From: an uncultured Prevotellaceae bacterium
Lineage (GTDB): Bacteria > Bacteroidota > Bacteroidia > Bacteroidales > Bacteroidaceae
DNA length: 64,000 nucleotides
NCBI GenBank assembly: GCA_902778535.1
Contig: CACYYG010000034.1
Coordinates: forward strand, 17,332 to 81,331
Direction: 5' to 3'
Shown here piece after piece: positions 1 to 64,000 of this stretch. A program made the translations under genes and the position numbers. Each line of letters begins with the position of its first letter. Within the stretch, counting starts at the first letter, position 1. The notes under the pieces were generated by a model. It made no database searches. It was not told the DNA's origin and worked only from the letters and a program-made list of their open reading frames with translations.

Positions 1-2
1 TG

Positions 3-1076
3 CTGACCGACTCACTGCTTGAGACGACGCAGCTGGGTCTGATGGTATGGGACCTCACCGACGACTCGCTGCTCTACCAGCACAATGCGCGCCAACTGCT
101 GCGCCCTGCGTCGACAATGAAGCTGCTGACAGCCATCACCGCCCTCGACCGTCTCGGCGTCTATCACCGCTATAACACTTCTCTTTATTATAAGGGCACC
201 ATCACGCGGGGTCAGCTCAACGGCGACCTTATCTGCGTGGGCGGCATGGATCCGATGTTCGACAACGGCGACATGAAGGCGATGGCCAAGGCGGTGCGCC
301 AGCTGGGCATTACCAGCCTGCGCGGCAAAATCGTTTGCGACTACTCGATGAAGAACCAGGACAAATGGGGCGAGGGCTGGTGCTGGGATGACAAGAATCC
401 CACACTGTCGCCGCTGCTCATCGAAGGTTCTCCGATGTTCAGCAATGCGCTGACAAAGGAATTGCGGGCCGCTGGCGTATCGACGGCTGGCGCCACGGTG
501 AGCTCTGGCAAACTGCCTGCCGGCGCCACGCTGGTATGTACGCGTTGGCACAGCATCGACGATGTGCTGCTGCAGATGATGAAGGAGAGCGACAACCTCT
601 ATGCCGAGGCAACCTACTATCAACTGGCGGCCAGCTGCGGCCGTCGTCCGGCTACGGCTCGCGACGCACAGAAGTATGAGGAGGAACTGCTTACACGTGT
701 TGGCTTGCAGGGTGAGACCTATCGTCTGGCTGACGGCAGCGGCCTGTCACTCTATAACTACCTTTCTGCCGAGGCCGAGGTGATGATTCTGCGCTATGCT
801 TGGCAGCAGCCTACCATTTACAACCATCTGCTGGCATCGCTGCCCGTGGCAGGCGTCGACGGCACGCTGAAGAAGCGCATGACCGACGACGAGGCTTGCT
901 GCGGCAACGTCGTGGCAAAGACGGGCACCGTCACCGGCATTTCTTCATTGGCCGGCTATCTCACTGCGCCCAACGGCCATCGTCTGGCGTTTGCCATTAT
1001 TAACCAGGGCGTCCGATATGTTAGCGACGGCCGCCGTTTCCAGGACCGTCTCTGCCATATACTCTGCACTTTATAG
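3..1076 (+). CDS. dacB: D-alanyl-D-alanine carboxypeptidase/endopeptidase (PBP4, peptidase S13), 5'-truncated by window edge
   Basis: This is a penicillin-binding protein of the PBP4 class, which trims or cleaves peptidoglycan stem peptides in the periplasm. The three active-site motifs are visible in order: SxxK (STMK) near the start, SxN as SDN in the middle, and KTG (AKTGTVTG) near the C-terminus. The reading frame is open back to base 3, before the first in-frame ATG at 42, so the N-terminus with its signal peptide lies outside the window; family members are usually around 450-500 residues and about 357 are seen here. It converges on the M60 gene across a perfect 14-bp hairpin. The family call is firm; carboxypeptidase versus endopeptidase activity cannot be told from sequence. 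Confidence 0.9.
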   Translation: MTDSLLETTQLGLMVWDLTDDSLLYQHNARQLLRPASTMKLLTAITALDRLGVYHRYNTSLYYKGTITRGQLNGDLICVGGMDPMFDNGDMKAMAKAVRQLGITSLRGKIVCDYSMKNQDKWGEGWCWDDKNPTLSPLLIEGSPMFSNALTKELRAAGVSTAGATVSSGKLPAGATLVCTRWHSIDDVLLQMMKESDNLYAEATYYQLAASCGRRPATARDAQKYEEELLTRVGLQGETYRLADGSGLSLYNYLSAEAEVMILRYAWQQPTIYNHLLASLPVAGVDGTLKKRMTDDEACCGNVVAKTGTVTGISSLAGYLTAPNGHRLAFAIINQGVRYVSDGRRFQDRLCHILCTL

Positions 1077-1082
1077 GAATCA

Positions 1083-1124
1083 GAAGTAGTTAGAGGTCAT
1101 CTGCTATTAGCCTCTAACTACTTC
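1083..1124. terminator. Bidirectional terminator-like hairpin between dacB and the M60 gene
   Basis: A perfect 14-bp stem (GAAGTAGTTAGAGG paired with CCTCTAACTACTTC) with a 14-nt loop lies between two convergent genes. There is no strong T-run on either side, so it is terminator-like rather than a textbook intrinsic terminator. Confidence 0.6.
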
Positions 1125-1133
1125 AAAGCACCA

Positions 1134-4100
1134 CTACGGTCTGACGTAGTTTTTCTTTCCGTTGACAATATAGATGCCGGGCTTAGCGGCATGTTGCAGG
1201 CGCTGGCCTTGCAGGTTGAACATCTGCCTGTGGCCTGCATCGGTGCGAACAGCTATGATGCCGTCGGAATCAGGCTTCTTGTCGGTACACAGGACATCCT
1301 TCATGTTGTACATGGCGGTCATAACAGTAACGTTGTCCATGCCCAGATTAAGCACGACCTGCGGTAGGGCGACGCTGCGGGCGTTGGTGGCCCAGATGAG
1401 GTTGCCTTCGGCGTCATAGAACTTATGTCCTGCATAGTTGGTGCCGCGGAAAGTGATGGTCTTCTTGTTGTACGAAAGTGTGTAGTAGTCATCGACCACG
1501 TCAGGAGCATCGTCGGTAAAGAGCTCGTAGTCGCCGGCCTCGCCAATGGGAAGATTCTTGTATTCAGCCACCTCGTTGTGCTGGTCCAGGTTGTTCTTCT
1601 TCTTTCCGTTGGTAGTGGCGCAGACGCCCTCGAATATGTTATCGGGATCGGCGGGCTTCATCGGCTCTAAGTGGTCGTCGATGAACATGATGTTACCCAG
1701 CTTGCGCTCATACTTCTGCATATACCTGCGGGCGGCGTCGATCTCTGCCTGCGTGGTAGTGACGTAGTAATCGGCGTAGTCGCCCACATGGATATTGTTG
1801 CCAGGAACGAACATGCCGTAAGCCTCGAAGAACTCCGAGAGGTCAGCCTGTGCCACGTCGCATATTTTCTTGGCTAAGTGCAGATAGTCTGTGCTTCCCC
1901 TTCCGCTGCTCTTGTCGATAGGATTCTTACGCATGGCGCGGAAGAGGTTGGGCAAGAACTGTTCGTCGTGTTTCTGTACGTGGAAATAGAGATAGAGCTG
2001 GAAAAACATGCTGGTGGTCTGCCAGATGTTGCGCTCTAACCAGCGAGTGCCCTTGCCCAGCTCACAGAACACATCGACGGGCAGTTGGCGGCGGCTTGTG
2101 ATGATGCCCTGCTCGAAGGTGTTGATATTCGAGAACAGATTGTTCGAACTCTCTGTTGTACCGATGACGTTGATGCTGCCCTGGTGGTTGTGGCCTATCT
2201 CATGGCTGGGTCCCCAGATGCTGCCAGGCTGCGTCATCTTCTTGTAGTTCATAATGGTGGAGATGGTCGATTCGTCGTACCACGTGCCGTAAGTGGTGGA
2301 GTGCATATAGGAGCTGGCACCGCTGAAGACATTCCACACGTTGCGGTAGCGACCCTCGAAGTCCTCAACGCCCATATAGCGCTCCTCGTTCTCCACAATG
2401 CGGTCCCAGATGCGCATCAGGCCCTCCATCTCATTGGGTTCGGCCTGCTTCACCAGGTCGGCACCCATGCAGAACACCAAGTGCTGCGTCTTCAGGTTCA
2501 GCACAGGACAGGCCTTGAGCAGCTCTTTCTGCAAGAGCTTCCAGTCGGCATTGGTCATATTGCGTGTAGCATCCCAGTAGCCCTGCAGCCTTCCGCCTTC
2601 GATATGTACGGTGATGTCGGGATATGTATTGAGCATCGTCCTCGGATTGGTCACCTGATAGAAGACGTAAAGCATCTTCTGTTCAGAGTAGCGCAGCAGG
2701 TTCAGACCGGCCTTCAGTGTAGTTGTCTCGCCAGTGGGATGGTTGCCTGGCACACCGTCGGTGCTCACGGCCTCCATCATCAGCGTGGCACCCGCCTTGG
2801 GCCCTGATTCTACATAGACGTAGACAATATCGCCGGCATTAGCCACAATGCCCGTAGGATTCGACAGCCGTCCGAAGGAGTTGCTCATGGTGAAGTTGCT
2901 GGCGTTAGCCATTGTCTGGTGGTTGCTGTAAGGCTGGTAGCTGGCCAAGCGGAAGAACTTCTCATAGCCGGCAGTATAGCCAGTGGCCTCGTTGGTGAAC
3001 TGCTGCCAGGCATTGTTTTTCACCTTCAGCACCATGGCCTGCATGTCGGCAGTAAGGGCAGTAAAATCTTCGTTGGCAGCAAGCGCCTCGTCGCTGAGCG
3101 TCTGAATGTCGGCCTTCAGCGTGGTGCATGCCTGGTCATCAAACAGGTTGTTCAAGTGCTGTTGGAAGGTGGCCTTGTTCTGCACTAGATTGTCATAGTC
3201 GGCCTGCATCTGGCGCATCTGCTCAAGCACAGCCTCGTCTAACTCTACCTCTTCCAGCTTCCATACACTGGCTTCGGCATTGGTGCTCCAGTAGACGACG
3301 AGATGTCCCTGCGTGGTGGCATCATGCAGTCCGCCCTGGTCAGAGCCATAGCTGATAGTCCAGTAGGTTTCCCATTTGTCGCCAGTAGCTTTGATGTTGA
3401 AGAATGTCGGTGTGGCTCCCAAATGATAGGGCGTACTGTTCTGCGTCTGACGCAGAATGTATTTCTGCGTGACGGCTGTCTGCAGGCTCCAGCCGTTATC
3501 GCCTTTGTGCAACTGCCAATACTGGCTGAAGTTGGTGTCGTCGGGCTCTTTTGTGGAGAGGTCGCTGCCCTCAGTAAGCACGCGGCTGTAGATGCTGTGA
3601 AGGCGGTAGTAGGCACCGTCCTTCAGCTCGTTGGTGAAAGGACTGAGTTCCTGCATCCGAGCCAGCACGTCGGCCTCGGTGAAGTTGGTTTCGGCCTCAA
3701 TATACCAGTCGCAGCCGGCATCCATGGAATAGCTGAAAAGGGCATAGCTGCTGGAATTGGTGTTGAGGAAGTTGGAACCCGAGAAGTCGCTCTTCGACGA
3801 GATGTTCCAGAACAGGGCATTGCCCGTGGCGTTAGGACTCTTGCGGATATAGAGCCGTGTCTTGCCTGCTGCAGGGACGGCATAGTCGGCCTGCAGGTAT
3901 TCGCCCGTGTTGGCACTGCGCAGGTAGTAGCCGTCGATGTATGGCTCCAGTATCCAAACCTGACTCATCTTCTGCAGGTTTTTTGCTGCGGTGGTGGCAC
4001 TGCCGCTTGTCTCCGTAGAGAGATACCGCGATGTGCGCTTGCTCTTCAGGCGTATCAGACCTGTATCGAAGTCTTGAGCCAGTGCAGCCATACTGCCAAA

Positions 4101-4148
4101 TGACAAACAACAGATGATAAATGATAATCTGAGTAGAATGTGTTTCAT
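1134..4148 (-). CDS. Secreted M60-family (enhancin-like) metallopeptidase with C-terminal sorting motif
   Basis: This is a large exported zinc metallopeptidase, family M60/enhancin-like, members of which attack mucins and other glycoproteins. The zinc-binding HEIGH sits around residues 649-653, with a downstream Glu (TTESSNN) as the likely third ligand. I start it at MKHILLRL (4148), which gives a clean signal peptide ending …ALAQ; an in-frame upstream extension to 4283 would run through a terminator hairpin. The N-terminal half holds non-catalytic modules (a lectin-like region, then a helical stretch around residues 330-400). The last 40 residues (GQRLQHAAKPGIYIVNGKK) match the C-terminal sorting-type motif of Prevotella secreted proteins and resemble the end of the next gene. 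A promoter lies directly upstream, so it is its own transcription unit. Mucin as substrate is inference. Confidence 0.8.
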   Translation of the reverse strand: MKHILLRLSFIICCLSFGSMAALAQDFDTGLIRLKSKRTSRYLSTETSGSATTAAKNLQKMSQVWILEPYIDGYYLRSANTGEYLQADYAVPAAGKTRLYIRKSPNATGNALFWNISSKSDFSGSNFLNTNSSSYALFSYSMDAGCDWYIEAETNFTEADVLARMQELSPFTNELKDGAYYRLHSIYSRVLTEGSDLSTKEPDDTNFSQYWQLHKGDNGWSLQTAVTQKYILRQTQNSTPYHLGATPTFFNIKATGDKWETYWTISYGSDQGGLHDATTQGHLVVYWSTNAEASVWKLEEVELDEAVLEQMRQMQADYDNLVQNKATFQQHLNNLFDDQACTTLKADIQTLSDEALAANEDFTALTADMQAMVLKVKNNAWQQFTNEATGYTAGYEKFFRLASYQPYSNHQTMANASNFTMSNSFGRLSNPTGIVANAGDIVYVYVESGPKAGATLMMEAVSTDGVPGNHPTGETTTLKAGLNLLRYSEQKMLYVFYQVTNPRTMLNTYPDITVHIEGGRLQGYWDATRNMTNADWKLLQKELLKACPVLNLKTQHLVFCMGADLVKQAEPNEMEGLMRIWDRIVENEERYMGVEDFEGRYRNVWNVFSGASSYMHSTTYGTWYDESTISTIMNYKKMTQPGSIWGPSHEIGHNHQGSINVIGTTESSNNLFSNINTFEQGIITSRRQLPVDVFCELGKGTRWLERNIWQTTSMFFQLYLYFHVQKHDEQFLPNLFRAMRKNPIDKSSGRGSTDYLHLAKKICDVAQADLSEFFEAYGMFVPGNNIHVGDYADYYVTTTQAEIDAARRYMQKYERKLGNIMFIDDHLEPMKPADPDNIFEGVCATTNGKKKNNLDQHNEVAEYKNLPIGEAGDYELFTDDAPDVVDDYYTLSYNKKTITFRGTNYAGHKFYDAEGNLIWATNARSVALPQVVLNLGMDNVTVMTAMYNMKDVLCTDKKPDSDGIIAVRTDAGHRQMFNLQGQRLQHAAKPGIYIVNGKKNYVRP

Positions 4149-4174
4149 GTTGTAGTAATATTGGTATTGCTCTG

Positions 4175-4205
4175 CAAAGATAGCGAAATCCTGGCAGATG
4201 ACAAA
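4175..4205 (-). promoter_or_regulatory. Bacteroidetes promoter of the M60 gene
   Basis: On the minus strand the -7 box TATCTTTG (4175-4182) has TTTG (4202-4205) 19 bp upstream. It lies 26 bp before the chosen ATG, which supports that start. Confidence 0.75.
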
Positions 4206-4235
4206 GAAACTGGCCGAAAAAAACGCAAAAAAAGA

Positions 4236-4277
4236 AAACAAAGCAGCTCGTGGCAATGCCCCCGAGCTGCTTTGTTT
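4236..4277 (-). terminator. Rho-independent terminator after the 4299-6269 gene
   Basis: A perfect 15-bp stem (AAACAAAGCAGCTCG and its complement, 12-nt loop) is followed on the minus strand by a T-rich run. It lies between the stop of the upstream secreted-protein gene and the promoter of the M60 gene. Confidence 0.85.
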
Positions 4278-4298
4278 AAACAAGTTGAATACGTTGTC

Positions 4299-6269
4299 CT
4301 ACTTCACCACCTTCTTACCATTGATGATGTAGATGCCCTTCTGGGCATTGTTCACGCGCTGGCCACCCAGCGTGTAGATGGCGTTGCTCTTCGGGCTGAC
4401 ATTGCTACCCACCGTCTCAATGCCGTCGACGATGCCGCTGCCATAATACAACAGGGTGAAGTTGTCGAAGATGCACCACAGGTTGGTGCTCTGCTCCAAG
4501 CGTGTGCCGATGACTATAGGCTCACCTTCAGCGATTGTAAACCTGATGGGCTCAATGGTGTAGTTACCCTCTGCAAACTCTACAGAGGCATCGCCCATGC
4601 TGTTAACGCCACTTCCGTCGTGATCAGGCAGTTCGCCCATGACAGGGAAGGAAGCCGTCTCGTCGTTAACGAAGAACACGGGGTAGTCGATGGTTGTAAT
4701 CTCATCATTCACTGTGTCCTCACGATAGAAGCCCTGAGCTGTCAGCTCATAGACGCCAGCGGGTGCACCCTCAATGGTCTGGCTGATGGTGAATACGCTG
4801 TGGTAGCTCTCAGCACAGTTGTTAATGTTGTTACCACCGCTAAGATTCTTGTTCGTGCAGTCCTCGCTCACGTTCCAGAAAGCCTGATTGCGGTTGTTGC
4901 GGCCGAAGTCATGATCCTCAATGAGGAACGTGGCATCCATCGGGTCTTCTTCGGTAGCAGCGCTCAGGCCTGCCTTGGCCTGGTCGAGTGAAGCAATTAT
5001 CCAAAGCGCATTCTCGCTGTCAGCAGCCAGGTTCTTGCCTAACACTGTGCTCTCACCGTCCCAGCCGAAGTAGTTGTCGCCGTTGGCAATGGTATAGGTA
5101 TAGAGGGGAATTGTCTCGTCATCGTCGATATAGCCAAGGGGTTCAGCCACTTTTGTAATAGTCAGCTCAATAGCAGGCGTCTGATCCATGAAATCACCAT
5201 TGAAGTACCACGAGTTTTCCTTATTGGCTACCTGTGACTCCAACCAGTACTTGCCATTGGGCATTGGTATCAGTGTCACATATTCAGGATGGGGTACCAA
5301 CGTGGCCTGTGTGCCCCAGCTGTTGCCGACGCCCCAGAACGAAGGAGCGTCTTCTTCAAAAGCTGCGCTGACATTCTGAATGATGTACTTCTGCTTGCTA
5401 AGCATGTTGGCCTCGAGGAAAGCCTGCTCAGCCTGCTGCAGGGCTTCAAGGGCAGCACCCAGCTCTTCAGCAGTAGTAGCGCTGGCGAGTGCGCTGACGG
5501 CAGCAGCAATGGCATTCGAGAGGTCACTTTGTCCTTCCGTGAAAGCCTCTGTACCCAACAAAGCCTCGGCAGCTTCAATCTCGTTCTGTAAAGATGCCTT
5601 GAATGCACTTAAAGGATCTGACCAAGTCAGCGAAATGTTGTCGAAGAATATCTTTGCATTGGATCCAGAGCCACCAGAAACTGCCTGTCCACCTATTTGG
5701 AATTTGCCCTCAGTGGGTTCTGTAATATCGAAAGAAACAACATCGGTCACCCATTCTGAAGAAGCAAATGATGTTTTAGTTGACAGGAAAGCCGTTCCCT
5801 CAGTAGGAACAAAGCCTAAGAGTGACTTGAACTGCTGAGCACCTCCATTGGCATTGTAAGCATAGACTGTCAGCTCATAATGACCTACAGGCAAGGTTAC
5901 TGCCTCAGCGGACTGATAATAGAAGGCATGCGACCAACCAACGGAGATGCCTAAGGCATTACCGCTATTTCCAGCATTGTCGGTTGCGGGAATAGGCGCA
6001 CCATTGATCTGGCCGTCAGTTCCATAGGCAAAGACTGCTGACATTGACCATGTCTCGGCCTGCTGGTCGTACAAGAATGTCCAGCCCGCATCAGAATAGT
6101 CAACGCCAAGGCCTTCTTTCGAAGTAGCAAGATTGCCTTCAGACGGTGTGCAGGCTTCGAATCCCGGGTTGACAACGTACTGACTGGTGACGTCGGTCTG
6201 TGCCTGGGCCGTCATTCCTACTGCCATTGCGGCGGTAAGAAAGAATGTCTTGAGTAGGTTTTTCTTCAT
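4299..6269 (-). CDS. Secreted multidomain protein of unknown function with C-terminal sorting motif
   Basis: This is an exported protein of about 656 residues that I cannot assign to an enzyme family. It begins with a signal peptide (MKKNLLKTFFLTAAMAVG… cut after AQAQ); the ATG at 6269 is preferred over an in-frame TTG two codons upstream. The first ~200 residues look like a carbohydrate-binding-type beta domain (starts VVNPGFE). A helical FIVAR-like, Ala/Glu-rich segment follows around residues 220-290, then two more beta-rich regions. The C-terminus (GQRVNNAQKGIYIINGKK) is the same sorting-type motif as in the neighbouring M60 protein, so both are probably delivered to the surface by type IX secretion. 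It has its own promoter and terminator. A surface glycan- or protein-binding role is plausible but not shown. Confidence 0.7.
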   Translation of the reverse strand: MKKNLLKTFFLTAAMAVGMTAQAQTDVTSQYVVNPGFEACTPSEGNLATSKEGLGVDYSDAGWTFLYDQQAETWSMSAVFAYGTDGQINGAPIPATDNAGNSGNALGISVGWSHAFYYQSAEAVTLPVGHYELTVYAYNANGGAQQFKSLLGFVPTEGTAFLSTKTSFASSEWVTDVVSFDITEPTEGKFQIGGQAVSGGSGSNAKIFFDNISLTWSDPLSAFKASLQNEIEAAEALLGTEAFTEGQSDLSNAIAAAVSALASATTAEELGAALEALQQAEQAFLEANMLSKQKYIIQNVSAAFEEDAPSFWGVGNSWGTQATLVPHPEYVTLIPMPNGKYWLESQVANKENSWYFNGDFMDQTPAIELTITKVAEPLGYIDDDETIPLYTYTIANGDNYFGWDGESTVLGKNLAADSENALWIIASLDQAKAGLSAATEEDPMDATFLIEDHDFGRNNRNQAFWNVSEDCTNKNLSGGNNINNCAESYHSVFTISQTIEGAPAGVYELTAQGFYREDTVNDEITTIDYPVFFVNDETASFPVMGELPDHDGSGVNSMGDASVEFAEGNYTIEPIRFTIAEGEPIVIGTRLEQSTNLWCIFDNFTLLYYGSGIVDGIETVGSNVSPKSNAIYTLGGQRVNNAQKGIYIINGKKVVK

Positions 6270-6317
6270 AATCAAAAAGTTTTAGTTAATAAATAAATAG
6301 AATGTAACTATTTGGTG

Positions 6318-6349
6318 CAAAGTTACGAACAATTTCCGAAACGTACAAT
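6318..6349 (-). promoter_or_regulatory. Promoter of the secreted-protein gene ending at 4299
   Basis: On the minus strand the -7 box TAACTTTG (6318-6325) has ATTG (6346-6349) 20 bp upstream, a near-consensus Bacteroidetes sigma-factor promoter. Confidence 0.75.
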
Positions 6350-6443
6350 TTTTTGGAGAAAAAAATCATTTCCTTTTGTTCAGATATGCGCTCAGCCAGC
6401 AGCCGGGCCGTCTACGAAAAAGCAGAAAAGCTTCAAAACATCG

Positions 6444-6526
6444 GTAACATGGGAGGTTACTGACAGTAACCACGTGGGTTACTGTCAGTAACCACGCGGG
6501 TTACAGTCAGTAACCCACGTGGTTAC
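6444..6526. repeat. Array of four 17-bp palindromes at exact 22-bp period (GTAAC…GTTAC family)
   Basis: Four units start at 6444, 6466, 6488 and 6510. Each is a 17-bp palindrome of the form GTAACCCACGTGGTTAC (unit 1 is degenerate) separated by 5-bp linkers (TGACA, TGTCA, AGTCA). The linkers also complete GTTACTGACAGTAAC palindromes between units. The array fills the middle of the divergent region between the secreted-protein gene and etfB. The same array type occurs at 49445-49505. Confidence 0.9.
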
Positions 6527-6621
6527 AAATAGGGAACATTTCCCCAAAGGACGACAGCAATGCCGTTTGATGCACAAAAGCGGGGTATTTGTGCACAAAT
6601 TGGCGGATTTTGTGCCATTTA

Positions 6622-6653
6622 TTTGGCTGTGTGCGCAAAAAAGCGTACCTTTG
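6622..6653 (+). promoter_or_regulatory. Promoter of the etfBA operon
   Basis: TTTG at 6622-6625 and the -7 box TACCTTTG at 6646-6653 are spaced by 20 bp. The etfB ATG follows 49 bp after the box. Confidence 0.8.
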
Positions 6654-6701
6654 CAGCCGATTTTTAAGAAGCTAATCAAATTTACACATTATTATATTTA
6701 T

Positions 6702-7589
6702 ATGGCATTAAAAATTGTTGTGCTGGCCAAGCAAGTGCCAGACACCCGAAACGTGGGTAAGGACGCCATGACTGCCGAAGGAACGGTGAACCGTGCTGCC
6801 CTGCCCGCCATCTTCAACCCCGAAGACTTAAACGCCCTGGAGCAGGCCCTTCGCCTGAAGGAGCAGAACCCAGGCTCAACAGTTGGAATCCTCACGATGG
6901 GTCCTCCACGTGCAGGTGAGATTATCCGTCAGGGACTCTATCGCGGTGCCGACACAGGCTGGCTGCTCACCGACCGTCTGTTCGCCGGCGCCGATACGCT
7001 CGCAACCTCATACGCTCTTGCCACCGCCATCAAGAAGATTGGCGATGTTGACATCGTCATCGGCGGCCGTCAGGCCATCGACGGTGATACGGCTCAGGTA
7101 GGTCCTCAGGTGGCTCAGAAATTAGGCCTCAATCAGGTGACCTACGCCGAAGAAGTGCTCTCGGTGAAGGATGGCAAAGCCACCATCAAGCGCGTCATCG
7201 ACGGTGGTGTGGAGACTGTTGAGGCTCCGCTGCCCGTGGTGATTACCGTTAACGGAAGTGCTGCGCCCTGCCGTCCCCGCAATGCGAAGTTAGTGATGAA
7301 ACACAAGTGGGACCATTGCCCGCTGGAAGCCCCCCAGACTGCCCCCGAGGGGGCCTCTAATGCTTTTGTAACCCCCTCGGGGGTCGAAAGGGGGGCCATC
7401 CTGAACCAGTGGTCAGTTGCCGACGTCGATGGCGACGTTCAGCAATGCGGTCTTGCCGGTTCGCCTACCAAGGTGAAGGCTATCAAGAACATCGTGTTCC
7501 AGGCTAAGGAGTCGAAGACTTTGACGGCTTCTGATGCTGATGTCGAGGGAATGATCAAAGAATTGTTGGACGAGAAGATTATTGGATAA
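6702..7589 (+). CDS. etfB: Electron transfer flavoprotein, beta subunit
   Basis: This is the small, AMP-binding subunit of the EtfAB heterodimer that takes electrons from acyl-CoA dehydrogenase. I start it at MALKIVVLAKQVPD (6702), the usual N-terminus, because the longer frame crosses the promoter. The family signature region (YTQVGPQVAQ-like, DGDTAQVGPQVAQKLG) is present. etfA follows after 5 bp and an acyl-CoA dehydrogenase lies 1.7 kb further on, so the three probably form one redox module. Oddity: residues ~209-233 (APQTAPEGASNAFVTPSG) are encoded by a GC-rich hairpin repeat that looks inserted in frame; length is otherwise normal (295 residues). Whether the Etf supports fatty-acid reduction, oxidation or electron bifurcation is not evident. 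Confidence 0.93.
   Translation: MALKIVVLAKQVPDTRNVGKDAMTAEGTVNRAALPAIFNPEDLNALEQALRLKEQNPGSTVGILTMGPPRAGEIIRQGLYRGADTGWLLTDRLFAGADTLATSYALATAIKKIGDVDIVIGGRQAIDGDTAQVGPQVAQKLGLNQVTYAEEVLSVKDGKATIKRVIDGGVETVEAPLPVVITVNGSAAPCRPRNAKLVMKHKWDHCPLEAPQTAPEGASNAFVTPSGVERGAILNQWSVADVDGDVQQCGLAGSPTKVKAIKNIVFQAKESKTLTASDADVEGMIKELLDEKIIG
7330..7397 (+). repeat. GC-rich REP-like inverted repeat embedded in etfB
   Basis: A left arm ending CCCCCGAGGGGG and a right arm starting CCCCCTCGGGGG flank an 18-nt loop, with outer C-run and G-run ends. The element is in frame and adds about 22 codons. Confidence 0.7.
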
Positions 7590-7594
7590 GAGAT

Positions 7595-8617
7595 ATGAAC
7601 AACGTATTTGTATATTGCGAAATTGAAGGTACTCAAGTACAGGAAGTATCTCAGGAGTTGCTGACCAAGGGTCGCAAGCTCGCCAATACACTGGGTGTTG
7701 AGCTCCACGCCGTTGTTGCCGGTACCGACATCAAGGGCAAGGTGGAGGATCAGATTCTGCCTTACGGTGTTGACAAACTGTTTGTCTTCGACGCTAAGGA
7801 TCTGTTCCCCTACACCTCGGCTCCCCACACAGACATCCTGGTGAATCTCTTCAAGGAGGAGCAGCCGCAGATTTGCCTGATGGGTGCTACCGTCATCGGC
7901 CGTGACTTAGGTCCCCGTGTGTCGTCGTCGCTGACCAGCGGTCTGACCGCCGACTGCACCGAGCTGGAGATTGGTCCGTATGACGACGCCAAGAGCGGTA
8001 AGCACTACGAGCAGCTGCTCTATCAGATTCGTCCCGCCTTCGGTGGCAACATCGTAGCTACCATCGTGAACCCCGACCACCGTCCTCAGATGGCTACTGT
8101 ACGCTCTGGCGTGATGCAGAAGGCCATCTACGAGGGTGAGTGCCGCAAGGAGGTCGTCTATCCCGAGGTCTCTAAGTATGTCAGCCCCGAGGCTTTCGTC
8201 GTGAAGGTGCTCGACCACCACGTGGAGGCTGCCAAGCACAACCTGAAGGGCGCGCCTATCGTGGTGGCTGGTGGCTATGGCATGGGCTCGAAGGAGAACT
8301 TCGACATGCTGTTTCAGTTGGCTAAGGTGCTGCATGGTGAGGTGGGCGGAAGCCGCGCCGCCGTCGATGCAGGCTGGCTCGACCACGACCGTCAGATTGG
8401 TCAGACAGGTGTTACCGTTCATCCAAAGGTTTACATCGCCTGCGGTATCTCTGGACAGATTCAGCACATCGCTGGTATGCAGGACTCTGGTATCATCATC
8501 TCTATCAACAGCGATCCCGATGCTCCCATCAACAAGATTGCCGACTACGTGATTGTTGGTACCGTTGAGGAAGTGGTTCCCAAACTTATTAAGTATTACA
8601 AGCAGAACAGTAAGTAG
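7595..8617 (+). CDS. etfA: Electron transfer flavoprotein, alpha subunit
   Basis: This is the FAD-binding partner of EtfB. The N-terminal ETF domain is followed by the C-terminal FAD domain, recognisable from GGYGMGSKENFDML, the Arg-rich SRAAVDAGW stretch, GQTGVTVHPKVY and ACGISGQIQH, with the terminal SINSDPDAPI / DYVIVGTVEEVVP. Length is 340 residues, normal for the family. It starts 5 bp after etfB and is certainly co-transcribed with it. It is followed not directly by the dehydrogenase but by the GxxExxY gene and a small membrane protein, so the operon appears interrupted. Confidence 0.95.
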   Translation: MNNVFVYCEIEGTQVQEVSQELLTKGRKLANTLGVELHAVVAGTDIKGKVEDQILPYGVDKLFVFDAKDLFPYTSAPHTDILVNLFKEEQPQICLMGATVIGRDLGPRVSSSLTSGLTADCTELEIGPYDDAKSGKHYEQLLYQIRPAFGGNIVATIVNPDHRPQMATVRSGVMQKAIYEGECRKEVVYPEVSKYVSPEAFVVKVLDHHVEAAKHNLKGAPIVVAGGYGMGSKENFDMLFQLAKVLHGEVGGSRAAVDAGWLDHDRQIGQTGVTVHPKVYIACGISGQIQHIAGMQDSGIIISINSDPDAPINKIADYVIVGTVEEVVPKLIKYYKQNSK

Positions 8618-8625
8618 TTTATAAA

Positions 8626-8657
8626 CACGAATTACCACGAATTACCACGAATTATCC
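8626..8657 (+). repeat. Tandem 10-bp repeat (ACGAATTACC) upstream of GxxExxY gene 1
   Basis: Three copies of a 10-bp unit (ACGAATTACC, last copy ACGAATTATC) lie between etfA and the GxxExxY gene. A degenerate counterpart in opposite orientation follows the gene at about 9109-9146. Confidence 0.75.
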
Positions 8658-8680
8658 ATTAATTGATAGCATGTTCGAAC

Positions 8681-9109
8681 ATGGATTTTAAGCAGTATAA
8701 GGATACCGTATACCAAATCATCGGAGCGGCAATGAACGTTCACGATGAATTAAGTTGGGGGTTGCTGGAGCCAGTATACAACGAAGCTCTCCATCTTGAA
8801 CTGCTTGACAAGAACATCGACAACGAAAGAGAAAAGCATCTGCCTTGTTATTACAAGCACCACAAACTGGAGAAATCCTATCAAATGGATCTCGTTGTGG
8901 GTGATGTGGTAGTTGAGCTCAAGTCGGTGGACGAACTGAACTCAGCTCATCGAGCACAACTTTTCAACTATCTGCGGCTGACACGAATGCCCATAGGTTT
9001 ACTTATCAATTTTGGACAGCCGTCATTACAGGGAGAGCGCTACGGATACGATGAGGATACAAACGAATGTATCCTGCTAAACAAAAACATGGAACCCGTA
9101 TATGCGTAA
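8681..9109 (+). CDS. GxxExxY protein (PDDEXK-like small protein), copy 1
   Basis: This is a 142-residue member of the GxxExxY family (PF13366/TIGR04256), proposed from fold to be related to PD-(D/E)XK nucleases; its biological role is unknown. The signature GLLEPVY lies near residue 27, followed by the typical YQMDLVVGDVVVELKSV core, AHRAQLFNYLR and GLLINFG. I choose the ATG at 8681; a TTG at 8663 is the only in-frame extension. It is flanked by simple repeats and sits inside the etf-acyl-CoA dehydrogenase operon, and its AT-richer composition differs from its neighbours, so it looks like a late insertion. A second, diverged copy is at 41683-42084. Confidence 0.85.
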   Translation: MDFKQYKDTVYQIIGAAMNVHDELSWGLLEPVYNEALHLELLDKNIDNEREKHLPCYYKHHKLEKSYQMDLVVGDVVVELKSVDELNSAHRAQLFNYLRLTRMPIGLLINFGQPSLQGERYGYDEDTNECILLNKNMEPVYA

Positions 9110-9146
9110 AATTATATGGACAATTACATGGTAATTATATGTTAAA
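9109..9146 (+). repeat. Degenerate inverted counterpart of the ACGAATTACC arm
   Basis: Read in reverse complement this AT-rich stretch resembles ATAATTACC-ATGTAATTGTCC-ATATAATTT, a degenerate relative of the repeats preceding the gene. The match is imperfect. Confidence 0.4.
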
Positions 9147-9152
9147 CAAAAG

Positions 9153-9338
9153 ATGAAAGCATTAGACTATCTCCTCCTTTTAGGTGCTGTGGCATTTCTT
9201 GTTGCCGGTTATTTCGTTAATTCGGCAGGCAATATAGAATTAGCCTCACTCATGTCACTTTGTGCAACAATATGTGGCTGCATTTTCGGAGGAAGATTAG
9301 GAGGAAGAATTCATAAGAAGAATCAAGAAAACAAATAA
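9153..9338 (+). CDS. Small two-helix membrane protein
   Basis: This is a 61-residue hypothetical protein. Two hydrophobic segments (around residues 5-25 and 29-48, the second Gly-rich: CGCIFGGRLGG) are followed by a basic tail (RIHKKNQENK), predicting a hairpin in the inner membrane with a cytoplasmic C-terminus. It ends 5 bp before the acyl-CoA dehydrogenase start and is therefore probably co-transcribed and translationally linked. I recognise no family; it may be a native part of the operon or have arrived with the adjacent GxxExxY gene. Confidence 0.65.
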   Translation: MKALDYLLLLGAVAFLVAGYFVNSAGNIELASLMSLCATICGCIFGGRLGGRIHKKNQENK

Positions 9339-9343
9339 GGAAT

Positions 9344-10936
9344 ATGGCAAACTATTATAGCGATCATCCTGAGATCGGGTTCTACCTGAACCACCCCCTG
9401 ATGGCTCGTATCGTTGAGCTGAAAGAAAAGGGTTTCGCTGACCTCGAGAACGGCCGTATGATCTACGCCTCTAAGACCTACGAGAACCTCGACGCCACCC
9501 GTAAGGCTGGCTTGTGGGGTGTCTCTATGCCCCGTCGTTACGGCGGTCTGAACCTGCCCAACGCTATCTTCTCCATGCTGAGTGAGATGATTTCGGCTGC
9601 TGATGCCGGATTCCAGAACATCTGGAGTCTGCAGAGTTGTATCGATACGCTCTATGAGTTCGGTTCCGAGGAGCAGCGCCAGAAGTATATCCCCCGCGTC
9701 TGTGCCGGTGAAGGTATGAGTATGGACCTCACTGAGCCTGATGCCGGTTCCGACCTGCAGCGCGTGATGCTGAAGGCCACTTTCGATGAGAAGGAGAACT
9801 GCTGGCGCCTGAACGGTGTGAAGCGTTTCATCACCAACGGCGACTCTGACATCCACCTCGTACTGGCCCGCTCTGAGGAGGGCACGAAGGACGGCCGCGG
9901 CCTGTCGATGTTCATCTACGACAAGCGTCAGGGCGGCGTCAATGTGCGCCACATCGAGCACAAGCTCGGCATCCACGGCAGCCCCACTTGTGAGCTGACT
10001 TATAAGAATGCTAAGGCTGAACTCTGCGGCTCAACCCGCCTCGGTCTTATCAAGTATGTGATGGCTCTGATGAACGGTGCCCGTCTGGGTATCGCTGCAC
10101 AGAGCGTCGGTGTGGAGCAGGAGGCTTACAACGAAGGTCTGGCATACGCCAAGGAGCGTCAGCAGTTTGGCGACAAGATTATCAACTTCCCCGCTGTCTA
10201 CGATATGCTCAGCCGCATGAAGGCCAAGCTCGATGCCGGTCGCAGCCTGCTCTACGAGACAGCCTGCTACGTCGATGTCTACAAGTGCCTTGAGGACATT
10301 GAGCGCGACCGCAAGCTCACGCCCGAGGAGAAGCAGGAGTGCAAGAAGTATCAGCGCCTGGCCGATGCCTTCACGCCGCTGGCTAAGGGAATGAACTCTG
10401 AGTACGCGAACCAGAATGCCTACGATGCCATCAGCATCCACGGTGGTTCGGGCTTCATCATGGAGTATAAGAGCCAGCGCCTGTTCCGCGACGCCCGTAT
10501 CTTCTCTATCTACGAGGGAACGACACAGCTGCAGGTCGTCGCCGCCATCCGCTACATCACCAACGGCACGATGCTCAACAACATCAAGGACATGCTGGCA
10601 GGGCTTGAGGTGAGCGAATCTCTCGCAGGCTTGAAGGCTCGCGTTGAGAAGCTCATCCCCGTCTACGAGGAGGCTCTCGCCAACGTCAAGGCACTGGAGA
10701 ATCAGGACGCACAGGACTTCCTAGCCCGTCGACTCTATGATATGACTGCCGAGCTGGTGATGAGCCTGCTCATCCTGCGCGATGCCACCAAGGCCCCCGA
10801 ACTGTTCGAGAAGAGCGCCAACGTCTATGTGCGCATGGCCGAGGAAGATGTTTTCGGCAAGTCTGCCTACATCAAGGCCTTCCAGGTAACAGACCTCAAG
10901 AGCTTCAGGGCTGTAGAGCCTGAAACAGAAGCATAA
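9344..10936 (+). CDS. Acyl-CoA dehydrogenase family protein (long form)
   Basis: This flavoenzyme oxidises or reduces acyl-CoA thioesters and exchanges electrons with EtfAB, encoded just upstream. Recognisable elements include the substrate/FAD motif AGEGMSMDLTEPDAGSD, the segment GVKRFITNGD, the mid-domain AYNEGLAYAKERQQFG and the C-terminal QLFRDARIFSIYEGT-type motif (QRLFRDARIFSIYEGT). At 530 residues it is about 140 longer than classical acyl-CoA dehydrogenases, the extra length being a C-terminal helical domain as in the long FadE-like subgroup. A strong terminator follows directly. Chain length and direction of reaction are not determinable. Confidence 0.92.
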   Translation: MANYYSDHPEIGFYLNHPLMARIVELKEKGFADLENGRMIYASKTYENLDATRKAGLWGVSMPRRYGGLNLPNAIFSMLSEMISAADAGFQNIWSLQSCIDTLYEFGSEEQRQKYIPRVCAGEGMSMDLTEPDAGSDLQRVMLKATFDEKENCWRLNGVKRFITNGDSDIHLVLARSEEGTKDGRGLSMFIYDKRQGGVNVRHIEHKLGIHGSPTCELTYKNAKAELCGSTRLGLIKYVMALMNGARLGIAAQSVGVEQEAYNEGLAYAKERQQFGDKIINFPAVYDMLSRMKAKLDAGRSLLYETACYVDVYKCLEDIERDRKLTPEEKQECKKYQRLADAFTPLAKGMNSEYANQNAYDAISIHGGSGFIMEYKSQRLFRDARIFSIYEGTTQLQVVAAIRYITNGTMLNNIKDMLAGLEVSESLAGLKARVEKLIPVYEEALANVKALENQDAQDFLARRLYDMTAELVMSLLILRDATKAPELFEKSANVYVRMAEEDVFGKSAYIKAFQVTDLKSFRAVEPETEA

Positions 10937-10967
10937 TTTTGCGACGTTGAAATCACTTGCACTTGAT

Positions 10968-11001
10968 AGAGCAAAAGAAAAATGCGTTTTTCTTTTGCTC
11001 T
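10968..11001 (+). terminator. Intrinsic terminator of the etf/acd operon, overlapping the next promoter
   Basis: A perfect 15-bp stem (AGAGCAAAAGAAAAA with its complement) closes a 4-nt TGCG loop. Its right arm contains the TTTG used as the -33 element of the next gene, so terminator and promoter overlap. Confidence 0.85.
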
Positions 11002-11024
11002 TCTTTTGTTTTTTCGTAACTTTG
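10994..11024 (+). promoter_or_regulatory. Promoter of the double SGNH esterase gene
   Basis: TTTG (10994-10997) and TAACTTTG (11017-11024) are spaced 19 bp. The start codon at 11042 follows 17 bp after the box. Confidence 0.8.
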
Positions 11025-11041
11025 CCAACAAAACAAGAGAA

Positions 11042-12727
11042 ATGAAAAAACTGCTTTTTGTCATTACCGTTGTAATCCTCTCAACAGGTGTGTGGGCACA
11101 GGACTTCGACAACCTGCCTGACCCCACCGCTAATGAGAAAGTAGTGGACAACACGCCCGACTCGATAGCCAAGGCACTGTCGGCACGGCCTGCGCCAGGC
11201 TCTACGAGGGTTGGCGAGAATCCTGTCATGTTCCTAGTGGGCAACAGCACCATGCGCAACGGCACGCTGGGCAACGGCAACAACGGCCAGTGGGGCTGGG
11301 GTTATTTCTTTCCACAATACTTTAATGCCACGAAAATTACGGTAGAGAACCAGGCGCTGGGCGGCATGTCCACGCGTACGTTCTATACTGACCTGTGGCC
11401 TGCCGTACGTGAAGCGCTGAAGCCCGGCGACTGGGTGGTCTTATCCATCGGGCACAACGACAATGCTGACTTTTTCGACCAGCGTCGCGCCCGTGGTGTC
11501 ATCTCAGGTGTGAATCCCGATACGATGGCGGTGGGTTTCAACCAGCGCACACAGCGCCAGGACACCGTCTACAGCTACGGCCAATACCTGCGCCTGTACA
11601 TTAAAGAGATACGTGCTCACGGGGCCAACCCCATCCTCATGTCGTTGACGCCACGCGATGCCTACGACGAGCATACGGGACTCATTGTGCGCAAGCCGCA
11701 GACGCAGTGGGCTGCCTACGTGGCCGCCACCGAAGGCGTGCCCTTCGTCGACCTGAACGAGATCAGCGGTGCGAAACTCGACAGCTACTCGCCGTGGAAG
11801 GAGAAGTACCATTTTCTGGGCGACCACATTCACACGTCGAAATATGGTGCCGAAATGAATGCCCGCAGCGCTGCCGAAGGGCTCTTCTACAGTTCCAATC
11901 CGCTGCTGAAGCCCCTGCAGGCCATGATGCAGAACGTGGAACTGAACCAGTGGCAGGTGAAGCGTGAAGAGGGAAAGCCTGTGCTCTTCTTTACTGGTGA
12001 CTCAACTGTGAAGAACAAGGACAAGGAAGATGACGGCATGTGGGGCTGGGTCTCGCAGGCTTCCACCGTGTTCGACGAGAGCAAGATAACCCTCGTCAAT
12101 GCCGGTCGGGCAGGCCGCTCTACGCGCAGCTTCATCCGCGAAGGTCTGTGGGAGAAAGTCTATAACTCGCTGCAGCCCGGCGATTACGTCACCATTCAGT
12201 TCGGTCACAACGACATCTGTCCCATCACCGACCAGAAAGCACGCGGCGTCATTCCCGGCACACAGGACACGCTGCATGTCTATAAGATGTACGACGACAG
12301 CTACGAGGTGGTCTATAGCTTCGGATGGTATCTCCGTAAGATGATTGACGACTGCCGCGAAAAAGGCGCCACGCCCATCCTCGTCTCGTTGACGCCACGC
12401 AACGAATGGCCAGGCGGCAAGGTGGAGCGCCGCGACGGCACATACGGCAAGTGGTATCGTGAGGTGGTGGAGCAGACTGGCGTGGAGTTCATCGACATGC
12501 ACAACATCAGTGCCGACTTCCTCGACAAGAAATTTGCCGTGAAGAAGCTGCCCGACGACGGCGAAAAAGCCAAAGCGAAGATTGCCGCCATTAAGGAGAA
12601 AGCCGGCATCTACTTTAACACTGACCACACTCACGCATCGCTCCTCGGTGCCCGCATGAACGCACAAAGCTTTGCCAAAGGCCTCAAGGCCAACGGTTCA
12701 GCGCTGGCCAAATACCTGAAGAAGTAG
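11042..12727 (+). CDS. Secreted protein with two tandem SGNH (rhamnogalacturonan acetylesterase-like, CE12) domains
   Basis: This exported esterase probably removes acetyl groups from pectic rhamnogalacturonan. A signal peptide (MKKLLFVITVVILSTGVWAQ) fits a start at 11042, just after the promoter; a longer frame from 10982 crosses it. Two homologous domains follow (residues ~60-285 and ~310-560). Domain 1 has VGNSTMRNG (block I), GHNDNADF (block III) and DHIHTSKYG (block V). Domain 2 has TGDSTVKNK, FGHNDICP and DHTHASLLG. Both keep Ser, Asn, Asp and His, but domain 1 has Asn in place of the Asp of GDS. Its company in the window (rhaD, GH78, GH43, GH2, GH95) fits pectin use. The double-domain form is less usual than the single one. 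Confidence 0.85.
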   Translation: MKKLLFVITVVILSTGVWAQDFDNLPDPTANEKVVDNTPDSIAKALSARPAPGSTRVGENPVMFLVGNSTMRNGTLGNGNNGQWGWGYFFPQYFNATKITVENQALGGMSTRTFYTDLWPAVREALKPGDWVVLSIGHNDNADFFDQRRARGVISGVNPDTMAVGFNQRTQRQDTVYSYGQYLRLYIKEIRAHGANPILMSLTPRDAYDEHTGLIVRKPQTQWAAYVAATEGVPFVDLNEISGAKLDSYSPWKEKYHFLGDHIHTSKYGAEMNARSAAEGLFYSSNPLLKPLQAMMQNVELNQWQVKREEGKPVLFFTGDSTVKNKDKEDDGMWGWVSQASTVFDESKITLVNAGRAGRSTRSFIREGLWEKVYNSLQPGDYVTIQFGHNDICPITDQKARGVIPGTQDTLHVYKMYDDSYEVVYSFGWYLRKMIDDCREKGATPILVSLTPRNEWPGGKVERRDGTYGKWYREVVEQTGVEFIDMHNISADFLDKKFAVKKLPDDGEKAKAKIAAIKEKAGIYFNTDHTHASLLGARMNAQSFAKGLKANGSALAKYLKK

Positions 12728-12763
12728 CGCTTATTCAATGATTCATTATCACTTTTAAACTCA

Positions 12764-13009
12764 ATGACTCAGAATCAGAAAGAAAAGAACAAAGCCACAA
12801 AGATTGCCGAAAACGTATCAGGCATATTTTTTGTTGTAGCGACACTTGCCATCTTATGGGGATTCCCCGATTTCCCGTTTCATGCCACCGGCATTATGAA
12901 ATGGGTAAAAGGCTTCTGTGTAATCATTCCTGTTCTCTTGGTCTCTACCGGCCTCTATGTTCTGATAGAGCAAGCTATCAATCGTCACTATAACGACAAG
13001 AACAAGTAA
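12764..13009 (+). CDS. Small membrane protein, two predicted helices
   Basis: This is an 81-residue hypothetical protein. A charged N-terminus (TQNQKEKNKATK) is followed by hydrophobic segments at about residues 19-35 and 47-67 (GFCVIIPVLLVSTGLYVLI), ending in a charged tail. It lies 39 bp before dnaG on the same strand. I do not recognise the family and cannot assign a function. No promoter of its own is obvious, so it may be read from upstream or together with dnaG. Confidence 0.6.
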   Translation: MTQNQKEKNKATKIAENVSGIFFVVATLAILWGFPDFPFHATGIMKWVKGFCVIIPVLLVSTGLYVLIEQAINRHYNDKNK

Positions 13010-13048
13010 CAGGAAGTATATTTTCCCCTTTCTTTTAGACATCAAACC

Positions 13049-15082
13049 ATGATAGACAGGGCGACAGTTGACAAGATCTTGGACGCGGCGCGCATCGTTG
13101 ACGTCGTGGGCGACTTTGTGACGTTGCGCAAAAGCGGCGTCAACTACAAAGGCTTGTGCCCTTTCCACGACGACCGCAACCCGTCGTTCATGGTGTCGCC
13201 TGCCAAGAACATCTGCCACTGCTTCGTCTGCGGCAAGGGTGGCACGCCGGCCGGATTCCTCATGGAGCACGAGCAGATGACCTACCCCGAGGCCCTGCGC
13301 TGGCTGGCCAGGAAATACAATATCGAGATTGTAGAAAAGGAACTGACCGACGAAGAGCGTGCCGCACAGAGCGAACGCGAGTCGATGTTCATTGTCAACG
13401 AGTGGGCCAAGGACTGGTTCCACGATTCTCTGTTGAACAGTGATGAGGGGAAGGCCATTGGTTTGCAGTATTTCAGGAGCAGAGGCATTCGTGATGACAT
13501 TATACACAAATTCAATTTAGGCTACGCATTGGCCAAAAGAGATTCTCTTTGTTCCACTGCGATAGAAAAAGGGTACAAGAAAGAGTTTCTCATCAAAACG
13601 GGTTTGTGTATAGAAAATGAACGTGGAGTATATGACCGCTATTCCGGGAGAGTGATATTTCCCTGGTTTAATGTTAGTGGCAAGATTGTAGCTTTTGGCG
13701 GACGCCTGTTAGATTCGCGTACAAAAGGCGTAGCGCAGAAGTATGTCAACTCGCCCGACTCGAACATCTACCACAAGGAGCGCGAGCTCTACGGCATCTA
13801 CCAGGCGAAGAAGGCCATTGTGAAGGAAGACCGCGTGTTTATGGTGGAGGGCTATACCGACGTCATCGCCATGCATCAGGCCGGCATCGAGAACGTGGTG
13901 GCCAACAGCGGCACGGCGCTCTCCGTCTTCCAAATCCACATGCTCAGACGCTTCACGCAGAACATCACACTGCTCTACGACGGTGATGAGGCCGGCATCC
14001 ATGCAGCCATGCGCGGCACCGATATGCTGCTGGCCGAGGGCATGAACATCAAGGTGCTGCTGCTGCCCGACGGCGACGACCCCGATTCTTTTGCACGTAA
14101 GCACTCAACGGAAGAGCTGAAGAAATATATTGACGAGAATCAGACCGACTTCATTACCTTCAAGACACGCCTCACGGTGCAGAACATCGACGACCCCGTG
14201 AAGCGCTCGGAAGGAATCGGCGGCATTGTGCAGAGCATCAGTGTCATACCCGACCAGATTCTGCGTTCCACTTATATCAGCGACCTGTCGCGCCGCACAG
14301 GCATCAAGGAACAGACGCTCATTGCAGAGCTGAACAAGAAGGTGAGGAAGAACTGGGAGGACAGAGAGAAAGAACGCGAGCGTGATGCCCAGCGTCAGCA
14401 AGGCAACGGCATACCACAGCCTACAGCGTCTTCTACGTCTGCCGCATCTCCCGATGAGCCGCCGGTGTTTATTCCTGACGAGGGATTTGCCGAGCCAGTG
14501 AAGCCGGTTTCAAATGTCGCGCCAGCAGTGACTTCACATACACAAGCTTCGAGCCAGGTGGAATTGCTGTTGCTCCGCGAGATTGTGCGCCACGGCGAGG
14601 AAATCATCTTCGACGACGTGGAGACCGACGATGGCGGACACGCCAGCATCAGCGTGGCACAGTATATCGACCTCGACCTGAGTCAGGACGGCCTGCAGCT
14701 GTCGCAGCCGCTCTATCAGCAGATGCTCAGCGAGGCGGTGGCACACTGCGGCGAGCCGGGCTTCAAGGCAACCGACTACTTCTGCGCCCACCGCGACCCG
14801 CAGGTCAGTCAGCTGGCCATACGCCTGGCCATGGACCGCCATCAGCTGGCCGGACGCTTTATTCCCACACCCAGAGACGACAGTCTCCGACTGCGCGTAC
14901 AGCACCTCGTCATGGACTATCGCCTGCATATTGCCGACCAACAGCTGAAACACATCCAGCAGCAGCTGCGACAGGCTGGCGACAACCTGCAGCTGACCAT
15001 GCAGCTATTGAAAGAACATAAGGAAACCAAAGAGCTTCGCGACTTGCTGGCCAAACGGCTTGGCAGCGATCTCGTTGTTTAA
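13049..15082 (+). CDS. dnaG: DNA primase
   Basis: DnaG synthesises RNA primers at the replication fork. The CHC2 zinc-binding domain is at the N-terminus (CPFHDDRNPSF … CHCFVCGKGG, residues ~35-65), followed by the catalytic core with TOPRIM motifs (FMVEGYTDVIAMHQAGIEN around residue 265 and LLYDGDEAGIHA around residue 310), and a long linker and helicase-binding C-terminal region from ~430. Length (677) is in the normal range for Bacteroidetes. A roughly 300-bp stretch within the gene (about 13440-13740, residues ~130-230) is clearly less GC-rich than its surroundings (about 44% by hand count) though still in frame, suggesting a recombinant patch. Confidence 0.96.
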   Translation: MIDRATVDKILDAARIVDVVGDFVTLRKSGVNYKGLCPFHDDRNPSFMVSPAKNICHCFVCGKGGTPAGFLMEHEQMTYPEALRWLARKYNIEIVEKELTDEERAAQSERESMFIVNEWAKDWFHDSLLNSDEGKAIGLQYFRSRGIRDDIIHKFNLGYALAKRDSLCSTAIEKGYKKEFLIKTGLCIENERGVYDRYSGRVIFPWFNVSGKIVAFGGRLLDSRTKGVAQKYVNSPDSNIYHKERELYGIYQAKKAIVKEDRVFMVEGYTDVIAMHQAGIENVVANSGTALSVFQIHMLRRFTQNITLLYDGDEAGIHAAMRGTDMLLAEGMNIKVLLLPDGDDPDSFARKHSTEELKKYIDENQTDFITFKTRLTVQNIDDPVKRSEGIGGIVQSISVIPDQILRSTYISDLSRRTGIKEQTLIAELNKKVRKNWEDREKERERDAQRQQGNGIPQPTASSTSAASPDEPPVFIPDEGFAEPVKPVSNVAPAVTSHTQASSQVELLLLREIVRHGEEIIFDDVETDDGGHASISVAQYIDLDLSQDGLQLSQPLYQQMLSEAVAHCGEPGFKATDYFCAHRDPQVSQLAIRLAMDRHQLAGRFIPTPRDDSLRLRVQHLVMDYRLHIADQQLKHIQQQLRQAGDNLQLTMQLLKEHKETKELRDLLAKRLGSDLVV

Positions 15083-15091
15083 AACGGAAAT

Positions 15092-15424
15092 ATGTACTAC
15101 ATTCAGAAGAAATTAGAAATCTCAGCCAGCCATCAGCTGACTGTCAATTACGAGAGCAAATGTTCTCAAGTACATGGCCACAACTGGGTCATCACACTTT
15201 ATTGTAAGTCGAAGGAACTGGACGAGAACGGCATGGTGGTGGACTTCACGCAGGTGAAGCGCCTCATTAAACGCCGCCTCGACCACCAGCACCTCAACGA
15301 CGTGCTGCCCTTCAACCCTACGGCCGAAAACATCGCCCGCTGGTGTACGGAGCAGATACCGCAGTGCTACAAGTGCACCGTGCAGGAGAGCGAGGGCAAT
15401 ATTGCGTGCTACGAGGAAGACTGA
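15092..15424 (+). CDS. queD: 6-carboxy-5,6,7,8-tetrahydropterin synthase
   Basis: QueD converts 7,8-dihydroneopterin triphosphate to 6-carboxy-tetrahydropterin in queuosine (7-deazaguanine) synthesis. The zinc-binding histidines are visible in ASHQL and VHGHNW, and a conserved Glu lies in VQESEGN near the C-terminus. At 110 residues it has the compact size of bacterial QueD. It starts 9 bp after dnaG and ends 12 bp before queE, which carries out the next step, so queD and queE are co-transcribed. Confidence 0.9.
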   Translation: MYYIQKKLEISASHQLTVNYESKCSQVHGHNWVITLYCKSKELDENGMVVDFTQVKRLIKRRLDHQHLNDVLPFNPTAENIARWCTEQIPQCYKCTVQESEGNIACYEED

Positions 15425-15436
15425 TAGGATTGAGGT

Positions 15437-16138
15437 ATGAAAACTTATCGTGTGAACAATATCTTCTACTCGCTGCAGGGCGAGGGCCGCAACACCGGAC
15501 GTGCGGCAGTGTTCGTGCGCTTTGCCGGCTGTAACCTGCGCTGCCCTTTCTGCGACACTGAGTTCGACACCTACACCGAGATGACCGCTGAGGAAATCAT
15601 CGCAAAGGCAGCCTCTCTCCACCCATCGTCCTCCACCCTACCCTCTTTCATCGTGCTTACTGGCGGCGAACCGACGCTGCAAGTGGATGAGGCCTTTGTC
15701 GACCTGTTGCACAACGCAGGCTACGAAGTAGCTATGGAGAGCAACGGCACACGTCCTGCGCCGCAGAACCTCGACTGGCTGACGGTGTCGCCTAAGGAAA
15801 GAGGAGAGAGGAGAGAGGAGAGAGGAGAGAGATTTGTGGAAAGAGGAGAGAGAATTGTGGAAAGAGGAGAGAGATTACCAGATGAGGTGAAGGTTGTCTT
15901 CGACGAGCATACTGACCCTGATGATTTTCTCTCTCCTCTCTCCTCTCTCCACAAATCTCTCTCCTCTCTCCTCTCTCCTCTCTCCTCTCCTCATTCTCCT
16001 CTATTGTATCTCCAGCCCTGCGACACGGGCGATGCCCAGCGCAATGAAGCCATCACACAAGCCTGCGTAGACTACATCAAACAGCACCCGCAATGGCGTC
16101 TGTCTCTTCAAACCCATAAACTCATCGGCATAGAGTAA
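15437..16138 (+). CDS. queE: 7-carboxy-7-deazaguanine synthase with in-frame repeat insertions
   Basis: QueE is a radical-SAM enzyme converting 6-carboxy-tetrahydropterin to 7-carboxy-7-deazaguanine. The N-terminal substrate motif (FYSLQGEGRNTG) and the cluster motif CNLRCPFC are intact, as are LTGGEPT, ESNGT and the C-terminal YLQPCD. Between them, residues ~121-146 are an Arg/Glu/Gly repeat (ERGER…) and residues ~165-188 a Leu/Ser/Pro repeat (LSPLSS…), flanking the native segment DEVKVVFDEHTDPDD. These are translations of GAGAGAGG-type and CCTCTCTC-type tandem repeats that are inverse complements. The protein is therefore about 50 residues longer than it should be; the conserved core is unbroken, so it may still be active. 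Confidence 0.88.
   Translation: MKTYRVNNIFYSLQGEGRNTGRAAVFVRFAGCNLRCPFCDTEFDTYTEMTAEEIIAKAASLHPSSSTLPSFIVLTGGEPTLQVDEAFVDLLHNAGYEVAMESNGTRPAPQNLDWLTVSPKERGERREERGERFVERGERIVERGERLPDEVKVVFDEHTDPDDFLSPLSSLHKSLSSLLSPLSSPHSPLLYLQPCDTGDAQRNEAITQACVDYIKQHPQWRLSLQTHKLIGIE
15797..15874 (+). repeat. Polypurine tandem repeat (left arm) inside queE
   Basis: Repeats of GAGAGAGGA / GAAAGAGGA type lie in frame in queE and are complementary to the polypyrimidine arm at 15929-16000, enclosing 54 native bases. Confidence 0.85.
15929..16000 (+). repeat. Polypyrimidine tandem repeat (right arm) inside queE
   Basis: CTCTCCTCTCTCC-type repeats are the inverse complement of the 15797-15874 arm. In the mRNA the two arms could pair into a long imperfect hairpin. 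Confidence 0.85.
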
Positions 16139-16157
16139 TCATTTATAATATATCCTA

Positions 16158-17573
16158 TTGAGCGTCCTTGGCATACTTTACTGGCTATCGCGAATCATCG
16201 CCATCGGAGCCATCATCCACGTCGTCCTTGACAACCGTCAGCCGGCGAAGACGATGGCATGGGCGCTCGTCATCTATTTCCTGCCCATCTTCGGCGTCAT
16301 AGCCTACATCTTCTTTGGTGTCAACCGGCGCAAGGAGCGCTTCATCAGCCGTCGTTCAATGGACATGCTGACAAAGCGCTCGATGCTGGAGTTTGTGGAG
16401 CAGCGCCATACCGAGCTGCCTGCGACCTACGAGAGCACCATCAACCTCTTCTCGCGCCAGAGCTACTCCATGCCGTTCATCAATCAGCGCACCGACATCC
16501 TGACCAGCGGCTACGAGTTCTTCCCCATGTTGCTCCACGACATTGCCGCCGCCAAGAGCCACATTCACATCGACATGTATATCTTCGAGGCCGACGCCCT
16601 CGGACTGCTCATCAGCGACGCACTCATAGCCAAGGCACGCCAGGGTGTGGAGGTGCGCATCATCTATGACGACGTGGGCTGTTGGAAGGTGAAGAAGCGC
16701 TTCTGGGAACGCATTCGCGACGAAGGCATCGACCTTGAGCCCTTCCTGCGCGTCCGCTTTCCCCGCTTCACCAGCCGTGTCAACTACCGCAACCATCGCA
16801 AGATTATCGTCATCGACGGCAATGTCGGCTACATAGGAGGCATGAACATCGCCCTGCGATATGTCAAGGGCAAGGGAAAGCAGGACTCATGGCGCGATAC
16901 GATGCTGCGCATAGTGGGCGGCGCCGTGAACGGACTGCAGCAGACATTCCTTCTTGACTGGTACTTCGTAGACCGCACATTGCTCTCCGACCGCAAATAC
17001 TATACGAAGCCGACCAGCGAGGGCGCACTCATGCAGACGGTGACCAGCGGCCCCGTGGGCAAGTATCCCGAGATTATGCAGGGCTATCTGAGCATCATCA
17101 TGTCGGCACGCCGCTACATCTATTTCGAAACGCCCTACTTCCTGCCGCCCGATGCGGTGCTGCTGGCCATGAAGACGGCCGCTGCCTCGGGTGTTGACGT
17201 GCGGCTCTTGGTGCCCCGTGACAACGACGCCTACCTGGTCGACTGGGCCAGTCGCAGTTTCCTGCGTGAGGTCAGTGAGGCAGGCATCAGGGTGAGTCTC
17301 TACGAAGGAGCGTTCCTGCACTCGAAACTGATGGTTTGTGACGATGCCGTCAGCACGTGCGGCTCCACGAACTTAGACTTCCGTTCCTTTGACAACAATT
17401 TCGAGGCCAACATTTTCATTTACGATGAAGACCTGGCACGCCAAATGTGCGCCGTCTTCCTCGAAGACGAGAAACATGCCGTGCCTCTCACATCATTGCC
17501 CGACCGTGTTTCCCCGTCTTTCCTCCAGCGCGTCTGGGACTCCCTCATGCGTCTGTTCTCGCCCCTGCTGTAA
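16158..17573 (+). CDS. cls: Cardiolipin synthase (phospholipase D superfamily)
   Basis: This membrane enzyme condenses two phosphatidylglycerols into cardiolipin. Two N-terminal hydrophobic segments (residues ~1-20 and ~30-50) are followed by two HKD motifs: HRKIIVIDGNVGYIGGMN at about residue 213 and HSKLMVCDDAVSTCGSTN at about 390. Length (471) is typical. The start is probably the TTG at 16158, because a stop codon lies four codons upstream and the next ATG would delete the first helix. It follows queE by 19 bp and may be read from the same transcript; function is unrelated. Confidence 0.92.
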   Translation: MSVLGILYWLSRIIAIGAIIHVVLDNRQPAKTMAWALVIYFLPIFGVIAYIFFGVNRRKERFISRRSMDMLTKRSMLEFVEQRHTELPATYESTINLFSRQSYSMPFINQRTDILTSGYEFFPMLLHDIAAAKSHIHIDMYIFEADALGLLISDALIAKARQGVEVRIIYDDVGCWKVKKRFWERIRDEGIDLEPFLRVRFPRFTSRVNYRNHRKIIVIDGNVGYIGGMNIALRYVKGKGKQDSWRDTMLRIVGGAVNGLQQTFLLDWYFVDRTLLSDRKYYTKPTSEGALMQTVTSGPVGKYPEIMQGYLSIIMSARRYIYFETPYFLPPDAVLLAMKTAAASGVDVRLLVPRDNDAYLVDWASRSFLREVSEAGIRVSLYEGAFLHSKLMVCDDAVSTCGSTNLDFRSFDNNFEANIFIYDEDLARQMCAVFLEDEKHAVPLTSLPDRVSPSFLQRVWDSLMRLFSPLL

Positions 17574-17645
17574 CCAGCCGCGGGCAATTCTCAAATTTTA
17601 CTGACCAAAAATCAAATAATGCGGGTTATAGAGCGGATTTTGGAA

Positions 17646-17653
17646 TATCTTTG
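17646..17653 (+). promoter_or_regulatory. -7 box of the rhaD promoter
   Basis: TATCTTTG lies 32 bp before the rhaD ATG. No clear -33 element is seen at the expected distance. Confidence 0.6.
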
Positions 17654-17685
17654 CACCATCTAAGAAGAAAAACCCAACAATCAAA

Positions 17686-18495
17686 ATGAAAAGTATCCTT
17701 GAAGGAAGGCCCGCACTACAGGCTGAGATAGACAAGACAGCCGAAGTGGCCGGCTACCTGTGGCAGAACGGATGGGCTGAGCGCAACGGCGGTAACATCA
17801 CAGTGAACATCACTGAATATGCAGATGACGACATCAAGGCCATGCCCGCCATCAGCGACGTGAAGCAGATAGGCATCACCCTGCCTGCCCTGAAAGGCTG
17901 CTACTTCTATTGCAAGGGAACGGGTAAGCGCATGCGCGACCTGGCCCGCCGACCCATGCAGAACGGCAGCATCATACGCATCCTCGACGACTGCGCCTCG
18001 TATGTCATCATTGCCGACGAAGCCGTCATGCCTACGAGCGAGCTGCCCAGCCACCTCATCGTGCACGCCAAGCAGATAGAGAAGGGCACTGGCTACAAAG
18101 CCACCGTACACACCCATCCCATCGAGCTGGTGGCCATGAGCCACAAGCGCGAGTTCCTGGGCAAGGACGTGCTGACACGCATCCTGTGGTCGATGATTCC
18201 CGAAACGAAGGCTTTCTGCCCCTTAGGCTTAGGCATCGTACCCTACACCCTGCCGGGCAGCAACGAACTGGCCGAGGCCACGCTGAAGGAGCTGGAAGAC
18301 TACGACGTGGTGATGTGGGAGAAGCATGGCGTCTTTGCCAAAGGCACCGACGTGATGGATGCCTTCGACCAGATTGACGTACTCTCGAAGAGCGCCAAGA
18401 TCTACATCGATGCCAAGTGCATGGGCTTCGAGCCTGAGGGCATGAGCGACGAGCAGATGGCCGATATGACACGTGCCTTCAACCTGCCCCGATAA
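17686..18495 (+). CDS. rhaD: Rhamnulose-1-phosphate aldolase
   Basis: This class II (zinc) aldolase cleaves L-rhamnulose 1-phosphate to dihydroxyacetone phosphate and lactaldehyde in rhamnose breakdown. Recognisable parts are the N-terminal GWAERNGGNITVN, the HTHP zinc ligands (TVHTHPIELVAMSH) and the C-terminal WEKHGVFAKG. Length is 269, as expected. It stands alone between its own promoter and terminator rather than beside rhaB or rhaA. Rhamnose supply is suggested by the GH78 rhamnosidase and the rhamnogalacturonan esterase elsewhere in this window. A fuculose-phosphate aldolase is the main alternative but is usually shorter. Confidence 0.88.
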   Translation: MKSILEGRPALQAEIDKTAEVAGYLWQNGWAERNGGNITVNITEYADDDIKAMPAISDVKQIGITLPALKGCYFYCKGTGKRMRDLARRPMQNGSIIRILDDCASYVIIADEAVMPTSELPSHLIVHAKQIEKGTGYKATVHTHPIELVAMSHKREFLGKDVLTRILWSMIPETKAFCPLGLGIVPYTLPGSNELAEATLKELEDYDVVMWEKHGVFAKGTDVMDAFDQIDVLSKSAKIYIDAKCMGFEPEGMSDEQMADMTRAFNLPR

Positions 18496-18540
18496 TTGAA
18501 AAAAACAACTACTGACTACATATATATCTTAAAAAATGGT

Positions 18541-18577
18541 AAGGCTCCCGGTGCTGTGAAGCAATGGGGGCCTTTTT
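18541..18577 (+). terminator. Intrinsic terminator of rhaD
   Basis: A 9-bp stem (AAGGCTCCC with GGGGGCCTT, one G-T pair) is followed by TTTTT, 46 bp after the rhaD stop. Confidence 0.75.
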
Positions 18578-18617
18578 AACCCAAACCGGTCATTAGCATT
18601 GATAACTTGGGACGATT

Positions 18618-18710
18618 CGGAGGTACGGGGGTGCGGTGGTGCGAGAATTAACCTTATGCTGAAAGCAGGCGTGCAAGCTATCCCCGTACCCTCGTACCCC
18701 CGTACCCCCG
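18618..18710 (+). repeat. Inverted arms of a 9-bp GGGGGTACG-type repeat with no gene between them
   Basis: A left arm (18618-18645) of GGAGGTACG/GGGGTGCGG units faces a right arm (18682-18710) of three inverse units (CGTACCCCC type) across about 36 nt. It lies between the rhaD terminator and nudC. Confidence 0.75.
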
Positions 18711-18732
18711 ATTACTAAAATAAGGAATCAAG

Positions 18733-19503
18733 ATGAAAAGATATTATTTCGTGTTTTGCAAGGACAGCCTGCTGTTGGAGGAAAAGGCCGACGGCACGTA
18801 CACTGTGCCCTGCTGTGAGGAGCCGCCAACCGAAGTGAAACCCTGGACGACGATTCTCAGCGTCACGCCCATGGACGACGGCACAGAGGTAAAGACCTAC
18901 GCCATCGACTCCGTTCCCGCTCCGTCCGCCACCTTTGTCCCCCTGCGCCAGAGCTACTACAAGCTGCCGCTGCCGCTCTATCTGAAGGCTGGCAAATGCG
19001 CCGAGCTGCTCTACTGGGACCACAACACACAGTTCTGCGGCGTCTGCGGCGCACCGATGAAGCTGCACACAGCCATCTCAAAACGCTGCGAGAACTGCGG
19101 CAAGGAAATATGGCCGCAAGTGGCACCTGCCATTATCGTGCGCATCACACGTGGCACCGACGAGGTTCTGATGGCTCGCGCCCGCAATTTCCGCGGCGAC
19201 TTCTACGGTCTCATCGCAGGCTTCGTTGAGACTGGCGAGACGCTGGAGGAGGCCGTCGTGCGCGAAGTTCGTGAGGAGACAGGGCTGGAGGTGAGCAACA
19301 TACGCTACTTCGACTCGCAGCCCTGGCCCTACCCCAGCGGGCTGATGGTGGGCTTCACGGCTGACTATGCCGGCGGACAGATTCACATCCAGCATGAAGA
19401 ATTGCAGAATGTGGCATGGTTCCATCGCGACCACCTGCCCAAGCTGCCCGAGAAACTGTCTATTGCCCGTCGCCTCATCGACGACTGGCTGGGAGAACAT
19501 TAA
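18733..19503 (+). CDS. nudC: NAD+ diphosphatase (Nudix hydrolase, NudC type)
   Basis: NudC hydrolyses NAD(H) to NMN(H) and AMP and, in known cases, removes NAD caps from RNA. A degenerate N-terminal domain is followed by a four-Cys zinc ribbon (FCGVCGAPM … RCENCG, residues ~97-120) and the Nudix box GFVETGETLEEAVVREVREE (~162-181), then the NudC-specific QPWPYPSGLM motif. Length 256 is normal. It is followed by prmC after 6 bp. Capped-RNA activity is known of the family only. Confidence 0.93.
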   Translation: MKRYYFVFCKDSLLLEEKADGTYTVPCCEEPPTEVKPWTTILSVTPMDDGTEVKTYAIDSVPAPSATFVPLRQSYYKLPLPLYLKAGKCAELLYWDHNTQFCGVCGAPMKLHTAISKRCENCGKEIWPQVAPAIIVRITRGTDEVLMARARNFRGDFYGLIAGFVETGETLEEAVVREVREETGLEVSNIRYFDSQPWPYPSGLMVGFTADYAGGQIHIQHEELQNVAWFHRDHLPKLPEKLSIARRLIDDWLGEH

Positions 19504-19509
19504 GAGAAT

Positions 19510-20361
19510 ATGACGTTCCGTGAGTTTTGGCAACCGCTGACAAGCATCTATCCAGAGGATGAAGCACGCTGGATAGGCCGCTTCGTGTTTGAGATGAGGT
19601 ACGGTCTGTCACAGGCTGACCTGTTGATGGGACGTGAAGAGCATATTGACGGCGAGGAGCTGCGCCTATTGCAGCAACGCCTGCTGGCTGGCGTTCCCGT
19701 GCAGTATGTCATCGGCAAGACGCAGTTCTATGGGCGTTGCTTCTACGTCGAACCCAGCGTGCTCATCCCACGGCCTGAGACGGAGGAGCTGTGCCGCCAC
19801 ATACTGGCTCGCACTCCCTACACATGGAATGGCGACATTCTAGACATCGGCACGGGCAGCGGCTGCATCGCCGTCACGCTGGCTGCAGAGCTGCAATTTG
19901 CCTCAGTCACCGCATGGGACATCTCGCCGGAGGCTTTGGTCATAGCAGCCAGGAACGCCAGATGCAATGGCGTGCTAACGGGGCAAAGGATACATGACAG
20001 GAATGACGTCGTGTTTCAGTTGCGCGACGCCCTCAACCCGCCCGGTGCCTTAGCACGTTGGGACATCATCGTCAGCAATCCGCCTTACATCTGCGAGCAG
20101 GAGAAGCAGGCAATGGAGCGCAATGTACTCGACTTCGAGCCCTCGCTGGCACTTTTCGTGCCCGACGACGACCCGCTGCGCTTCTACCGCGCCATCGGCC
20201 GGTACGCCACGAAGGCTCTGCGCCCCGGCGGCCGCCTCTTCTTCGAAATCAACCCCCTCTACGCCCGTCCTCTCGTCGACATGCTCCGCACTCTGGGCTT
20301 TGCCGATGTCAGCATCCATCAGGACGACAACGGGAAAGACAGATTCATCGTGGCAGGATAA
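19510..20361 (+). CDS. prmC: Peptide chain release factor N5-glutamine methyltransferase
   Basis: PrmC (HemK) methylates the Gln of the GGQ motif in release factors RF1/RF2. The SAM-binding motif DIGTGSGCIAVTLA (~residue 115) and catalytic NPPY (SNPPYICEQE, ~195) are present, plus the N-terminal helical domain with PVQYVIGKTQFYG. Length 283 is typical. It follows nudC by 6 bp. Immediately after its stop the inverted repeat of the ATPase cassette begins, so the prmC-recX-comF run of housekeeping genes was probably continuous before that insertion. Confidence 0.95.
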   Translation: MTFREFWQPLTSIYPEDEARWIGRFVFEMRYGLSQADLLMGREEHIDGEELRLLQQRLLAGVPVQYVIGKTQFYGRCFYVEPSVLIPRPETEELCRHILARTPYTWNGDILDIGTGSGCIAVTLAAELQFASVTAWDISPEALVIAARNARCNGVLTGQRIHDRNDVVFQLRDALNPPGALARWDIIVSNPPYICEQEKQAMERNVLDFEPSLALFVPDDDPLRFYRAIGRYATKALRPGGRLFFEINPLYARPLVDMLRTLGFADVSIHQDDNGKDRFIVAG

Positions 20362-20368
20362 AATATTT

Positions 20369-20519
20369 ACTCAACTTCCGCAAGCTTGCTTGCTTCAGTT
20401 TCTGAGGTGAGAGGTGAGAAGTGAGAGGTGAGAGAAATGCTGGCAAGCCCAGAGCAGAAGTATAAAAAGGAAGCGGAAGAGGTATTCTCTCACCTCTCAC
20501 CACTCACCTCTGAACTCCG
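20369..20519. repeat. Left arm of long inverted repeat bounding the DUF4143 ATPase cassette
   Basis: This 151-bp arm is the exact inverse complement of 22571-22694 apart from a 27-bp insertion (four GGTGAGA-type 7-mers) after TTTCTGA. It contains an internal hairpin of GGTGAGAGG / CCTCTCACC repeats, and its inner part encodes the last residues of the ATPase on the minus strand. Confidence 0.95.
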
Positions 20520-21848
20520 CAGAACTGGAAGCAACGTTGTTTCACCATCCTTTTTGTAGTCCTTGGTATATACAAGATACCGGTTGTTGATGCGCTCTGA
20601 GAACTTCTTGCAGAACTCGTCAAGCGACTTGTGGGTTTTGTAGCCAGACGACTTGACTTCCAAAGGCCACAGTTTGGCACCTCGTGAAAGCAGGAAATCC
20701 ACCTCATAGTTGTGGTTGGATGTTTCCGATGGCCAGGTGTAGTAAAACAGTTTGTTACCCGTTGCCGTGAGTATCTGCGCCACGACGTTTTCGTAAACAT
20801 AGCCAAGATTGACAGAAAGCTTGTCGCTAAGCAGTTTCTGATAGATGACATTCTCCGTAATATCTTTATCCCAGAAAGCAAGAGTTACGAAAAGTCCTGT
20901 GTCACCGACGTACATCTTATATTGGTTGTAATCTGTATGCATGGGCATACCCACTTGAGGGTCGTTGGCATGATGTGCGAAATTGACAGTGAGGCTGTCC
21001 TCCAAATCTCTTAATAGTTCATCCATCGTATCCTTGTCCTCACTTCGGCCAAGTACACTTGTGACTTGATAGCGTGAGGCATTCTTAGACAACTCTGAAG
21101 GTATTCCGCTAAACAAGCGTGAAGCCTTTCCCGACGGGTCTATCTTGAGGAAATCATCAAAGTATAGCTCTATTATCTCTCTCTTCACCGAATCAACGAG
21201 ACTAAGATTATTGGTGTCCAGGTACTCACTGACGGCCTGGGGCATCCCACCGACAAGCATATAGAGACGGAAATCACGCATGACTTTACGGAAGGACTGC
21301 TGTAGTGGAAGCACTTTCTCAAAGAATTCATGCAGCAAAGGGACGGTAGCAGTGTCACCCATAGCCCAACGGAACTCCTCGTAGTCCATAGGATACATGG
21401 TAAGCCGTGTTTCCTCACTGGGAATGACAATACCTTGGGTGTTTTTCTTGACGGAAAGCAGCGAACCCGTTTCGATGTAATCATATCGATGGTCTTTCAC
21501 CAAATACTTGATGGCCTGCCGTGCAGCCGGACATTTCTGTATTTCGTCAAAGATGATGACGGAATGGCGCTCTATCAGCCTTACATTATAGATGAACTGG
21601 AGTTGCGTGAAGAAATAGTTGCGGTCTGAGATATGTTCCACAGCCTCCCATAGTTCATCGGGCGCATCGGCGAAATCTACTACTATATAACTCTCGTACT
21701 CGTTGCGTGCAAACTCCTCTGCGATGGTTGACTTACCCACTCGCCTTGCTCCTTTGATGAGCAGGGCTGTCTTGCCGTCGCGCTCCTGTTTCCATTTGAG
21801 CATTGACTCGTAGATTTTACGCTTGAAAATCCTCATTCCCGATTCCAT
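20490..21848 (-). CDS. AAA-family ATPase with DUF4143 domain
   Basis: This is a 452-residue P-loop ATPase of the ATP-binding + DUF4143 type, common and mobile in Bacteroidetes, with no agreed function. Walker A is GARRVGKST (~residue 37), Walker B with sensor context IIFDEIQKCP (~105). The C-terminal DUF4143 part contains the PDDEXK-like stretch EVDFLLSRGAKLWPLEVKSS, a typical feature. The last nine residues (SSEVSGER and before) are read from the flanking inverted repeat, so the element's arm supplies the gene's 3' end. The whole cassette is less GC-rich than its surroundings and separates prmC from recX. Two ATGs (21848 and 21836) are possible starts. Toxin-antitoxin-like or defence roles have been suggested for relatives but are unproven. 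Confidence 0.88.
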   Translation of the reverse strand: MESGMRIFKRKIYESMLKWKQERDGKTALLIKGARRVGKSTIAEEFARNEYESYIVVDFADAPDELWEAVEHISDRNYFFTQLQFIYNVRLIERHSVIIFDEIQKCPAARQAIKYLVKDHRYDYIETGSLLSVKKNTQGIVIPSEETRLTMYPMDYEEFRWAMGDTATVPLLHEFFEKVLPLQQSFRKVMRDFRLYMLVGGMPQAVSEYLDTNNLSLVDSVKREIIELYFDDFLKIDPSGKASRLFSGIPSELSKNASRYQVTSVLGRSEDKDTMDELLRDLEDSLTVNFAHHANDPQVGMPMHTDYNQYKMYVGDTGLFVTLAFWDKDITENVIYQKLLSDKLSVNLGYVYENVVAQILTATGNKLFYYTWPSETSNHNYEVDFLLSRGAKLWPLEVKSSGYKTHKSLDEFCKKFSERINNRYLVYTKDYKKDGETTLLPVLRSSEVSGER

Positions 21849-21879
21849 ACTTTGTTCAGATGATGCTGTAATAATGATG

Positions 21880-21911
21880 CAAAAATAAGGCTTTTTGTCG
21901 GAATCCCCAAA
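21880..21911 (-). promoter_or_regulatory. Promoter of the DUF4143 ATPase gene
   Basis: On the minus strand TATTTTTG (21880-21887) has TTTG (21908-21911) 20 bp upstream. The TTTG is part of the first copy of a 33-bp repeat, so repeat-binding would affect the promoter. Confidence 0.7.
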
Positions 21912-22007
21912 TTTATTTCCAAGAAAATGTATGGAATCCCCAAATTTTTTCCCGAGAATATGTATGGAATCCCCAAATGTTTACACCAAACCACATTTTG
22001 GGATCCC
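21900..22007. repeat. 33-bp direct repeats (GGAATCCCCAAAT cores) upstream of the ATPase gene
   Basis: Cores start at 21900, 21933 and 21966, exactly 33 bp apart, with similar intervening sequence (…GAAAATGTAT / …GAATATGTAT). An approximate inverted fourth copy (ATTTTGGGATCCC) is at 21995-22007. Their position over and behind the promoter suggests an operator. Confidence 0.8.
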
Positions 22008-22300
22008 TGCAGAACTTATGTTTCATTCATCGCAATTCTTCATTATTTCTGTCTTTTGTTTGCAAAAGAACAATTTTTATTTGTAACATTTTTCCGAGCC
22101 CACAATATTAAAAAATGTAGATTTAGTGGACAAAATGAACTCTCCATTAACACTGAGAATCGCTTAAAATTCATGAAACGCTCATTTTGACGGAAATTTG
22201 GCGAAATGAGGTGTTTTTGCAAAAGCGTTGACTATCAGCGCGTTGCGACTTGCCACCCGCTCATGGGGAAAAGCCCTTTTTCAAAAAGGTATATCCCCAT

Positions 22301-22326
22301 GAAAAAATCTATCGATAGATTTTTTC
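22301..22326. repeat. 26-bp palindrome centred on ATCGAT, copy 1
   Basis: A perfect palindrome of form GAAAAAATCT…AGATTTTTTC with core TCTATCGATAGA. It is preceded by CCCCAT and followed 7 bp later by TCATGTTTTT; the second copy at 34536-34561 has the same trailing motif at the same distance. Confidence 0.85.
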
Positions 22327-22570
22327 ACGGGGGTCATGTTTTTGAACAAAACGATGATGCTCCAGAGTGAAAACTGGACCTCTTAGAGAACGAAAAGTTG
22401 CACAAAACATATACGGGTGTGCTATTTTTCGGCCTTCCGACTCCTCACCACGCTCTCCGAACCGTTAAAGAGTCTTTACTTCCGCTCTAGATTCACCTTT
22501 TTTTCGTGCAAAATTTTAGTTCCGACTTTTGATACTCTGCACAGCATTTCACTTTACCATTTATAACATT

Positions 22571-22694
22571 CGGAGTTCAGAGGTGAGTGGTGAGAGGTGA
22601 GAGAATACCTCTTCCGCTTCCTTTTTATACTTCTGCTCTGGGCTTGCCAGCATTTCTTCAGAAACTGAAGCAAGCAAGCTTGCGGAAGTTGAGT
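22571..22694. repeat. Right arm of the ATPase cassette inverted repeat
   Basis: This 124-bp arm is identical (inverse complement) to 20369-20519 without its 27-bp insertion. Read on the minus strand it opens with ATG and encodes 30 residues (MLASPEQKYKKEAEEVFSH…); the left arm encodes the same peptide start on the plus strand. Confidence 0.95.
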
Positions 22695-22791
22695 TACTTA
22701 AAACATCTCGCAGAACCTCAAAAAAATGCAGGAAAAAGTGTTTTGACGGAAAAAAGCGGGGAGAAGCGTGCTGCAAGTCGGGAAAAATGTG

Positions 22792-22799
22792 TATTTTTG
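22792..22799 (+). promoter_or_regulatory. -7 box of the recX promoter
   Basis: TATTTTTG lies 15 bp before the first recX ATG. No good -33 element is seen. Confidence 0.55.
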
Positions 22800-22814
22800 C
22801 GGCAAAATGTACTG

Positions 22815-23306
22815 ATGATGGAGAAGAAGCAGGCAATGACAGGTCAGCAGGCGTATGTGAAGCTGACGGCGCTATGCGCCCGCAGCGAGCACTGCCAGCA
22901 TGATATGCTGGAGAAGATGCGGCAGTGGGGCGTGAGCGAGGAGGAGCAGGCCGAGGTGATGCAGCGCCTTGTAGGCGAGCGCTATGTCGACGATGGCCGT
23001 TTCGCCCGTGCCTTCGTCCTCGACAAAGTGCGCTACAACAAATGGGGACGACGCAAGGTGGAGCAGGCGCTGTGGATGAAGCATATCGACAAGGCCGTCG
23101 CCACTGAAGCGCTCGACGCCGTCGATGACAGCGAGTACCTCGACATCCTCCGCCCCCTGCTGAAGCAGAAGCGCAAGAGCACGAAGGCTCAGAGCGAATA
23201 CGAACTGAACAGGAAGCTCGTCAGGTTTGCCATCAGCCGCGGCTTCACGATGGACATCATCAAGCAGTGCATTGACGCAGCCGATGAGGACGAGTTTCTG
23301 GACTAA
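22815..23306 (+). CDS. recX: Regulatory protein RecX
   Basis: RecX modulates RecA filaments. The three-helix repeats typical of RecX are visible: AYVKLTALCARSEHCQHDMLEKMRQWGVS, then VMQRLVGERYVDDGRFARAFVLDK (signature RYVDDGRFA), then KWGRRKVEQALWMKHID. Length is about 163 residues. Of the tandem ATGs at 22815 and 22818 either may start it; an in-frame extension upstream runs into the inverted repeat and promoter and is not coding. It overlaps comF by 23 bp. Confidence 0.9.
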   Translation: MMEKKQAMTGQQAYVKLTALCARSEHCQHDMLEKMRQWGVSEEEQAEVMQRLVGERYVDDGRFARAFVLDKVRYNKWGRRKVEQALWMKHIDKAVATEALDAVDDSEYLDILRPLLKQKRKSTKAQSEYELNRKLVRFAISRGFTMDIIKQCIDAADEDEFLD

Positions 23307-23982
23307 GCTCCTCGATGTCATATCGCCACGCTCCTGCGGCGTCTGCGGCCGGCGGCTGTCGGCCAACGAGCGGGCGCTATGCGGTGTCTGCCATCTGCAC
23401 CTGCCGCTGACGCATTATGAGCAAAAGCCTTTCGACAATCCCTTGGCGCGCCTCTTCTGGGGACAGTTTCCCATTGAGCGCGCCGCTGCACTGTTCTTCT
23501 ACGAGCCGCAGGCACCCGTCAGCCGCCTCATCTATGACATGAAGTATCACCACATGCCCGAATTGGCACGTGACATGAGCATCGTTGCTGCCCGGCATTT
23601 TACCGCCGCCGGCTTCTTCAACGGCATCGACGCACTCGTGCCCATGCCCATCACGTGGCGCCGGCAATGGCACAGGGGCTACAACCAAAGCTATGAGATG
23701 GCACAAGGCATCAGCGAGGTAACAGGTCTCCCTATATATAATGATGTGGTGAAGCGCGTCAGCTTCAAGCAGAGCCAGACACGCCAGCATGCCTGGGAGC
23801 GACTGCGCAACGTCGACGATGCCTTCCGCCTCGTCCGTCCTGAAAAGATCGGCGGCAAGCATCTCCTTCTCATCGACGACATCGTCACCACCGGCGCCAC
23901 CGTCACCGCCTGTGCCCGTGAGCTGGCCAAGGCGCCTGACGTCAGCATCAGCATCATCTCCTTAGGGCTCACGAAGACGTAG
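23284..23982 (+). CDS. comF: ComF family protein (phosphoribosyltransferase fold)
   Basis: ComF proteins have a zinc-finger N-terminus and a type I phosphoribosyltransferase domain and assist DNA uptake or processing in competent bacteria; the precise reaction is unknown. Seen here are CGVCGR…CGVCH (residues ~17-37), the motif HRGYNQSYEMA, RQHAWERLRNV and the PRPP-binding LLIDDIVTTGAT near the C-terminus. The start MRTSFWTKLLDVISPRSC at 23284 overlaps the recX end; the longer frame from 23227 reads through recX in another phase. Length is about 232. Confidence 0.92.
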   Translation: MRTSFWTKLLDVISPRSCGVCGRRLSANERALCGVCHLHLPLTHYEQKPFDNPLARLFWGQFPIERAAALFFYEPQAPVSRLIYDMKYHHMPELARDMSIVAARHFTAAGFFNGIDALVPMPITWRRQWHRGYNQSYEMAQGISEVTGLPIYNDVVKRVSFKQSQTRQHAWERLRNVDDAFRLVRPEKIGGKHLLLIDDIVTTGATVTACARELAKAPDVSISIISLGLTKT

Positions 23983-24052
23983 CGCCGGCCGATGATTGTC
24001 AGCAGAATTACATTTTTTTACGATTACAGCGCCTTAAATAAAAAATAATGTG

Positions 24053-24060
24053 TAACTTTG
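24053..24060 (+). promoter_or_regulatory. -7 box of the micro-ORF/DUF3822/rsmD unit
   Basis: TAACTTTG ends 8 bp before the ATG of the 31-residue ORF, leaving room for only a very short leader. Confidence 0.65.
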
Positions 24061-24068
24061 CAGTTGTT

Positions 24069-24164
24069 ATGCAACGGAGCGAGATAATAATCAGTGTCGT
24101 GCTGTTGCTGCTGGCGGTGGTGCTGGCGGTGATGTGCGTGCGCAGTGTAATAGAAAATGCCTGA
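24069..24164 (+). CDS. 31-residue single-helix membrane micro-protein
   Basis: A short ORF begins 8 bp after a consensus -7 box and encodes MQRSEIIISVVLLLL followed by a Val/Ala/Leu-rich helix and VIENA. Its stop overlaps the DUF3822 start (ATG at 24157, TGA at 24162-24164), the usual sign of translational coupling. It is a plausible transmembrane peptide; alternatively it is only a leader that carries ribosomes to DUF3822. No family is recognised. Confidence 0.55.
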   Translation: MQRSEIIISVVLLLLAVVLAVMCVRSVIENA

Positions 24165-24963
24165 TACAACCAACATTTCCACACAGCGGCTGACCATACG
24201 CATAGGCCGCAATACGCTGGCAATGCTGATGCAGCATACTAACAGCGAAGAGATTCTCTACGAGCCCTACGTGGTGCGTAGCGGCGTGTCGATGGCCGCC
24301 AACCTGCGCGAAGCCTTCAAGACTTGCGACCTGCTGCTGCAGCCACTGCCACGCGTCCGTGTGCTCATTGACAGCGATGTGCTGATGGTGCCCGTCGAAC
24401 AGTTTGAAGAGAAGACGATGGGCGAGATGCATAGCCATGCCTTCCCACGTCAAGAGCAGGATGCGCTCTATTATAACGTACTGCCCGACCTCAATGCTGT
24501 GGCCGTGTTCAACATGAACAAGGATTTGCGGCTGGTGCTTGACGACCATTTTCAGGATGTGCGCCTCATCACTGCCATACAACCCGTGTGGCGACTGATG
24601 CACCAGCGCAGCTTCACCGGCGTGCGCTATAAGCTCTACGCCTATTTCCATGAGAAACGTCTCGAGATTTTCTCTTTCCAGCAGAACCGCTTCAAGTTCT
24701 GCAATTCCTTCGATGCCTCACGACCCAAGGATGCTGTCTTCTTCCTCCTTTACGTCTGGAACACGCTGCAGCTGCAGGCTGAACACGACGAGCTGCACAT
24801 CGTGGGCGATATACCTGACGAGCAAGGCGTCATCGACGAGCTGAGGCAATACTTGCAAAAGGTGTATGTTGTCAATCCCGCAGCCGACTTCAACCAGCAT
24901 CCCGTCACTGCCATCAAGGGCGTGCCCTTCGACCTGCAGGCGCTGGTGGTAAGAGGAAGGTGA
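24157..24963 (+). CDS. DUF3822 family protein
   Basis: This is a Bacteroidetes-specific family of unknown function with a predicted actin-like ATPase-type fold, nearly always encoded next to rsmD, as here. The 268-residue product has no signal peptide or membrane segment. Features typical of the family are the N-terminal LTIRIGRNTLAML, VRVLIDSDVLMVP and the C-terminal AADFNQHPVTAIKGVPFD. The start at 24157 overlaps the upstream micro-ORF. A purine-rich repeat separates it from rsmD. Confidence 0.85.
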   Translation: MPDTTNISTQRLTIRIGRNTLAMLMQHTNSEEILYEPYVVRSGVSMAANLREAFKTCDLLLQPLPRVRVLIDSDVLMVPVEQFEEKTMGEMHSHAFPRQEQDALYYNVLPDLNAVAVFNMNKDLRLVLDDHFQDVRLITAIQPVWRLMHQRSFTGVRYKLYAYFHEKRLEIFSFQQNRFKFCNSFDASRPKDAVFFLLYVWNTLQLQAEHDELHIVGDIPDEQGVIDELRQYLQKVYVVNPAADFNQHPVTAIKGVPFDLQALVVRGR

Positions 24964-24965
24964 TT

Positions 24966-25036
24966 GTGAGAGGAGAGAGGAAAGAAGAGAGAGGAGAGAG
25001 GAGAGTGGAAAGAGGAAAGTGGAAAGTGGAAAGATA
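24966..25036 (+). repeat. Polypurine tandem repeat between DUF3822 and rsmD
   Basis: GAGAGAGGA and GTGGAAA units form a 70-bp polypurine tract just before rsmD. It is the same repeat type as the queE arms but no inverse arm lies nearby. Confidence 0.75.
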
Positions 25037-25046
25037 AAGGTTAAAG

Positions 25047-25580
25047 ATGAGAATTATTACCGGCAAATACAAGGGCAGACATTTCGAGATACCGCGCTCG
25101 TTCAAGGCACGGCCTACTACTGACTTTGCCAAGGAGAACATTTTCAACGTGCTCATGGGCTATATTGATTTCGACGGCACACGGGCGCTCGACCTCTTTG
25201 CCGGCACCGGCAGCATCACCCTCGAACTGCTCTCACGCGGATGCAGTCAGGTGGTGAGCGTCGAGCTGGACCGCGACCATCACCGCTTCATCCAACAATG
25301 CATCGCCAAGCTACAGGAAAAAAACAATGTTCAATGTCTTCGCGCCGATGTCTTCCGCTTTATAAAGGGCAGTCATCAGCAGTTTGACTTCATCTTTGCC
25401 GACCCGCCCTACGCCCTGAAGGAACTTCCACAGATTCCCGATCTTGTCTTCGCCCACAACCTCCTTGCTCCCGACGGCATCTTCGTATTTGAGCACGGCA
25501 AGGACAACGACTTCTCCGGGCATCCCCACTTCGTGGAACACCGCAGCTATGGCAGCGTGAACTTCACGCTGTTCCGCTAA
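25047..25580 (+). CDS. rsmD: 16S rRNA (guanine(966)-N2)-methyltransferase
   Basis: RsmD methylates G966 of 16S rRNA in the assembled small subunit. The N-terminal MRIITGKYKGRHFEIP and ARPTTDFAKENIFNVL, the SAM motif DLFAGTGSITLELLSRG and catalytic DPPY are present. Length 177 is typical. It overlaps the stop of the minus-strand PAP2 gene by 4 bp (convergent). Confidence 0.94.
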   Translation: MRIITGKYKGRHFEIPRSFKARPTTDFAKENIFNVLMGYIDFDGTRALDLFAGTGSITLELLSRGCSQVVSVELDRDHHRFIQQCIAKLQEKNNVQCLRADVFRFIKGSHQQFDFIFADPPYALKELPQIPDLVFAHNLLAPDGIFVFEHGKDNDFSGHPHFVEHRSYGSVNFTLFR

Positions 25581-26572
25581 CCTTTTCCCTTAAAGAAATA
25601 TCGGTTGTAAAACCAGCGCAGGAGGAAATACATTGCTAAGCCTGCGAAGAATCCTCCTATGGCGTCGATGGCATAGTGCGCCTGAATGTAGAACGTGCCG
25701 AAGAACAACAATACGGCAAAGGGCAGGAAGATGTAGAACAGCCAACGGTTGCGGCTCTCCCAAGCGAGACACATCACCACCACCGTTACACTCACATGAC
25801 TGCTGGGGAAGGCTGCCGTGGGGCGCTCGCCAGCATCATGGGTGAATTCCAGAATGTGATAGAAGAATCCGTCGGTGTATCCGGGGATGGGCAGCGAGAA
25901 CTGAGGGTCGAGCACATCAAACTCTAACTCTCCGAAATAGTTCTGCAGGTCGGGATAGATGCCGGCAGCAATATTTTCCAGACCGGCGGCCTTGAAATAG
26001 AACTGCGGACCGGCCACGGGCAGGAAGACGAAAATGACGTAGGAGAGGAAGAATGAAGCAAGGATGATGAATGTGGTGCGCTCGAACTTTTCATATCGCC
26101 AGATGAAATAGAACAACGAGACGCAGACGAACAACGGATAGTAGCTCACATAGCCCATCGTCACCAGTTCGCTGAAGACAGGCCAGTGGCACACCTCGCT
26201 GAAGACCAGTGACGGCTGACAGCCGAAGAGTCCTTCTTCCCATCCGGCAAAGAGATGGTCAAGATTGGGGAACACTCGGTTCAGCTCATAGGTGTCGGGA
26301 TACCAGAGGCCAAGCAGCGACATCTGACCCGCAATGCGCAGCAAGATGGTCAGGCGACAGGGCTTCAGGCGATACAAGCCCCAAAGGGCAAAGGTGACGA
26401 CAAGAGCCTGAATACGAGTTGATGCCATCAGCCCGATATTGGGCAGACGGCCGCTGTTCACCACAATAAACAATGAAGTGGCCAGCAAATAGACCATCAT
26501 CACCCATTCTACAGGCAGTAATCCCTTGCGGGGATTTTCATCGATTGCAATCAGTTGCCTATAGAACTTCAT
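25577..26572 (-). CDS. PAP2-superfamily membrane protein, AUR1/inositol-phosphoceramide-synthase-like
   Basis: This 331-residue polytopic protein belongs to the PAP2 superfamily branch (PAP2_3) that includes AUR1, which moves a phospho-headgroup from a glycerolipid to ceramide. The catalytic motifs are GERPTAAFPSSHVSV (His in the PSSH motif, about residue 245) and QAHYAIDAIGG (His/Asp, about 292). It is the last gene of the phosphonate operon and overlaps the upstream UPF0104 gene by 14 bp, so a role in the same pathway is likely. I infer either transfer of aminoethylphosphonate to ceramide or removal of phosphate from a lipid intermediate; sequence alone cannot decide. Confidence 0.82.
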   Translation of the reverse strand: MKFYRQLIAIDENPRKGLLPVEWVMMVYLLATSLFIVVNSGRLPNIGLMASTRIQALVVTFALWGLYRLKPCRLTILLRIAGQMSLLGLWYPDTYELNRVFPNLDHLFAGWEEGLFGCQPSLVFSEVCHWPVFSELVTMGYVSYYPLFVCVSLFYFIWRYEKFERTTFIILASFFLSYVIFVFLPVAGPQFYFKAAGLENIAAGIYPDLQNYFGELEFDVLDPQFSLPIPGYTDGFFYHILEFTHDAGERPTAAFPSSHVSVTVVVMCLAWESRNRWLFYIFLPFAVLLFFGTFYIQAHYAIDAIGGFFAGLAMYFLLRWFYNRYFFKGKG

Positions 26573-27641
26573 CCTTTTTCTGCTTCATGTATTCTGAGGG
26601 TTCTGTACCGCCAATCTTCATCAGTATCAAACCAATGACAATCCAGATGATTTCACGCACACGACAGATGATGCTCTCGAAGATGCCTACCGCCGGCTTC
26701 AGACCCAGAGCAGCGGTGGAAATGACAATGCCGCCTTCCTGAACACCGAGTTGCATGGGCAGAAAACCGATGATGTTGGCCAGAAAACTGGTGAACGCCA
26801 GAATGAGGATGGAGTGGAGGTAGGTAAGTGCCAACCCCGACCATCCGCCACCACAGTCGATGCCGAAGAGCAGCAGCATGAAGAAGAACTCTGAACTCTG
26901 CACCACACGAGAAAAATACTCAAGTATCAGCGCAGAATAGAATGACCGCTTGTTCTGCTTATGAAGATTGGCTATCTGACGGTCAATCTTATGCAGTGTT
27001 CCTGAGTGGCGTTCCAGGAAACGGCGGCTCCAGCCTTTCAGTCCAGGAATTTTCCCCGCCAAACGGATGCCCTTGACTGCCAGTCCGTGCTTATAGCCCT
27101 TGGCGAAGAAATAGAAAGCCAAGAGGAACAGCACGAAGATGAGAGCAAGGATGACGCCTACCATCGTAGTCATGGGCAGATCGCCCACAGCCACCAATGC
27201 CAAATAGATGAAGATGGATATAAACCAGAACCAGAAGTGGGCAAAGATGTGCATCATGGCATAGAGGATGACCGACGATGCAGCATGATCCTGACTGATG
27301 TTTTTCGAGAGCTCAATGATGCGGTAGGGCTCGCCGCCAAGACCGCCCACAGGCGTGGAGTAGTTGAGTGCATAGCCAGTGATGGTCAGACGGTAGATGC
27401 GCCAGTTGCTGACGTGCTCGTCAGGACTTTTCACACCGTCGATGACACACTTCCACGACCAGGCATTGATGGCATAGATAATAATCCAGACACCGACAAT
27501 TGGAATGAGCCAATAGCCTGCATGACAGAGATGGTCCCATAGCTCGGCAAAGCTGACGTCGAAGGTGAACAGCATCACCACCACGGTTATTACGCCAAGT
27601 AGGAAGAACAGATTGTTGATTCTTTGCTTAGTCCACTTCAT
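26559..27641 (-). CDS. UPF0104 / lysylphosphatidylglycerol-synthase-TM-like flippase-type membrane protein
   Basis: This 360-residue integral membrane protein has about eight helices and the family signature GGLGGEPYRI (~residue 100) plus QLGVQEGG near the C-terminus. It resembles the membrane half of MprF, which flips lipids, without the aminoacyl-transfer half. Within the operon it lies between the CDP-alcohol phosphatidyltransferase homologue and the PAP2 gene. A role in moving the finished phosphonolipid or an intermediate across the inner membrane is inferred from family and context. Confidence 0.82.
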   Translation of the reverse strand: MKWTKQRINNLFFLLGVITVVVMLFTFDVSFAELWDHLCHAGYWLIPIVGVWIIIYAINAWSWKCVIDGVKSPDEHVSNWRIYRLTITGYALNYSTPVGGLGGEPYRIIELSKNISQDHAASSVILYAMMHIFAHFWFWFISIFIYLALVAVGDLPMTTMVGVILALIFVLFLLAFYFFAKGYKHGLAVKGIRLAGKIPGLKGWSRRFLERHSGTLHKIDRQIANLHKQNKRSFYSALILEYFSRVVQSSEFFFMLLLFGIDCGGGWSGLALTYLHSILILAFTSFLANIIGFLPMQLGVQEGGIVISTAALGLKPAVGIFESIICRVREIIWIVIGLILMKIGGTEPSEYMKQKKDEVL

Positions 27642-27686
27642 CGGGAGGGAAGTTGAGAAGTTGAGGAGATGTGGAGATGAGTAGTG
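27642..27686 (-). repeat. Low-complexity purine/pyrimidine tract in the operon gap
   Basis: The 45-bp gap between the CDP-alcohol phosphatidyltransferase homologue and the UPF0104 gene is made of GTTGAG(A/G)AG-type repeats, the same sort of short tandem sequence found elsewhere in the window. Confidence 0.5.
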
Positions 27687-28670
27687 TTATTCAATGCTGT
27701 CAGCAATACGGCTGCAGAAAGCCTCATGCCGGCGGATGGTATAGCGGGCAATGAGGTTGACCACAATGATTTCAAAGATGAAAATAGCCACGGGAATGTC
27801 GAGCAGACAGAACAACAACTGATAGGATGTGCGGAAGTTGAACACAAGCAGGAACACATAATTCAATGTAGGCTTGGAGTAGCGACAGAACTCTTCTCGT
27901 ACCGACTCAGGGAAGTTAGCAGTATCGCCATAGCGCTCACGCAGTCGGGCCATGAGACGCTGGAACTGCGGCGTTACGCGCTCCTGCTGATAAGTGTAGT
28001 CGACATACGACCGCTGTATGAGACGCTGCCAGAAATGACCTTTGGCCGGTATCTGGTCGTAGAGTTCCTGCTGGCGCTTCACATTGTCGAGTTCACTGCC
28101 TTTCTCGCCCTTCAGGAAGAAGAGGTGGGTCTGTATATAATAGTCGGCAATGCGCTGTTGGGGAGCGATACCGACCAGGCCCGAGACAGTTGCCAAGATG
28201 AAAACCACAATGGTGGCAATGGTCACCGTGGTGGCCGTGTCACTGAGTCCAAGTAGATTGAACTCGATGTCATGGTGCACATAGAAACGATATACCAGCG
28301 CAATGTAGATGGGACCGTACCAGGCATAGCCTGCCAGTCCGTCGAGGATGCGTCCCAGTGCACTCTTCTTGCCGGTCATGCGGGCCAGCTGTCCGTCGGT
28401 ATTGTCAAGGATATCTGCAATGAAGAGCAGCAGGATGGCTATCAGATTGTAGAACAGTCCCCATTTACCCTCATAGTAGAAGCAGCCGTGTGCAAAGAAG
28501 AAGGCGCTGGCAGCACCGATAATCATGGAGGCGATGGTGACGGTATTGGGATGAATGCCCAGCTTGGCAAAGAAGCATGCCCAATAATAGCTGAACGGAC
28601 GCACAATATGATAGTCCACCCAGTCTTCCGTGTCGGCTGACTTCAGGGTTGCATATACTTTTTCATTCAT
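27687..28670 (-). CDS. CDP-alcohol phosphatidyltransferase family protein with altered catalytic motif
   Basis: Members join a CDP-activated alcohol or headgroup to an acceptor in the membrane. The motif here is DNTDGQLAR (8 residues) G RIL D GLA G, around residues 88-112. The canonical form is D-x2-D-G-x2-A-R-x8-G-x3-D-x3-D; the eighth position, normally the Asp thought to activate the acceptor hydroxyl, is Gly. About six helices frame it, and a long soluble insertion (residues ~165-265, DNVKRQQELYDQIP…) is unusual. Encoded directly after AEP transaminase, it is the best candidate for putting aminoethylphosphonate from CMP-AEP on a lipid. The 327-residue length exceeds the roughly 200 of simple family members. 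Confidence 0.85.
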   Translation of the reverse strand: MNEKVYATLKSADTEDWVDYHIVRPFSYYWACFFAKLGIHPNTVTIASMIIGAASAFFFAHGCFYYEGKWGLFYNLIAILLLFIADILDNTDGQLARMTGKKSALGRILDGLAGYAWYGPIYIALVYRFYVHHDIEFNLLGLSDTATTVTIATIVVFILATVSGLVGIAPQQRIADYYIQTHLFFLKGEKGSELDNVKRQQELYDQIPAKGHFWQRLIQRSYVDYTYQQERVTPQFQRLMARLRERYGDTANFPESVREEFCRYSKPTLNYVFLLVFNFRTSYQLLFCLLDIPVAIFIFEIIVVNLIARYTIRRHEAFCSRIADSIE

Positions 28671-28708
28671 TGTCCTGTTGTTTCGTTACGACGTTATCCG
28701 CAATAACG

Positions 28709-29827
28709 TTATTTCAACTTAATCTCAAAATGATCCAGTGCCTGCTGCATCACCACGAAGAAATCGTCGATATCCTTTGAGTCGATGGCACCCAGCGCAC
28801 AGAGGCGGAAGGTGTTCGTGGTGCTGATTTTGCCGGGATAAATGGTGAAGCCACGGTCGTAGCAATAGTCATGCACTTTCTCGAAACTCCAGTTGGGATC
28901 ATCGGGATATTTCACTGAAACCACCAGTCCCGACTCAATCTTCGGGTCGATGACGGTCTCGAAGCCCAGCTCCTTCACTCCCCTGCGGATGGCTTCATAG
29001 ACACGGCGATGGCGTGCAAACTTCGCCGTTTCACCTTCGGCAAAATATTCTTTCAGCGCCTGAATAGTTGCGTAGATGGTCTGTACGGGCGGTGTGAAAT
29101 GCATCTCGCCAGTCTTCTCAAAGTATTCGTATTGCAGGTAAAGGTTGCAATAGTAAGAACGTGTAGGATAGTTCTTCGATGCCTCGATGATGGCCTTGCG
29201 GCCGATGACGAATGAGAGGCCCGACATGGCCATAAGTCCCTTTTGTGCCGAAGCCATGCAGAAGTCGACGTTGTCTTTCACCACATCAAGCGGAATCATG
29301 CCCAGCGTAGAAGTGGTGTCGCTGACGAAGATAGCTCCGTGGCTGTGAGCCAAAGCGCCAATCTCGCGTATGGGATTCAGTACGCCAGTGCCCGTCTCAT
29401 GGTGACAGCAGTACACCACAGCCACATCGGGATTGTCGTTCAGCGTCTGCTCCACGGCTTTCAGGTCGGGCTGTTCGTAGACACTCGATTTGAGGTTGAT
29501 GTGGGGGATATGGTACATCTGACACACCTCTACGGCCCTTGTGTTGTAGGCTCCGTTGTTTACCACGAGGATTTTCTTACCCTCGGGCACAAGCGAATTG
29601 ATGCACACATCGATATTGATGGTTCCGGAACCGCAGAAGAGCACCGATGTATATTCATCCTCCGGAGCATGTACGACTTTCAGCAAGTCGCTGCGCAGTC
29701 CTTTCATCAGTCCGGCAAACTCCTTCTCTCGCGGACAAATATCGGGTACGACCTGTGCCATTTTCACCGTGTCGGTCGTTGTGGCAGGTCCGGGATTCAG
29801 CAAAACATTTCTTTTAATAGTTTCCAT
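28709..29827 (-). CDS. phnW: 2-aminoethylphosphonate--pyruvate transaminase
   Basis: PhnW is a PLP enzyme interconverting phosphonoacetaldehyde plus alanine and 2-aminoethylphosphonate plus pyruvate. The N-terminal LLNPGPATTTDTVK, the PLP-site SDTTSTLG and Lys in SAQKGLMAMSG (~residue 194), and the C-terminal FTIYPGKI are typical. Length 372 matches the family. In this operon, with PEP mutase and phosphonopyruvate decarboxylase, it works in the biosynthetic direction. In phosphonate-degrading clusters it would sit beside phnX, which is absent here. Confidence 0.93.
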   Translation of the reverse strand: METIKRNVLLNPGPATTTDTVKMAQVVPDICPREKEFAGLMKGLRSDLLKVVHAPEDEYTSVLFCGSGTINIDVCINSLVPEGKKILVVNNGAYNTRAVEVCQMYHIPHINLKSSVYEQPDLKAVEQTLNDNPDVAVVYCCHHETGTGVLNPIREIGALAHSHGAIFVSDTTSTLGMIPLDVVKDNVDFCMASAQKGLMAMSGLSFVIGRKAIIEASKNYPTRSYYCNLYLQYEYFEKTGEMHFTPPVQTIYATIQALKEYFAEGETAKFARHRRVYEAIRRGVKELGFETVIDPKIESGLVVSVKYPDDPNWSFEKVHDYCYDRGFTIYPGKISTTNTFRLCALGAIDSKDIDDFFVVMQQALDHFEIKLK

Positions 29828-29846
29828 ATCTGTTTTTTATTTTCTT

Positions 29847-30569
29847 TCAAATTAAAAACGGCAACACGTGTTCTTCGGCGTATGCCAGATCATCAGGATC
29901 ATCTATCTCGTACCACTTCAGTCCGGCCACGTTCAGCACATATACTTTGCGCACCGACTGCGACATTGTCAGCAGCTCGTACTCATAGCCCAGCTTGGGC
30001 TGGTGGTCGACTTTTGCAGCATAGTCTTCACACATCAGTTGGTAGAACGAGGCCGACAGCTTGTGAATGCCCACCAGTTCGCCCTTGGCATCAAGGTCGG
30101 TCTCCACCGTGGAGCAGCGTGTCAGCCGATGGTCGTTGTCATACTCCACATAATACTGATCCTGAAACTTCGTTACTGGTGTGATCAGCATCACGTCAGG
30201 CTCGTCACACGCTAAGAGCGACGTGATGGCTTTTTTCTCAAAGACGAGATCCGACTCCAACAGCAGAAAGTCGTCCTGCCCGATGACCTCGCGACAGTTG
30301 TACAGGGTGTACATGCTGTTGGTCTCGGCATAGCGCGGACTGAACACACATTCTATCTGTGGATAGATTTCTTTAAGAGCTTCGTAACGCTCCTTGTGGT
30401 AGCCGGTGCCGATGATGATGCGGTTGATGCCACAGGCAATAAGCGTCTGGATGCTGCGCTCCACCATTGAGATGCCGCCGCACTCGACGAAGCCCTTGGG
30501 AATATTCTCTGTATACTGGCCAAAACGGGTACCCATACCCGCTGCCATAATGACTGCCGTAGTAACCAT
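29847..30569 (-). CDS. Nucleotidyltransferase (LicC/PntC-like), probable CTP:2-AEP cytidylyltransferase
   Basis: This 240-residue NTP-transferase has the family's GMGTRFG…PKGF nucleotide-binding loop, SMYTLYNCRE, LLLESDLVFE (metal-binding Asp) and the C-terminal WYEIDDPDDLAYAE. Closest recognisable relatives are choline-phosphate cytidylyltransferases (LicC) and PntC, which activates AEP with CTP. It lies between ppd and phnW with 6- and 19-bp gaps. CMP-AEP formation is therefore the natural inference; a sugar-phosphate substrate is less likely in this context. Confidence 0.82.
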   Translation of the reverse strand: MVTTAVIMAAGMGTRFGQYTENIPKGFVECGGISMVERSIQTLIACGINRIIIGTGYHKERYEALKEIYPQIECVFSPRYAETNSMYTLYNCREVIGQDDFLLLESDLVFEKKAITSLLACDEPDVMLITPVTKFQDQYYVEYDNDHRLTRCSTVETDLDAKGELVGIHKLSASFYQLMCEDYAAKVDHQPKLGYEYELLTMSQSVRKVYVLNVAGLKWYEIDDPDDLAYAEEHVLPFLI

Positions 30570-30575
30570 AGTCTG

Positions 30576-31715
30576 CTAATGCTTGAGGAAGTCCATCAGG
30601 GCTTCTTTGTTCTGTATCGGCGTGGTAGTCGGGCGTCCAAGGTCTTTCCTGTTGCCCTTCTTTACGCGAATCTCGATCAGCACAGGGCCTTCGAAGGAAG
30701 GCAGCTGCAAGGCGGATGATGCAAGCAGGCTTTCCAGTTCATCCTTTGAGCTGACGCTGTACACTTGTTTGTAGCCCATAGCCTTGGCAATGGCGGGCAT
30801 ATCGACGAGCAGGCCCACGGTGGGCTGGCCTCCTACGGAGTCGTGGGCGCCGTTGTTGAAAACCACATGCACGTAGTTCTTGGGCTGCATGCTGGCCGTG
30901 ATGGCCATGTTGCCCATGTGCATAATGGCGGCACCGTCGCCGTCAAAACAGTACACGGGACGCGACGGCTGCTGCAGCGCGATGCCCAGTGCTATCTGTG
31001 ACGCATGGCCCATAGAGCCCACAGTAAGGAAGTCGTGACCGTGGCCCTGGCCTTTACGCTCGCGTATCTCGAAGAGTTCACGGGAAATCATTCCCGTGGT
31101 CGACACGACGGCGGCATTAGCAGGCAGTTTCTCCACCACGGTTTCGATGGCTTCTTCGCGGGCAAGCGTCAGTGTGCTCTCAGCCTTGTTCTTCAGCGTA
31201 TAGGCGTCGAAGGTGTCTTTCTCAATGACCAAGGCATAACACTCGCTGGTTTTCAGCATATAGTCTACAGCCGTCTTTATCTGCTTGGCTGCAGCCTCCT
31301 CATCCTTGCTCAGCACAGTGTAGTTGATGCCCATCGTGTTAAGCAGGCCAGTAGTCACTTTTCCCTGTTTGACATGCTGTGGCTCATCATGCACGCCGGG
31401 GCGTCCTCTCCAGCCTATCAGCAGCAGCACGGGGATGTTGTACACCTCCTTGTCGGTCAGCGATGCCAACGGGTTGATGATGTTGCCTTCGCCCGAGTTC
31501 TGCATATAGACCACGGGAATGTGCCCTGTGGCCAGATGATAGCCGGCCGCGATGCCCATAGCGCCGCCCTCATTGGCTGCAATGATATTCTGCTCATGCG
31601 GCAGGGTGTCAGTAATATAGGCACAGATATTTTTCAGCAGCGAGTCGGGCACGCCGGCAAAGAAGTCGATGCCGTTCTCCTTCAGTTGTTCAACAAAAAA
31701 AGCTGGTCTAAGCAT
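30576..31715 (-). CDS. ppd: Phosphonopyruvate decarboxylase
   Basis: This thiamine-diphosphate enzyme decarboxylates phosphonopyruvate to phosphonoacetaldehyde, making the unfavourable PEP mutase step irreversible. N-terminal FFAGVPDSLLK, the catalytic Glu region AANEGGAMGIAAGYHLATG, QNSGEGN, WRGRPGVHDEPQH and the ThDP motif GDGAAIMHMGNMA (~residue 255) are visible. Length 379 is typical. It starts 5 bp after pepM. Sulfopyruvate decarboxylase is the nearest alternative and is excluded by context. Confidence 0.93.
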   Translation of the reverse strand: MLRPAFFVEQLKENGIDFFAGVPDSLLKNICAYITDTLPHEQNIIAANEGGAMGIAAGYHLATGHIPVVYMQNSGEGNIINPLASLTDKEVYNIPVLLLIGWRGRPGVHDEPQHVKQGKVTTGLLNTMGINYTVLSKDEEAAAKQIKTAVDYMLKTSECYALVIEKDTFDAYTLKNKAESTLTLAREEAIETVVEKLPANAAVVSTTGMISRELFEIRERKGQGHGHDFLTVGSMGHASQIALGIALQQPSRPVYCFDGDGAAIMHMGNMAITASMQPKNYVHVVFNNGAHDSVGGQPTVGLLVDMPAIAKAMGYKQVYSVSSKDELESLLASSALQLPSFEGPVLIEIRVKKGNRKDLGRPTTTPIQNKEALMDFLKH

Positions 31716-31720
31716 AACAA

Positions 31721-33040
31721 TTAAGCCTTTTTAGTCCCCGGAATCAGGTTCAGAATCTGCTTGATGGGCATGCAATACTGTTCTGAGGCCTCCAGACTGC
31801 GGCTGTTCTGCAGGATGCTCTCGGCACATTTCACCATAGCAGGATAGGCCGAGCGCAGCATGTGGTTGGCATAGATAACGATATTGATGCCCCACGAAGC
31901 CAGCTCCTCCTCGGTAAACTGGTTGTAGGTGGTAGGCACAGCCACGATGGGTGTGTGTTTGTCTTTCTCGCGGAAGCGCAGGCAGAACTCCTTGATGTCG
32001 TCGCCGCTCTTGTTTTTCGAGTGAATCATAACGCCGTCGGCACCGGCTGCCACGTAGGCATGGCAGCGCTCCAGGGCATCGTCGACCGGTTTGCCGGCAA
32101 TGAGACTCTCACAACGCGAGATGATCATAAAGTCGCGTGTTATCTGTGCGTTTTTGCCAGCCTTTATCTTATTGCAGAACCCGTCGATGGTATCCTGTGT
32201 CTGCACGGCATCGGTGCCGAAAAGCGAGTTCTGCTTCAGTCCCACTTTGTCTTCAATGATGACAGCCGAGATGCCCAGACGCTCCAATGTGCGCACAGTG
32301 AACACGAAATGCTCCACCTTGCCGCCTGTGTCGCCGTCGTAGATGACTGGCTTCGTTGTCACCTCCAGCGTGTCGTTCAGGTCGTGCAGACGGGTAGTGA
32401 GGTCAACAGCCTCGATGTCGGGCTTGCCCTTCGACGTAGAATCGGTGAGCGACGAGGCCCACATGCCGTCGAACTCGCGATGCTGTCCGTTCACCTCTAC
32501 CGATGTGTGCTCGGCAATGAGCCCCGTCAGACCGTTGTGCGACTCGAGGATGCGCACAATTGGCTTGGCAGTTATGAGTCGGCGAAGCGAGGCCAGGCGT
32601 GCCTGTGGCGTAACGCCCAGCGAGTCGATTTCCTGTTTCAGCCCAGAGGCCGAGATGCCTTTGGTGTAGGGAATCTCGATGACTTCGCCGCCCAGCGACT
32701 CCATTGTCTTGAACACTTCGTCGCGGATGTACTTGTCGGGGCCGTATTGCCAGTCATCGCCGTGAATGATATAGTCGGGCTTGTATTTCAGCAGATTGGG
32801 CACATAGCTCCATTCGTCTTGCGGGACAATGCTTGCCACGCCCCTGATGTTTTCGATGACGTTCTTGCGCTGTTCATAAGTCAGATATGGCAGTCGTTTG
32901 TGGGTGGCTATGGCCTTGTCGGTAAAGAGACCGATCATTACATTACCATACTTGGCACCCTCGTTGATGATATTGATAAGTCCGGGGTGCATAATGTCGC
33001 CTATCATTCCCAGATAGACCGTTTTCTGTGTTTTTTCCAT
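31721..33040 (-). CDS. pepM: Phosphoenolpyruvate mutase with N-terminal nucleotidyltransferase-like domain
   Basis: PEP mutase makes the C-P bond, converting PEP to phosphonopyruvate. The signature EDKVGLKQNS (EDKx5NS) is present around residue 262, with YDGDTGG and SRCESLIAG. Residues ~1-135 form a cytidylyltransferase-like domain (GMIGDIMHPGLINI … YEQRKNVIENI … GDDWQYG … KGISASGLK) like that in many PepM proteins, but HxGH is HPGL, so the second catalytic His is missing. I start the gene at MEKTQKTVYLG (33040), after the promoter; an in-frame extension crosses it. First gene of the operon. Confidence 0.93.
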   Translation of the reverse strand: MEKTQKTVYLGMIGDIMHPGLINIINEGAKYGNVMIGLFTDKAIATHKRLPYLTYEQRKNVIENIRGVASIVPQDEWSYVPNLLKYKPDYIIHGDDWQYGPDKYIRDEVFKTMESLGGEVIEIPYTKGISASGLKQEIDSLGVTPQARLASLRRLITAKPIVRILESHNGLTGLIAEHTSVEVNGQHREFDGMWASSLTDSTSKGKPDIEAVDLTTRLHDLNDTLEVTTKPVIYDGDTGGKVEHFVFTVRTLERLGISAVIIEDKVGLKQNSLFGTDAVQTQDTIDGFCNKIKAGKNAQITRDFMIISRCESLIAGKPVDDALERCHAYVAAGADGVMIHSKNKSGDDIKEFCLRFREKDKHTPIVAVPTTYNQFTEEELASWGINIVIYANHMLRSAYPAMVKCAESILQNSRSLEASEQYCMPIKQILNLIPGTKKA

Positions 33041-33085
33041 TACTGAAAATGTATCCAAAAACTTGATGGTTTTTATTTCACGGTG

Positions 33086-33093
33086 CAAAATTA
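33086..33093 (-). promoter_or_regulatory. -7 box of the phosphonate operon promoter
   Basis: On the minus strand TAATTTTG lies 45 bp before the pepM ATG and after the epimerase stop, giving the seven-gene operon its own start. No clear -33 match. Confidence 0.65.
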
Positions 33094-33135
33094 CGCATTT
33101 TTTCTGAATAACGTTGCATTTTGCCTAAAAAACCG

Positions 33136-34161
33136 TTACAGCCAACCGTTCTCCTTATACCACTGAATGGTCAGCTTAGTGCCCTCCTTCAGTTGATAAT
33201 GCGGCTCATATCCCAGCTCGCGGCGGGCAGGCTCGATGTCGCAGCGCCAGTTGCGTTGCTTCAGAATGTGATACTTGTCGTTGTTCAGCGCCGAAATCTT
33301 GCCTGTCAGATGTCCCCACTTGTCGCCCAGCCAGGTGATGACACGCAGCACCCAGATGGGTGCTTTTATGCGTATCCACCACGGATGGCCCAGTTCTTCG
33401 CGGATGAGGTCGCTGAAGGTGGTCGACTGGTAGACCTCGCCGTCGGAGAGGAAGTATTTGCGACCCGTCTGACCCTTCTCGCAGGCAAGGAAGACGGCCT
33501 GCACCACGTCCTGCACATAGACGAAGGTGATGTCCTGACGCTTGAAGCCCACAGCAAAGTCGCTGTGCTGCTTGATGCTCTTTGCCATGAGGAAATAGTC
33601 GCGCTCACGCGGACCATAGACGCCGGTAGGCCTTAACACCACAAAGGGGAACAGCGAAGCACCCTTTTCCTGCGCCTCGTTGTTGAGGCTGTCCAGCCAC
33701 TGCTCAGCCTCCAGTTTGCTCTTGCCGTAGGCCGTATTGGGCTGCGGTGTGTCGTCTTCGCGAATCTCCGTGTAGGGCTGCTGCTCGTGGATGGCACCGA
33801 AGATGCTGAGCGAACTGATGTAGACAAAGCGTTTCAGCGGCATCTTCAGCGCCTGAAGTGCGCGCACCAGATTCTTCGTACCCTCGGTGTTGATGCGGAA
33901 GAAGTCTTCCGTGTTCAGACACTTCGTCACGCCGGCGGCATGCACCACGTAGTCAAACTCATGCCCCTTCAGCTGGCGCTCCAAGTCCTCCTGACTCGAG
34001 AGGTTCAGCTCGATGAAGTGGATGCGCTCGTCGGTGAGAAACTGCTTCGAACTGCTCTTGCGCATGGCAGCCCATGTGTCATAGCCTTGGCGCAATGCTT
34101 CCTCGACAATAAAGGAGCCGATGAAGCCGCTGGCGCCGGTCACTAATATCTTCATTTCCAT
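33136..34161 (-). CDS. NAD(P)-dependent epimerase/dehydratase-family oxidoreductase (extended SDR)
   Basis: This 341-residue Rossmann-fold enzyme has GASGFIGS (nucleotide binding), catalytic Ser in YISSLSIFG, and YGKSK (YxxxK) plus the substrate-loop LRPTGVYGPRE. The start MEMKILVTG at 34161 fits the promoter; a longer frame crosses it. It lies 95 bp upstream of pepM on the same strand but has its own promoter, and the operon has another, so linkage is loose. Relatives include nucleotide-sugar epimerases, 3-beta-hydroxysteroid-like dehydrogenases and the CerR-type ceramide/ketosphinganine reductases; a role in sphingolipid synthesis beside a phosphonolipid cluster is possible but speculative. 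Confidence 0.8.
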   Translation of the reverse strand: MEMKILVTGASGFIGSFIVEEALRQGYDTWAAMRKSSSKQFLTDERIHFIELNLSSQEDLERQLKGHEFDYVVHAAGVTKCLNTEDFFRINTEGTKNLVRALQALKMPLKRFVYISSLSIFGAIHEQQPYTEIREDDTPQPNTAYGKSKLEAEQWLDSLNNEAQEKGASLFPFVVLRPTGVYGPRERDYFLMAKSIKQHSDFAVGFKRQDITFVYVQDVVQAVFLACEKGQTGRKYFLSDGEVYQSTTFSDLIREELGHPWWIRIKAPIWVLRVITWLGDKWGHLTGKISALNNDKYHILKQRNWRCDIEPARRELGYEPHYQLKEGTKLTIQWYKENGWL

Positions 34162-34181
34162 CAGATTTCTTTTTATTTCTG

Positions 34182-34213
34182 CAAAGGTAAGGATAAAAAC
34201 CTGTTTGTCCAAA
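34182..34213 (-). promoter_or_regulatory. Promoter of the epimerase-family gene
   Basis: On the minus strand TACCTTTG (34182-34189) has TTTG (34210-34213) 20 bp upstream, 20 bp before the ATG at 34161. Confidence 0.75.
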
Positions 34214-34535
34214 TAATAATGCCAAAACTTTCAGAACGGCGCAAAAATATGATTCTCATTAATCAGAGCAAAAACGCTCCTTTCTTCTGCCCCACCCTTT
34301 TGGCAAAACCAAATTGTAAAGATTTATTACCAGGAAAACAGGTCGCTCGGAAATGTCAATCTAGAGAAAACAAGGGTGACTCCGACACCCAAAAAGACCT
34401 TTTTTTGGCCGTCGGGAAGCACATCGGAAGAGAAAAAACTGCGCACTTCGCGGAAAATGTGCAGCTTTTCAGCTTCCTCAAGAGCCTATTTGTGAGTTTT
34501 TCGAGGTCCTTCAGCATCATAAAGAGGCTCCGCAT

Positions 34536-34561
34536 GAAAAAATCTATCGATAGTTTTTTTC
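34536..34561. repeat. 26-bp palindrome centred on ATCGAT, copy 2
   Basis: Same as 22301-22326 with one mismatch; followed after 7 bp by TCATGTTTTT as in copy 1. An outer inverted pair (GAGGCTC … GAGCCTC) encloses it. Confidence 0.85.
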
Positions 34562-34802
34562 AAAACCATCATGTTTTTTTTAGCGCAGAGCCTCGCCAGA
34601 AACGAAAACAGCTGCAAGCGGCTGTTAATCAACAAGATAGCAAACCCCTCCATTTTTGTCTTATTTTCGTCCTTCGAAGCACTTGCTGAATTCTGAGCGA
34701 TTCTCGTTGTCCTATCTTTTTACTTTTGTAAAGATTCATGACAATAAGCCCAAGTCCCTTTTCGTCTGTCAAAAGAAAATGCCGTTAAGATATTTCAAAA
34801 TA

Positions 34803-34835
34803 TTTGGCAAAATTCAAAAAAGATGGTTATATTTG
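34803..34835 (+). promoter_or_regulatory. Promoter of the LRR protein gene
   Basis: TTTG (34803-34806) and TATATTTG (34828-34835) are spaced 21 bp, 36 bp before the ATG. Confidence 0.75.
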
Positions 34836-34871
34836 CACTAAAAAAAGAGACGAATTAGAGTTACAAAGAAT

Positions 34872-36122
34872 ATGAGAATTCCTATTAAACCTTTATATTA
34901 CAATATTGAACTAATCTTGTCTGATGACGGCCTCACGCTTACTGGCACTTCAGGGTTGGCATCAAGCCATTTAGGCAGGATAGTCATTCCCGATGGCATA
35001 GAAAGTATACGTAAAGACACATTCAAAGGGTGTATTAACTTGACCGAGATTCACTTGCCAGCCAGTGTGGCTGACATAGAACCGGAGACATTTGACGGAT
35101 GTATTTCTCTTACCAGTATCGATGTGTCTGATGACAATAAACACTATATGTCTGAGGAAGGAATATTGTATGACCGCAGGCAACAGTCTGTCGTGAGGAC
35201 GCCCATTGCAAAAGCCATATCGGAAATCCGCCTGCCAGATAGCGTGAGAAGAATCGGCCCCTGCGCTTTTAAAAAATGCAAGAACCTGAAGGAGGTCATC
35301 ATCTCACCACTCTTGGCAGAAATAGGTGATGAGGCTTTCTATAATTGCCCGTCACTTGTGAGTATAAGAACATCGGATGATGTCGCTTCAGGTAGTGGCA
35401 TACACTTTCCTCCTGATATAAAGAGAATCGGCGCTTCTTCATTCTACGGCTGCACTGCCATTGACGACATCCATTTGCCATCATCCATTGAAGAATATGG
35501 ATATAGTGTTTTTGAGGAATGTCGAAACCTGAAAAGCATCACTATCCCTACAGGATGCAGGGAAATTGCCAGCTCCATGTTCAGCTGGTGCAAGAATCTC
35601 GAAGAGGTGAACATCCAGGACAGTGTCGTCTGTATTGGCCCATGGTCTTTCCTGGGCTGCCTGCATCTGACAAAGATTGACATTCCGCCCACCGTGACGA
35701 AATTAGGCTACGGGGCATTCCGCGACTGCCGCCGCTTGGGCAACCTGCGCTTGCCCGACGGCCTTACCGAAATAGAGGGAGAGCTGTTCAACAGTTGCGA
35801 CGGCATCACACGTATCGTCATTCCTGAAGGAGTACGCGAGGTGGGTGACAGCGCCATCAGACTATGCAAATCGCTAGAGTTCTTGTCATTGCCGAGCACT
35901 CTTGAGGAGATTTCTTTTGGCGGCTTCGGACAATGTCATCAGCTCCGACTTGTGCAATGCCATTCCAAAAATCCCGATAGCATTTCCATGTCTAAAAGCG
36001 CATTCTTGGACATGGATTTAAGGCGTTGCACACTACAAGTGCCCAAAGGAATGGAACAGGTGTATCGCGACCATTTCGTGTTCGGCCTTTTCGGCTTGAT
36101 TGAAGGTAACCTGGATGATTGA
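34872..36122 (+). CDS. Leucine-rich repeat protein (LRR_5, BspA-like), no signal peptide
   Basis: This 416-residue protein is made of about twelve ~23-residue LRR_5 repeats of the TpLRR/BspA type (IVIPDGIESIRKDTFKGCINL, IHLPASVADIEPETFDGC and so on). Most BspA-like proteins of Bacteroidetes are secreted adhesins, but this one starts MRIPIKPLYYNIE with neither signal peptide nor lipobox, and has no C-terminal sorting motif. It is therefore probably cytoplasmic, or the exported part is missing. The start fits the promoter at 34803-34835. Binding partner unknown. Some internal repeats carry an interrupted register (residues ~87-115, including DDNKHYMSEEGILYD, a common BspA insertion). Confidence 0.85.
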   Translation: MRIPIKPLYYNIELILSDDGLTLTGTSGLASSHLGRIVIPDGIESIRKDTFKGCINLTEIHLPASVADIEPETFDGCISLTSIDVSDDNKHYMSEEGILYDRRQQSVVRTPIAKAISEIRLPDSVRRIGPCAFKKCKNLKEVIISPLLAEIGDEAFYNCPSLVSIRTSDDVASGSGIHFPPDIKRIGASSFYGCTAIDDIHLPSSIEEYGYSVFEECRNLKSITIPTGCREIASSMFSWCKNLEEVNIQDSVVCIGPWSFLGCLHLTKIDIPPTVTKLGYGAFRDCRRLGNLRLPDGLTEIEGELFNSCDGITRIVIPEGVREVGDSAIRLCKSLEFLSLPSTLEEISFGGFGQCHQLRLVQCHSKNPDSISMSKSAFLDMDLRRCTLQVPKGMEQVYRDHFVFGLFGLIEGNLDD

Positions 36123-36286
36123 ATGTAAATAGGAATCGGCAAAACATGGGCAGCGATGAACGGCTTCTAACCCGTCATCGCAAAGGTAGTGAATTGTTTT
36201 GGAACTGACAAGAAAAGAAAAAGGAGGGGAAATGTTTGGAGGAATGGGAAGATTGTTGTAATTTTACGCCCAAAACCGATAATAAG

Positions 36287-37933
36287 ATGAACAACATTGT
36301 AAAAATGATGGTTGCAGCTGTCTGCTGCACAGCAATGGCCACGTCGTGCGCCACAAAGACAAGTGAAATGAACCAGAGTGAACTAACAACGCCAGGCAAC
36401 CCCTACATGCCGCTGTGGGAGCATATTCCCGACGGCGAGCCCTACGTGTTTGAAGACCCCGATCAGCCCGGCAAGTACCGTGTCTATGTCTATGGCTCAC
36501 ACGACGACCTCATTACCGAATACTGCGGTCGCGATCAAGTGGTGTGGTCGGCCTCGGTCGACAGCCTGAACAACTGGCGCTACGACGGCACCATCCTTGT
36601 GGTGGACAAAAACCGCGACGGCAAGTCCTTTGACAAGGCCGACGTGCTCTATGCTCCCGACGTGACTTACGTCCCCTCCCCTTCGGGGAGGTCGGGAGGG
36701 GTCTATTATCTCTTCCCCAACGACCAGAGCTGGGGACGCAACGGACTGATAGCGAAGAGCGACCGTCCCGACGGGCCTTTCGTGGTGTGCAACTGGAGCA
36801 AGGAGAATCCTGATCAGGCAGACGGTGTGCTGCAGTTCGACCCCGCTGTGTTTGTCGACGACGACGGTCGCGTTTACGGCTACTGGGGCTTCGAGCGCTC
36901 GATGGCTGCCGAGCTCGACCCTCAGACGATGGCTACCGTCAAGCCTGGAACCGAGGTGGTGGAGGACATGATTTCGGGCCGCAATCAGGAAGGCCGCTTC
37001 AAGTTCTTCGAGGCCAGCAGCATCCGCAAAATCAAGGACAAGTATGTCTTCATCTACAGCCGCTTCACCGAGGAGGGCGAGTTCGGCCTGCCCTCATCGA
37101 ACTATACCCTGGCCTACGCCTATAGCGACCACCCGCTCGGCCCTTGGACCTACGGCGGCACCATCATCGACGGACGCGGACGCGAAATCAATGAGCAGGG
37201 TGACACCATCGCTTCAGCTGTGCCCGACGGCAACACGCACGGCTCCATCTGCGAAATCAACGGACAGTGGTATGTGTTCTATCATCGCCAGACCGGCACC
37301 AACGAGTATGCCCGTCAGGCAATGGTGGCTCCCATCGAGGTGAAAGTGGAAGAGGGCGAAGGCGGCAAGGTGGAGATCAGCGAAGGCGAGTACAACTCGT
37401 GCGGCTTCTCGCTGCAGGGCCTCAACCCCTTTGAGCGCCACTCGGCCGGCATCGCCTGCTGGACCACGGGTCCGAAGCCGGCTGTTCACGAATGGCCCAA
37501 CAACACATTCTACGGCTCGTATGTTGCTGCTACCTACGGCACCGATGACCGTTTTGAAGCGCCTTACGACCTGCGCAACAACACCAATCCTGTAGTGAAC
37601 AATACCAACGGTTCCATCGTGGGCTACAAGTATTTCCTCTTCGATGACGACAAGCTGACCGGCGATTTGGAGCTCCGTGTCACGCTCATTCCCGAGGGCG
37701 CCGACGGCACCATCGAGGTGTGGGCAGACCGCCCCTGGGCTTCGCAGGGTGGCAAGAAGATTGGCGCCATCGAGCTGAAGGCCGACATGCCTCAGGAGTC
37801 CACCGAGCTGACCACCCCCATCGACAACGTCTCAGAGCTGAGCGGCAAGCACGCCATCTTCTTGAAGTTCTTTGCCAAGCAGGAGGGTGAAGAGAAGTCG
37901 CTCTGCACCCTTGAAAGTCTGGAGTTCAAATAA
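36287..37933 (+). CDS. GH43-family glycoside hydrolase lipoprotein (beta-xylosidase/alpha-L-arabinofuranosidase-like)
   Basis: This is a five-bladed propeller glycosidase acting on arabinan or xylan side chains. The start MNNIVKMM gives a lipoprotein signal with lipobox ATSC near residue 20. GH43 elements include the N-terminal GDPYVFE-like (GEPYVFEDPD), LYAPDVTY with the catalytic-site Asp, DPAVFVDDDGRVYGYWG, FFEASSIRK (catalytic Glu) and HGSICEINGQWYVFYHR. The C-terminal ~150 residues form a CBM6-like beta domain. A GC-rich hairpin repeat encodes the loop PSPSGRSGG around residue 130. It converges on the GH2 gene with a single base between the stops. Exact sugar specificity is not inferable. 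Confidence 0.87.
   Translation: MNNIVKMMVAAVCCTAMATSCATKTSEMNQSELTTPGNPYMPLWEHIPDGEPYVFEDPDQPGKYRVYVYGSHDDLITEYCGRDQVVWSASVDSLNNWRYDGTILVVDKNRDGKSFDKADVLYAPDVTYVPSPSGRSGGVYYLFPNDQSWGRNGLIAKSDRPDGPFVVCNWSKENPDQADGVLQFDPAVFVDDDGRVYGYWGFERSMAAELDPQTMATVKPGTEVVEDMISGRNQEGRFKFFEASSIRKIKDKYVFIYSRFTEEGEFGLPSSNYTLAYAYSDHPLGPWTYGGTIIDGRGREINEQGDTIASAVPDGNTHGSICEINGQWYVFYHRQTGTNEYARQAMVAPIEVKVEEGEGGKVEISEGEYNSCGFSLQGLNPFERHSAGIACWTTGPKPAVHEWPNNTFYGSYVAATYGTDDRFEAPYDLRNNTNPVVNNTNGSIVGYKYFLFDDDKLTGDLELRVTLIPEGADGTIEVWADRPWASQGGKKIGAIELKADMPQESTELTTPIDNVSELSGKHAIFLKFFAKQEGEEKSLCTLESLEFK
36671..36703 (+). repeat. GC-rich REP-like palindrome embedded in the GH43 gene
   Basis: CTCCCCTTCGGGGAG with outer CCCC…GGGG arms, in frame, encoding PSPSGRSGG in a loop between propeller strands. 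Confidence 0.65.
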
Positions 37934-37934
37934 A

Positions 37935-40406
37935 TCAGAAATTGACTTGAGCGTCCTGCAGGTAGGGTGATGTGGCACGAACAGTGACGGGCTGCCCATC
38001 CACGGGCTGAACATAGGCGACAAGGCGGCCGCCGTTGACACGCAGCTGCTGATTGGGCCAGTAAGCGGGAGCGCGGCGTGGAGCAGTGCTCCCGTTTGCA
38101 TTTCCATTCTCCATTCCCAGCAGCCGACCTCCCTGCACGAAGAGCGTCACCATGTTGTCGGCGTCCTTTACAAGATTGCCCTGTTCGTCGACGACTTCGA
38201 CGAAGACGTGCATCCGTCCGTCGGTGGTCAAGCGCAATGCGGCGGGCCTGCCGGCAGTCTTCAACTCGTATGCAGCGCCATTGTCGGCTTCACAACGTAA
38301 TGTACCGGGCTGATAGTCGACATCGCAGTAGAGGATGCCAGTATCCTCGTGGCGCTGCATCGTCACGTCGAGTGGGAGGCCGTTGAGGAAAAGGCGTGCG
38401 CTGCCAGCGTTGGTGTAGCAGACCACGCGAACGCGGTCGCCCTCGTTATAGTTCCACGTGTCGGAGGCATAGGGATGAGGGGGCTGGGAACGGCCTCCTC
38501 TTCGTCCTCCACGGGTGGCATTAGAGGCGGACCCTATCCTATAGCTACCGAGATAGCATACGGGCTGCTCGCTCCACAGCGAGGCACGATACCAGCCGAG
38601 TGGCTTGCGCTGTCCGGCCAGGTCGAGCAGTCCTGCGGTGCTGCCGCGGGCAGGCCAAGTGCCGCTCTCTCCTAAGTAGTCGATGCCCGTCCATAGGAAC
38701 TGTCCGAAGATGAAGTCGCGGTCGGTGACGGCTTTCCATGCAGCCAGGTCGTGACGGTTCTCTGAGCCGTAGAGGATGCGCTGCGGATAGGTCTTGTGGT
38801 CTTGGTCGTAGCGGCTCTCGGTGTAGTTGTAGCCCACCACGTCGACCGCCTCGGGATAGGCCGTCTGGTTAGACATCACCACTCCTGCCAAAGCGCCCGT
38901 TGTAGGACGCGAGGAATCAATTTCTTTTACAATCTTTGCCAACCGCTGAGCGATGATGCCGATGCGCATAGCGTCGGGCTGACCGGGCTTGTAGCCGCCG
39001 TACATAGGCTGTGTGAAGCCTGAGCCGCCGCCGTCGAGCACGGGATGCGTGTAAGGGTCATTGGGATAGTCGACCTCATTGCCGATAGACCATAGGAAGA
39101 CGCTGGGATGGCAGCGGTCGCGGCGCACCATATCGGCTACGTCGCGGTCAATCCATTCCTCGAAATAAGTGTAGGTGCCCTCAAAGCCGGGACGTCCCTG
39201 ATTCCATCCTTTCAGCCATTTACGCTTGGGAAACTCCCACTCGTCGCTGGCCTCGTCCATCACCAGCATCCCCTCCTCGTCACAGATGTCGTAGAGGGCA
39301 GGCGCGTGGGGATTGTGGCTCATGCGCAGGGCATTGACGCCGATGGCTTTCAGCTCGCGCACGCGGCGGCGCCACACCTCAGCAGGCACGGCGGTACCCA
39401 AAACGCCGGCATCGTCGTGCACGCAGACGCCCTTCACCTTCATCCACTGCCCGTTAAGCGCAAAGCCTTTATCGGGCGAGAACTCCAGCGTGCGCAAACC
39501 TACTTTCACTGTCGATTCGTCGCCGTTGCTGAGTTTGGTGGTGAGCGTATATAAATAAGGATTATCGAGCGACCAGCGTTGCGGACGGTAGACGTTCAGC
39601 TTGACGGTCTTTTTCTCTTGCGTTCCGATAGCGGTCGTGTTCTTTGCTACGATGTTGCCGTCGGCATCGGAAAGCTCCACAACGGCCTTTAGCTGCAAAG
39701 CGCTCTTCTCGCTACGCTCGTCGGTGGTCTCGATGTCTACGTCAATGACGGCTTTGTTGTTGTTCATACTGCTAAGACGGTATGCTGTTCCCCACAGGGC
39801 CAAGTGCACTTCGGGAGCTGTAACGAGCCACACATTGCGATAGATGCCCGAGCCAGTGTACCAGCGGCTATCGGCCTCGGCCGAATGGTCGACGCGCACG
39901 GCCAGCACGTTCTGTCCGTCGGTGCGCAGATACGGTGTCAAATCATAGAGGAACGACGCGAATCCGCTGGGCCGCTTGCCCAACAGACGGCCGTTGAGGT
40001 AGACTTCGGAGTAGTTGTAGACACCCTCGAAGTAGACGAAAGTTTTAGCAGCTGATGAACCCGGTTTTTCACGGATTGTTTCATTATTGCGTGTTAGTCC
40101 GTGCTGATCCGCTGCTATTGTTTTTCTGTACCACGCCACTCCGCCTGGCAGATAGCCTTGACAGCTTCCTTTGTCGGGCGACATGGGCTGCTCCACGCTC
40201 CAGTCGTGCGGCAGGGTGACGCGGCGCCAGCGCGAGTCGTCGTAGTCGGGGTTTTTCATTTCGGGCGATTCAGACACGTTCCAGGCGCTGTCAACAAGCA
40301 GAAAGCGCCAGTCGTCGTTCAGCAGCTGGGCATGGCCGAAGGAAACCTGTGCTGTGGCCTTTCCCATCAGAAAAACGAACATAGTCAGGGTTAATAGTCT
40401 TTTCAT
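37935..40406 (-). CDS. GH2-family beta-galactosidase with C-terminal DUF4982-type domain
   Basis: This exported enzyme of about 823 residues removes terminal beta-galactose from glycans. The ATG at 40406 gives a signal peptide (MKRLLTLTMFVFLMGKATAQ) right after the promoter; a longer frame crosses the promoter and a repeat array. The sugar-binding domain (DWSVEQPMSPDKGSCQGYLPGG), immunoglobulin-like domain and TIM barrel follow, with acid/base Glu in WSIGNEVDY and probable nucleophile Glu in YGSENRHD. The C-terminal DUF4982-like domain contains LFLNGLPLDV and DNMVTLFVQGGRLLGMENG. Beta-galactosidase is the commonest activity; related GH2 enzymes act on other beta-linkages. Confidence 0.88.
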   Translation of the reverse strand: MKRLLTLTMFVFLMGKATAQVSFGHAQLLNDDWRFLLVDSAWNVSESPEMKNPDYDDSRWRRVTLPHDWSVEQPMSPDKGSCQGYLPGGVAWYRKTIAADQHGLTRNNETIREKPGSSAAKTFVYFEGVYNYSEVYLNGRLLGKRPSGFASFLYDLTPYLRTDGQNVLAVRVDHSAEADSRWYTGSGIYRNVWLVTAPEVHLALWGTAYRLSSMNNNKAVIDVDIETTDERSEKSALQLKAVVELSDADGNIVAKNTTAIGTQEKKTVKLNVYRPQRWSLDNPYLYTLTTKLSNGDESTVKVGLRTLEFSPDKGFALNGQWMKVKGVCVHDDAGVLGTAVPAEVWRRRVRELKAIGVNALRMSHNPHAPALYDICDEEGMLVMDEASDEWEFPKRKWLKGWNQGRPGFEGTYTYFEEWIDRDVADMVRRDRCHPSVFLWSIGNEVDYPNDPYTHPVLDGGGSGFTQPMYGGYKPGQPDAMRIGIIAQRLAKIVKEIDSSRPTTGALAGVVMSNQTAYPEAVDVVGYNYTESRYDQDHKTYPQRILYGSENRHDLAAWKAVTDRDFIFGQFLWTGIDYLGESGTWPARGSTAGLLDLAGQRKPLGWYRASLWSEQPVCYLGSYRIGSASNATRGGRRGGRSQPPHPYASDTWNYNEGDRVRVVCYTNAGSARLFLNGLPLDVTMQRHEDTGILYCDVDYQPGTLRCEADNGAAYELKTAGRPAALRLTTDGRMHVFVEVVDEQGNLVKDADNMVTLFVQGGRLLGMENGNANGSTAPRRAPAYWPNQQLRVNGGRLVAYVQPVDGQPVTVRATSPYLQDAQVNF

Positions 40407-40444
40407 GTTGGTGAGGTTTTGTTTCAATAAAAACATTGTGGTTA

Positions 40445-40476
40445 CAAAGATAGTGCTTTTTCTGCATCCAAACAAA
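40445..40476 (-). promoter_or_regulatory. Promoter of the GH2 gene
   Basis: On the minus strand TATCTTTG (40445-40452) has TTTG (40473-40476) 20 bp upstream, 38 bp before the ATG. Confidence 0.75.
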
Positions 40477-40544
40477 CAATTTGTACGAAAAAAAATCAAA
40501 TCGCGGCTGAAACAGCAAAAGTGTTTCAAAATATCTCGGTGCTT

Positions 40545-40617
40545 GAAACACTTTGTTTCGAGGCTAGAAACACTTTGTTTCAAAGGCAGAAACAAAGTGT
40601 TTCAAAGGCAGAAACAC
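40545..40617. repeat. Array of 15-bp palindromes at 22-bp period (GAAACA…GTTTC family)
   Basis: Units start at 40545, 40567, 40589 and 40611 (last partial). Each is GAAACACTTTGTTTC or its inverse, with 7-bp linkers (GAGGCTA, AAAGGCA, AAAGGCA). A looser related palindrome precedes them at 40509-40527. Confidence 0.88.
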
Positions 40618-40704
40618 TATTCAAAGCACAGGCCGGAAAAACCAAAGCTTTCGGACAAGTAGCTGAAGGCTTCGGACAAAAACGGAAAATAATCGGCATG
40701 TTTT

Positions 40705-40736
40705 ATTGGACATTATCAAAAAAAACAGTACCTTTG
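40705..40736 (+). promoter_or_regulatory. Promoter of the DUF3737 gene
   Basis: ATTG (40705-40708) and TACCTTTG (40729-40736) are spaced 20 bp, 23 bp before the ATG. Confidence 0.75.
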
Positions 40737-40759
40737 CGGCTGAAACTTAAAAGCTGAAT

Positions 40760-41620
40760 ATGATAAACAAAACTATTAAGAATCAACACTTCGAAGGCGA
40801 GAGACCGCTATTCGAAAGTCACAATCTAAGACTGGAACAGGTGACGATTGGCGACGGCGAAAGTGCCGTGAAAGAGTGCTCAGACATTGAGGCCGAGGAC
40901 TGCCACTTCTGGGGTAAGTACCCCTTCTGGCATGTACACGGCCTGAAGATTAACCGCTGCCAGTTCGACGCCGGCGCGCGCTCGGCCCTCTGGTACACCG
41001 ACCATCTGGAAATGAAAAATACGCGCATCGACGCTCCGAAGATGTTCCGTGAGGCACACGACCTGTACTTGGAGAACGTGGTCATCAACGACGCCGACGA
41101 GGTATTCTGGCGCTGTAGCAACATCAAGGCGTGGAACCTGGAGCTGCACGACGGCACCTATCCTTTCATGTTCTGCGAGAATGTCAGCATCAATGGCCTG
41201 AAGAGCGACTCGAAGTACGTCTTCCAGTATTGCAAGAACGTGGAGATACAGAACGCCCACATCGTCACGAAGGACTCGTTCTGGGAGTGCGAGAATGTCA
41301 CAATCGTCAACAGTATCCTCGACGGCGAGTATCTGGCGTGGCACTCGAAGCATGTGCGGCTCATCAACTGCCATCTGGCAGGCGAGCAGCTGCTTTGCTA
41401 TGCCCATCACCTGGAACTGGAGAACTGTACCTTTGACAAGGCCTGCGACCGCGTGTTCGAATACAGCGAGGTGAATGCCGACATCCGCGGACATATTGAG
41501 AACATCAAGAATCCGACAAGCGGATACATCACTGCCGACAGCATCGGCAGCATCACTATCGATGAATACGTAAGGCAGCCGGCCAATTGCGTCATTGACA
41601 TCAAGGGGGAGTGGCGATAA
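40760..41620 (+). CDS. DUF3737 family protein (right-handed beta-helix)
   Basis: This 286-residue cytoplasmic protein belongs to DUF3737, of unknown function. It consists of short repeats (NLRLEQVTIGDGESAVKEC, LKINRCQFDAGARSALWYT, LYLENVVINDADEVFWRC) that would stack into a parallel beta-helix, each turn rich in aromatic, Cys and His residues. No signal peptide. The start is fixed by the promoter. It is followed at once by the left arm of the GxxExxY cassette, whose 8-bp repeats start right behind its stop codon. Confidence 0.85.
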   Translation: MINKTIKNQHFEGERPLFESHNLRLEQVTIGDGESAVKECSDIEAEDCHFWGKYPFWHVHGLKINRCQFDAGARSALWYTDHLEMKNTRIDAPKMFREAHDLYLENVVINDADEVFWRCSNIKAWNLELHDGTYPFMFCENVSINGLKSDSKYVFQYCKNVEIQNAHIVTKDSFWECENVTIVNSILDGEYLAWHSKHVRLINCHLAGEQLLCYAHHLELENCTFDKACDRVFEYSEVNADIRGHIENIKNPTSGYITADSIGSITIDEYVRQPANCVIDIKGEWR

Positions 41621-41660
41621 GACAACAAGACAACAAGACAATAAGACAATAAGACGATAG
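41621..41660 (+). repeat. Left arm of GxxExxY cassette 2: five 8-bp repeats
   Basis: Units GACAACAA (x2), GACAATAA (x2), GACGATAG. It is the inverse of the ATTGTCTT-type repeats at 42091-42177. Confidence 0.92.
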
Positions 41661-41682
41661 GAGGTCATGCTGATATATTATT

Positions 41683-42084
41683 ATGGATATTGAGGAATTG
41701 ATTGAGTTGATAAAGAACTGTGCCAAGGAGGTCAGAGCTTACCTTACGCCTGGGTTTGAAGAGAACGTTTATAAAAACGCGATGTATCTTGAACTGAAGG
41801 ATCATGGGGTGGATGTAAAGACTGAAATACCCATCAAGGTAAGCTATAAAGGCCGTGAGGTAGGCCATTATCGCGCTGACATGATTGTTGAGGACAAAGT
41901 CATCGTTGAGTTGAAGGCCATCAACACACTGACTGCTATACACGAAGTGCAGCTTGTGAACTATCTCACAGCAACTGGCATCGATGATGGACTGCTCATC
42001 AATTTCGGTGGAGACCGAATACAAATCCAGCGTAAATATCGTCAGTATGAACGCCTCAAACTCAACAGACAAACCATCAAATAA
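41683..42084 (+). CDS. GxxExxY protein, copy 2
   Basis: This is a 133-residue member of the GxxExxY family. Signature GFEENVY near residue 26, then HYRADMIVEDKVIVELKAI, EVQLVNYL and GLLINFGG, all standard for the family and compatible with a PD-(D/E)XK-like fold (Asp, Glu-x-Lys). It is clearly diverged from the copy at 8681-9109. It lies precisely between inverted arms of 8-bp tandem repeats, and its composition is poorer in GC than the flanking genes. Function unknown; a nuclease acting on the flanking hairpins is only a guess. Confidence 0.87.
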   Translation: MDIEELIELIKNCAKEVRAYLTPGFEENVYKNAMYLELKDHGVDVKTEIPIKVSYKGREVGHYRADMIVEDKVIVELKAINTLTAIHEVQLVNYLTATGIDDGLLINFGGDRIQIQRKYRQYERLKLNRQTIK

Positions 42085-42090
42085 GTTCTA

Positions 42091-42177
42091 ATTGTCTTAT
42101 TGTCTTGATGTCTTATTGTCTTATTGTCTTGATGTCTTATTGTCTTATTGTCTTGATGTCTTGATGTCTTGATGTCT
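42091..42177 (+). repeat. Right arm of GxxExxY cassette 2: eleven 8-bp repeats
   Basis: Eleven head-to-tail units of ATTGTCTT or GATGTCTT, the inverse complement of the left arm. The last unit contains a spurious upstream ATG for the next gene. Confidence 0.92.
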
Positions 42178-42195
42178 AAATATCAAAAAAAGGAG

Positions 42196-43362
42196 ATGGA
42201 TTATAAATTTGATGTTTTTGTAGAAAGGCGCGGCACAGCCTGCGTAAAGTATGACGAGTCTCCTGTCGAGGATGTCATCCCGCTGTGGGTGGCCGACATG
42301 GACTTCAAGGCCGCGCCTGCCATCCAGGAGGCGGTGAGGCGACGTGCCGAGCACGGTGTGTTCGGATATAGCATCGTAACTGACGAATACTACGATGCCG
42401 TCATCAACTGGTTCCAGCGTCGCCACGCATGGACCATCCGCCGTGAAGAGATACTCTACACCACGGGCGTCGTCCCGGCGATGAGCGTCGCCATCAAGGC
42501 GCTGACGATGCCGGGCGAAAAAGTGCTCATCCTCTCGCCTGACTACAACTGCTTCTTCTCCTCCATCCGTAATAACGGCTGCGAGGTGCTTGAATCCCCC
42601 CTCACTTGGAGAGAAACTTGTGGGTGGGCTGTAGACTTCGCCGACTTCGAGGCCAAATGCGCCGACGAGAAGACCACCGTCTTCCTGCTCTGCAACCCTC
42701 ACAACCCCACAGGCCGCGTATGGACAAAGGACGAGCTGGAGCGCATGAACAACATCTGCATGAAACACGGCGTGAAGGTGGTCAGCGACGAGATTCATTG
42801 CGAGCTCATCATGCCCGGCCATACGTTCCAGCCCTTTGCTGCCGTCAGCGAGGCCTGCCGCATGAACAGCGTCATTTTGAACTCGCCCTCGAAGTCGTTT
42901 AACATCGCCGGACTGCAGACGGCCAACATCATCTGCGCCCAGCCCGAGTGGCGCCGTCGCCTCGACCGTGCCATCAACATCAACGAGGTGTGCGACCTCA
43001 ATCCCTTCGGACCGGTTGCCCTCATCGCCGCCTACAACGAGAGCGAGGACTGGCTCGACGCCCTCAATCGCTATCTCTGGGACAACTACAAGGCACTCCG
43101 CGATTTCTTCGCAGAGAAACTGCCGCAGTGCCTCGTCACCCCGTTGGAGGGCACCTACCTCGTGTGGGTCGACGTCTCGGCTCTGACCGATTCTGTCGAT
43201 GCGCTCTGCGACCGTCTGCTCACCGAGGGCCATGTCTGGGTGAATCCGGGCACGATGTACGGCCCTGAGACGGGGCGCGGCTACATCCGCATCAACATCG
43301 CCTGCCCCCGCAGCCGACTCATAGAGGGCCTTTCGCGAATCCGTAAGGTGCTGGACAGATAA
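42196..43362 (+). CDS. patB: PatB/MalY-type aminotransferase, probable cystathionine beta-lyase
   Basis: This PLP fold-type I enzyme probably cleaves cystathionine or cysteine conjugates by C-S lyase activity. Features: PLWVADMDFKAAPAI (N-terminal signature of the PatB/MalY group), HGVFGYSI, NPHNPTGRVW, SDEIHCEL and Lys in SPSKSFNIAGLQ (~residue 232). I choose the ATG at 42196; ATG at 42172 lies in the repeat arm and would add eight residues (SKYQKKE), which cannot be excluded. Length is about 388. Confidence 0.88.
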   Translation: MDYKFDVFVERRGTACVKYDESPVEDVIPLWVADMDFKAAPAIQEAVRRRAEHGVFGYSIVTDEYYDAVINWFQRRHAWTIRREEILYTTGVVPAMSVAIKALTMPGEKVLILSPDYNCFFSSIRNNGCEVLESPLTWRETCGWAVDFADFEAKCADEKTTVFLLCNPHNPTGRVWTKDELERMNNICMKHGVKVVSDEIHCELIMPGHTFQPFAAVSEACRMNSVILNSPSKSFNIAGLQTANIICAQPEWRRRLDRAININEVCDLNPFGPVALIAAYNESEDWLDALNRYLWDNYKALRDFFAEKLPQCLVTPLEGTYLVWVDVSALTDSVDALCDRLLTEGHVWVNPGTMYGPETGRGYIRINIACPRSRLIEGLSRIRKVLDR

Positions 43363-43386
43363 AACAATACAACTCTATTTATAGCT

Positions 43387-44940
43387 ATGAAGAAGATTCT
43401 TATGTTGGTCGCAGCCGCCATGATGGCGGCAATGAATGTGAAGGCGCAGGAGGAGGTGACTCCTTATTTCACAAATGATGAATTACCCCGCCTCATCCAC
43501 TGCCTACCCGCTCCCCCCGATACCGTGGGAGCAGAGTTCTATTACGACGTCATGCAATATATGTGGGGCAAGGAACAGCGCCTCGACCCTGAGCGTGCGG
43601 CCATTGCCCGCAGGGATGCCGTGATGACGTATGAAAACCTGTTGGCCGAGTTCAATGTGCCTTTCGGTCTCACGATCTCGAAGACCGAAACGCCCGAGAT
43701 TTGGAAACTCATGGAGACCAGCCTGGAGACTGTCAACCAGATGCGTGTGGAACCTAAAAAGTTCTACGCCCGCCGCCGTCCCTTTGTGCGCTTCCACGAA
43801 CACATCCTGACCTATCAGGCCGAGGAGGACGAAGAAGAAGTGGCCCGTGGAGGAAGCTATCCCTCTGGTCATACGTTCCGTGGCTGGGCCGCTGCCCTCC
43901 TGCTCTCTGAGATAGCTCCCAGTCGTGCCGACACCATCCTGGCACGCGGCTATATGTACGGCGAGAGTCGTGTCATCGTGGGAGCCCACTGGCAGAGCGA
44001 CGTCGATGCCGCCCGTCTGGGCGCTTCTATCGGCTACATGCGCCTGCAGACCAGTGCCGACTTCCAGGAGCAGATGAAGAAGGCACAGGCAGAGTATGCC
44101 GAAAAGACAGGGGTGGCCATCGTGCCCAGTGCCTCCGACAATATGGAGCGCGAGGGCTGCGACTACTACTACCTGCGCAGCGAGATGCCCGATATGCGCA
44201 AGTTCCTGCCTGCTCCTCCCGACACCATCGGCAATAAGTTCAGCCGCGACATCATGCGCTATATGTGGGGTAAGACCATGCGCCTGAATGAAGAGCGCGC
44301 CGACATTGCCAAGCGCGATGCTGTCTACGGCGTTGACTGCATCTGCCAGGAGTTCAGCGAGCCCTTCGGCCTGCCTTTGTCAAAGGAAGGAACGCCCGAA
44401 ATCTATAAGCTGCTGCTCGATGCCACCTCCACTTGCGACAGCATCTGCTACGAGCCGAAGAAATTCTACATGCGTAAACGTCCGTTTATGCGTATGCAGG
44501 AACAGTCATTAACGCCCGAATATGAAGAAGAGCTGTCGCACAACGGTTCCTATCCCTCGGGGCACACGCTACTGGGCTGGTCATCAGGTTTGCTGCTTTC
44601 TGAGATCAATCCCGCCAATGCCGACACGCTAATGGCTCGCGGCCACATGTACGGCGAGAGTCGCGTCATCGTGGGAGCCCACTGGCAGAGCGACGTCGAT
44701 GCCGCACGCCTGGCCGCCTGCGCTGCCTACGGCAAGATACACAACAGTGCCCGCTTCCAAGAGCAGATGAAGAAGGCACAGGAGGAGTTTGCCCGTCTGA
44801 GTGGTCAGGCTGTCGGCATCCGTCCCGTGACGGTTCCTGTACAGACAAGGTCTGACCGCGTCTACCGACTTGACGGCACACCCGCAACGGAGGAAACCCG
44901 TGGTATCGTGATTGAGGAAGGACAGAAGAGATTCAAGTAG
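43387..44940 (+). CDS. Secreted acid phosphatase, two tandem PAP2 domains
   Basis: This periplasmic class A-type acid phosphatase is a fusion of two homologous PAP2 domains (residues ~30-235 and ~270-480). Each contains the full triad: [10 protein letters not shown] / GSYPSGHTF / [14 protein letters not shown] in the first, [10 protein letters not shown] / GSYPSGHTL / [14 protein letters not shown] in the second. A signal peptide ([21 protein letters not shown]) is present. The domains are very alike, pointing to a fairly recent duplication. Substrate is not predictable, though non-specific phosphomonoester hydrolysis is typical. Confidence 0.9.
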
Positions 44941-44959
44941 TCTTAATATTGAAAGAGCT

Positions 44960-45541
44960 ATGTCATTGAAAGTGTTGTGCGACCGCATCCTTTCCGACGG
45001 CCGCAGCATCGAGGGCGTTATCCTGAAGGTTGACAAATTCATCAACCATCAGATGGACCCCTACATGATGAAGCAGGTGGCAGTGGAGTTCATTCGCCGT
45101 TTCAGCGATCTGCAAGTAAATAAGATCGTTACTGTCGAAGCTTCCGGCATTGCGCCCTCCATCATGCTGGGCTATATGATGGAGCTGCCCGTGGTCTTTG
45201 CCAAGAAGAAGCTGCCGTCCACCATGCAGGATGCCTACGTCACCACCGTCCACTCGTTTACCAAACAGAGCGACACACAGCTCATGATCAGCCGCGAGTA
45301 TCTGACGGCCGACGACCATGTGCTCTTCGTCGACGACTTCCTTGCCTACGGCAACGCCGCCCTCGCCATCTGCGACCTCTGCCGACAGGCTGGTGCTACC
45401 GTCGAGGGCATGGGCTTCATCATCGAGAAAGAAATGCTGCATGGCCGTGAACTGCTACAGAAAGAGGGCATCAGCCGCATAGAGTCCCTTGCCATCGTCG
45501 ATTCCCTCGAAAATAATACGATTCACATCAAGGAAGACTGA
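44960..45541 (+). CDS. xpt: Xanthine phosphoribosyltransferase
   Basis: Xpt salvages xanthine to XMP. The start [14 protein letters not shown] at 44960 gives the normal 193-residue length; an in-frame extension overlaps the phosphatase gene. Features: [29 protein letters not shown] and the PRPP-binding [13 protein letters not shown]. The xpt family member is distinguished from hypoxanthine enzymes by the N-terminal region. It is followed by a strong terminator. No purine riboswitch is visible, since the upstream gap is only 19 bp. Confidence 0.92.
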
Positions 45542-45587
45542 ACGCCATCTGCATCATCCCCCGTTTTCTGATATCACTCCCTTCAAG

Positions 45588-45621
45588 AACGACGTCACTC
45601 CCATCGCGGAGTGGCGTCGTT
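45588..45621 (+). terminator. Terminator-like hairpin after xpt
   Basis: A 14-bp stem (AACGACGTCACTCC with GGAGTGGCGTCGTT, one G-T pair) with a 6-nt loop. The following sequence is only moderately T-rich. Confidence 0.7.
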
Positions 45622-45766
45622 TCCCGTTTCAGATACTGCCGATTTCTGCTTTTTCTGCATAAGATAATGCAATACAACATAAAGAACCAACCATTCAGGC
45701 AAAGCCGGCTCCTAACAATTAAGATTATTTAATAGTTGCTCGCCGAAAAAGAATAAGAGAATGTTG

Positions 45767-45774
45767 TAACTTTG
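45767..45774 (+). promoter_or_regulatory. -7 box of the carboxylesterase promoter
   Basis: TAACTTTG lies 31 bp before the ATG at 45806. No good -33 element. Confidence 0.65.
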
Positions 45775-45805
45775 CGCCCAAACAAACAGCAAATCTTTGC
45801 AACCT

Positions 45806-47386
45806 ATGAAACAGAGAAAATGGTTGATGGTAGCCTTGGTGCTACTGATGAGTGTGACGGTGGCAGCACAGCAGCCGCTGATGAGAACGCACGTGGAAAC
45901 GGGCGAAGTGGAAGGAATCCTCGACGGCGGCGATCTGGCTGTCTATCGGGCTATACCATACGCTGCACCACCCGTAGGTGACCTGCGCTGGAAGGCACCA
46001 CAGCCCGCACAGCCGTGGGAAGGCGTGAGAGTATGCGATAAGTTCGGGCCTCTGCCACCACAGCCCACGCGTCAGGGCCGTACGGCAGACATGATGAGTG
46101 AAGACTGCCTGTATCTTGGCATCGCTACTCCTGCCAAGTCTGCCACCGACCGTCTGCCCGTGATGGTGTGGATTCATGGCGGCGGATTCCAGTCGGAATG
46201 GTATGGTGGCGACCTGTGGACGAGTCTTGCCCGTCGCGGTGTGGTCATTGTCAGCATCGAGTACCGTACAGGTGCCTTGGGCTTCATGGCTCATCCGGAG
46301 CTTACCAAGGAATCACCCGACGGACACTCAGGCAACTATGGCCTGCTGGATCAGATCTACGCCCTGCAGTGGGTACAGCGCAATATCACAAACTTCGGCG
46401 GCGACCCCACGAAGGTGACCATCTTCGGCGAATCGGCAGGTGCCATCAGCTGCAGCATGCTTTGCGCCTCGCCCTTGGCAAAGGGACTTTTCCGCGCTGT
46501 CATCAGCCATAGCGGCGGCTCGTTTGCCCCTTGGAGCGACCAGCCTCGCAGCCTGGGGCTGGATGCCTCGCAGAAGGGTGCCGAACAGCAGGGTCTTGCC
46601 TTCCAGAAACACTTAAAGAAGAAGAACATCAAGCAGATGCGCAAGATGGATGCGATGGCACTCTGCGACGGCAATGTGGGTTTCGCAGGCTTTTGGCCTT
46701 GCGTCGACGGCTATGTCATCTGCGACGACCAGTACCGACTCTATGAGCGTGGCGAGTATAACGATGTGCCCGTCATCGTGATGACCAACAGCGACGAGGG
46801 AGCCCTCTTTACTCCTGGTAACATCAAGGCAGAAGACTACCAGAAACAGGTGCGTCATATCTTCGGCGATTATGCCGACGAGGCCTTGAAGGTTTATCCC
46901 GGCAATACCAACGACGAGGCCTGGCACGGCAATGCTGATGCGTTCCGCGACATGGGCTTTGCCTGGCCGTCATTCGCATGGGTGAGCCTGCAGTCACAGA
47001 CGGGCAAGAGCAAGGCCTACGCCGCCTATCTGGCTCAGCCCTCCACGCGCAGCTTCTCACAAGATCCGCGTCGCAAGGGTGTGGCTCATGCCGATGACAT
47101 CATGTATCTGAACAACGAGTTCCTCTCACAGCCCGACAAATATCCCCATGAGGCCGCTGTGGCCGAGATCATCCAGCAGTATTGGGTGAACTTCGCCAAG
47201 ACGGGCAATCCCAACGGCAAGGGCCTGCCTTACTGGCCGTCGTTTGACAAGGACAAGGCCACCACAATGCAGTTCAGCAACGGTGCCTCGCTCATCATGG
47301 TGCCCAATCGCGAGCAGATTAACTTCGTAGACCGTTACTACAAGTGGAAGCGTGAAGAGACGGAGCGCCAGCGTTCACAGAAATAG
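45806..47386 (+). CDS. Secreted carboxylesterase type B (alpha/beta hydrolase)
   Basis: This exported esterase has the cholinesterase/para-nitrobenzyl-esterase layout. Signal peptide MKQRKWLMVALVLLMSVTVAAQ; AIPYAAPPVGDLRWKAP; EDCLYLGIATP; oxyanion HGGGF; nucleophile elbow FGESAGA (Ser ~residue 207), with an Asp/Glu and a late His (HADDIMYL) completing the triad. Length ~526. The next gene, an OPT transporter, starts 14 bp downstream and is probably co-transcribed. Natural ester substrate unknown. Confidence 0.9.
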   Translation: MKQRKWLMVALVLLMSVTVAAQQPLMRTHVETGEVEGILDGGDLAVYRAIPYAAPPVGDLRWKAPQPAQPWEGVRVCDKFGPLPPQPTRQGRTADMMSEDCLYLGIATPAKSATDRLPVMVWIHGGGFQSEWYGGDLWTSLARRGVVIVSIEYRTGALGFMAHPELTKESPDGHSGNYGLLDQIYALQWVQRNITNFGGDPTKVTIFGESAGAISCSMLCASPLAKGLFRAVISHSGGSFAPWSDQPRSLGLDASQKGAEQQGLAFQKHLKKKNIKQMRKMDAMALCDGNVGFAGFWPCVDGYVICDDQYRLYERGEYNDVPVIVMTNSDEGALFTPGNIKAEDYQKQVRHIFGDYADEALKVYPGNTNDEAWHGNADAFRDMGFAWPSFAWVSLQSQTGKSKAYAAYLAQPSTRSFSQDPRRKGVAHADDIMYLNNEFLSQPDKYPHEAAVAEIIQQYWVNFAKTGNPNGKGLPYWPSFDKDKATTMQFSNGASLIMVPNREQINFVDRYYKWKREETERQRSQK

Positions 47387-47400
47387 TGTAAACATTCGAT

Positions 47401-49377
47401 ATGGAAGAAATCAAGACACAGCTGCCGGAGAACGCGTTCCGCGAGCTGAAAGAGAATGAGGAGTATGAGCCGCTGATGTCGCCGAGCGGCAAATATCCTG
47501 AGGTGAATACGTGGTCGGTGACGTGGGGCGTGCTGATGGCTATGCTTTTCTCGGCCGCCGCAGCCTATCTGGGACTGAAGGTTGGCCAGGTGTTTGAGGC
47601 TGCCATTCCCATCGCCATCATCGCCGTGGGCGTAAGCACCGCCGCCAAGCGCTCAAAAGCCTTGGGCGAGAATGTCATCATACAGAGCATCGGCGCCTGT
47701 TCGGGTGCCGTCGTGGCCGGTGCCATCTTCACCCTGCCCGCCATCTATATCTTGCAGGCAAAGTACGGCGCAGAAATGTCGGCGTCGTTCCTGCAGGTCT
47801 TCATGGCCTCGGCTTTGGGCGGCATCCTCGGCATTCTGTTCCTCATCCCCTTCCGCAAGTATTTCGTGAAGGACATGCACGGCAAGTATCCGTTCCCTGA
47901 GGCAACAGCGACAACGCAGGTGCTGGTCTCAGGCGCAAAGGGCGGCGACCAGGCAAAGCCGCTCATTCTGGCTGGCATCATCGGTGGCTTGTACGATTTC
48001 ATCGTGGCCACCTTCGGCTGGTGGAACGAGGTGGTGACGACGAACATCATCAACGGCTACGACACTGTCGTTGAGAAGACGAAGCTGCTGTTCAAGGTGA
48101 ACACGGGCGCTGCCGTCTTGGGCTTGGGCTATATCATCGGCCTGAAGTATGCGCTGTTCATCTGTCTGGGTTCTTTGTTCGTATGGTGGCTCATCGTGCC
48201 GGGCATGAGTTTGTTGTTCCACGACACGGTGCTGAATATCGGCGGCGTGAGCGTGACGCAAACCGTAGGCGAGATGTCGCCCGAGATGATTTTCAAGACC
48301 TACGCACGCAGCATCGGCATTGGCGGCATCGCTATGGCGGGAATTATCGGCATCGTGAAGTCGTGGGGCATCATCAAGAGCGCCGTATCGCTGGCTGGCA
48401 AGGAACTGAAGGGCAGCGCCTCGGCTGAGGCAGCGGCTCAGCGTACGCAGAAAGATCTTTCCTTTAAGTTTATTGCTATTGCGGCTATTGTGGCATTGTT
48501 GGTGTCGTTCATCTTCTTCTGGTTAGGTGTGATGCACAACCTGATGTTCGCCGTGGTGGCCATCCTCTTGGTGACTTTCATCGCATTCCTCTTCACTACC
48601 GTAGCAGCCAACGCTATCGCCATTGTGGGCTCTAATCCTGTTTCAGGCATGACGCTGATGACGCTCATCCTCGCGTCTGTCGTGCTGTCGGCTGTTGGAC
48701 TTAGCGGCACCAGCGGCATGGTGGCAGCGCTCATCATGGGCGGCGTGGTATGTACAGCATTGTCGATGGCCGGTGCGTTCATCACCGACCTGAAGATTGG
48801 CTACTGGTTAGGTACGACGCCAAAGAAGCAGGAGTCGTGGAAATTCCTCGGTACGCTCGTCTCGGCTTTGACCGTTGGCGGCGTCATCATGCTGCTCAAC
48901 GAGACCTACGGCTTCACCAGCGGTCAGCTGTCGGCTCCGCAGGCCAATGCTATGGCTGCCGTCATCGACCCCGTGATGAGCGGCGAAGGCGCTCCCTGGC
49001 TGCTCTACGCCATCGGCGCTGCGCTGGCACTACTCATCAACTTCTGCAAGATGCCCGCCCTGGCTGTCGCCTTGGGTATGTTCATTCCATTGGAGCTGAA
49101 TACCCCGCTCGTCGTGGGCGGCGCCATCAGCTGGTATGTGACGACGCGCTCGAAGGACAAGGCCGTGAACGAGGCACGCGGCGAGCGCGGCACGCTCATC
49201 GCCTCCGGCTTCATCGCCGGCGGAGCCTTGATGGGTGTCATCAGTGCCTTAATGCGTTTCGGCAACCTGAACTTCGTCAGCGAGTCGTGGATGATGAATC
49301 CGCTTTCGGAAGTAGTCGCCCTCATCGCCTACGTCCTGCTGATTCTCTACTTCATTCGCGCCACAAAGGTACAATAG
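47401..49377 (+). CDS. OPT-family oligopeptide transporter
   Basis: This inner-membrane transporter belongs to the OPT/YSL superfamily, which takes up small peptides or metal chelates. About 15-16 hydrophobic helices are visible. The family motif NPFPEATA-like segment (GKYPFPEATATTQVL) is at ~residue 160 and a conserved region FLFTTVAANAIAIVGSNPVSGMT at ~395. Length is 658. It follows the carboxylesterase directly. Peptide versus metal-chelate substrate cannot be decided. Confidence 0.93.
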   Translation: MEEIKTQLPENAFRELKENEEYEPLMSPSGKYPEVNTWSVTWGVLMAMLFSAAAAYLGLKVGQVFEAAIPIAIIAVGVSTAAKRSKALGENVIIQSIGACSGAVVAGAIFTLPAIYILQAKYGAEMSASFLQVFMASALGGILGILFLIPFRKYFVKDMHGKYPFPEATATTQVLVSGAKGGDQAKPLILAGIIGGLYDFIVATFGWWNEVVTTNIINGYDTVVEKTKLLFKVNTGAAVLGLGYIIGLKYALFICLGSLFVWWLIVPGMSLLFHDTVLNIGGVSVTQTVGEMSPEMIFKTYARSIGIGGIAMAGIIGIVKSWGIIKSAVSLAGKELKGSASAEAAAQRTQKDLSFKFIAIAAIVALLVSFIFFWLGVMHNLMFAVVAILLVTFIAFLFTTVAANAIAIVGSNPVSGMTLMTLILASVVLSAVGLSGTSGMVAALIMGGVVCTALSMAGAFITDLKIGYWLGTTPKKQESWKFLGTLVSALTVGGVIMLLNETYGFTSGQLSAPQANAMAAVIDPVMSGEGAPWLLYAIGAALALLINFCKMPALAVALGMFIPLELNTPLVVGGAISWYVTTRSKDKAVNEARGERGTLIASGFIAGGALMGVISALMRFGNLNFVSESWMMNPLSEVVALIAYVLLILYFIRATKVQ

Positions 49378-49444
49378 GTAATACAGCTTTCGCATGTGTA
49401 AACTGAACGCGAAGGCACGAAGTTGTTAACAAAAGAAAATTTTA

Positions 49445-49505
49445 GTAACCCACGTGGTTACTGTCAGTAACCCGCGTGGTTACAAGCAGTAACCCACGTG
49501 GTTAC
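49445..49505. repeat. Array of three 17-bp palindromes at exact 22-bp period (GTAACCCACGTGGTTAC)
   Basis: Units start at 49445, 49467 and 49489 with linkers TGTCA and AAGCA. Same family as 6444-6526. It lies between two convergent genes, beyond the OPT stop. Confidence 0.92.
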
Positions 49506-49597
49506 TGTTTTATCACAAAGCTTCTTTCTGCCTGCAACGTCGATCAGCGGCAGAGCCGGACGGCGTTGCAGACAATAAATGTTTCGTGCCTTTGTGG

Positions 49598-52500
49598 TCA
49601 ATTAACAACTGGTAATTTCACCTGCTTATACGCCACGCGCTTGCGCCGCCATGTGTAGACCATGTGGAGAGTACCGTCGCGGCCCTCGATGATGGAGGGA
49701 TAGGAATACTGACCGACAGGTGAATCCTCAAGGGTTAGTACGTGGCGCCATGTCTTCCCGTCGTCGTCGCTGACAGCAAGGCTGAGCGGTGTGCGCGGTC
49801 CTTTCTTCGTGCCGGGCAGGGTTTCAAAGTTGTTGTAGATGAGCACGTGACGACCGTCGCGCAGGGTGACGGCATCTGTGCCGCTCTGGTTGTTGGGGAT
49901 GTCGGTCAGGGTGACGGGCTCCCACGTCTGGCCCTCGTCGCTGCTGAAGGATGTGGCAATCTTGCCGTTTCTGGTGCGCATCAGCACCTGCAGGCGACCA
50001 TCCTTCAACTGAAGGATAGAAGGCTGTATGCAGTCAATGGGGCGTTTCGTCCCTTCCACGGGAATGTCGCTCCCTTCAGGCGTGGGTGCAATGTCAGTCG
50101 GGTAGGCCCTTGTCGACTCCACTGGTCCCACGTATTGCCACTCTTTCGTCTTGAGATCGTAAATTTCGACGTGGAAGCGCCAGCCGTTGTTCTCTGTAGA
50201 AGAGCCACAGATGAGCTTGTTATTCAATAGCAGCGGCTTGTTCTTGATAGGCCCGAGGAATCTGTCAGGCAGTTTTTCGCCCTTGCTCCACGTGCGGCCA
50301 CCGTCCTTCGACTTTGCCAGCCAGCCAGTCCAGTCGGCCACGCTCTTGCCCACCTTGTAGAAGAGCCACAGCTCGCCGTTGGGCATCTCCGTCAGCACAG
50401 GATTCCAGCAGGCCGTCTTCACACCGTCTACCATTCCGTCGGCGGCGAGGATGGGCGCGCTCCATTCGCCTTTCCCTTTCTTTTTGATGTTCACCCAGAT
50501 GCAGCAGTCGGGATTACGCTCGTACGTGCCGCCGAAATAGGCACTGACCAAGTCGCCTCTACGTGTCTCCACGATGGTGGCAGCATGTGGTGAGGCAAAG
50601 GGCGCCGTCTCGTAGAGGAACTCGTCCTTGAGGATGCGCTCGTCGCGTGTGGGGATGTCGACGTCAAAGGTGTAGCTACCCGAGCCTATCTCGCGCTGCT
50701 CACCCGAAGGCAGACAGACGACAGCGCGGGTGTTACAAGGGACGGTAACTTCCCAATGCAGCTTTTGTAGCGTCTTCTTCCACTTGCTGACTATAAGGCC
50801 GTAGGGCGTCTGATAGGTGGCGTCGACGTTGAAGCAGTCCTGAATGGAGAAGTCAGGCGACAGCGTTATTGCTGAGGCGGTGCCTCTGCCTACGACGGAG
50901 CCTTTGATGCCTGCAAGTGACTCAAAGCACCATGTCAGCAAATCGCCGAGTAGCATGACGTGGTTGCCGCTGTTCATAGCGGGGTCAGCCTTGTCGCCGT
51001 TCCACAATTCCCAGATGGTCGTAGCACCGTTCTCCACCATGTAGCCCCACGACGGGTAGGTCTTTTGCGTGGCCAAGTGGAATGCCACGTCAGAGTAGCC
51101 GTTGTCAGACAGCGTGCGCAGCAGCCACGATGTGCCAATGACGCCGCTGGTGATGTGGCCTTTGTCGTCCGCGAAAATCTTCTTCACCACGTTCTTCATC
51201 ACCATTTCTTTATATTCCTGCGGCACAATGCCGAAAGCCAGCGGCAGGAGATTGGCTGTTGCGGTGTTGTTGTCGTAATAAGTTTTGTCGGGGAAGAGGG
51301 GATGGCCAGGGCGCAGACTGCTGCCGACATTGACATGAAGGAAGCGGCGGTTGAAGGCTTCCGTCAATGCCTTGCGCTGTTCTTTCCACCGGTTTGCTTC
51401 ATCCAGATGCTGCATCTCCGCAAACTGTTCCATCAGCTGCAGACAGCGGATAGTATAGGCTGTAGCTATGAGCGTGCCGTCGGTCTGGCGTTCAGGGTCT
51501 TTACTGTGTATGAGCTCCAGTTTCTCGGGCGGCATGCACCAATCGCCATATTTGTCCTTTGTGATGAGGCTGTCGCGCATACCCTCGCTGAGCAAATGAT
51601 TCATCCACAGTTTCATATTAGGATAGCTGTCGATAATGGGCTGCTTGTTACCATACTGACGGTAGAGCATCTCGCAGATGAAAGGCAGAGCTGCAGGCCA
51701 CGTGACATCGTCGTTGTAGTAGTTCCAGAAGGCGGGAGCCACGTCGCTGAACACGCCGTCAGCGCGCTGACTCTCGCAGATGTCGCGCATCCACTTCGCA
51801 TACAGGCGCTCATTGCCGAAGAGGAAGCTCTCGCCCAACGCGCCCACGGTGCGGTCGCCGAGCCACGGCTGGCGCTCGTTGCGCTGCGGACAGTCCACGG
51901 GCATGCCTTTATAGTTCGACATGATGCCCCAGCGCGCAGCCTCCACCACTTTGTTCAGGATGGTGTCGCTGCAAACGAAGGTGCCCGTCTGCTCCATACG
52001 GTCGCTGACTGGCCAGGCCTTCACGTCCTTCGCCGGACCGGTGACTTCGACATAGCGGAAACCGTGATAGACGAAGGAGGGATGCCACGGTTCTGTCTCA
52101 TGGCCGCTGCATACATAAATATCTGTAGAGGCTGCGTTGCGCAGGTTGTCGGTGTAGAGGGTGCCGTCGTCGTTGAGTCTTTCAGCGTATCTCACGCGGA
52201 TGGTGTCGCCTTCGCGGCCTGTGGGCACAAAGCTCACCCAGCCCGCCATGTTCTGGCCGAAGTCGTAGGTGGTGGGACCGATGGGACTCATAGGACTTAT
52301 AGAACTCATAGGACGCATAGCCTCCGTCATCTGGGCTGTCAGCGTCCCCAGTGGGATGGCGGTGCGCTGTGCAGGAAGCCAGGCACTGTCGTCATAGTCG
52401 AAGGCGAGCCAGCCGTCAAGTTCGCGGCGGGCATCGTATTTCTCACCGTCATACTCGTTGTTGGCGCGAATGGGGCCGTTGGCAGTGACACGCCATTTCT

Positions 52501-53314
52501 CGTCGGTGACCAACCGCTGCGTCGTGCCGTCGGTATACTCCACAATGATATTCATACGACATTTAGGCAGGCCGAAGGTAGTGTTCTTATAGGGCTTGTC
52601 CTGACGGGGCGCAAAGTATTTGCCGTTGCCGAGGATGATGCCCACGGCAAAGCTGTCGGCCAAGGCAGTGGTGACATCGTAAGTGTTGTAGTAGACGGTC
52701 TTGCGGTAGTCGCTGGGTGCAGGCTTCAGCACGTCGTCGGCACCTATCTCCTTTTCTCCGATGAAGAGCCGATAGAAGCCAAGGCCTGTGACGTAGGCCG
52801 TGGCGCGCTTCACCGCCTTTTCTTTCAAATGGAACGTCTGCCGCAGGTAGCGTGCTGCCAACCGGCTGTGCACTTCGCCGGCCACCTCGCCGTCCTGCAC
52901 CTGTTCCAAGCCTATCCATCGCCCACCCCACTGACTCTCGGTGAGCAGACCGATGCTGAAGCGCTGCACGGTGCTCCACTCCGTCTCGCCTTTGTTGGTC
53001 GTCACTTTCACGCGCCATGTCAGGTGAGTGCCGCTGCGAAGGGACGTGCCGCCGTAGGGAATCCACAGCTGTTCGGCGCTACTGACCACGCCACTGTTCC
53101 ATACCTCGCCATTGTCGTCGCTGACAATGATATGATAGGCTGTCTGCACCACGTCGCGCTCATCGCTGGTGATGATCCACGAAAAGCGAGGTGTCGTCGT
53201 GCCGATGCCCAACGGCTCCACGAGATTCTCCACTCTGAGGTTTTCCACGTTCACCTTTGCCAAGGCGACCATCGGCAGCATCAGCATCAACAGGCTTTTT
53301 ATCAGCTTCTTCAT
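49598..53314 (-). CDS. GH78 alpha-L-rhamnosidase fused to a sialidase-like (BNR) domain
   Basis: This exported protein of 1238 residues joins two catalytic-type modules. Signal peptide MKKLIKSLLMLMLPMVALA fits the ATG at 53314 next to the promoter; the longer frame crosses both. Residues ~20-870 are a GH78 rhamnosidase with N-terminal beta domains and an (alpha/alpha)6 barrel including VDCPQRNERQPWLGDRT (catalytic acid region). Residues ~880-1238 form a sialidase-like six-bladed propeller with SKDGGRTWSKG, SSDEGQTWEP and SDDDGKTWRHV Asp-boxes. The combination suggests attack on a complex rhamnose-bearing glycan, probably pectic. The propeller's specificity (sialic acid, Kdo-like sugar or other) is not known. 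Confidence 0.88.
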   Translation of the reverse strand: MKKLIKSLLMLMLPMVALAKVNVENLRVENLVEPLGIGTTTPRFSWIITSDERDVVQTAYHIIVSDDNGEVWNSGVVSSAEQLWIPYGGTSLRSGTHLTWRVKVTTNKGETEWSTVQRFSIGLLTESQWGGRWIGLEQVQDGEVAGEVHSRLAARYLRQTFHLKEKAVKRATAYVTGLGFYRLFIGEKEIGADDVLKPAPSDYRKTVYYNTYDVTTALADSFAVGIILGNGKYFAPRQDKPYKNTTFGLPKCRMNIIVEYTDGTTQRLVTDEKWRVTANGPIRANNEYDGEKYDARRELDGWLAFDYDDSAWLPAQRTAIPLGTLTAQMTEAMRPMSSISPMSPIGPTTYDFGQNMAGWVSFVPTGREGDTIRVRYAERLNDDGTLYTDNLRNAASTDIYVCSGHETEPWHPSFVYHGFRYVEVTGPAKDVKAWPVSDRMEQTGTFVCSDTILNKVVEAARWGIMSNYKGMPVDCPQRNERQPWLGDRTVGALGESFLFGNERLYAKWMRDICESQRADGVFSDVAPAFWNYYNDDVTWPAALPFICEMLYRQYGNKQPIIDSYPNMKLWMNHLLSEGMRDSLITKDKYGDWCMPPEKLELIHSKDPERQTDGTLIATAYTIRCLQLMEQFAEMQHLDEANRWKEQRKALTEAFNRRFLHVNVGSSLRPGHPLFPDKTYYDNNTATANLLPLAFGIVPQEYKEMVMKNVVKKIFADDKGHITSGVIGTSWLLRTLSDNGYSDVAFHLATQKTYPSWGYMVENGATTIWELWNGDKADPAMNSGNHVMLLGDLLTWCFESLAGIKGSVVGRGTASAITLSPDFSIQDCFNVDATYQTPYGLIVSKWKKTLQKLHWEVTVPCNTRAVVCLPSGEQREIGSGSYTFDVDIPTRDERILKDEFLYETAPFASPHAATIVETRRGDLVSAYFGGTYERNPDCCIWVNIKKKGKGEWSAPILAADGMVDGVKTACWNPVLTEMPNGELWLFYKVGKSVADWTGWLAKSKDGGRTWSKGEKLPDRFLGPIKNKPLLLNNKLICGSSTENNGWRFHVEIYDLKTKEWQYVGPVESTRAYPTDIAPTPEGSDIPVEGTKRPIDCIQPSILQLKDGRLQVLMRTRNGKIATSFSSDEGQTWEPVTLTDIPNNQSGTDAVTLRDGRHVLIYNNFETLPGTKKGPRTPLSLAVSDDDGKTWRHVLTLEDSPVGQYSYPSIIEGRDGTLHMVYTWRRKRVAYKQVKLPVVN

Positions 53315-53336
53315 CGTTTTAGTAGTTTTTCGCTTG

Positions 53337-53344
53337 CAAATATA
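53337..53344 (-). promoter_or_regulatory. -7 box of the GH78 gene promoter
   Basis: TATATTTG on the minus strand, 22 bp before the ATG at 53314. Confidence 0.65.
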
Positions 53345-53363
53345 CAAAGTTTTTTTAACTTTT

Positions 53364-53395
53364 ATTGCTGGCAGAAGAAAAAAAGAGTAACTTTG
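53364..53395 (+). promoter_or_regulatory. Promoter of the GH95 gene, four bases from the start codon
   Basis: ATTG (53364-53367) and TAACTTTG (53388-53395) are spaced 20 bp. The ATG of the GH95 gene begins at 53400, only 4 bases after the box, predicting a leaderless or nearly leaderless mRNA. Confidence 0.7.
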
Positions 53396-53399
53396 TGGC

Positions 53400-55844
53400 A
53401 TGAAACGACTTTTATTCCTTTTCGCCTGCCTGACGGCCCTCGCTACACAGGCCGCACAGCCTCCTATGAGGCTCTGGTTCAACACACCCGCCACCTTTTT
53501 TGAGGAATCGCTACCCATCGGCAACGGACGTCTCGGTGCACTTATTTACGGCGACCCCGCCGACGACATCATTCAACTGAACGACATCACGCTATGGACG
53601 GGACAGCCCATCGACCGACAGGAGGATGCGGGAGCCTCGCGCTGGATTCCCGACATTCGCAAGGCTCTCTTCAACGAGGACTACCGCCTGGCCGACTCTC
53701 TCCAGCTGCACGTGCAGGGCCATAACTCCTGCTACTACCAGCCCCTCGGCACGCTGCACATCGTCCCGTCTGTTGCGACTGAGTCGCAACCTACCGCCTA
53801 CTGCCGTGAGCTGAGCCTCGACTCGGCCCTCGCACGCGTGACGTACAAGACAGGTGACGTCGCCTTCTGCCGCGAATACTTAGCCTCAGCGCCCGACAGC
53901 CTCATCGCCATCCGTCTGACGGCCTCGAAGCCGAAGCAGCTCAACCTTGAACTGCAGCTGAGCTCCATCCTGCCGCACAAGACGAAGGCTACTCGCGGAC
54001 AGCTGACGATGATGGGCCACGCCGACGGCGACGAGCAGCACACCATCCATTTCTGCACCATCGTGCGCGTGGCGCACAAGGACGGGCAGGTCATCAACGC
54101 CGACTCAACGCTGCGCCTGCAGGATGTCAGCGAGGCCACAGTCTACATCGTCAACGCCACCAGCTTCAACGGCTTTGACCGTCATCCCGTGAAAGAGGGC
54201 AGACCCTATATCGACTTAGCCAACAACCGTGCCTGGCACACGCAGAACGTGACGTATGACGACGTGCGCGCACGCCATGTCAGCGACTACAGCAGGTTCT
54301 TCAACCGCGTCAAGCTGAATCTTTCCAGTTCATCTGGTATGTCTAATAATACCAGGTGCTCTATCCCCACCGATTCCCTGGTAAAAGTCTACAACACGGG
54401 CAACGCCGAGGCCGACCGCTACTTGGAAACGCTCTATTTCCAGTATGGCCGCTATCTGCTCATCAGCTGCTCGCGCACGCCCGGTGTGCCTGCCAACCTG
54501 CAGGGTCTGTGGAATCCGCATCAGTGGGCTCCCTGGCGCGGCAACTACACCATCAACATCAACCTTGAGGAGAACTACTGGCCCGTCTTCAACTGCAACC
54601 TCGCCGAGATGGCGATGCCTTTGGACGGCTTCGTCAAGGCACTGGCTGAGAACGGGCGCTACACCGCCGAGAACTACTACGGCATCCACCACGGATGGCA
54701 GGCGGGACACAACACCGACATCTGGGCGATGGCTAACCCCGTAGGCGAGAAGAACGAGAAACCGGAGTGGGCCAACTGGCCTATGGGCGGTGCCTGGCTC
54801 GTGGAGTCGCTGTGGGAGAAATATCTCTTCACGATGGACGAGGACTACTTGCGTGACACAGCCTACCCGCTGATGAGAAGCGCTGCGCAGTTCTGCCTCG
54901 AATGGCTTGTCGAGAACCCTAACGACCCGCAGGAGCTGATTACCGCCCCGAGCACTTCGCCCGAGAATGAGTATGTCACCGACAAGGGCTATCACGGCAT
55001 GACCTGCTACGGCAGCACGGCCGACCTGGCCATCATCCGCGAGCTGTTTACCAACACGATTGCTGCTCACCATATCTTGGAGAAACATTCGGCCAGCAAG
55101 AAAATCGACACTGGCTTGGTCGACGACTGCCTGCCTCTGCAGATTGCCCTTAACAGACTGCATCCCTACACCATCGGCAGCGAGGGCGACCTGAACGAGT
55201 GGTACCACGACTGGCGCGACTTCGATCCGCAACACCGCCATCAGAGCCATCTCATCGGCCTCTATCCCGGCCACCATTTAAGCCTGCTGTACGATGCAGC
55301 ATCGCCACATCCTCTTCTCACCGCCTGCGAACAGGCCCTCGTTCAGAAAGGCGACAAGACGACTGGCTGGAGCACTGGCTGGCGCATCAATCTTTGGGCA
55401 CGCCTCCATCGCCCCGACCAGGCCTTCCACATCCTACAGAAACTGCTGCAATATGTAAGCCCCGACAAATACCGCGGAGCCGACCGTCGCAGGCCCGGCG
55501 GCGGCACCTATCCCAACCTGTTCGATGCCCATCCGCCTTTCCAGATTGACGGCAACTTCGGCGGCACGGCTGGCGTGTGCGAGATGTTGCTGCAGAGCGA
55601 GCTCAACGCCGACGGCTCAGCTACCATCGAACTCCTTCCCGCCCTGCCCTCACAATGGACCGACGGCGAGGTACAGGGCTTGTGCGCCCGTGGCGGCTAT
55701 GAGGTAGACATACAATGGCAAAACGGTCGCCTGAAGGAGGCAACCGTCAAAGCCAGAAAGAACAGTTCCGTCACCGTGTTGTATGACGGAAAGGCAAAAC
55801 ACTTCAAGTTCAAGGCCGGGCAGAGCAGGCGTATGCAGCTATGA
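53400..55844 (+). CDS. GH95-family alpha-L-fucosidase (or related galactosidase)
   Basis: This exported enzyme of 814 residues removes terminal alpha-1,2-fucose (some members alpha-L-galactose) from glycans. A signal peptide ([18 protein letters not shown]) starts at 53400. Family segments: [48 protein letters not shown] (Asn pair), [10 protein letters not shown] (catalytic Glu) and [14 protein letters not shown] (Asp). It is divergent to the GH78-sialidase fusion with an 85-bp shared promoter region, so both may answer to the same glycan signal. The 3' end overlaps the stop of the small membrane-protein gene. Confidence 0.92.
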
Positions 55845-56108
55845 GCGCGTAGTAGCGAATCCTATCTGCTGCTCATTGCGACGGCGGAAGGCGCGTACCA
55901 TAAAGATACAGAAACCAAGCGCAACAAGTGCGGCGGCTATGGCGCCCAGAATCCAGGGCAGGCTGGAGCCGCCGCCTCCTTGTACACCGTTGGCAAAACC
56001 CTGAGTCACGCCCACGACGGTGTCGGCTGTGTCGACAACGACCTCACGGATATGCTTCTCATACTCACTGGGATCAATAGGCAGCACGTCGGCTAATAAT
56101 CTAATCAT
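55839..56108 (-). CDS. Small single-helix membrane protein with Gly-rich linker
   Basis: This is an 89-residue hypothetical protein: a soluble N-terminus ([20 protein letters not shown]), a flexible Gly stretch ([10 protein letters not shown]), one hydrophobic helix ([20 protein letters not shown]) and a basic tail ([10 protein letters not shown]). It lies 25 bp after the MFS transporter gene on the same strand and may be the last gene of that operon. It overlaps the GH95 stop by 6 bp (convergent). No family recognised. Confidence 0.65.
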
Positions 56109-56133
56109 AACTAATTTGAATTTAAAAGGTTTT

Positions 56134-57483
56134 TTATTGCATTTGATCTATTAACAGGATGAAGAGTTGCACCAACAGTCCGATGAGGAAGCTGATGGCG
56201 TTGCACAATGCGCTGTAGACGAAGGCTCGGCGCCATTCGCCCACGAAATATCTGTACCACAATGTCTCTGTCAGCAGCACCAGCAGCTCGCCGATGAGAA
56301 TGGCCGGCCATGAGCCGCTGACGTAGATGACGAATAAGTTCAGGGGAATATTGGTGAGGATGTTCACCACCACCGATGAGCCGAGCACATCGGCACGACG
56401 CTCGCGCAGCATCCAGAGCACGGCGAGCTCAATCAGAACGGTGGGCACCAGCGTCAAGAGCAGATGCGGTACGATGAACGATGTCTCGGCGCCAGCCATC
56501 GCCAGCATATAGCCAGGCATGAGCGCTGCCGCTAACAGTCCGAACGACAGTCCCTCGCGTCCCGGCATGGCGCCGTTGGCCCAGCAGAGCGTCACCGCCA
56601 TCGTGCCGTTGATAAACAGCAGTCCTGGAAGCCACAGCCACGGCGCATAGTTTTTCAACAGCATACAGGACACAGCGCCCACAACAGCAATCATAAAGGT
56701 AGTGAACAGGCCAAAGCCTTTCGCCACCCAGCCGCCAAGAGCCTTACCCAGCATGGCCATCCCGCCGATGAGCAGCGCCATCGCGCCGCCCTTTGCCACA
56801 CCCGCCGTGAGCGTCTCGCCAAGGAATGAGCGAAACAGCACGAAGCCCATGAGCAGGAGAAGGACGAACCACACCAGCCAGGAACCCTTGCAGGAAGGGG
56901 AGCACTTGCCTTGCACACCCACATTATTATTTATACAGGTATCCTCTCTCCTCCCCACAAGGGAGAGGCTGAGGGTAGGTCTGCTACTTAATATCGCTAT
57001 CAGCCCCAAGAACAAATACATCAGCCACCAGGCGTGCAGCACCATGCCCACGGCGAGCCCGAAGGCTCCCGTAGACACGAAGATACCGAGGGCACGCGGG
57101 TCGTTGCCCGTGGCCACAGCCACCATTTTGCCTCCCCAGGCGTGGAACAGCGAGTTGCCAAGTCCTAAGGGAATAGCGATGACAAAAAAGGTGAGAGGCG
57201 AGAGATGGAATGTGGAAGAAACGCCGGCAAGCAACAATGAGGCAAGCACGACGGCCACGGCCAGAAGCGTCACTGCAAGCGGCAGCAGCAGTGGCAACAG
57301 GCGGCGGCTGTCGGCCAGCATCCCCGTCCAGGGCTGCGTGAGGAAAGCCAAGACATTATATAATATGAAGGAGCCCACCAGCGCCGGTCCGCCGTAGGCC
57401 GAGAGCAAGAGATAGAGGCAGCAGACACAAAGCCCGTCAACCAGGAAGTGCAACAGCGCACTGGTTCCTATCAAAAGCCTCAT
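56134..57483 (-). CDS. MFS-type transporter with a repeat-derived cytoplasmic loop
   Basis: This 449-residue protein has about 12 helices and an MFS-like loop 2-3 motif (GMLADSRR). Substrate unknown. Between the two halves (residues ~167-198: SSRPTLSLSLVGRREDTC…) a stretch coded by a GC-rich palindromic repeat appears inserted in the central loop. Its start overlaps the AMP-ligase stop by 4 bp, so the two are coupled. Export or flipping of a lipid-linked product made by the ligase is conceivable but unproven. Confidence 0.8.
   Translation of the reverse strand: MRLLIGTSALLHFLVDGLCVCCLYLLLSAYGGPALVGSFILYNVLAFLTQPWTGMLADSRRLLPLLLPLAVTLLAVAVVLASLLLAGVSSTFHLSPLTFFVIAIPLGLGNSLFHAWGGKMVAVATGNDPRALGIFVSTGAFGLAVGMVLHAWWLMYLFLGLIAILSSRPTLSLSLVGRREDTCINNNVGVQGKCSPSCKGSWLVWFVLLLLMGFVLFRSFLGETLTAGVAKGGAMALLIGGMAMLGKALGGWVAKGFGLFTTFMIAVVGAVSCMLLKNYAPWLWLPGLLFINGTMAVTLCWANGAMPGREGLSFGLLAAALMPGYMLAMAGAETSFIVPHLLLTLVPTVLIELAVLWMLRERRADVLGSSVVVNILTNIPLNLFVIYVSGSWPAILIGELLVLLTETLWYRYFVGEWRRAFVYSALCNAISFLIGLLVQLFILLIDQMQ
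56886..56984 (-). repeat. REP-like palindrome embedded in the MFS gene
   Basis: CTCCCCACAAGGGAGAGGCTGAGGG-type arms, in frame, in the central cytoplasmic loop. It has the same style (short G/C-run arms around a small loop, ending GGTAGGTC or similar) as the elements in etfB and the GH43 gene. Confidence 0.6.
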
Positions 57484-59297
57484 TCGTACATCTGGTCTAT
57501 TTCCTTGCGATAGTTCTCGTTCAGTACGCGCCGTTTTATCTTCAGCGTGTTGGTCAGCTCGCCCCGCTCCAGCGAGAACGGATGAGGCAGGAGAGTAAAG
57601 CGCTTCACCTGCTCATACTGCGCCAGCTGCTGTTGCAGGGTGTCGATGCGCTCCATCAGCATCTCGTGTATCTGCTCGTTGCTGCACAGGTCGCGAAGGT
57701 CGGTAAAGTCGATGCGGTGTTGGCGGGCATATTCCTCTAAGAGCCGATAGTCGGGTACGATGAGTGCCGAGACGTATTTCCTTTGGTCGGCAATGATGGC
57801 TATCTGGTCGATGTATTTGTCGACGATGAGCTTCGACTCAATCATCTGCGGAGCGATGTACTTGCCGTTGCTGGTCTTGAAAAGATCCTTGATGCGCTCC
57901 TTCAAGAAGAGCTCGCCGTTCTGCATATAGCCCGAGTCGCCCGTACGGAAATAGCCGTCGTCGGTAAAAGCCTGACGTGTCAGGTCGTCGCGCTTATAGT
58001 AGCCCTTCGTGATGGTCGGACCCTTGAGCAGTATCTCGCCCTCATCGCTGATTTTCACGCTGATGCTGTCGATAGGTCTGCCCACCGAACCGACGGTGAA
58101 CGGCTTGTCGAGATGATCGCAGCTGACGGTGGCGAGGCTTTCGGTGAGACCATAGCCCACATCCATGCAGATACCGATGCTGTGCACAAACTCCTCGACC
58201 TGAGGCGACACGGTAGCGCCTGCCGTAGGGAAGAAATGAGCATTTTCCAATCCCAGCTCCTTGCGCACAAGCGAGAAGACGGTCTTGTTCAGCAGCTCAT
58301 ATTCCAGATGCAGCCTGATGGGCGGACGCTTGCCTTTCGACAGGTACCCGATGTTGTGGCGCCGTCCCACCTCAAGGGCGTGCTTGAACAGTTTCCGCTT
58401 CACGGCACTGCTCGTTTCAATCTTCTCCAAGACACCGTGGTAGACCTTTTCCCAGAAACGCGGCACAGAACTCATGCAGGTGGGATGCGTCTCGCGCATA
58501 CTCTGCTGCACCTCCAACGGATTGGTGTTGACAATGAGACGTGCACCCATCGTGATGCAGAGCACCTTCCAGCCTTTCTCGAAGATATGGGTGAACGGCA
58601 GGAAGTTGAGCACACGGTCGTTGCTGGTGACGGGCACGCACTTATGGTTAGCCTCCATCGCAGCATGATACTGGCCGCAGCTCAGCACAACGCCTTTCGA
58701 GTCGCCTGTAGTGCCGCTGGTATAGAGGATGTTGGCCGTGTCCTCCATCGTGGCCTCGCGTGTGAGATTGTCCACCTCGCTCTGTCGCGGCAGACCCTTG
58801 CCCAGCAGCATGAAATCGTCGAAGTGTATAGCCGTCTTGTCGCCTTCGGCAATGCTGACAGCAGGGTCGTAGACGATGATGCGCTCCAGCGACTTGCACG
58901 TGGGGAAGATGCGGCGTGCCTTGTCATACTGTGCCTGCTCGCCCACGAAGAGGAAGCGTATCTGCGCATCGTTGACCATGAACTGTATCTGCTGCTCGCT
59001 GCTGGTGGCATAAAACGGAATAGTGACGGCACGTATGCCCCACGCACCGAAATCGGTAAAGAGATACTGTACCGAGTTCTGCGAGAACACGCCGATGTTC
59101 TCCTGCACGCCCACACCCAAGTTCAGCAGTGCATTCGACACCGTTTTCACTTTCTGCGAGAACTCGTTCCACGAATACGATTTCCACTGCTTTCCGCCAT
59201 AGTCTTTATAGATGAGCGCCTCGCGGTCGCCCAGCTTTGCGGCTACGTCGTGTATCAGCCTTGATAAATGAGAATTGATTTGCTGCATACGCTTCAC
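57480..59297 (-). CDS. AMP-binding long-chain fatty acid--CoA ligase
   Basis: This acyl-CoA synthetase activates fatty acids with ATP and CoA. Key motifs: YTSGTTGDSKGVVL (P-loop, ~residue 190), YGLTES (~380), the hinge with RTGDSGYMQNGEL and a C-terminal GKYIAPQMIES. Length is 605, the long-chain type. ATGs at 59297 and 59288 are both possible. It heads an operon with the MFS transporter and the small membrane protein. Confidence 0.9.
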   Translation of the reverse strand: MKRMQQINSHLSRLIHDVAAKLGDREALIYKDYGGKQWKSYSWNEFSQKVKTVSNALLNLGVGVQENIGVFSQNSVQYLFTDFGAWGIRAVTIPFYATSSEQQIQFMVNDAQIRFLFVGEQAQYDKARRIFPTCKSLERIIVYDPAVSIAEGDKTAIHFDDFMLLGKGLPRQSEVDNLTREATMEDTANILYTSGTTGDSKGVVLSCGQYHAAMEANHKCVPVTSNDRVLNFLPFTHIFEKGWKVLCITMGARLIVNTNPLEVQQSMRETHPTCMSSVPRFWEKVYHGVLEKIETSSAVKRKLFKHALEVGRRHNIGYLSKGKRPPIRLHLEYELLNKTVFSLVRKELGLENAHFFPTAGATVSPQVEEFVHSIGICMDVGYGLTESLATVSCDHLDKPFTVGSVGRPIDSISVKISDEGEILLKGPTITKGYYKRDDLTRQAFTDDGYFRTGDSGYMQNGELFLKERIKDLFKTSNGKYIAPQMIESKLIVDKYIDQIAIIADQRKYVSALIVPDYRLLEEYARQHRIDFTDLRDLCSNEQIHEMLMERIDTLQQQLAQYEQVKRFTLLPHPFSLERGELTNTLKIKRRVLNENYRKEIDQMYE

Positions 59298-59314
59298 ATT
59301 TTCCTAATCATTTG

Positions 59315-59322
59315 CAAAGTTA
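59315..59322 (-). promoter_or_regulatory. -7 box of the AMP-ligase operon
   Basis: TAACTTTG on the minus strand, 17 bp before the ATG at 59297. Confidence 0.6.
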
Positions 59323-59398
59323 AACATTTATTTCGTTTTGAGCAAGAAAAAACCGTGTTTTTTTCGGGGCTGTGCTTGGCTGTTTGCAAAGAATGTTG

Positions 59399-59406
59399 TA
59401 CTTTTG
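59399..59406 (+). promoter_or_regulatory. -7 box of the alkaline phosphatase promoter
   Basis: TACTTTTG, 21 bp before the ATG at 59428. The -33 match is poor (TTGG at 59376). Confidence 0.6.
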
Positions 59407-59427
59407 CAACAAATTATAATCTTCCTT

Positions 59428-60933
59428 ATGAGAAAATATATCCTTATTGTCATGCTCTGCTGTCTGTCGCTGACGGCAGCAGCACAGTCGCGCTTTGGCG
59501 AGAAGCCCCGTCTCGTGGTGGGAATAGTAGTAGACCAGATGCGGTGGGACTACCTCTCACGCTATTACGACAAGTTTACCAACGACGGCTTCCGCCGGCT
59601 CATCGACAATGGCTTTTCCTGCAACAACTGTCTCATCAACTATGTGCCGACGATAACGGCCATTGGCCACGCCTCAGCCTATACTGGCACCACGCCGGCT
59701 TTCCACGGCATCTGCGGCAACAATTTCTACATCAGCGGCAAGAAGGTTTACTGCTGTGAAGACAACAGCGTGCAGACCGTTGGCAGCGACAGCGACAAGG
59801 GCAAACGCTCGCCTCGCAACATGCTCGCCACCACCATCGGCGACCAGCTGCGTCTGCACACCGACTTCAAGTCGAAGGTCATCGGCGTCAGCTACAAGGA
59901 CCGCGCTGCCATACTGCCAGCAGGCCACAGCGCCAACGCCGCCTACTGGCTCGACCTGAAGAACCGCTGCTTCATCACCTCTACCTACTACATGGACAAG
60001 CTGCCGAAGTGGGCGCAGGACAACAACAAGAAGCTGGCAAAGGACAAGGAGTTCAAGAAACTGGGCGAAGACATCGGCCTGTCGCCCTACTGTGGCACCA
60101 TCATCACCGACATGGCCATCCATGCCCTGCATGGTGAGGGACTGGGCAAAGGCGACCAGACCGACATGCTCTGCGTGAGCTATTCGCAGACCGACGTCAT
60201 CGGCCATAAGTACGGCACGCGAGGCCGCAACACCGACGATGCCTACCTGCAGCTCGACCGCGACCTGGGCCGACTGCTGAAGGCGATAGACGACCAGGTG
60301 GGCAGAGACAACTACCTCGTATTCCTCACTGCCGACCACGGCGCTGCCACCAACTGGCAGTACATGCGCGACCACAAGATTGCTGCCGGACCCTGGAACA
60401 GCGGCGAGATGAAGAAGCGTGTCTACGAAGCCATCAGCAACGACTCGGGCGAGGACAGCGGCTACATCGGCGACATCATGGACTACCGCATCTTCCTCGA
60501 CTGGGATACCATACAGCTGAGAGGACTCATCACAGCAGACATGCCTCACCTCATTCTGAGTGAACTGGAGAAAGAACCCGACATACAGTTTGCTGCCGTA
60601 TATACTGACCTGGCCACGAGCAGCCTGCCGCCACTGCTGCGCGACCGCGCCATGATGGGCTACTATCCCGGACGCTCAGGCGACATCATCTTCTTCCCCA
60701 AGCCCGGCTACTACGAGTCTGGCTCGTGGTCGTCGCCGACAGGAACGACACACGGCGAGTGGAACCCCTATGACGCCCACATCCCCTGCCTGTTCTATGG
60801 CTGGAAGGTGCCGCAGGGCGCCACGTCGCGCCAGGTGAGCATCACCGACATCGCGCCCACCGTCTGCCAGATGCTGCACATCCAGCAGCCCGATGCCTGC
60901 ACGGGCGAAGCCATCACCGAGATTACAAAATAA
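59428..60933 (+). CDS. PafA-like alkaline phosphatase
   Basis: This exported metallo-phosphatase belongs to the PafA/NPP-like branch of the alkaline phosphatase superfamily. Signal peptide MRKYILIVMLCCLSLTAAAQ; GIVVDQMRWDYL (metal Asp); VPTITAIGHAS (Thr nucleophile, ~residue 80); CVSYSQTDVIGHKYG and LTADHGAATN (metal Asp/His). The start fits the promoter; a frame from 59338 crosses it. In Bacteroidetes such enzymes release phosphate from many phosphomonoesters. folP follows after a repeat. Confidence 0.9.
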   Translation: MRKYILIVMLCCLSLTAAAQSRFGEKPRLVVGIVVDQMRWDYLSRYYDKFTNDGFRRLIDNGFSCNNCLINYVPTITAIGHASAYTGTTPAFHGICGNNFYISGKKVYCCEDNSVQTVGSDSDKGKRSPRNMLATTIGDQLRLHTDFKSKVIGVSYKDRAAILPAGHSANAAYWLDLKNRCFITSTYYMDKLPKWAQDNNKKLAKDKEFKKLGEDIGLSPYCGTIITDMAIHALHGEGLGKGDQTDMLCVSYSQTDVIGHKYGTRGRNTDDAYLQLDRDLGRLLKAIDDQVGRDNYLVFLTADHGAATNWQYMRDHKIAAGPWNSGEMKKRVYEAISNDSGEDSGYIGDIMDYRIFLDWDTIQLRGLITADMPHLILSELEKEPDIQFAAVYTDLATSSLPPLLRDRAMMGYYPGRSGDIIFFPKPGYYESGSWSSPTGTTHGEWNPYDAHIPCLFYGWKVPQGATSRQVSITDIAPTVCQMLHIQQPDACTGEAITEITK

Positions 60934-60983
60934 TGTTATAATGAAAAAACGTTATAACGAAATAACGTTATAACGAGATAACG
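60932..60983 (+). repeat. 16-bp tandem repeat of AACGTTATAACG palindromes
   Basis: Three 16-bp units (starts 60932, 60948, 60964) of AACGTTATAACGAAAT type plus a partial fourth lie just after the phosphatase stop. A similar AACGTTATT sequence lies between phnW and the CDP-alcohol transferase gene (about 28690-28710). Confidence 0.85.
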
Positions 60984-61005
60984 CCAAAACAAAAGAACAA
61001 CCTCA

Positions 61006-61851
61006 ATGGACTACACGCTGAATATCCGCGGACAGCTGATGAGCCTGGCACAGCCGCTGGTGATGGGCATCCTCAATGCCACGCCCGACTCGTTCTATGC
61101 CAACAGCCGCATGCAGACAGCCGACGAGGTGGTGCAGCGAGCCCGACAGATCATCGACGAAGGCGCTGCCATCATCGATATCGGCGCCTGCTCCACACGG
61201 CCCGGCTCAGCATTCGCCACACAGCAGGAGGAGACAGAGCGTCTGCGTATGGCCCTGAGCGCCGTGCGACGCGAGCTGCCCGACGCCGTGCTGAGCGTCG
61301 ACACCTTCCGTCCCGATGTGGCACGAATGGCGGTGGAGGAGTATGGCGTGGACATCATCAACGACGTAGGCACCTACGGCACACCGCAAGAAGAAGAGGC
61401 CATGTACCGCATGGTCGCACGCCTCAACATACCTTATATATTAATGTCGTCGGAGCCCACACTGGAGAAGACGCTCCTCTTCTTTGCCAACCGTGTGCAG
61501 CAGCTGCGCGACATGGGTCAGAAAGACATCGTCCTCGACCCCGGCTTCGGCTTCGGCAAGACGCTGGAGCAGAACTATGAACTGCTGGCTTCATTAGAGA
61601 AGCTGCTGGTGATGGAGCTGCCGCTGCTGGTGGGCGTAAGCCGCAAGTCGATGATCTACAAGCTACTGGACATCCAACCCGACGAAGCCCTCAACGGCAC
61701 CACGGCCCTCCACGCCGTCGCCCTGATGAAAGGTGCCAGCATCCTGCGCGTCCACGATGTCAGGGAAGCAGTAGAGTGTGTCAAGCTCCTCAAACCCCTC
61801 AACCTTCTCCTCTCACCTCTCACCTCTCACCTCTCACCCCCTACCCCCTAA
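61006..61851 (+). CDS. folP: Dihydropteroate synthase
   Basis: FolP condenses p-aminobenzoate with 6-hydroxymethyl-7,8-dihydropterin pyrophosphate in folate synthesis and is the sulfonamide target. MGILNATPDSF, DIGACSTRPGS, DPGFGFGKT and GVSRKS are present. Length is 281; the last ~12 residues (LSPLTSHLSPPTP) are translations of a CTCTCACCT-type tandem repeat, an unusual low-complexity tail. cdaA starts one base after the stop. Confidence 0.93.
   Translation: MDYTLNIRGQLMSLAQPLVMGILNATPDSFYANSRMQTADEVVQRARQIIDEGAAIIDIGACSTRPGSAFATQQEETERLRMALSAVRRELPDAVLSVDTFRPDVARMAVEEYGVDIINDVGTYGTPQEEEAMYRMVARLNIPYILMSSEPTLEKTLLFFANRVQQLRDMGQKDIVLDPGFGFGKTLEQNYELLASLEKLLVMELPLLVGVSRKSMIYKLLDIQPDEALNGTTALHAVALMKGASILRVHDVREAVECVKLLKPLNLLLSPLTSHLSPPTP
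61806..61850 (+). repeat. Polypyrimidine CTCTCACCT repeat at the folP 3' end
   Basis: CTCACCTCT-type units supply the last residues of folP and the sequence just before cdaA. Confidence 0.7.
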
Positions 61852-61852
61852 C

Positions 61853-62632
61853 ATGTTTTTCGAATTTGGAATCAAAGACGCGATAGACATCCTGCTGGTT
61901 GGCATGATGCTCTACTACGTGTACAAGCTGATGCGCGCCTCGCGCTCACTCAACATCTTTGTCGGCATAACGATTTTCGTGGTTCTCTGGCTGCTGGTGT
62001 CGCAAGTCTTTGAGATGAAGCTGCTGGGCACCATCCTCGACAAGCTGGTCTCGGTGGGCGTCATTGCCATCATCGTGCTGTTCCAGGACGAGATTCGCAA
62101 GTTCCTTTACAACCTGGGCGCCCACCAGCGCATGCACCGCTGGCTGAAGCTGTTCACCAGCAAGAACAACAAAGAGAAGGACCGCGAACAGCTGAAGCGC
62201 GACATCATGCCCATCGTCATGGCCTGCATGCAGATGTCGAAGGGCAAGGTGGGGGCGCTCATCGTCATTGAGCGAACAGCATCGCTGGCTGACATCATAT
62301 CCACGGGAGAAATAGTGAATGCCGACATCAACCAGCGCCTCATAGAGAATATCTTCTTCAAGAACTCCCCGCTGCACGATGGTGCCATGATCATCAGCGA
62401 CCATCGCATCCGTGCTGCCAGCTGCATCCTCCCCGTCAGCCACAACCTCGACATTCCGAAGGAGCTGGGACTGCGCCACCGTGCCGCCTTAGGCATGAGC
62501 CAGGAGAGCGATGCCCTTATCGTCATCGTCTCTGAAGAGACGGGCGGCATCAGCATTGCCTCGTCCGGCCGCTTCCGTCTTCGCCTCTCGGCTGAAGAGC
62601 TGGAATCAGTGCTGACCGAGGAACTAACTTAA
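61853..62632 (+). CDS. cdaA: Diadenylate cyclase (CdaA/TIGR00159)
   Basis: CdaA makes c-di-AMP from two ATP. Three N-terminal helices (residues ~8-75) anchor it in the inner membrane, followed by a DAC domain with DGAMI (~residue 178) and RHRAALG (~209). Length 259 is typical. The start MFFEFGIKDAIDIL at 61853 is favoured over an extension through the repeat upstream. Coupling to folP (1-bp gap) is the common Bacteroidetes arrangement. Confidence 0.93.
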   Translation: MFFEFGIKDAIDILLVGMMLYYVYKLMRASRSLNIFVGITIFVVLWLLVSQVFEMKLLGTILDKLVSVGVIAIIVLFQDEIRKFLYNLGAHQRMHRWLKLFTSKNNKEKDREQLKRDIMPIVMACMQMSKGKVGALIVIERTASLADIISTGEIVNADINQRLIENIFFKNSPLHDGAMIISDHRIRAASCILPVSHNLDIPKELGLRHRAALGMSQESDALIVIVSEETGGISIASSGRFRLRLSAEELESVLTEELT

Positions 62633-62640
62633 GGAGGTAA

Positions 62641-62701
62641 AGGAGTTGAGGAGTAGAGGAGGTAAAGTAGATTTCCTCAACTACTGAACTCCTCAACTCC
62701 T
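62641..62701. terminator. Hairpin of inverted GAGTTGAGGA repeats between cdaA and the lipoprotein gene
   Basis: A perfect 14-bp stem (AGGAGTTGAGGAGT with ACTCCTCAACTCCT) formed from low-complexity repeats separates two convergent genes. It could act as a two-way terminator; a T-rich tail is absent. Confidence 0.6.
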
Positions 62702-62715
62702 CATCTCCTCAAAAC

Positions 62716-63525
62716 TTACTTGCAGATACGGATATTGCGGATGTAGTGGCTCTCGCCGTCTGCGCCGTCACCAGTGATGGTGAAGCTGGTGGCCTGCTTG
62801 ATGTTGGGCAGGTTGGCGATGCGCTTGCCGTTGACGAACAGCTTCATGTTGCCGTTGTCAAAGCTGGCGGCAAAGTGGTTCCAGCCGTCCTTGTTCAGCA
62901 GCTTGTCTAATTCGCCCTTGTCGCCGTGCATCCATTCGTCGTCGGTCTTGGCAAAGTTCCACTCGGCGCTGTACAGCCACGTGGTGAAGTTGCCGACTTC
63001 CTCCTCCTCGGAATTGTAGAAGTAGACGTGATACCATACGTCCTTGCCGAACATGAATTGGAATTCTAAAGTGTACTCCGAGGGCAGGAATTCATTGCCG
63101 CTTTCCTTCGGGAAGAGTACGGTGTTGCCGCCCATCATCTTGATGAAGTAGTGTCCGCCGCTGAGGCCAATCTCAGCGCTGCCTTCCCTGATGTCCCACT
63201 TCGAGGGCAGCTCGCCTGCGCTCTCGGCATCCTCCGACAGAGTATCCTCGAAGAGAACGACGGGAGCGGGCTTGAAGTCGCCACTCTTGCTGAAGGCGGA
63301 CAGGTCGAGGAACTCAGCCTCGTAGGGGTCGCCCCATACTTCGCTCTCATCAGAGGTGGGCTGTGCCTCCATCTCCTCCTCGTCGACGTCCTGTCCGTCG
63401 TTGTCGGCTACTTCCTCAGTCTTGTTCTCATCCTTGGCGTCGCCTTTGTCAGACTTTTTGTCGCCGCAAGCTGTCATCAGCGACAGGCTTGCCATGCACA
63501 TCAGTGCCAGATAAATCTTTTTCAT
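62716..63525 (-). CDS. Lipoprotein with C-terminal LamG/concanavalin-like domain
   Basis: This 269-residue lipoprotein has the signal MKKIYLALMCMASLSLMTAC with lipobox TAC at residue 20, then an acidic, disordered linker (DKKSDKGDAKDENKTEEVADN…EEEME) and a beta-rich C-terminal domain of LamG/jelly-roll style (YTLEFQFMFGKDVWYHVYF, FAASFDNGNMKLFVNGKRI). Similar domains occur in Bacteroidetes OmpA-family proteins, but the peptidoglycan-binding OmpA part is absent here. Ligand unknown. Confidence 0.75.
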   Translation of the reverse strand: MKKIYLALMCMASLSLMTACGDKKSDKGDAKDENKTEEVADNDGQDVDEEEMEAQPTSDESEVWGDPYEAEFLDLSAFSKSGDFKPAPVVLFEDTLSEDAESAGELPSKWDIREGSAEIGLSGGHYFIKMMGGNTVLFPKESGNEFLPSEYTLEFQFMFGKDVWYHVYFYNSEEEEVGNFTTWLYSAEWNFAKTDDEWMHGDKGELDKLLNKDGWNHFAASFDNGNMKLFVNGKRIANLPNIKQATSFTITGDGADGESHYIRNIRICK

Positions 63526-63558
63526 AGTTGCATGTATAAGTTAAGTGATTGTCGGCTG

Positions 63559-63589
63559 CAAATGTACACATTATTTTTCTACTAACAAT
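63559..63589 (-). promoter_or_regulatory. Promoter of the lipoprotein gene
   Basis: On the minus strand TACATTTG (63559-63566) has ATTG (63586-63589) 19 bp upstream, 33 bp before the ATG. Confidence 0.7.
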
Positions 63590-63710
63590 ATTTTAGCAGG
63601 AAAAAATTGGAATAAAACCCGGAAAACCACGAATAAACCCAAAACGGTCTTAGACCGTTACATGTTGTCCAAGTTCTTGCCATGCAAGCGAACAGAGTTC
63701 GAGCGGTTCA

Positions 63711-63880
63711 TGTTGTCTTCAACACAAACACATTTTTTTTATTAGGAAGACAACATGAACCACATGGACAACACTTTTATTCATAAATATCTATTTATGA
63801 GTTGTCCTAGTTGTATTTGTTGTCTTCAACACAAACACATTTTGTTTTATTAGGAAGACAACATGAACCACATGAACAAC
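63711..63880. repeat. Two ~60-bp direct repeats, 107 bp apart, each with TGTTGTCTTC…GAAGACAACA arms
   Basis: Copies at 63713-63772 and 63820-63880 differ by a few bases. Each contains 10-bp inverted arms (TGTTGTCTTC and GAAGACAACA) around an AACACAAACACATTTT loop, followed by ATGAACCACATG.ACAAC. Confidence 0.9.
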
Positions 63881-63909
63881 TTTTTATTTATTTGTTTTTT
63901 TAAACACTC

Positions 63910-63917
63910 TAACTTTG
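63910..63917 (+). promoter_or_regulatory. -7 box near window end
   Basis: TAACTTTG on the plus strand after the direct repeats; no gene within the next 83 bp. Confidence 0.5.
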
Positions 63918-63968
63918 CAGTGTCAATGAGATTGGTGAGTACTCGTTAAAGAAATCTCAGTAAAAAGC

Positions 63969-63999
63969 ATTGACAATCCGAGGAAAGTCTGTACCTTTG
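63969..63999 (+). promoter_or_regulatory. Promoter at window edge
   Basis: ATTG (63969-63972) and TACCTTTG (63992-63999) are spaced 19 bp; the gene it drives lies outside the window. Confidence 0.6.
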
Positions 64000-64000
64000 T

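Follow-up and report, generated by a model that had tools for sequence, protein, structure and literature searches.

According to Rice et al. (PMC6697681), most phosphonate gene clusters are predicted to yield surface glycans or lipids, the biosynthesis of which is almost unknown; 2-aminoethylphosphonate (AEP) is known from the capsule of Bacteroides fragilis, and LicD-like genes are known from pnt clusters. For Bacteroides thetaiotaomicron, inositol-lipid (IPC) formation is reported to require an AUR1-type PAP2 enzyme, and Heaver et al. (PMC9246714) report confirmed PI-dihydroceramide from two species which they connect with an alternative inositol cluster. As to ceramide itself, the spt, bcerS, and cerR genes lie apart from one another in known Bacteroidota producers according to one paper, CerR is reported to be periplasmic in Caulobacter, and BT_0972 is reported to have been found via its similarity to TSC10 and to have conserved residues in common with it.

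The window, a stretch of 64,000 nucleotides from an uncultured Prevotellaceae bacterium (probably Prevotella-like and of rumen origin), contains what, judged from sequence, is likely an AEP-lipid operon, in which CMP-AEP would be transferred onto a lipid alcohol and ceramide-AEP would then be formed with the help of an extended SDR (EPI) and a PAP2 protein. A sequence-only reading of this DNA had described seven minus-strand genes with short gaps or overlaps, and this layout was confirmed; seven conserved minus-strand ORFs are present in the ORF list of the window (25577-33040), separated by gaps of 5, 6, 19, 38, and 45 bases and a single overlap of 14 bases. The range given by that reading ended at 33093; the seven genes stood, but the PEP mutase gene most likely begins with the ATG at 33040 rather than near that end. 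The single promoter that it assumed was not borne out, as a -7-like box (TAATTTTG; 33086-33093, minus strand), which presumably corresponds to the -7 box of Bacteroides promoters, lacks a clear -33, and a sigma-70 promoter scan gave no excess of sites (9 found versus 8.7 expected). Beyond that range, the extended-SDR gene on the same strand (EPI, PF01370; 33136-34161) belongs with the operon set. No tRNA was found in the window.

That the operon makes AEP is well supported, because PEP mutase, phosphonopyruvate decarboxylase, and AEP transaminase, the route proposed earlier, each scored above curated cut-offs. PEP mutase (PepM; 31721-33040, minus strand) reached 407 bits with TIGR02320 (cut-off 319.55) and carries the EDKX5NS motif as EDKVGLKQNS; phosphonopyruvate decarboxylase (Ppd; 30576-31715, minus strand) reached 514.2 bits with TIGR03297 (cut-off 312.5); and AEP transaminase (AEPT, AepZ/PhnW; 28709-29827, minus strand) reached 470.2 bits with TIGR03301 (cut-off 360.8). 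In addition, PepM possesses an N-terminal PF01467 domain that the sequence-only reading had missed, the protein matching PDB entry 5x3d (E 9.8e-44). This fused Fom1-type cytidylyltransferase domain is probably inactive, as it displays HPGL in place of HPGH and thus departs from the HxGH nucleotide-binding motif. Among 25 pepM loci with wide flanks, four of which were unclassifiable, the second histidine was lost in all nine that contain AEPT and kept in all 12 that contain an iron alcohol dehydrogenase. The fused domain was considered as the AEP-activating enzyme because two related loci, L004 and L005, lack a separate nucleotidyltransferase beside the module; it is less likely to fulfil this function, given that neither locus retains the HxGH motif and that the L005 genome encodes a 73% identical PntC away from the module, beside two LicD-like genes. 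No PntC orthologue was found in the L004 genome (best match 24%), the assembly of which, at 2.1 Mb, may be incomplete.

The activation of AEP by a PntC-type enzyme, as had been suggested, agrees with the sequence of the free-standing nucleotidyltransferase (NTP, PF12804; 29847-30569, minus strand), a putative CTP:AEP cytidylyltransferase. This protein is closest, over its whole length, to the CMP-AEP-bound PntC of Treponema denticola (Tde-PntC; PDB 6pd1, E 9.7e-43), and both AEP-contacting glutamates are kept, Glu105 and Glu196 corresponding to Glu104 and Glu196 of Tde-PntC. In a hand-chosen, non-random set of 18 NTPs, residue 105 was glutamate in all six PntC-like proteins (five AEP operons, including the present one, plus L117), aspartate in all seven encoded near HisC/CobD-like genes, and threonine in all five of inositol clusters.

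The CDP-alcohol phosphotransferase (CDP-AP; 27687-28670, minus strand; six hydrophobic segments in a crude scan), the proposed CMP-AEP:lipid transferase, scored above the PF01066 cut-off. Its best single-sequence match in the PDB was cholinephosphotransferase 8ero (E 1.4e-4), whereas the profile of the transferase family matched AF2299 best (7.1e-15) and not a cholinephosphotransferase. The superfamily motif DX2DGX2ARX8GX3DX3D is incomplete, its fourth and last aspartate being glycine; indeed, this residue was glycine or serine in all 37 transferases checked. The nine AEP-linked transferases form one clade (support 100/100), nested among related transferases whose clusters contain a HisC/CobD-like enzyme together with a LicC-like nucleotidyltransferase. 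In all nine AEP loci, including the present window, the transferase gene is followed by that of the UPF0104/LPG_synthase_TM membrane protein (PF03706; 26559-27641, minus strand; six hydrophobic segments), a proposed lipid translocator whose relatives occur with inositol, HisC/CobD-type, and AEP clusters. For three membrane proteins, no match was obtained in PHROGs.

Co-occurrence of AEP and membrane genes, which the sequence-only reading had left to be checked, was examined in 14 loci from named genomes (L003-L016). As these loci were retrieved via the transferase, its presence is by construction, but AEP-module genes adjoin it in eight of them, seven with pepM; the eighth, L014, ends inside AEPT at the end of its contig. 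The AEP-linked loci span three or four different flanking contexts. Several of the genome and locus samples in this study were chosen by hand and not at random. It is most improbable that mere chance brought the pepM module next to lipid genes; pepM and the transferase lie on different contigs in at least 21 further pepM genomes of a 399-genome family sample, as chance would allow, but nine loci in these several contexts, a single transferase clade, and tight gaps argue against it.

Judging from gene order, EPI and PAP2 (PAP2_3, PF14378; 25577-26572, minus strand; motifs AFPSSHV and AHYAID; four hydrophobic segments) are an old gene pair between which the AEP module lies here. EPI adjoins PAP2 in all 10 loci L166-L175. 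The pair encloses the AEP module here, in L004, and in L005, borders it in L003, and in L187 adjoins a transferase that has no pepM with it; in the genomes of L006, L008, and L015, it is located elsewhere than the module, and no PAP2 match was found in the genome of L007. Since PAP2 also occurs without pepM, it is not AEP-specific. Within 1.5 kb of PAP2 relatives, EPI or GNAT was present in 25 of 29 loci of the order sample (EPI in 11, GNAT in 16); among 52 transferase loci taken for comparison, mostly of 8-20 kb, GNAT was present in five and EPI in four, all four also holding PAP2. Furthermore, EPI-PAP2 relatives sit in SPT-GNAT-EPI-PAP2 operons in two distant Bacteroidales (L246 and L247), an arrangement not found in the host genome. 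In L248 and L249, SPT, two GNAT relatives, transferases, and MIPS form one run, in which a PAP2 match is absent. The host genome encodes an SPT on another contig (C17; 662 bits with NF047600, cut-off 640); a TIGR01825 relative was present in all 15 genomes examined (367-387 bits), that of the host alone being confirmed as SPT. Less favourably, the ceramide genes of known Bacteroidota producers are reported to lie apart, and in a hand-chosen, non-random genome sample, an SPT above the cut-off occurred in 16 of 33 PAP2-positive and 11 of 47 PAP2-negative genomes (Fisher p 0.03, kinship ignored). Thus, the EPI-PAP2 pairing and the SPT-GNAT operons of relatives indirectly bear out a lipid target, and the latter lend the ceramide target more support than it had at first.

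EPI may be a CerR-like ceramide reductase, as suggested by profile match and neighbourhoods. It matched 121 PDB sequences, the best 60 of which were mostly nucleotide-sugar epimerases and dehydratases; NDUFA9 was not among these 60. A crude scan found no hydrophobic segment in EPI, which, with CerR periplasmic in Caulobacter, counts against this role. The possibility that it corresponds to the 3-ketosphinganine reductase BT_0972 was provisionally set aside, EPI being of the extended, epimerase-like kind.

In the proposed pathway, PepM, Ppd, and AEPT would convert PEP into AEP and the PntC-type enzyme would convert AEP into CMP-AEP. CDP-AP would then shift the AEP phosphonyl group from CMP to a lipid alcohol, either diacylglycerol or ceramide, and UPF0104 may translocate either the AEP-lipid product or its partner lipid. 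The older ceramide-pathway pair flanking the module, EPI and PAP2, would provide ceramide in reduced form; should diacylglycerol be the first acceptor, the pair would also exchange the headgroup onto ceramide. The final product is probably ceramide-AEP.

A possible, if doubtful, version of this pathway is that the transferase puts CMP-AEP directly on ceramide, PAP2 having another task, such as that of a ceramide-phosphate phosphatase. Insect CPES acts in this way, directly on ceramide with CDP-ethanolamine. The SPT-linked transferase clusters without PAP2 match in L248 and L249 fit this version, as do the PI-dihydroceramide of the two alternative-cluster species and the nearest PDB entry of the PAP2 profile, a lipid phosphatase (E 2.3e-4); the requirement of B. 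thetaiotaomicron IPC for an AUR1-type PAP2 enzyme, as reported, speaks against it. Up to the transferase step, the preferred pathway overlaps with one that ends at diacylglycerol. According to the latter, AEP would be placed on diacylglycerol alone, giving a phosphono analogue of PE, and PAP2 and EPI would serve ordinary sphingolipids, sharing no more than transcription with the module. Indeed, diacylglycerol cholinephosphotransferases are the nearest proteins of solved structure to the single transferase, EPI-PAP2 is found in genomes whose transferase has no adjacent pepM, and the pair lies elsewhere in three AEP genomes, PAP2 not being found in a fourth. This explanation is nevertheless unlikely, given that the module and EPI-PAP2 enclose or border each other in several lineages, that the L187 transferase adjoins EPI-PAP2 without pepM, and that transferase clusters run with SPT in L248 and L249.

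Still less probable is that CMP-AEP decorates a capsule or another glycan, the membrane genes being unrelated, which the sequence-only reading had named as its alternative. The B. fragilis capsule and the LicD-like genes of pnt clusters are precedents, LicD-like genes occur in seven of 18 wide-flank pepM loci outside the Prevotella module set, and the 73% PntC of the L005 genome lies beside two of them. Decoration is disfavoured here because no glycosyltransferase or LicD family was found among the 12 flanking proteins scanned, of which one matched nothing; some ORFs (e.g., 22587-23982) lay outside the scan. Moreover, UPF0104 follows the transferase in every AEP locus.

Ceramide-AEP, the preferred product, would be an isosteric C-P lipid. 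As bacteria and feed contain AEP too, its use as a marker of rumen protozoa has been questioned (Ling and Buttery 1978, as cited in PMC4659874); a Prevotella carrying the operon would represent one defined bacterial origin of AEP in the rumen, offering a way to test this marker puzzle. The operon proposes one gene per step of a bacterial AEP-lipid pathway, tied to likely ceramide genes; no paper describing such an operon was found in the literature searched, mostly at abstract level. In addition, the PAP2/EPI locus offers a candidate for PE-dihydroceramide synthase, a search for which with the Drosophila enzyme as query gave no B. thetaiotaomicron match according to Sartorio et al. Tentatively, EPI-PAP2 may represent the ceramide reductase and PE-dihydroceramide (ceramide phosphoethanolamine) synthase of Bacteroidota; rumen Prevotella would then have recruited a Kennedy-type transferase and AEP genes to this locus, PAP2 also making ceramide-AEP, and the AEP reported from rumen bacteria would thereby gain a bacterial origin.

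Compared with known systems, NTP resembles the PntC of Rice et al. 2019 (PMC6697681) in its whole-length match to 6pd1 and both AEP-contacting glutamates, but it is not fused, adjoins AEPT, and stands in a lipid-gene context. With the ceramide genes spt-bcerS-cerR, the common ground is that EPI-PAP2 relatives sit in SPT-GNAT-SDR-PAP2 operons, whereas the SPT of the host is on another contig, with GNAT as bCerS and EPI as CerR both being presumed. The B. thetaiotaomicron IPC cluster BT_1521-1526 shares a UPF0104 relative and the overall logic of headgroup to phospholipid to ceramide; CDP-AP and PAP2 are of other families here, and MIPS and PgpA are absent. The resemblance to this region that had been suggested was not upheld, as CDP-AP scored 23.9 bits with the BT_1523 model (cut-off 350), and a blastp comparison of PAP2 with four BT_1522-type proteins of BT-like clusters yielded no match at E 1e-3, so that membership of the BT_1522/1523 type was rejected. 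Two distant PAP2 relatives (L222 and L209) bridge weakly to the BT_1522 type (E 2.6e-6 to 2.9e-4), the profile-profile probability being 94%. Of the three membrane proteins, UPF0104 alone is represented next to a BT_1522 orthologue, by a relative (46%) in one of four BT-like loci (L238). The description of PAP2 as AUR1-like is weak, its profile reaching AUR1 at E 0.011 versus 1.7e-19 for BT_1522 orthologues. The proposed headgroup swap is supported. Judged by cluster content rather than by B. vulgatus protein sequences, CDP-AP belongs to the transferase family of the alternative, B. vulgatus-type inositol clusters. Such a cluster (Heaver et al. 2022, PMC9246714) has a PF12804-kind nucleotidyltransferase, a CDP-AP of the same family (about 35-42% identity), and often UPF0104; here, PepM, Ppd, and AEPT replace its MIPS and HAD genes and PAP2 stands where HAD was proposed to act, MIPS being on another contig (C23) and HAD absent from the operon, and NTP is only 17-20% identical to five inositol-cluster NTPs. 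Closer transferases occur in HisC/CobD-like + LicC-like + CDP-AP + UPF0104 clusters of Bacteroidaceae, for which no describing paper was found in the literature searched. Their transferases are 57-68% and their UPF0104 proteins 65-73% identical to those of the present operon, whereas they lack AEP genes and their nucleotidyltransferases are 23-28% identical, with aspartate instead of glutamate at residue 105.

The seven minus-strand open reading frames that the sequence-only reading had proposed as one operon were borne out in the same order (25577-33040), encoding PEP mutase (PepM), phosphonopyruvate decarboxylase (Ppd), a PntC-type nucleotidyltransferase (NTP; PF12804), 2-aminoethylphosphonate (AEP) transaminase (AEPT), a CDP-alcohol phosphotransferase (CDP-AP, hereafter the transferase; PF01066), an UPF0104 protein (PF03706), and a PAP2 protein (PF14378). 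PepM (most likely start, ATG at 33040), Ppd, and AEPT exceeded curated NCBIfam cut-offs. The intergenic gaps measure 5, 6, 19, 38, and 45 bases and the last junction is a 14-base overlap; for the single promoter also claimed, the evidence consists of a -7-like box. Two features had been overlooked: PepM begins with a PF01467 domain, and immediately upstream of it lies a gene for an extended SDR (EPI; 33136-34161, minus strand). The 3' end of an RsmD gene converges on PAP2, with DUF3822 further out. A further PAP2-family protein (PF01569; 517 aa) is encoded at 43387-44940, apart from the operon. The enzymes would convert PEP via phosphonopyruvate and phosphonoacetaldehyde into AEP and then CMP-AEP, from which AEP would be transferred onto a lipid alcohol, either diacylglycerol first, followed by a PAP2-mediated exchange onto ceramide, or ceramide directly.

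Along its full length, the NTP matched PntC-AEPT of T. denticola (6pd1; E 9.7e-43), and it has Glu at both AEP-amine positions, which are Glu104 and Glu196 in PntC, LicC having Asp, as outlined by Rice et al. (PMC6697681). Among 18 NTPs that we selected, position 105 was Glu in all six PntC-like ones (five from AEP operons, plus that of locus L117), Asp in all seven near HisC/CobD-like genes, and Thr in all five of inositol clusters. The nearest PDB relative of the fused PepM domain was the PEP-mutase-fused cytidylyltransferase 5x3d (E 9.8e-44), presumably Fom1, which has HPGH where the fused domain has HPGL. Both histidines of this HxGH motif matter in catalysis. In 25 wide-flank pepM loci (L119-L130, L191-L196, L003-L008, and L015, leaving out the 30 short-flank loci L132-L161, and with L128, L130, L191, and L195 unclassed), the second one was retained wherever the locus encoded an iron alcohol dehydrogenase (12/12) and gone wherever it encoded AEPT (9/9). 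These dehydrogenases were 33-58% identical to the one used as query, which is that of L119, and such loci may represent a 2-hydroxyethylphosphonate branch. Since the fused domain lacks the second His, cytidylyl transfer is probably carried out by the free-standing PntC, judging from these sequences. The operons of two relatives (L004 and L005) were without a PntC-type NTP; a PntC-like copy (73%) adjoins two LicD-like genes in the L005 genome (L117:6655-9094), and none was found in the L004 assembly. Given this LicD-like pair, the L005 genome may place AEP onto a glycan as well. In the genome under study, a 610-aa protein fusing NTP and CobD-like parts is also encoded (G000:C7; L118:5294-7126).

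Relatives of the transferase were found in 14 named genomes, with assemblies titled Prevotella, Prevotellaceae, or Bacteroidaceae, and the five titles naming a gut site referred to rumen, reticulum, or abomasum; from these titles, the host would be a rumen Prevotella. AEP-module genes adjoined the transferase in eight of the 14 loci, namely seven with pepM (L003-L008, L015) and L014, which ends at a contig edge within AEPT; as the transferase was the means of retrieving L003-L016, its occurrence in them follows from the sampling, whereas that of the AEP genes does not. Flank comparison distinguished three or four contexts (the window with L004 and L005; L006, L007, L008, and L015, sharing a downstream gene; L003; L014). 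The nine AEP-linked transferases formed a single clade (100/100) nested among HisC/CobD-linked ones in a tree of 45 rows. In the order and family samples, pepM exceeded the cut-off in 13/295 and 61/399 genomes, and transferase matches occurred in 75/295 (E 1e-3, the weakest probably being other CDP-AP enzymes) and 314/399 (E 1e-20) genomes, respectively. Among the places listed for 21 family-sample pepM genomes (own genome excluded, the other 39 left out), pepM and transferase lay on different contigs in all 21, so that their linkage is a trait of one transferase lineage and not of pepM generally.

Chance adjacency of AEP and membrane genes, which the sequence-only reading had named as a refuting outcome, fails to account for an arrangement seen in nine loci and in several contexts. 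Its alternative, decoration of a glycan with AEP, is already known as a process, and LicD-like genes occurred in 7/18 wide-flank pepM loci outside the Prevotella module set, but LicD and glycosyltransferase families were absent from the 12 flanking proteins scanned in the window, so that this reading is disfavoured. The odds of the rivals overlap with those of an AEP lipid, as two of them have the same first steps. That the operon makes an AEP lipid is considered likely; that ceramide-AEP is a main product is held with a slight preference, a ceramide end product being favoured because the module is placed between EPI and PAP2.

PAP2 was present in 14/15 transferase-carrying genomes, whether pepM adjoined or not, and EPI lay immediately 5' of it in 10/10 loci (L166-L175). 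The pair is separated by six genes (pepM to UPF0104) in the window and by five, without NTP, in L004 and L005; it lies directly 3' of the module in L003, and the L006, L008, and L015 genomes have it at another place. L014 shows UPF0104-PAP2, with EPI beyond the locus view, and PAP2 had no match in the L007 genome. In L187, an EPI-PAP2 pair adjoins a transferase gene in divergent orientation, with no pepM match within the 8.5 kb of the locus. Within 1.5-kb flanks, 11/29 PAP2-family loci (order sample, own excluded, many just 30-38% identical) contained EPI, 16/29 a GNAT (acyltransferase-family) protein, and 25/29 either, compared with 5/52 transferase loci (mostly 8-20 kb) with GNAT and 4/52 with EPI, those four also with PAP2. 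Two loci (L246, 4482-8688; L247, 1754-5940) encode, in this order, serine palmitoyltransferase (SPT, above cut-off), GNAT, EPI, and PAP2 in overlapping or almost touching genes. This PAP2 type is a candidate Bacteroidota ceramide headgroup enzyme, perhaps the PE-dihydroceramide synthase. Two others (L248, 5787-19141; L249, 2320-15808) hold, in a single run, SPT, two GNAT relatives, a HisC/CobD-like enzyme, the transferase, a second CDP-AP, two nucleotidyltransferases, UPF0104, HAD, and MIPS, an arrangement resembling a sphingolipid super-cluster for two headgroups. At L057:2009-9050, a transferase cluster of the inositol type precedes an SPT-like gene (36% to the SPT of the own genome) and a relative of GNAT. 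SPT exceeded the cut-off in 16/33 PAP2-positive and 11/47 PAP2-negative genomes, the latter being the first by list order (Fisher p 0.03, without correction for kinship). The own SPT, on contig C17, scored 662 bits for NF047600 (cut-off 640), with SPT 8guh and 3a2b as best PDB matches; the remaining 14 transferase-bearing genomes have a candidate SPT with a similar TIGR01825 match.

That clusters for phosphonolipids exist is a general prediction (Rice et al., PMC6697681); a published description of such an AEP-lipid operon was not found in a literature search sparse in subscription journals and bioRxiv preprints. PMC8791184, PMC9278070, and PMC4659874 were also consulted. According to PMC11334938, clustering of spt, bcerS, and cerR is frequent, but in known Bacteroidota producers the three are not near one another; PMC11087976 describes CerR, ceramide reductase, as NDUFA9-like and periplasmic in Caulobacter, and bCerS, ceramide synthase, as an acyltransferase. 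The GNAT protein may be bCerS and EPI CerR; a crude scan of EPI found no hydrophobic segment. EPI identity across three genera of the family (54-56%) agrees, in level only, with that published for CerS and CerR of P. copri (more than 50%; PMC10865984).

The PAP2 protein had been called AUR1-like. Its family matched AUR1 at 0.011 and lipid phosphatase 5jki at 2.3e-4, versus 1.7e-19 to AUR1 (the chain presumably being that of yeast) for orthologues of BT_1522, the AUR1-like protein of the B. theta inositol-lipid cluster, drawn from L238-L241 adjoining a BT_1523-type synthase (below cut-off in L241). Both families belong to the PAP2_3 superfamily (hhalign 94%; PF14378 both) and have PS-x-H / HYxxD residues in common. 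Because of this weak match and these common features, AUR1-like working is possible and AUR1 identity unsupported. As orthologue of BT_1523, the CDP-AP protein of the same cluster, the transferase was ruled out (23.9 bits versus a cut-off of 350). The best PDB match was cholinephosphotransferase 8ero (E 1.4e-4) for the single sequence, and AF2299 (7.1e-15), then cholinephosphotransferase (4e-6), for the family profile. In this widespread family, 37/37 members checked had Gly or Ser where the superfamily motif, at its usual spacing, has its fourth Asp; Heaver et al. (PMC9246714) cite this motif for their search, and therefore B. vulgatus Ptrans may differ from these 37. A second, distant transferase (36%) lies on contig C10 of the own genome, with no MIPS or HAD match in the surrounding 19.5 kb (L047). 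Transferase-adjacent ORFs in L011 and L049, named by reading their sequences, resemble a beta-ketoacyl synthase and an oxidoreductase, plus a carrier-protein-sized ORF (clusters c31, c40, c41). Nearer members (57-68%) stand beside a HisC/CobD-family PLP enzyme, UPF0104, and mostly also a LicC-like NTP, and the product of such clusters may be of the amino-alcohol phosphate type. L009, L012, L177, L178, and L180, with a HisC/CobD-like PLP enzyme, LicC-like NTP, CDP-AP, and mostly UPF0104, look like amino-alcohol-phosphate lipid clusters. The nested AEP clade would fit a headgroup swap involving an amino-alcohol phosphate and AEP, the isosteric phosphonate. Many distant members are clustered with NTP, a weakly RimK-like protein, sometimes UPF0104, HAD, and MIPS, the same content as the alternative inositol cluster outlined by Heaver et al. 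(PMC9246714).
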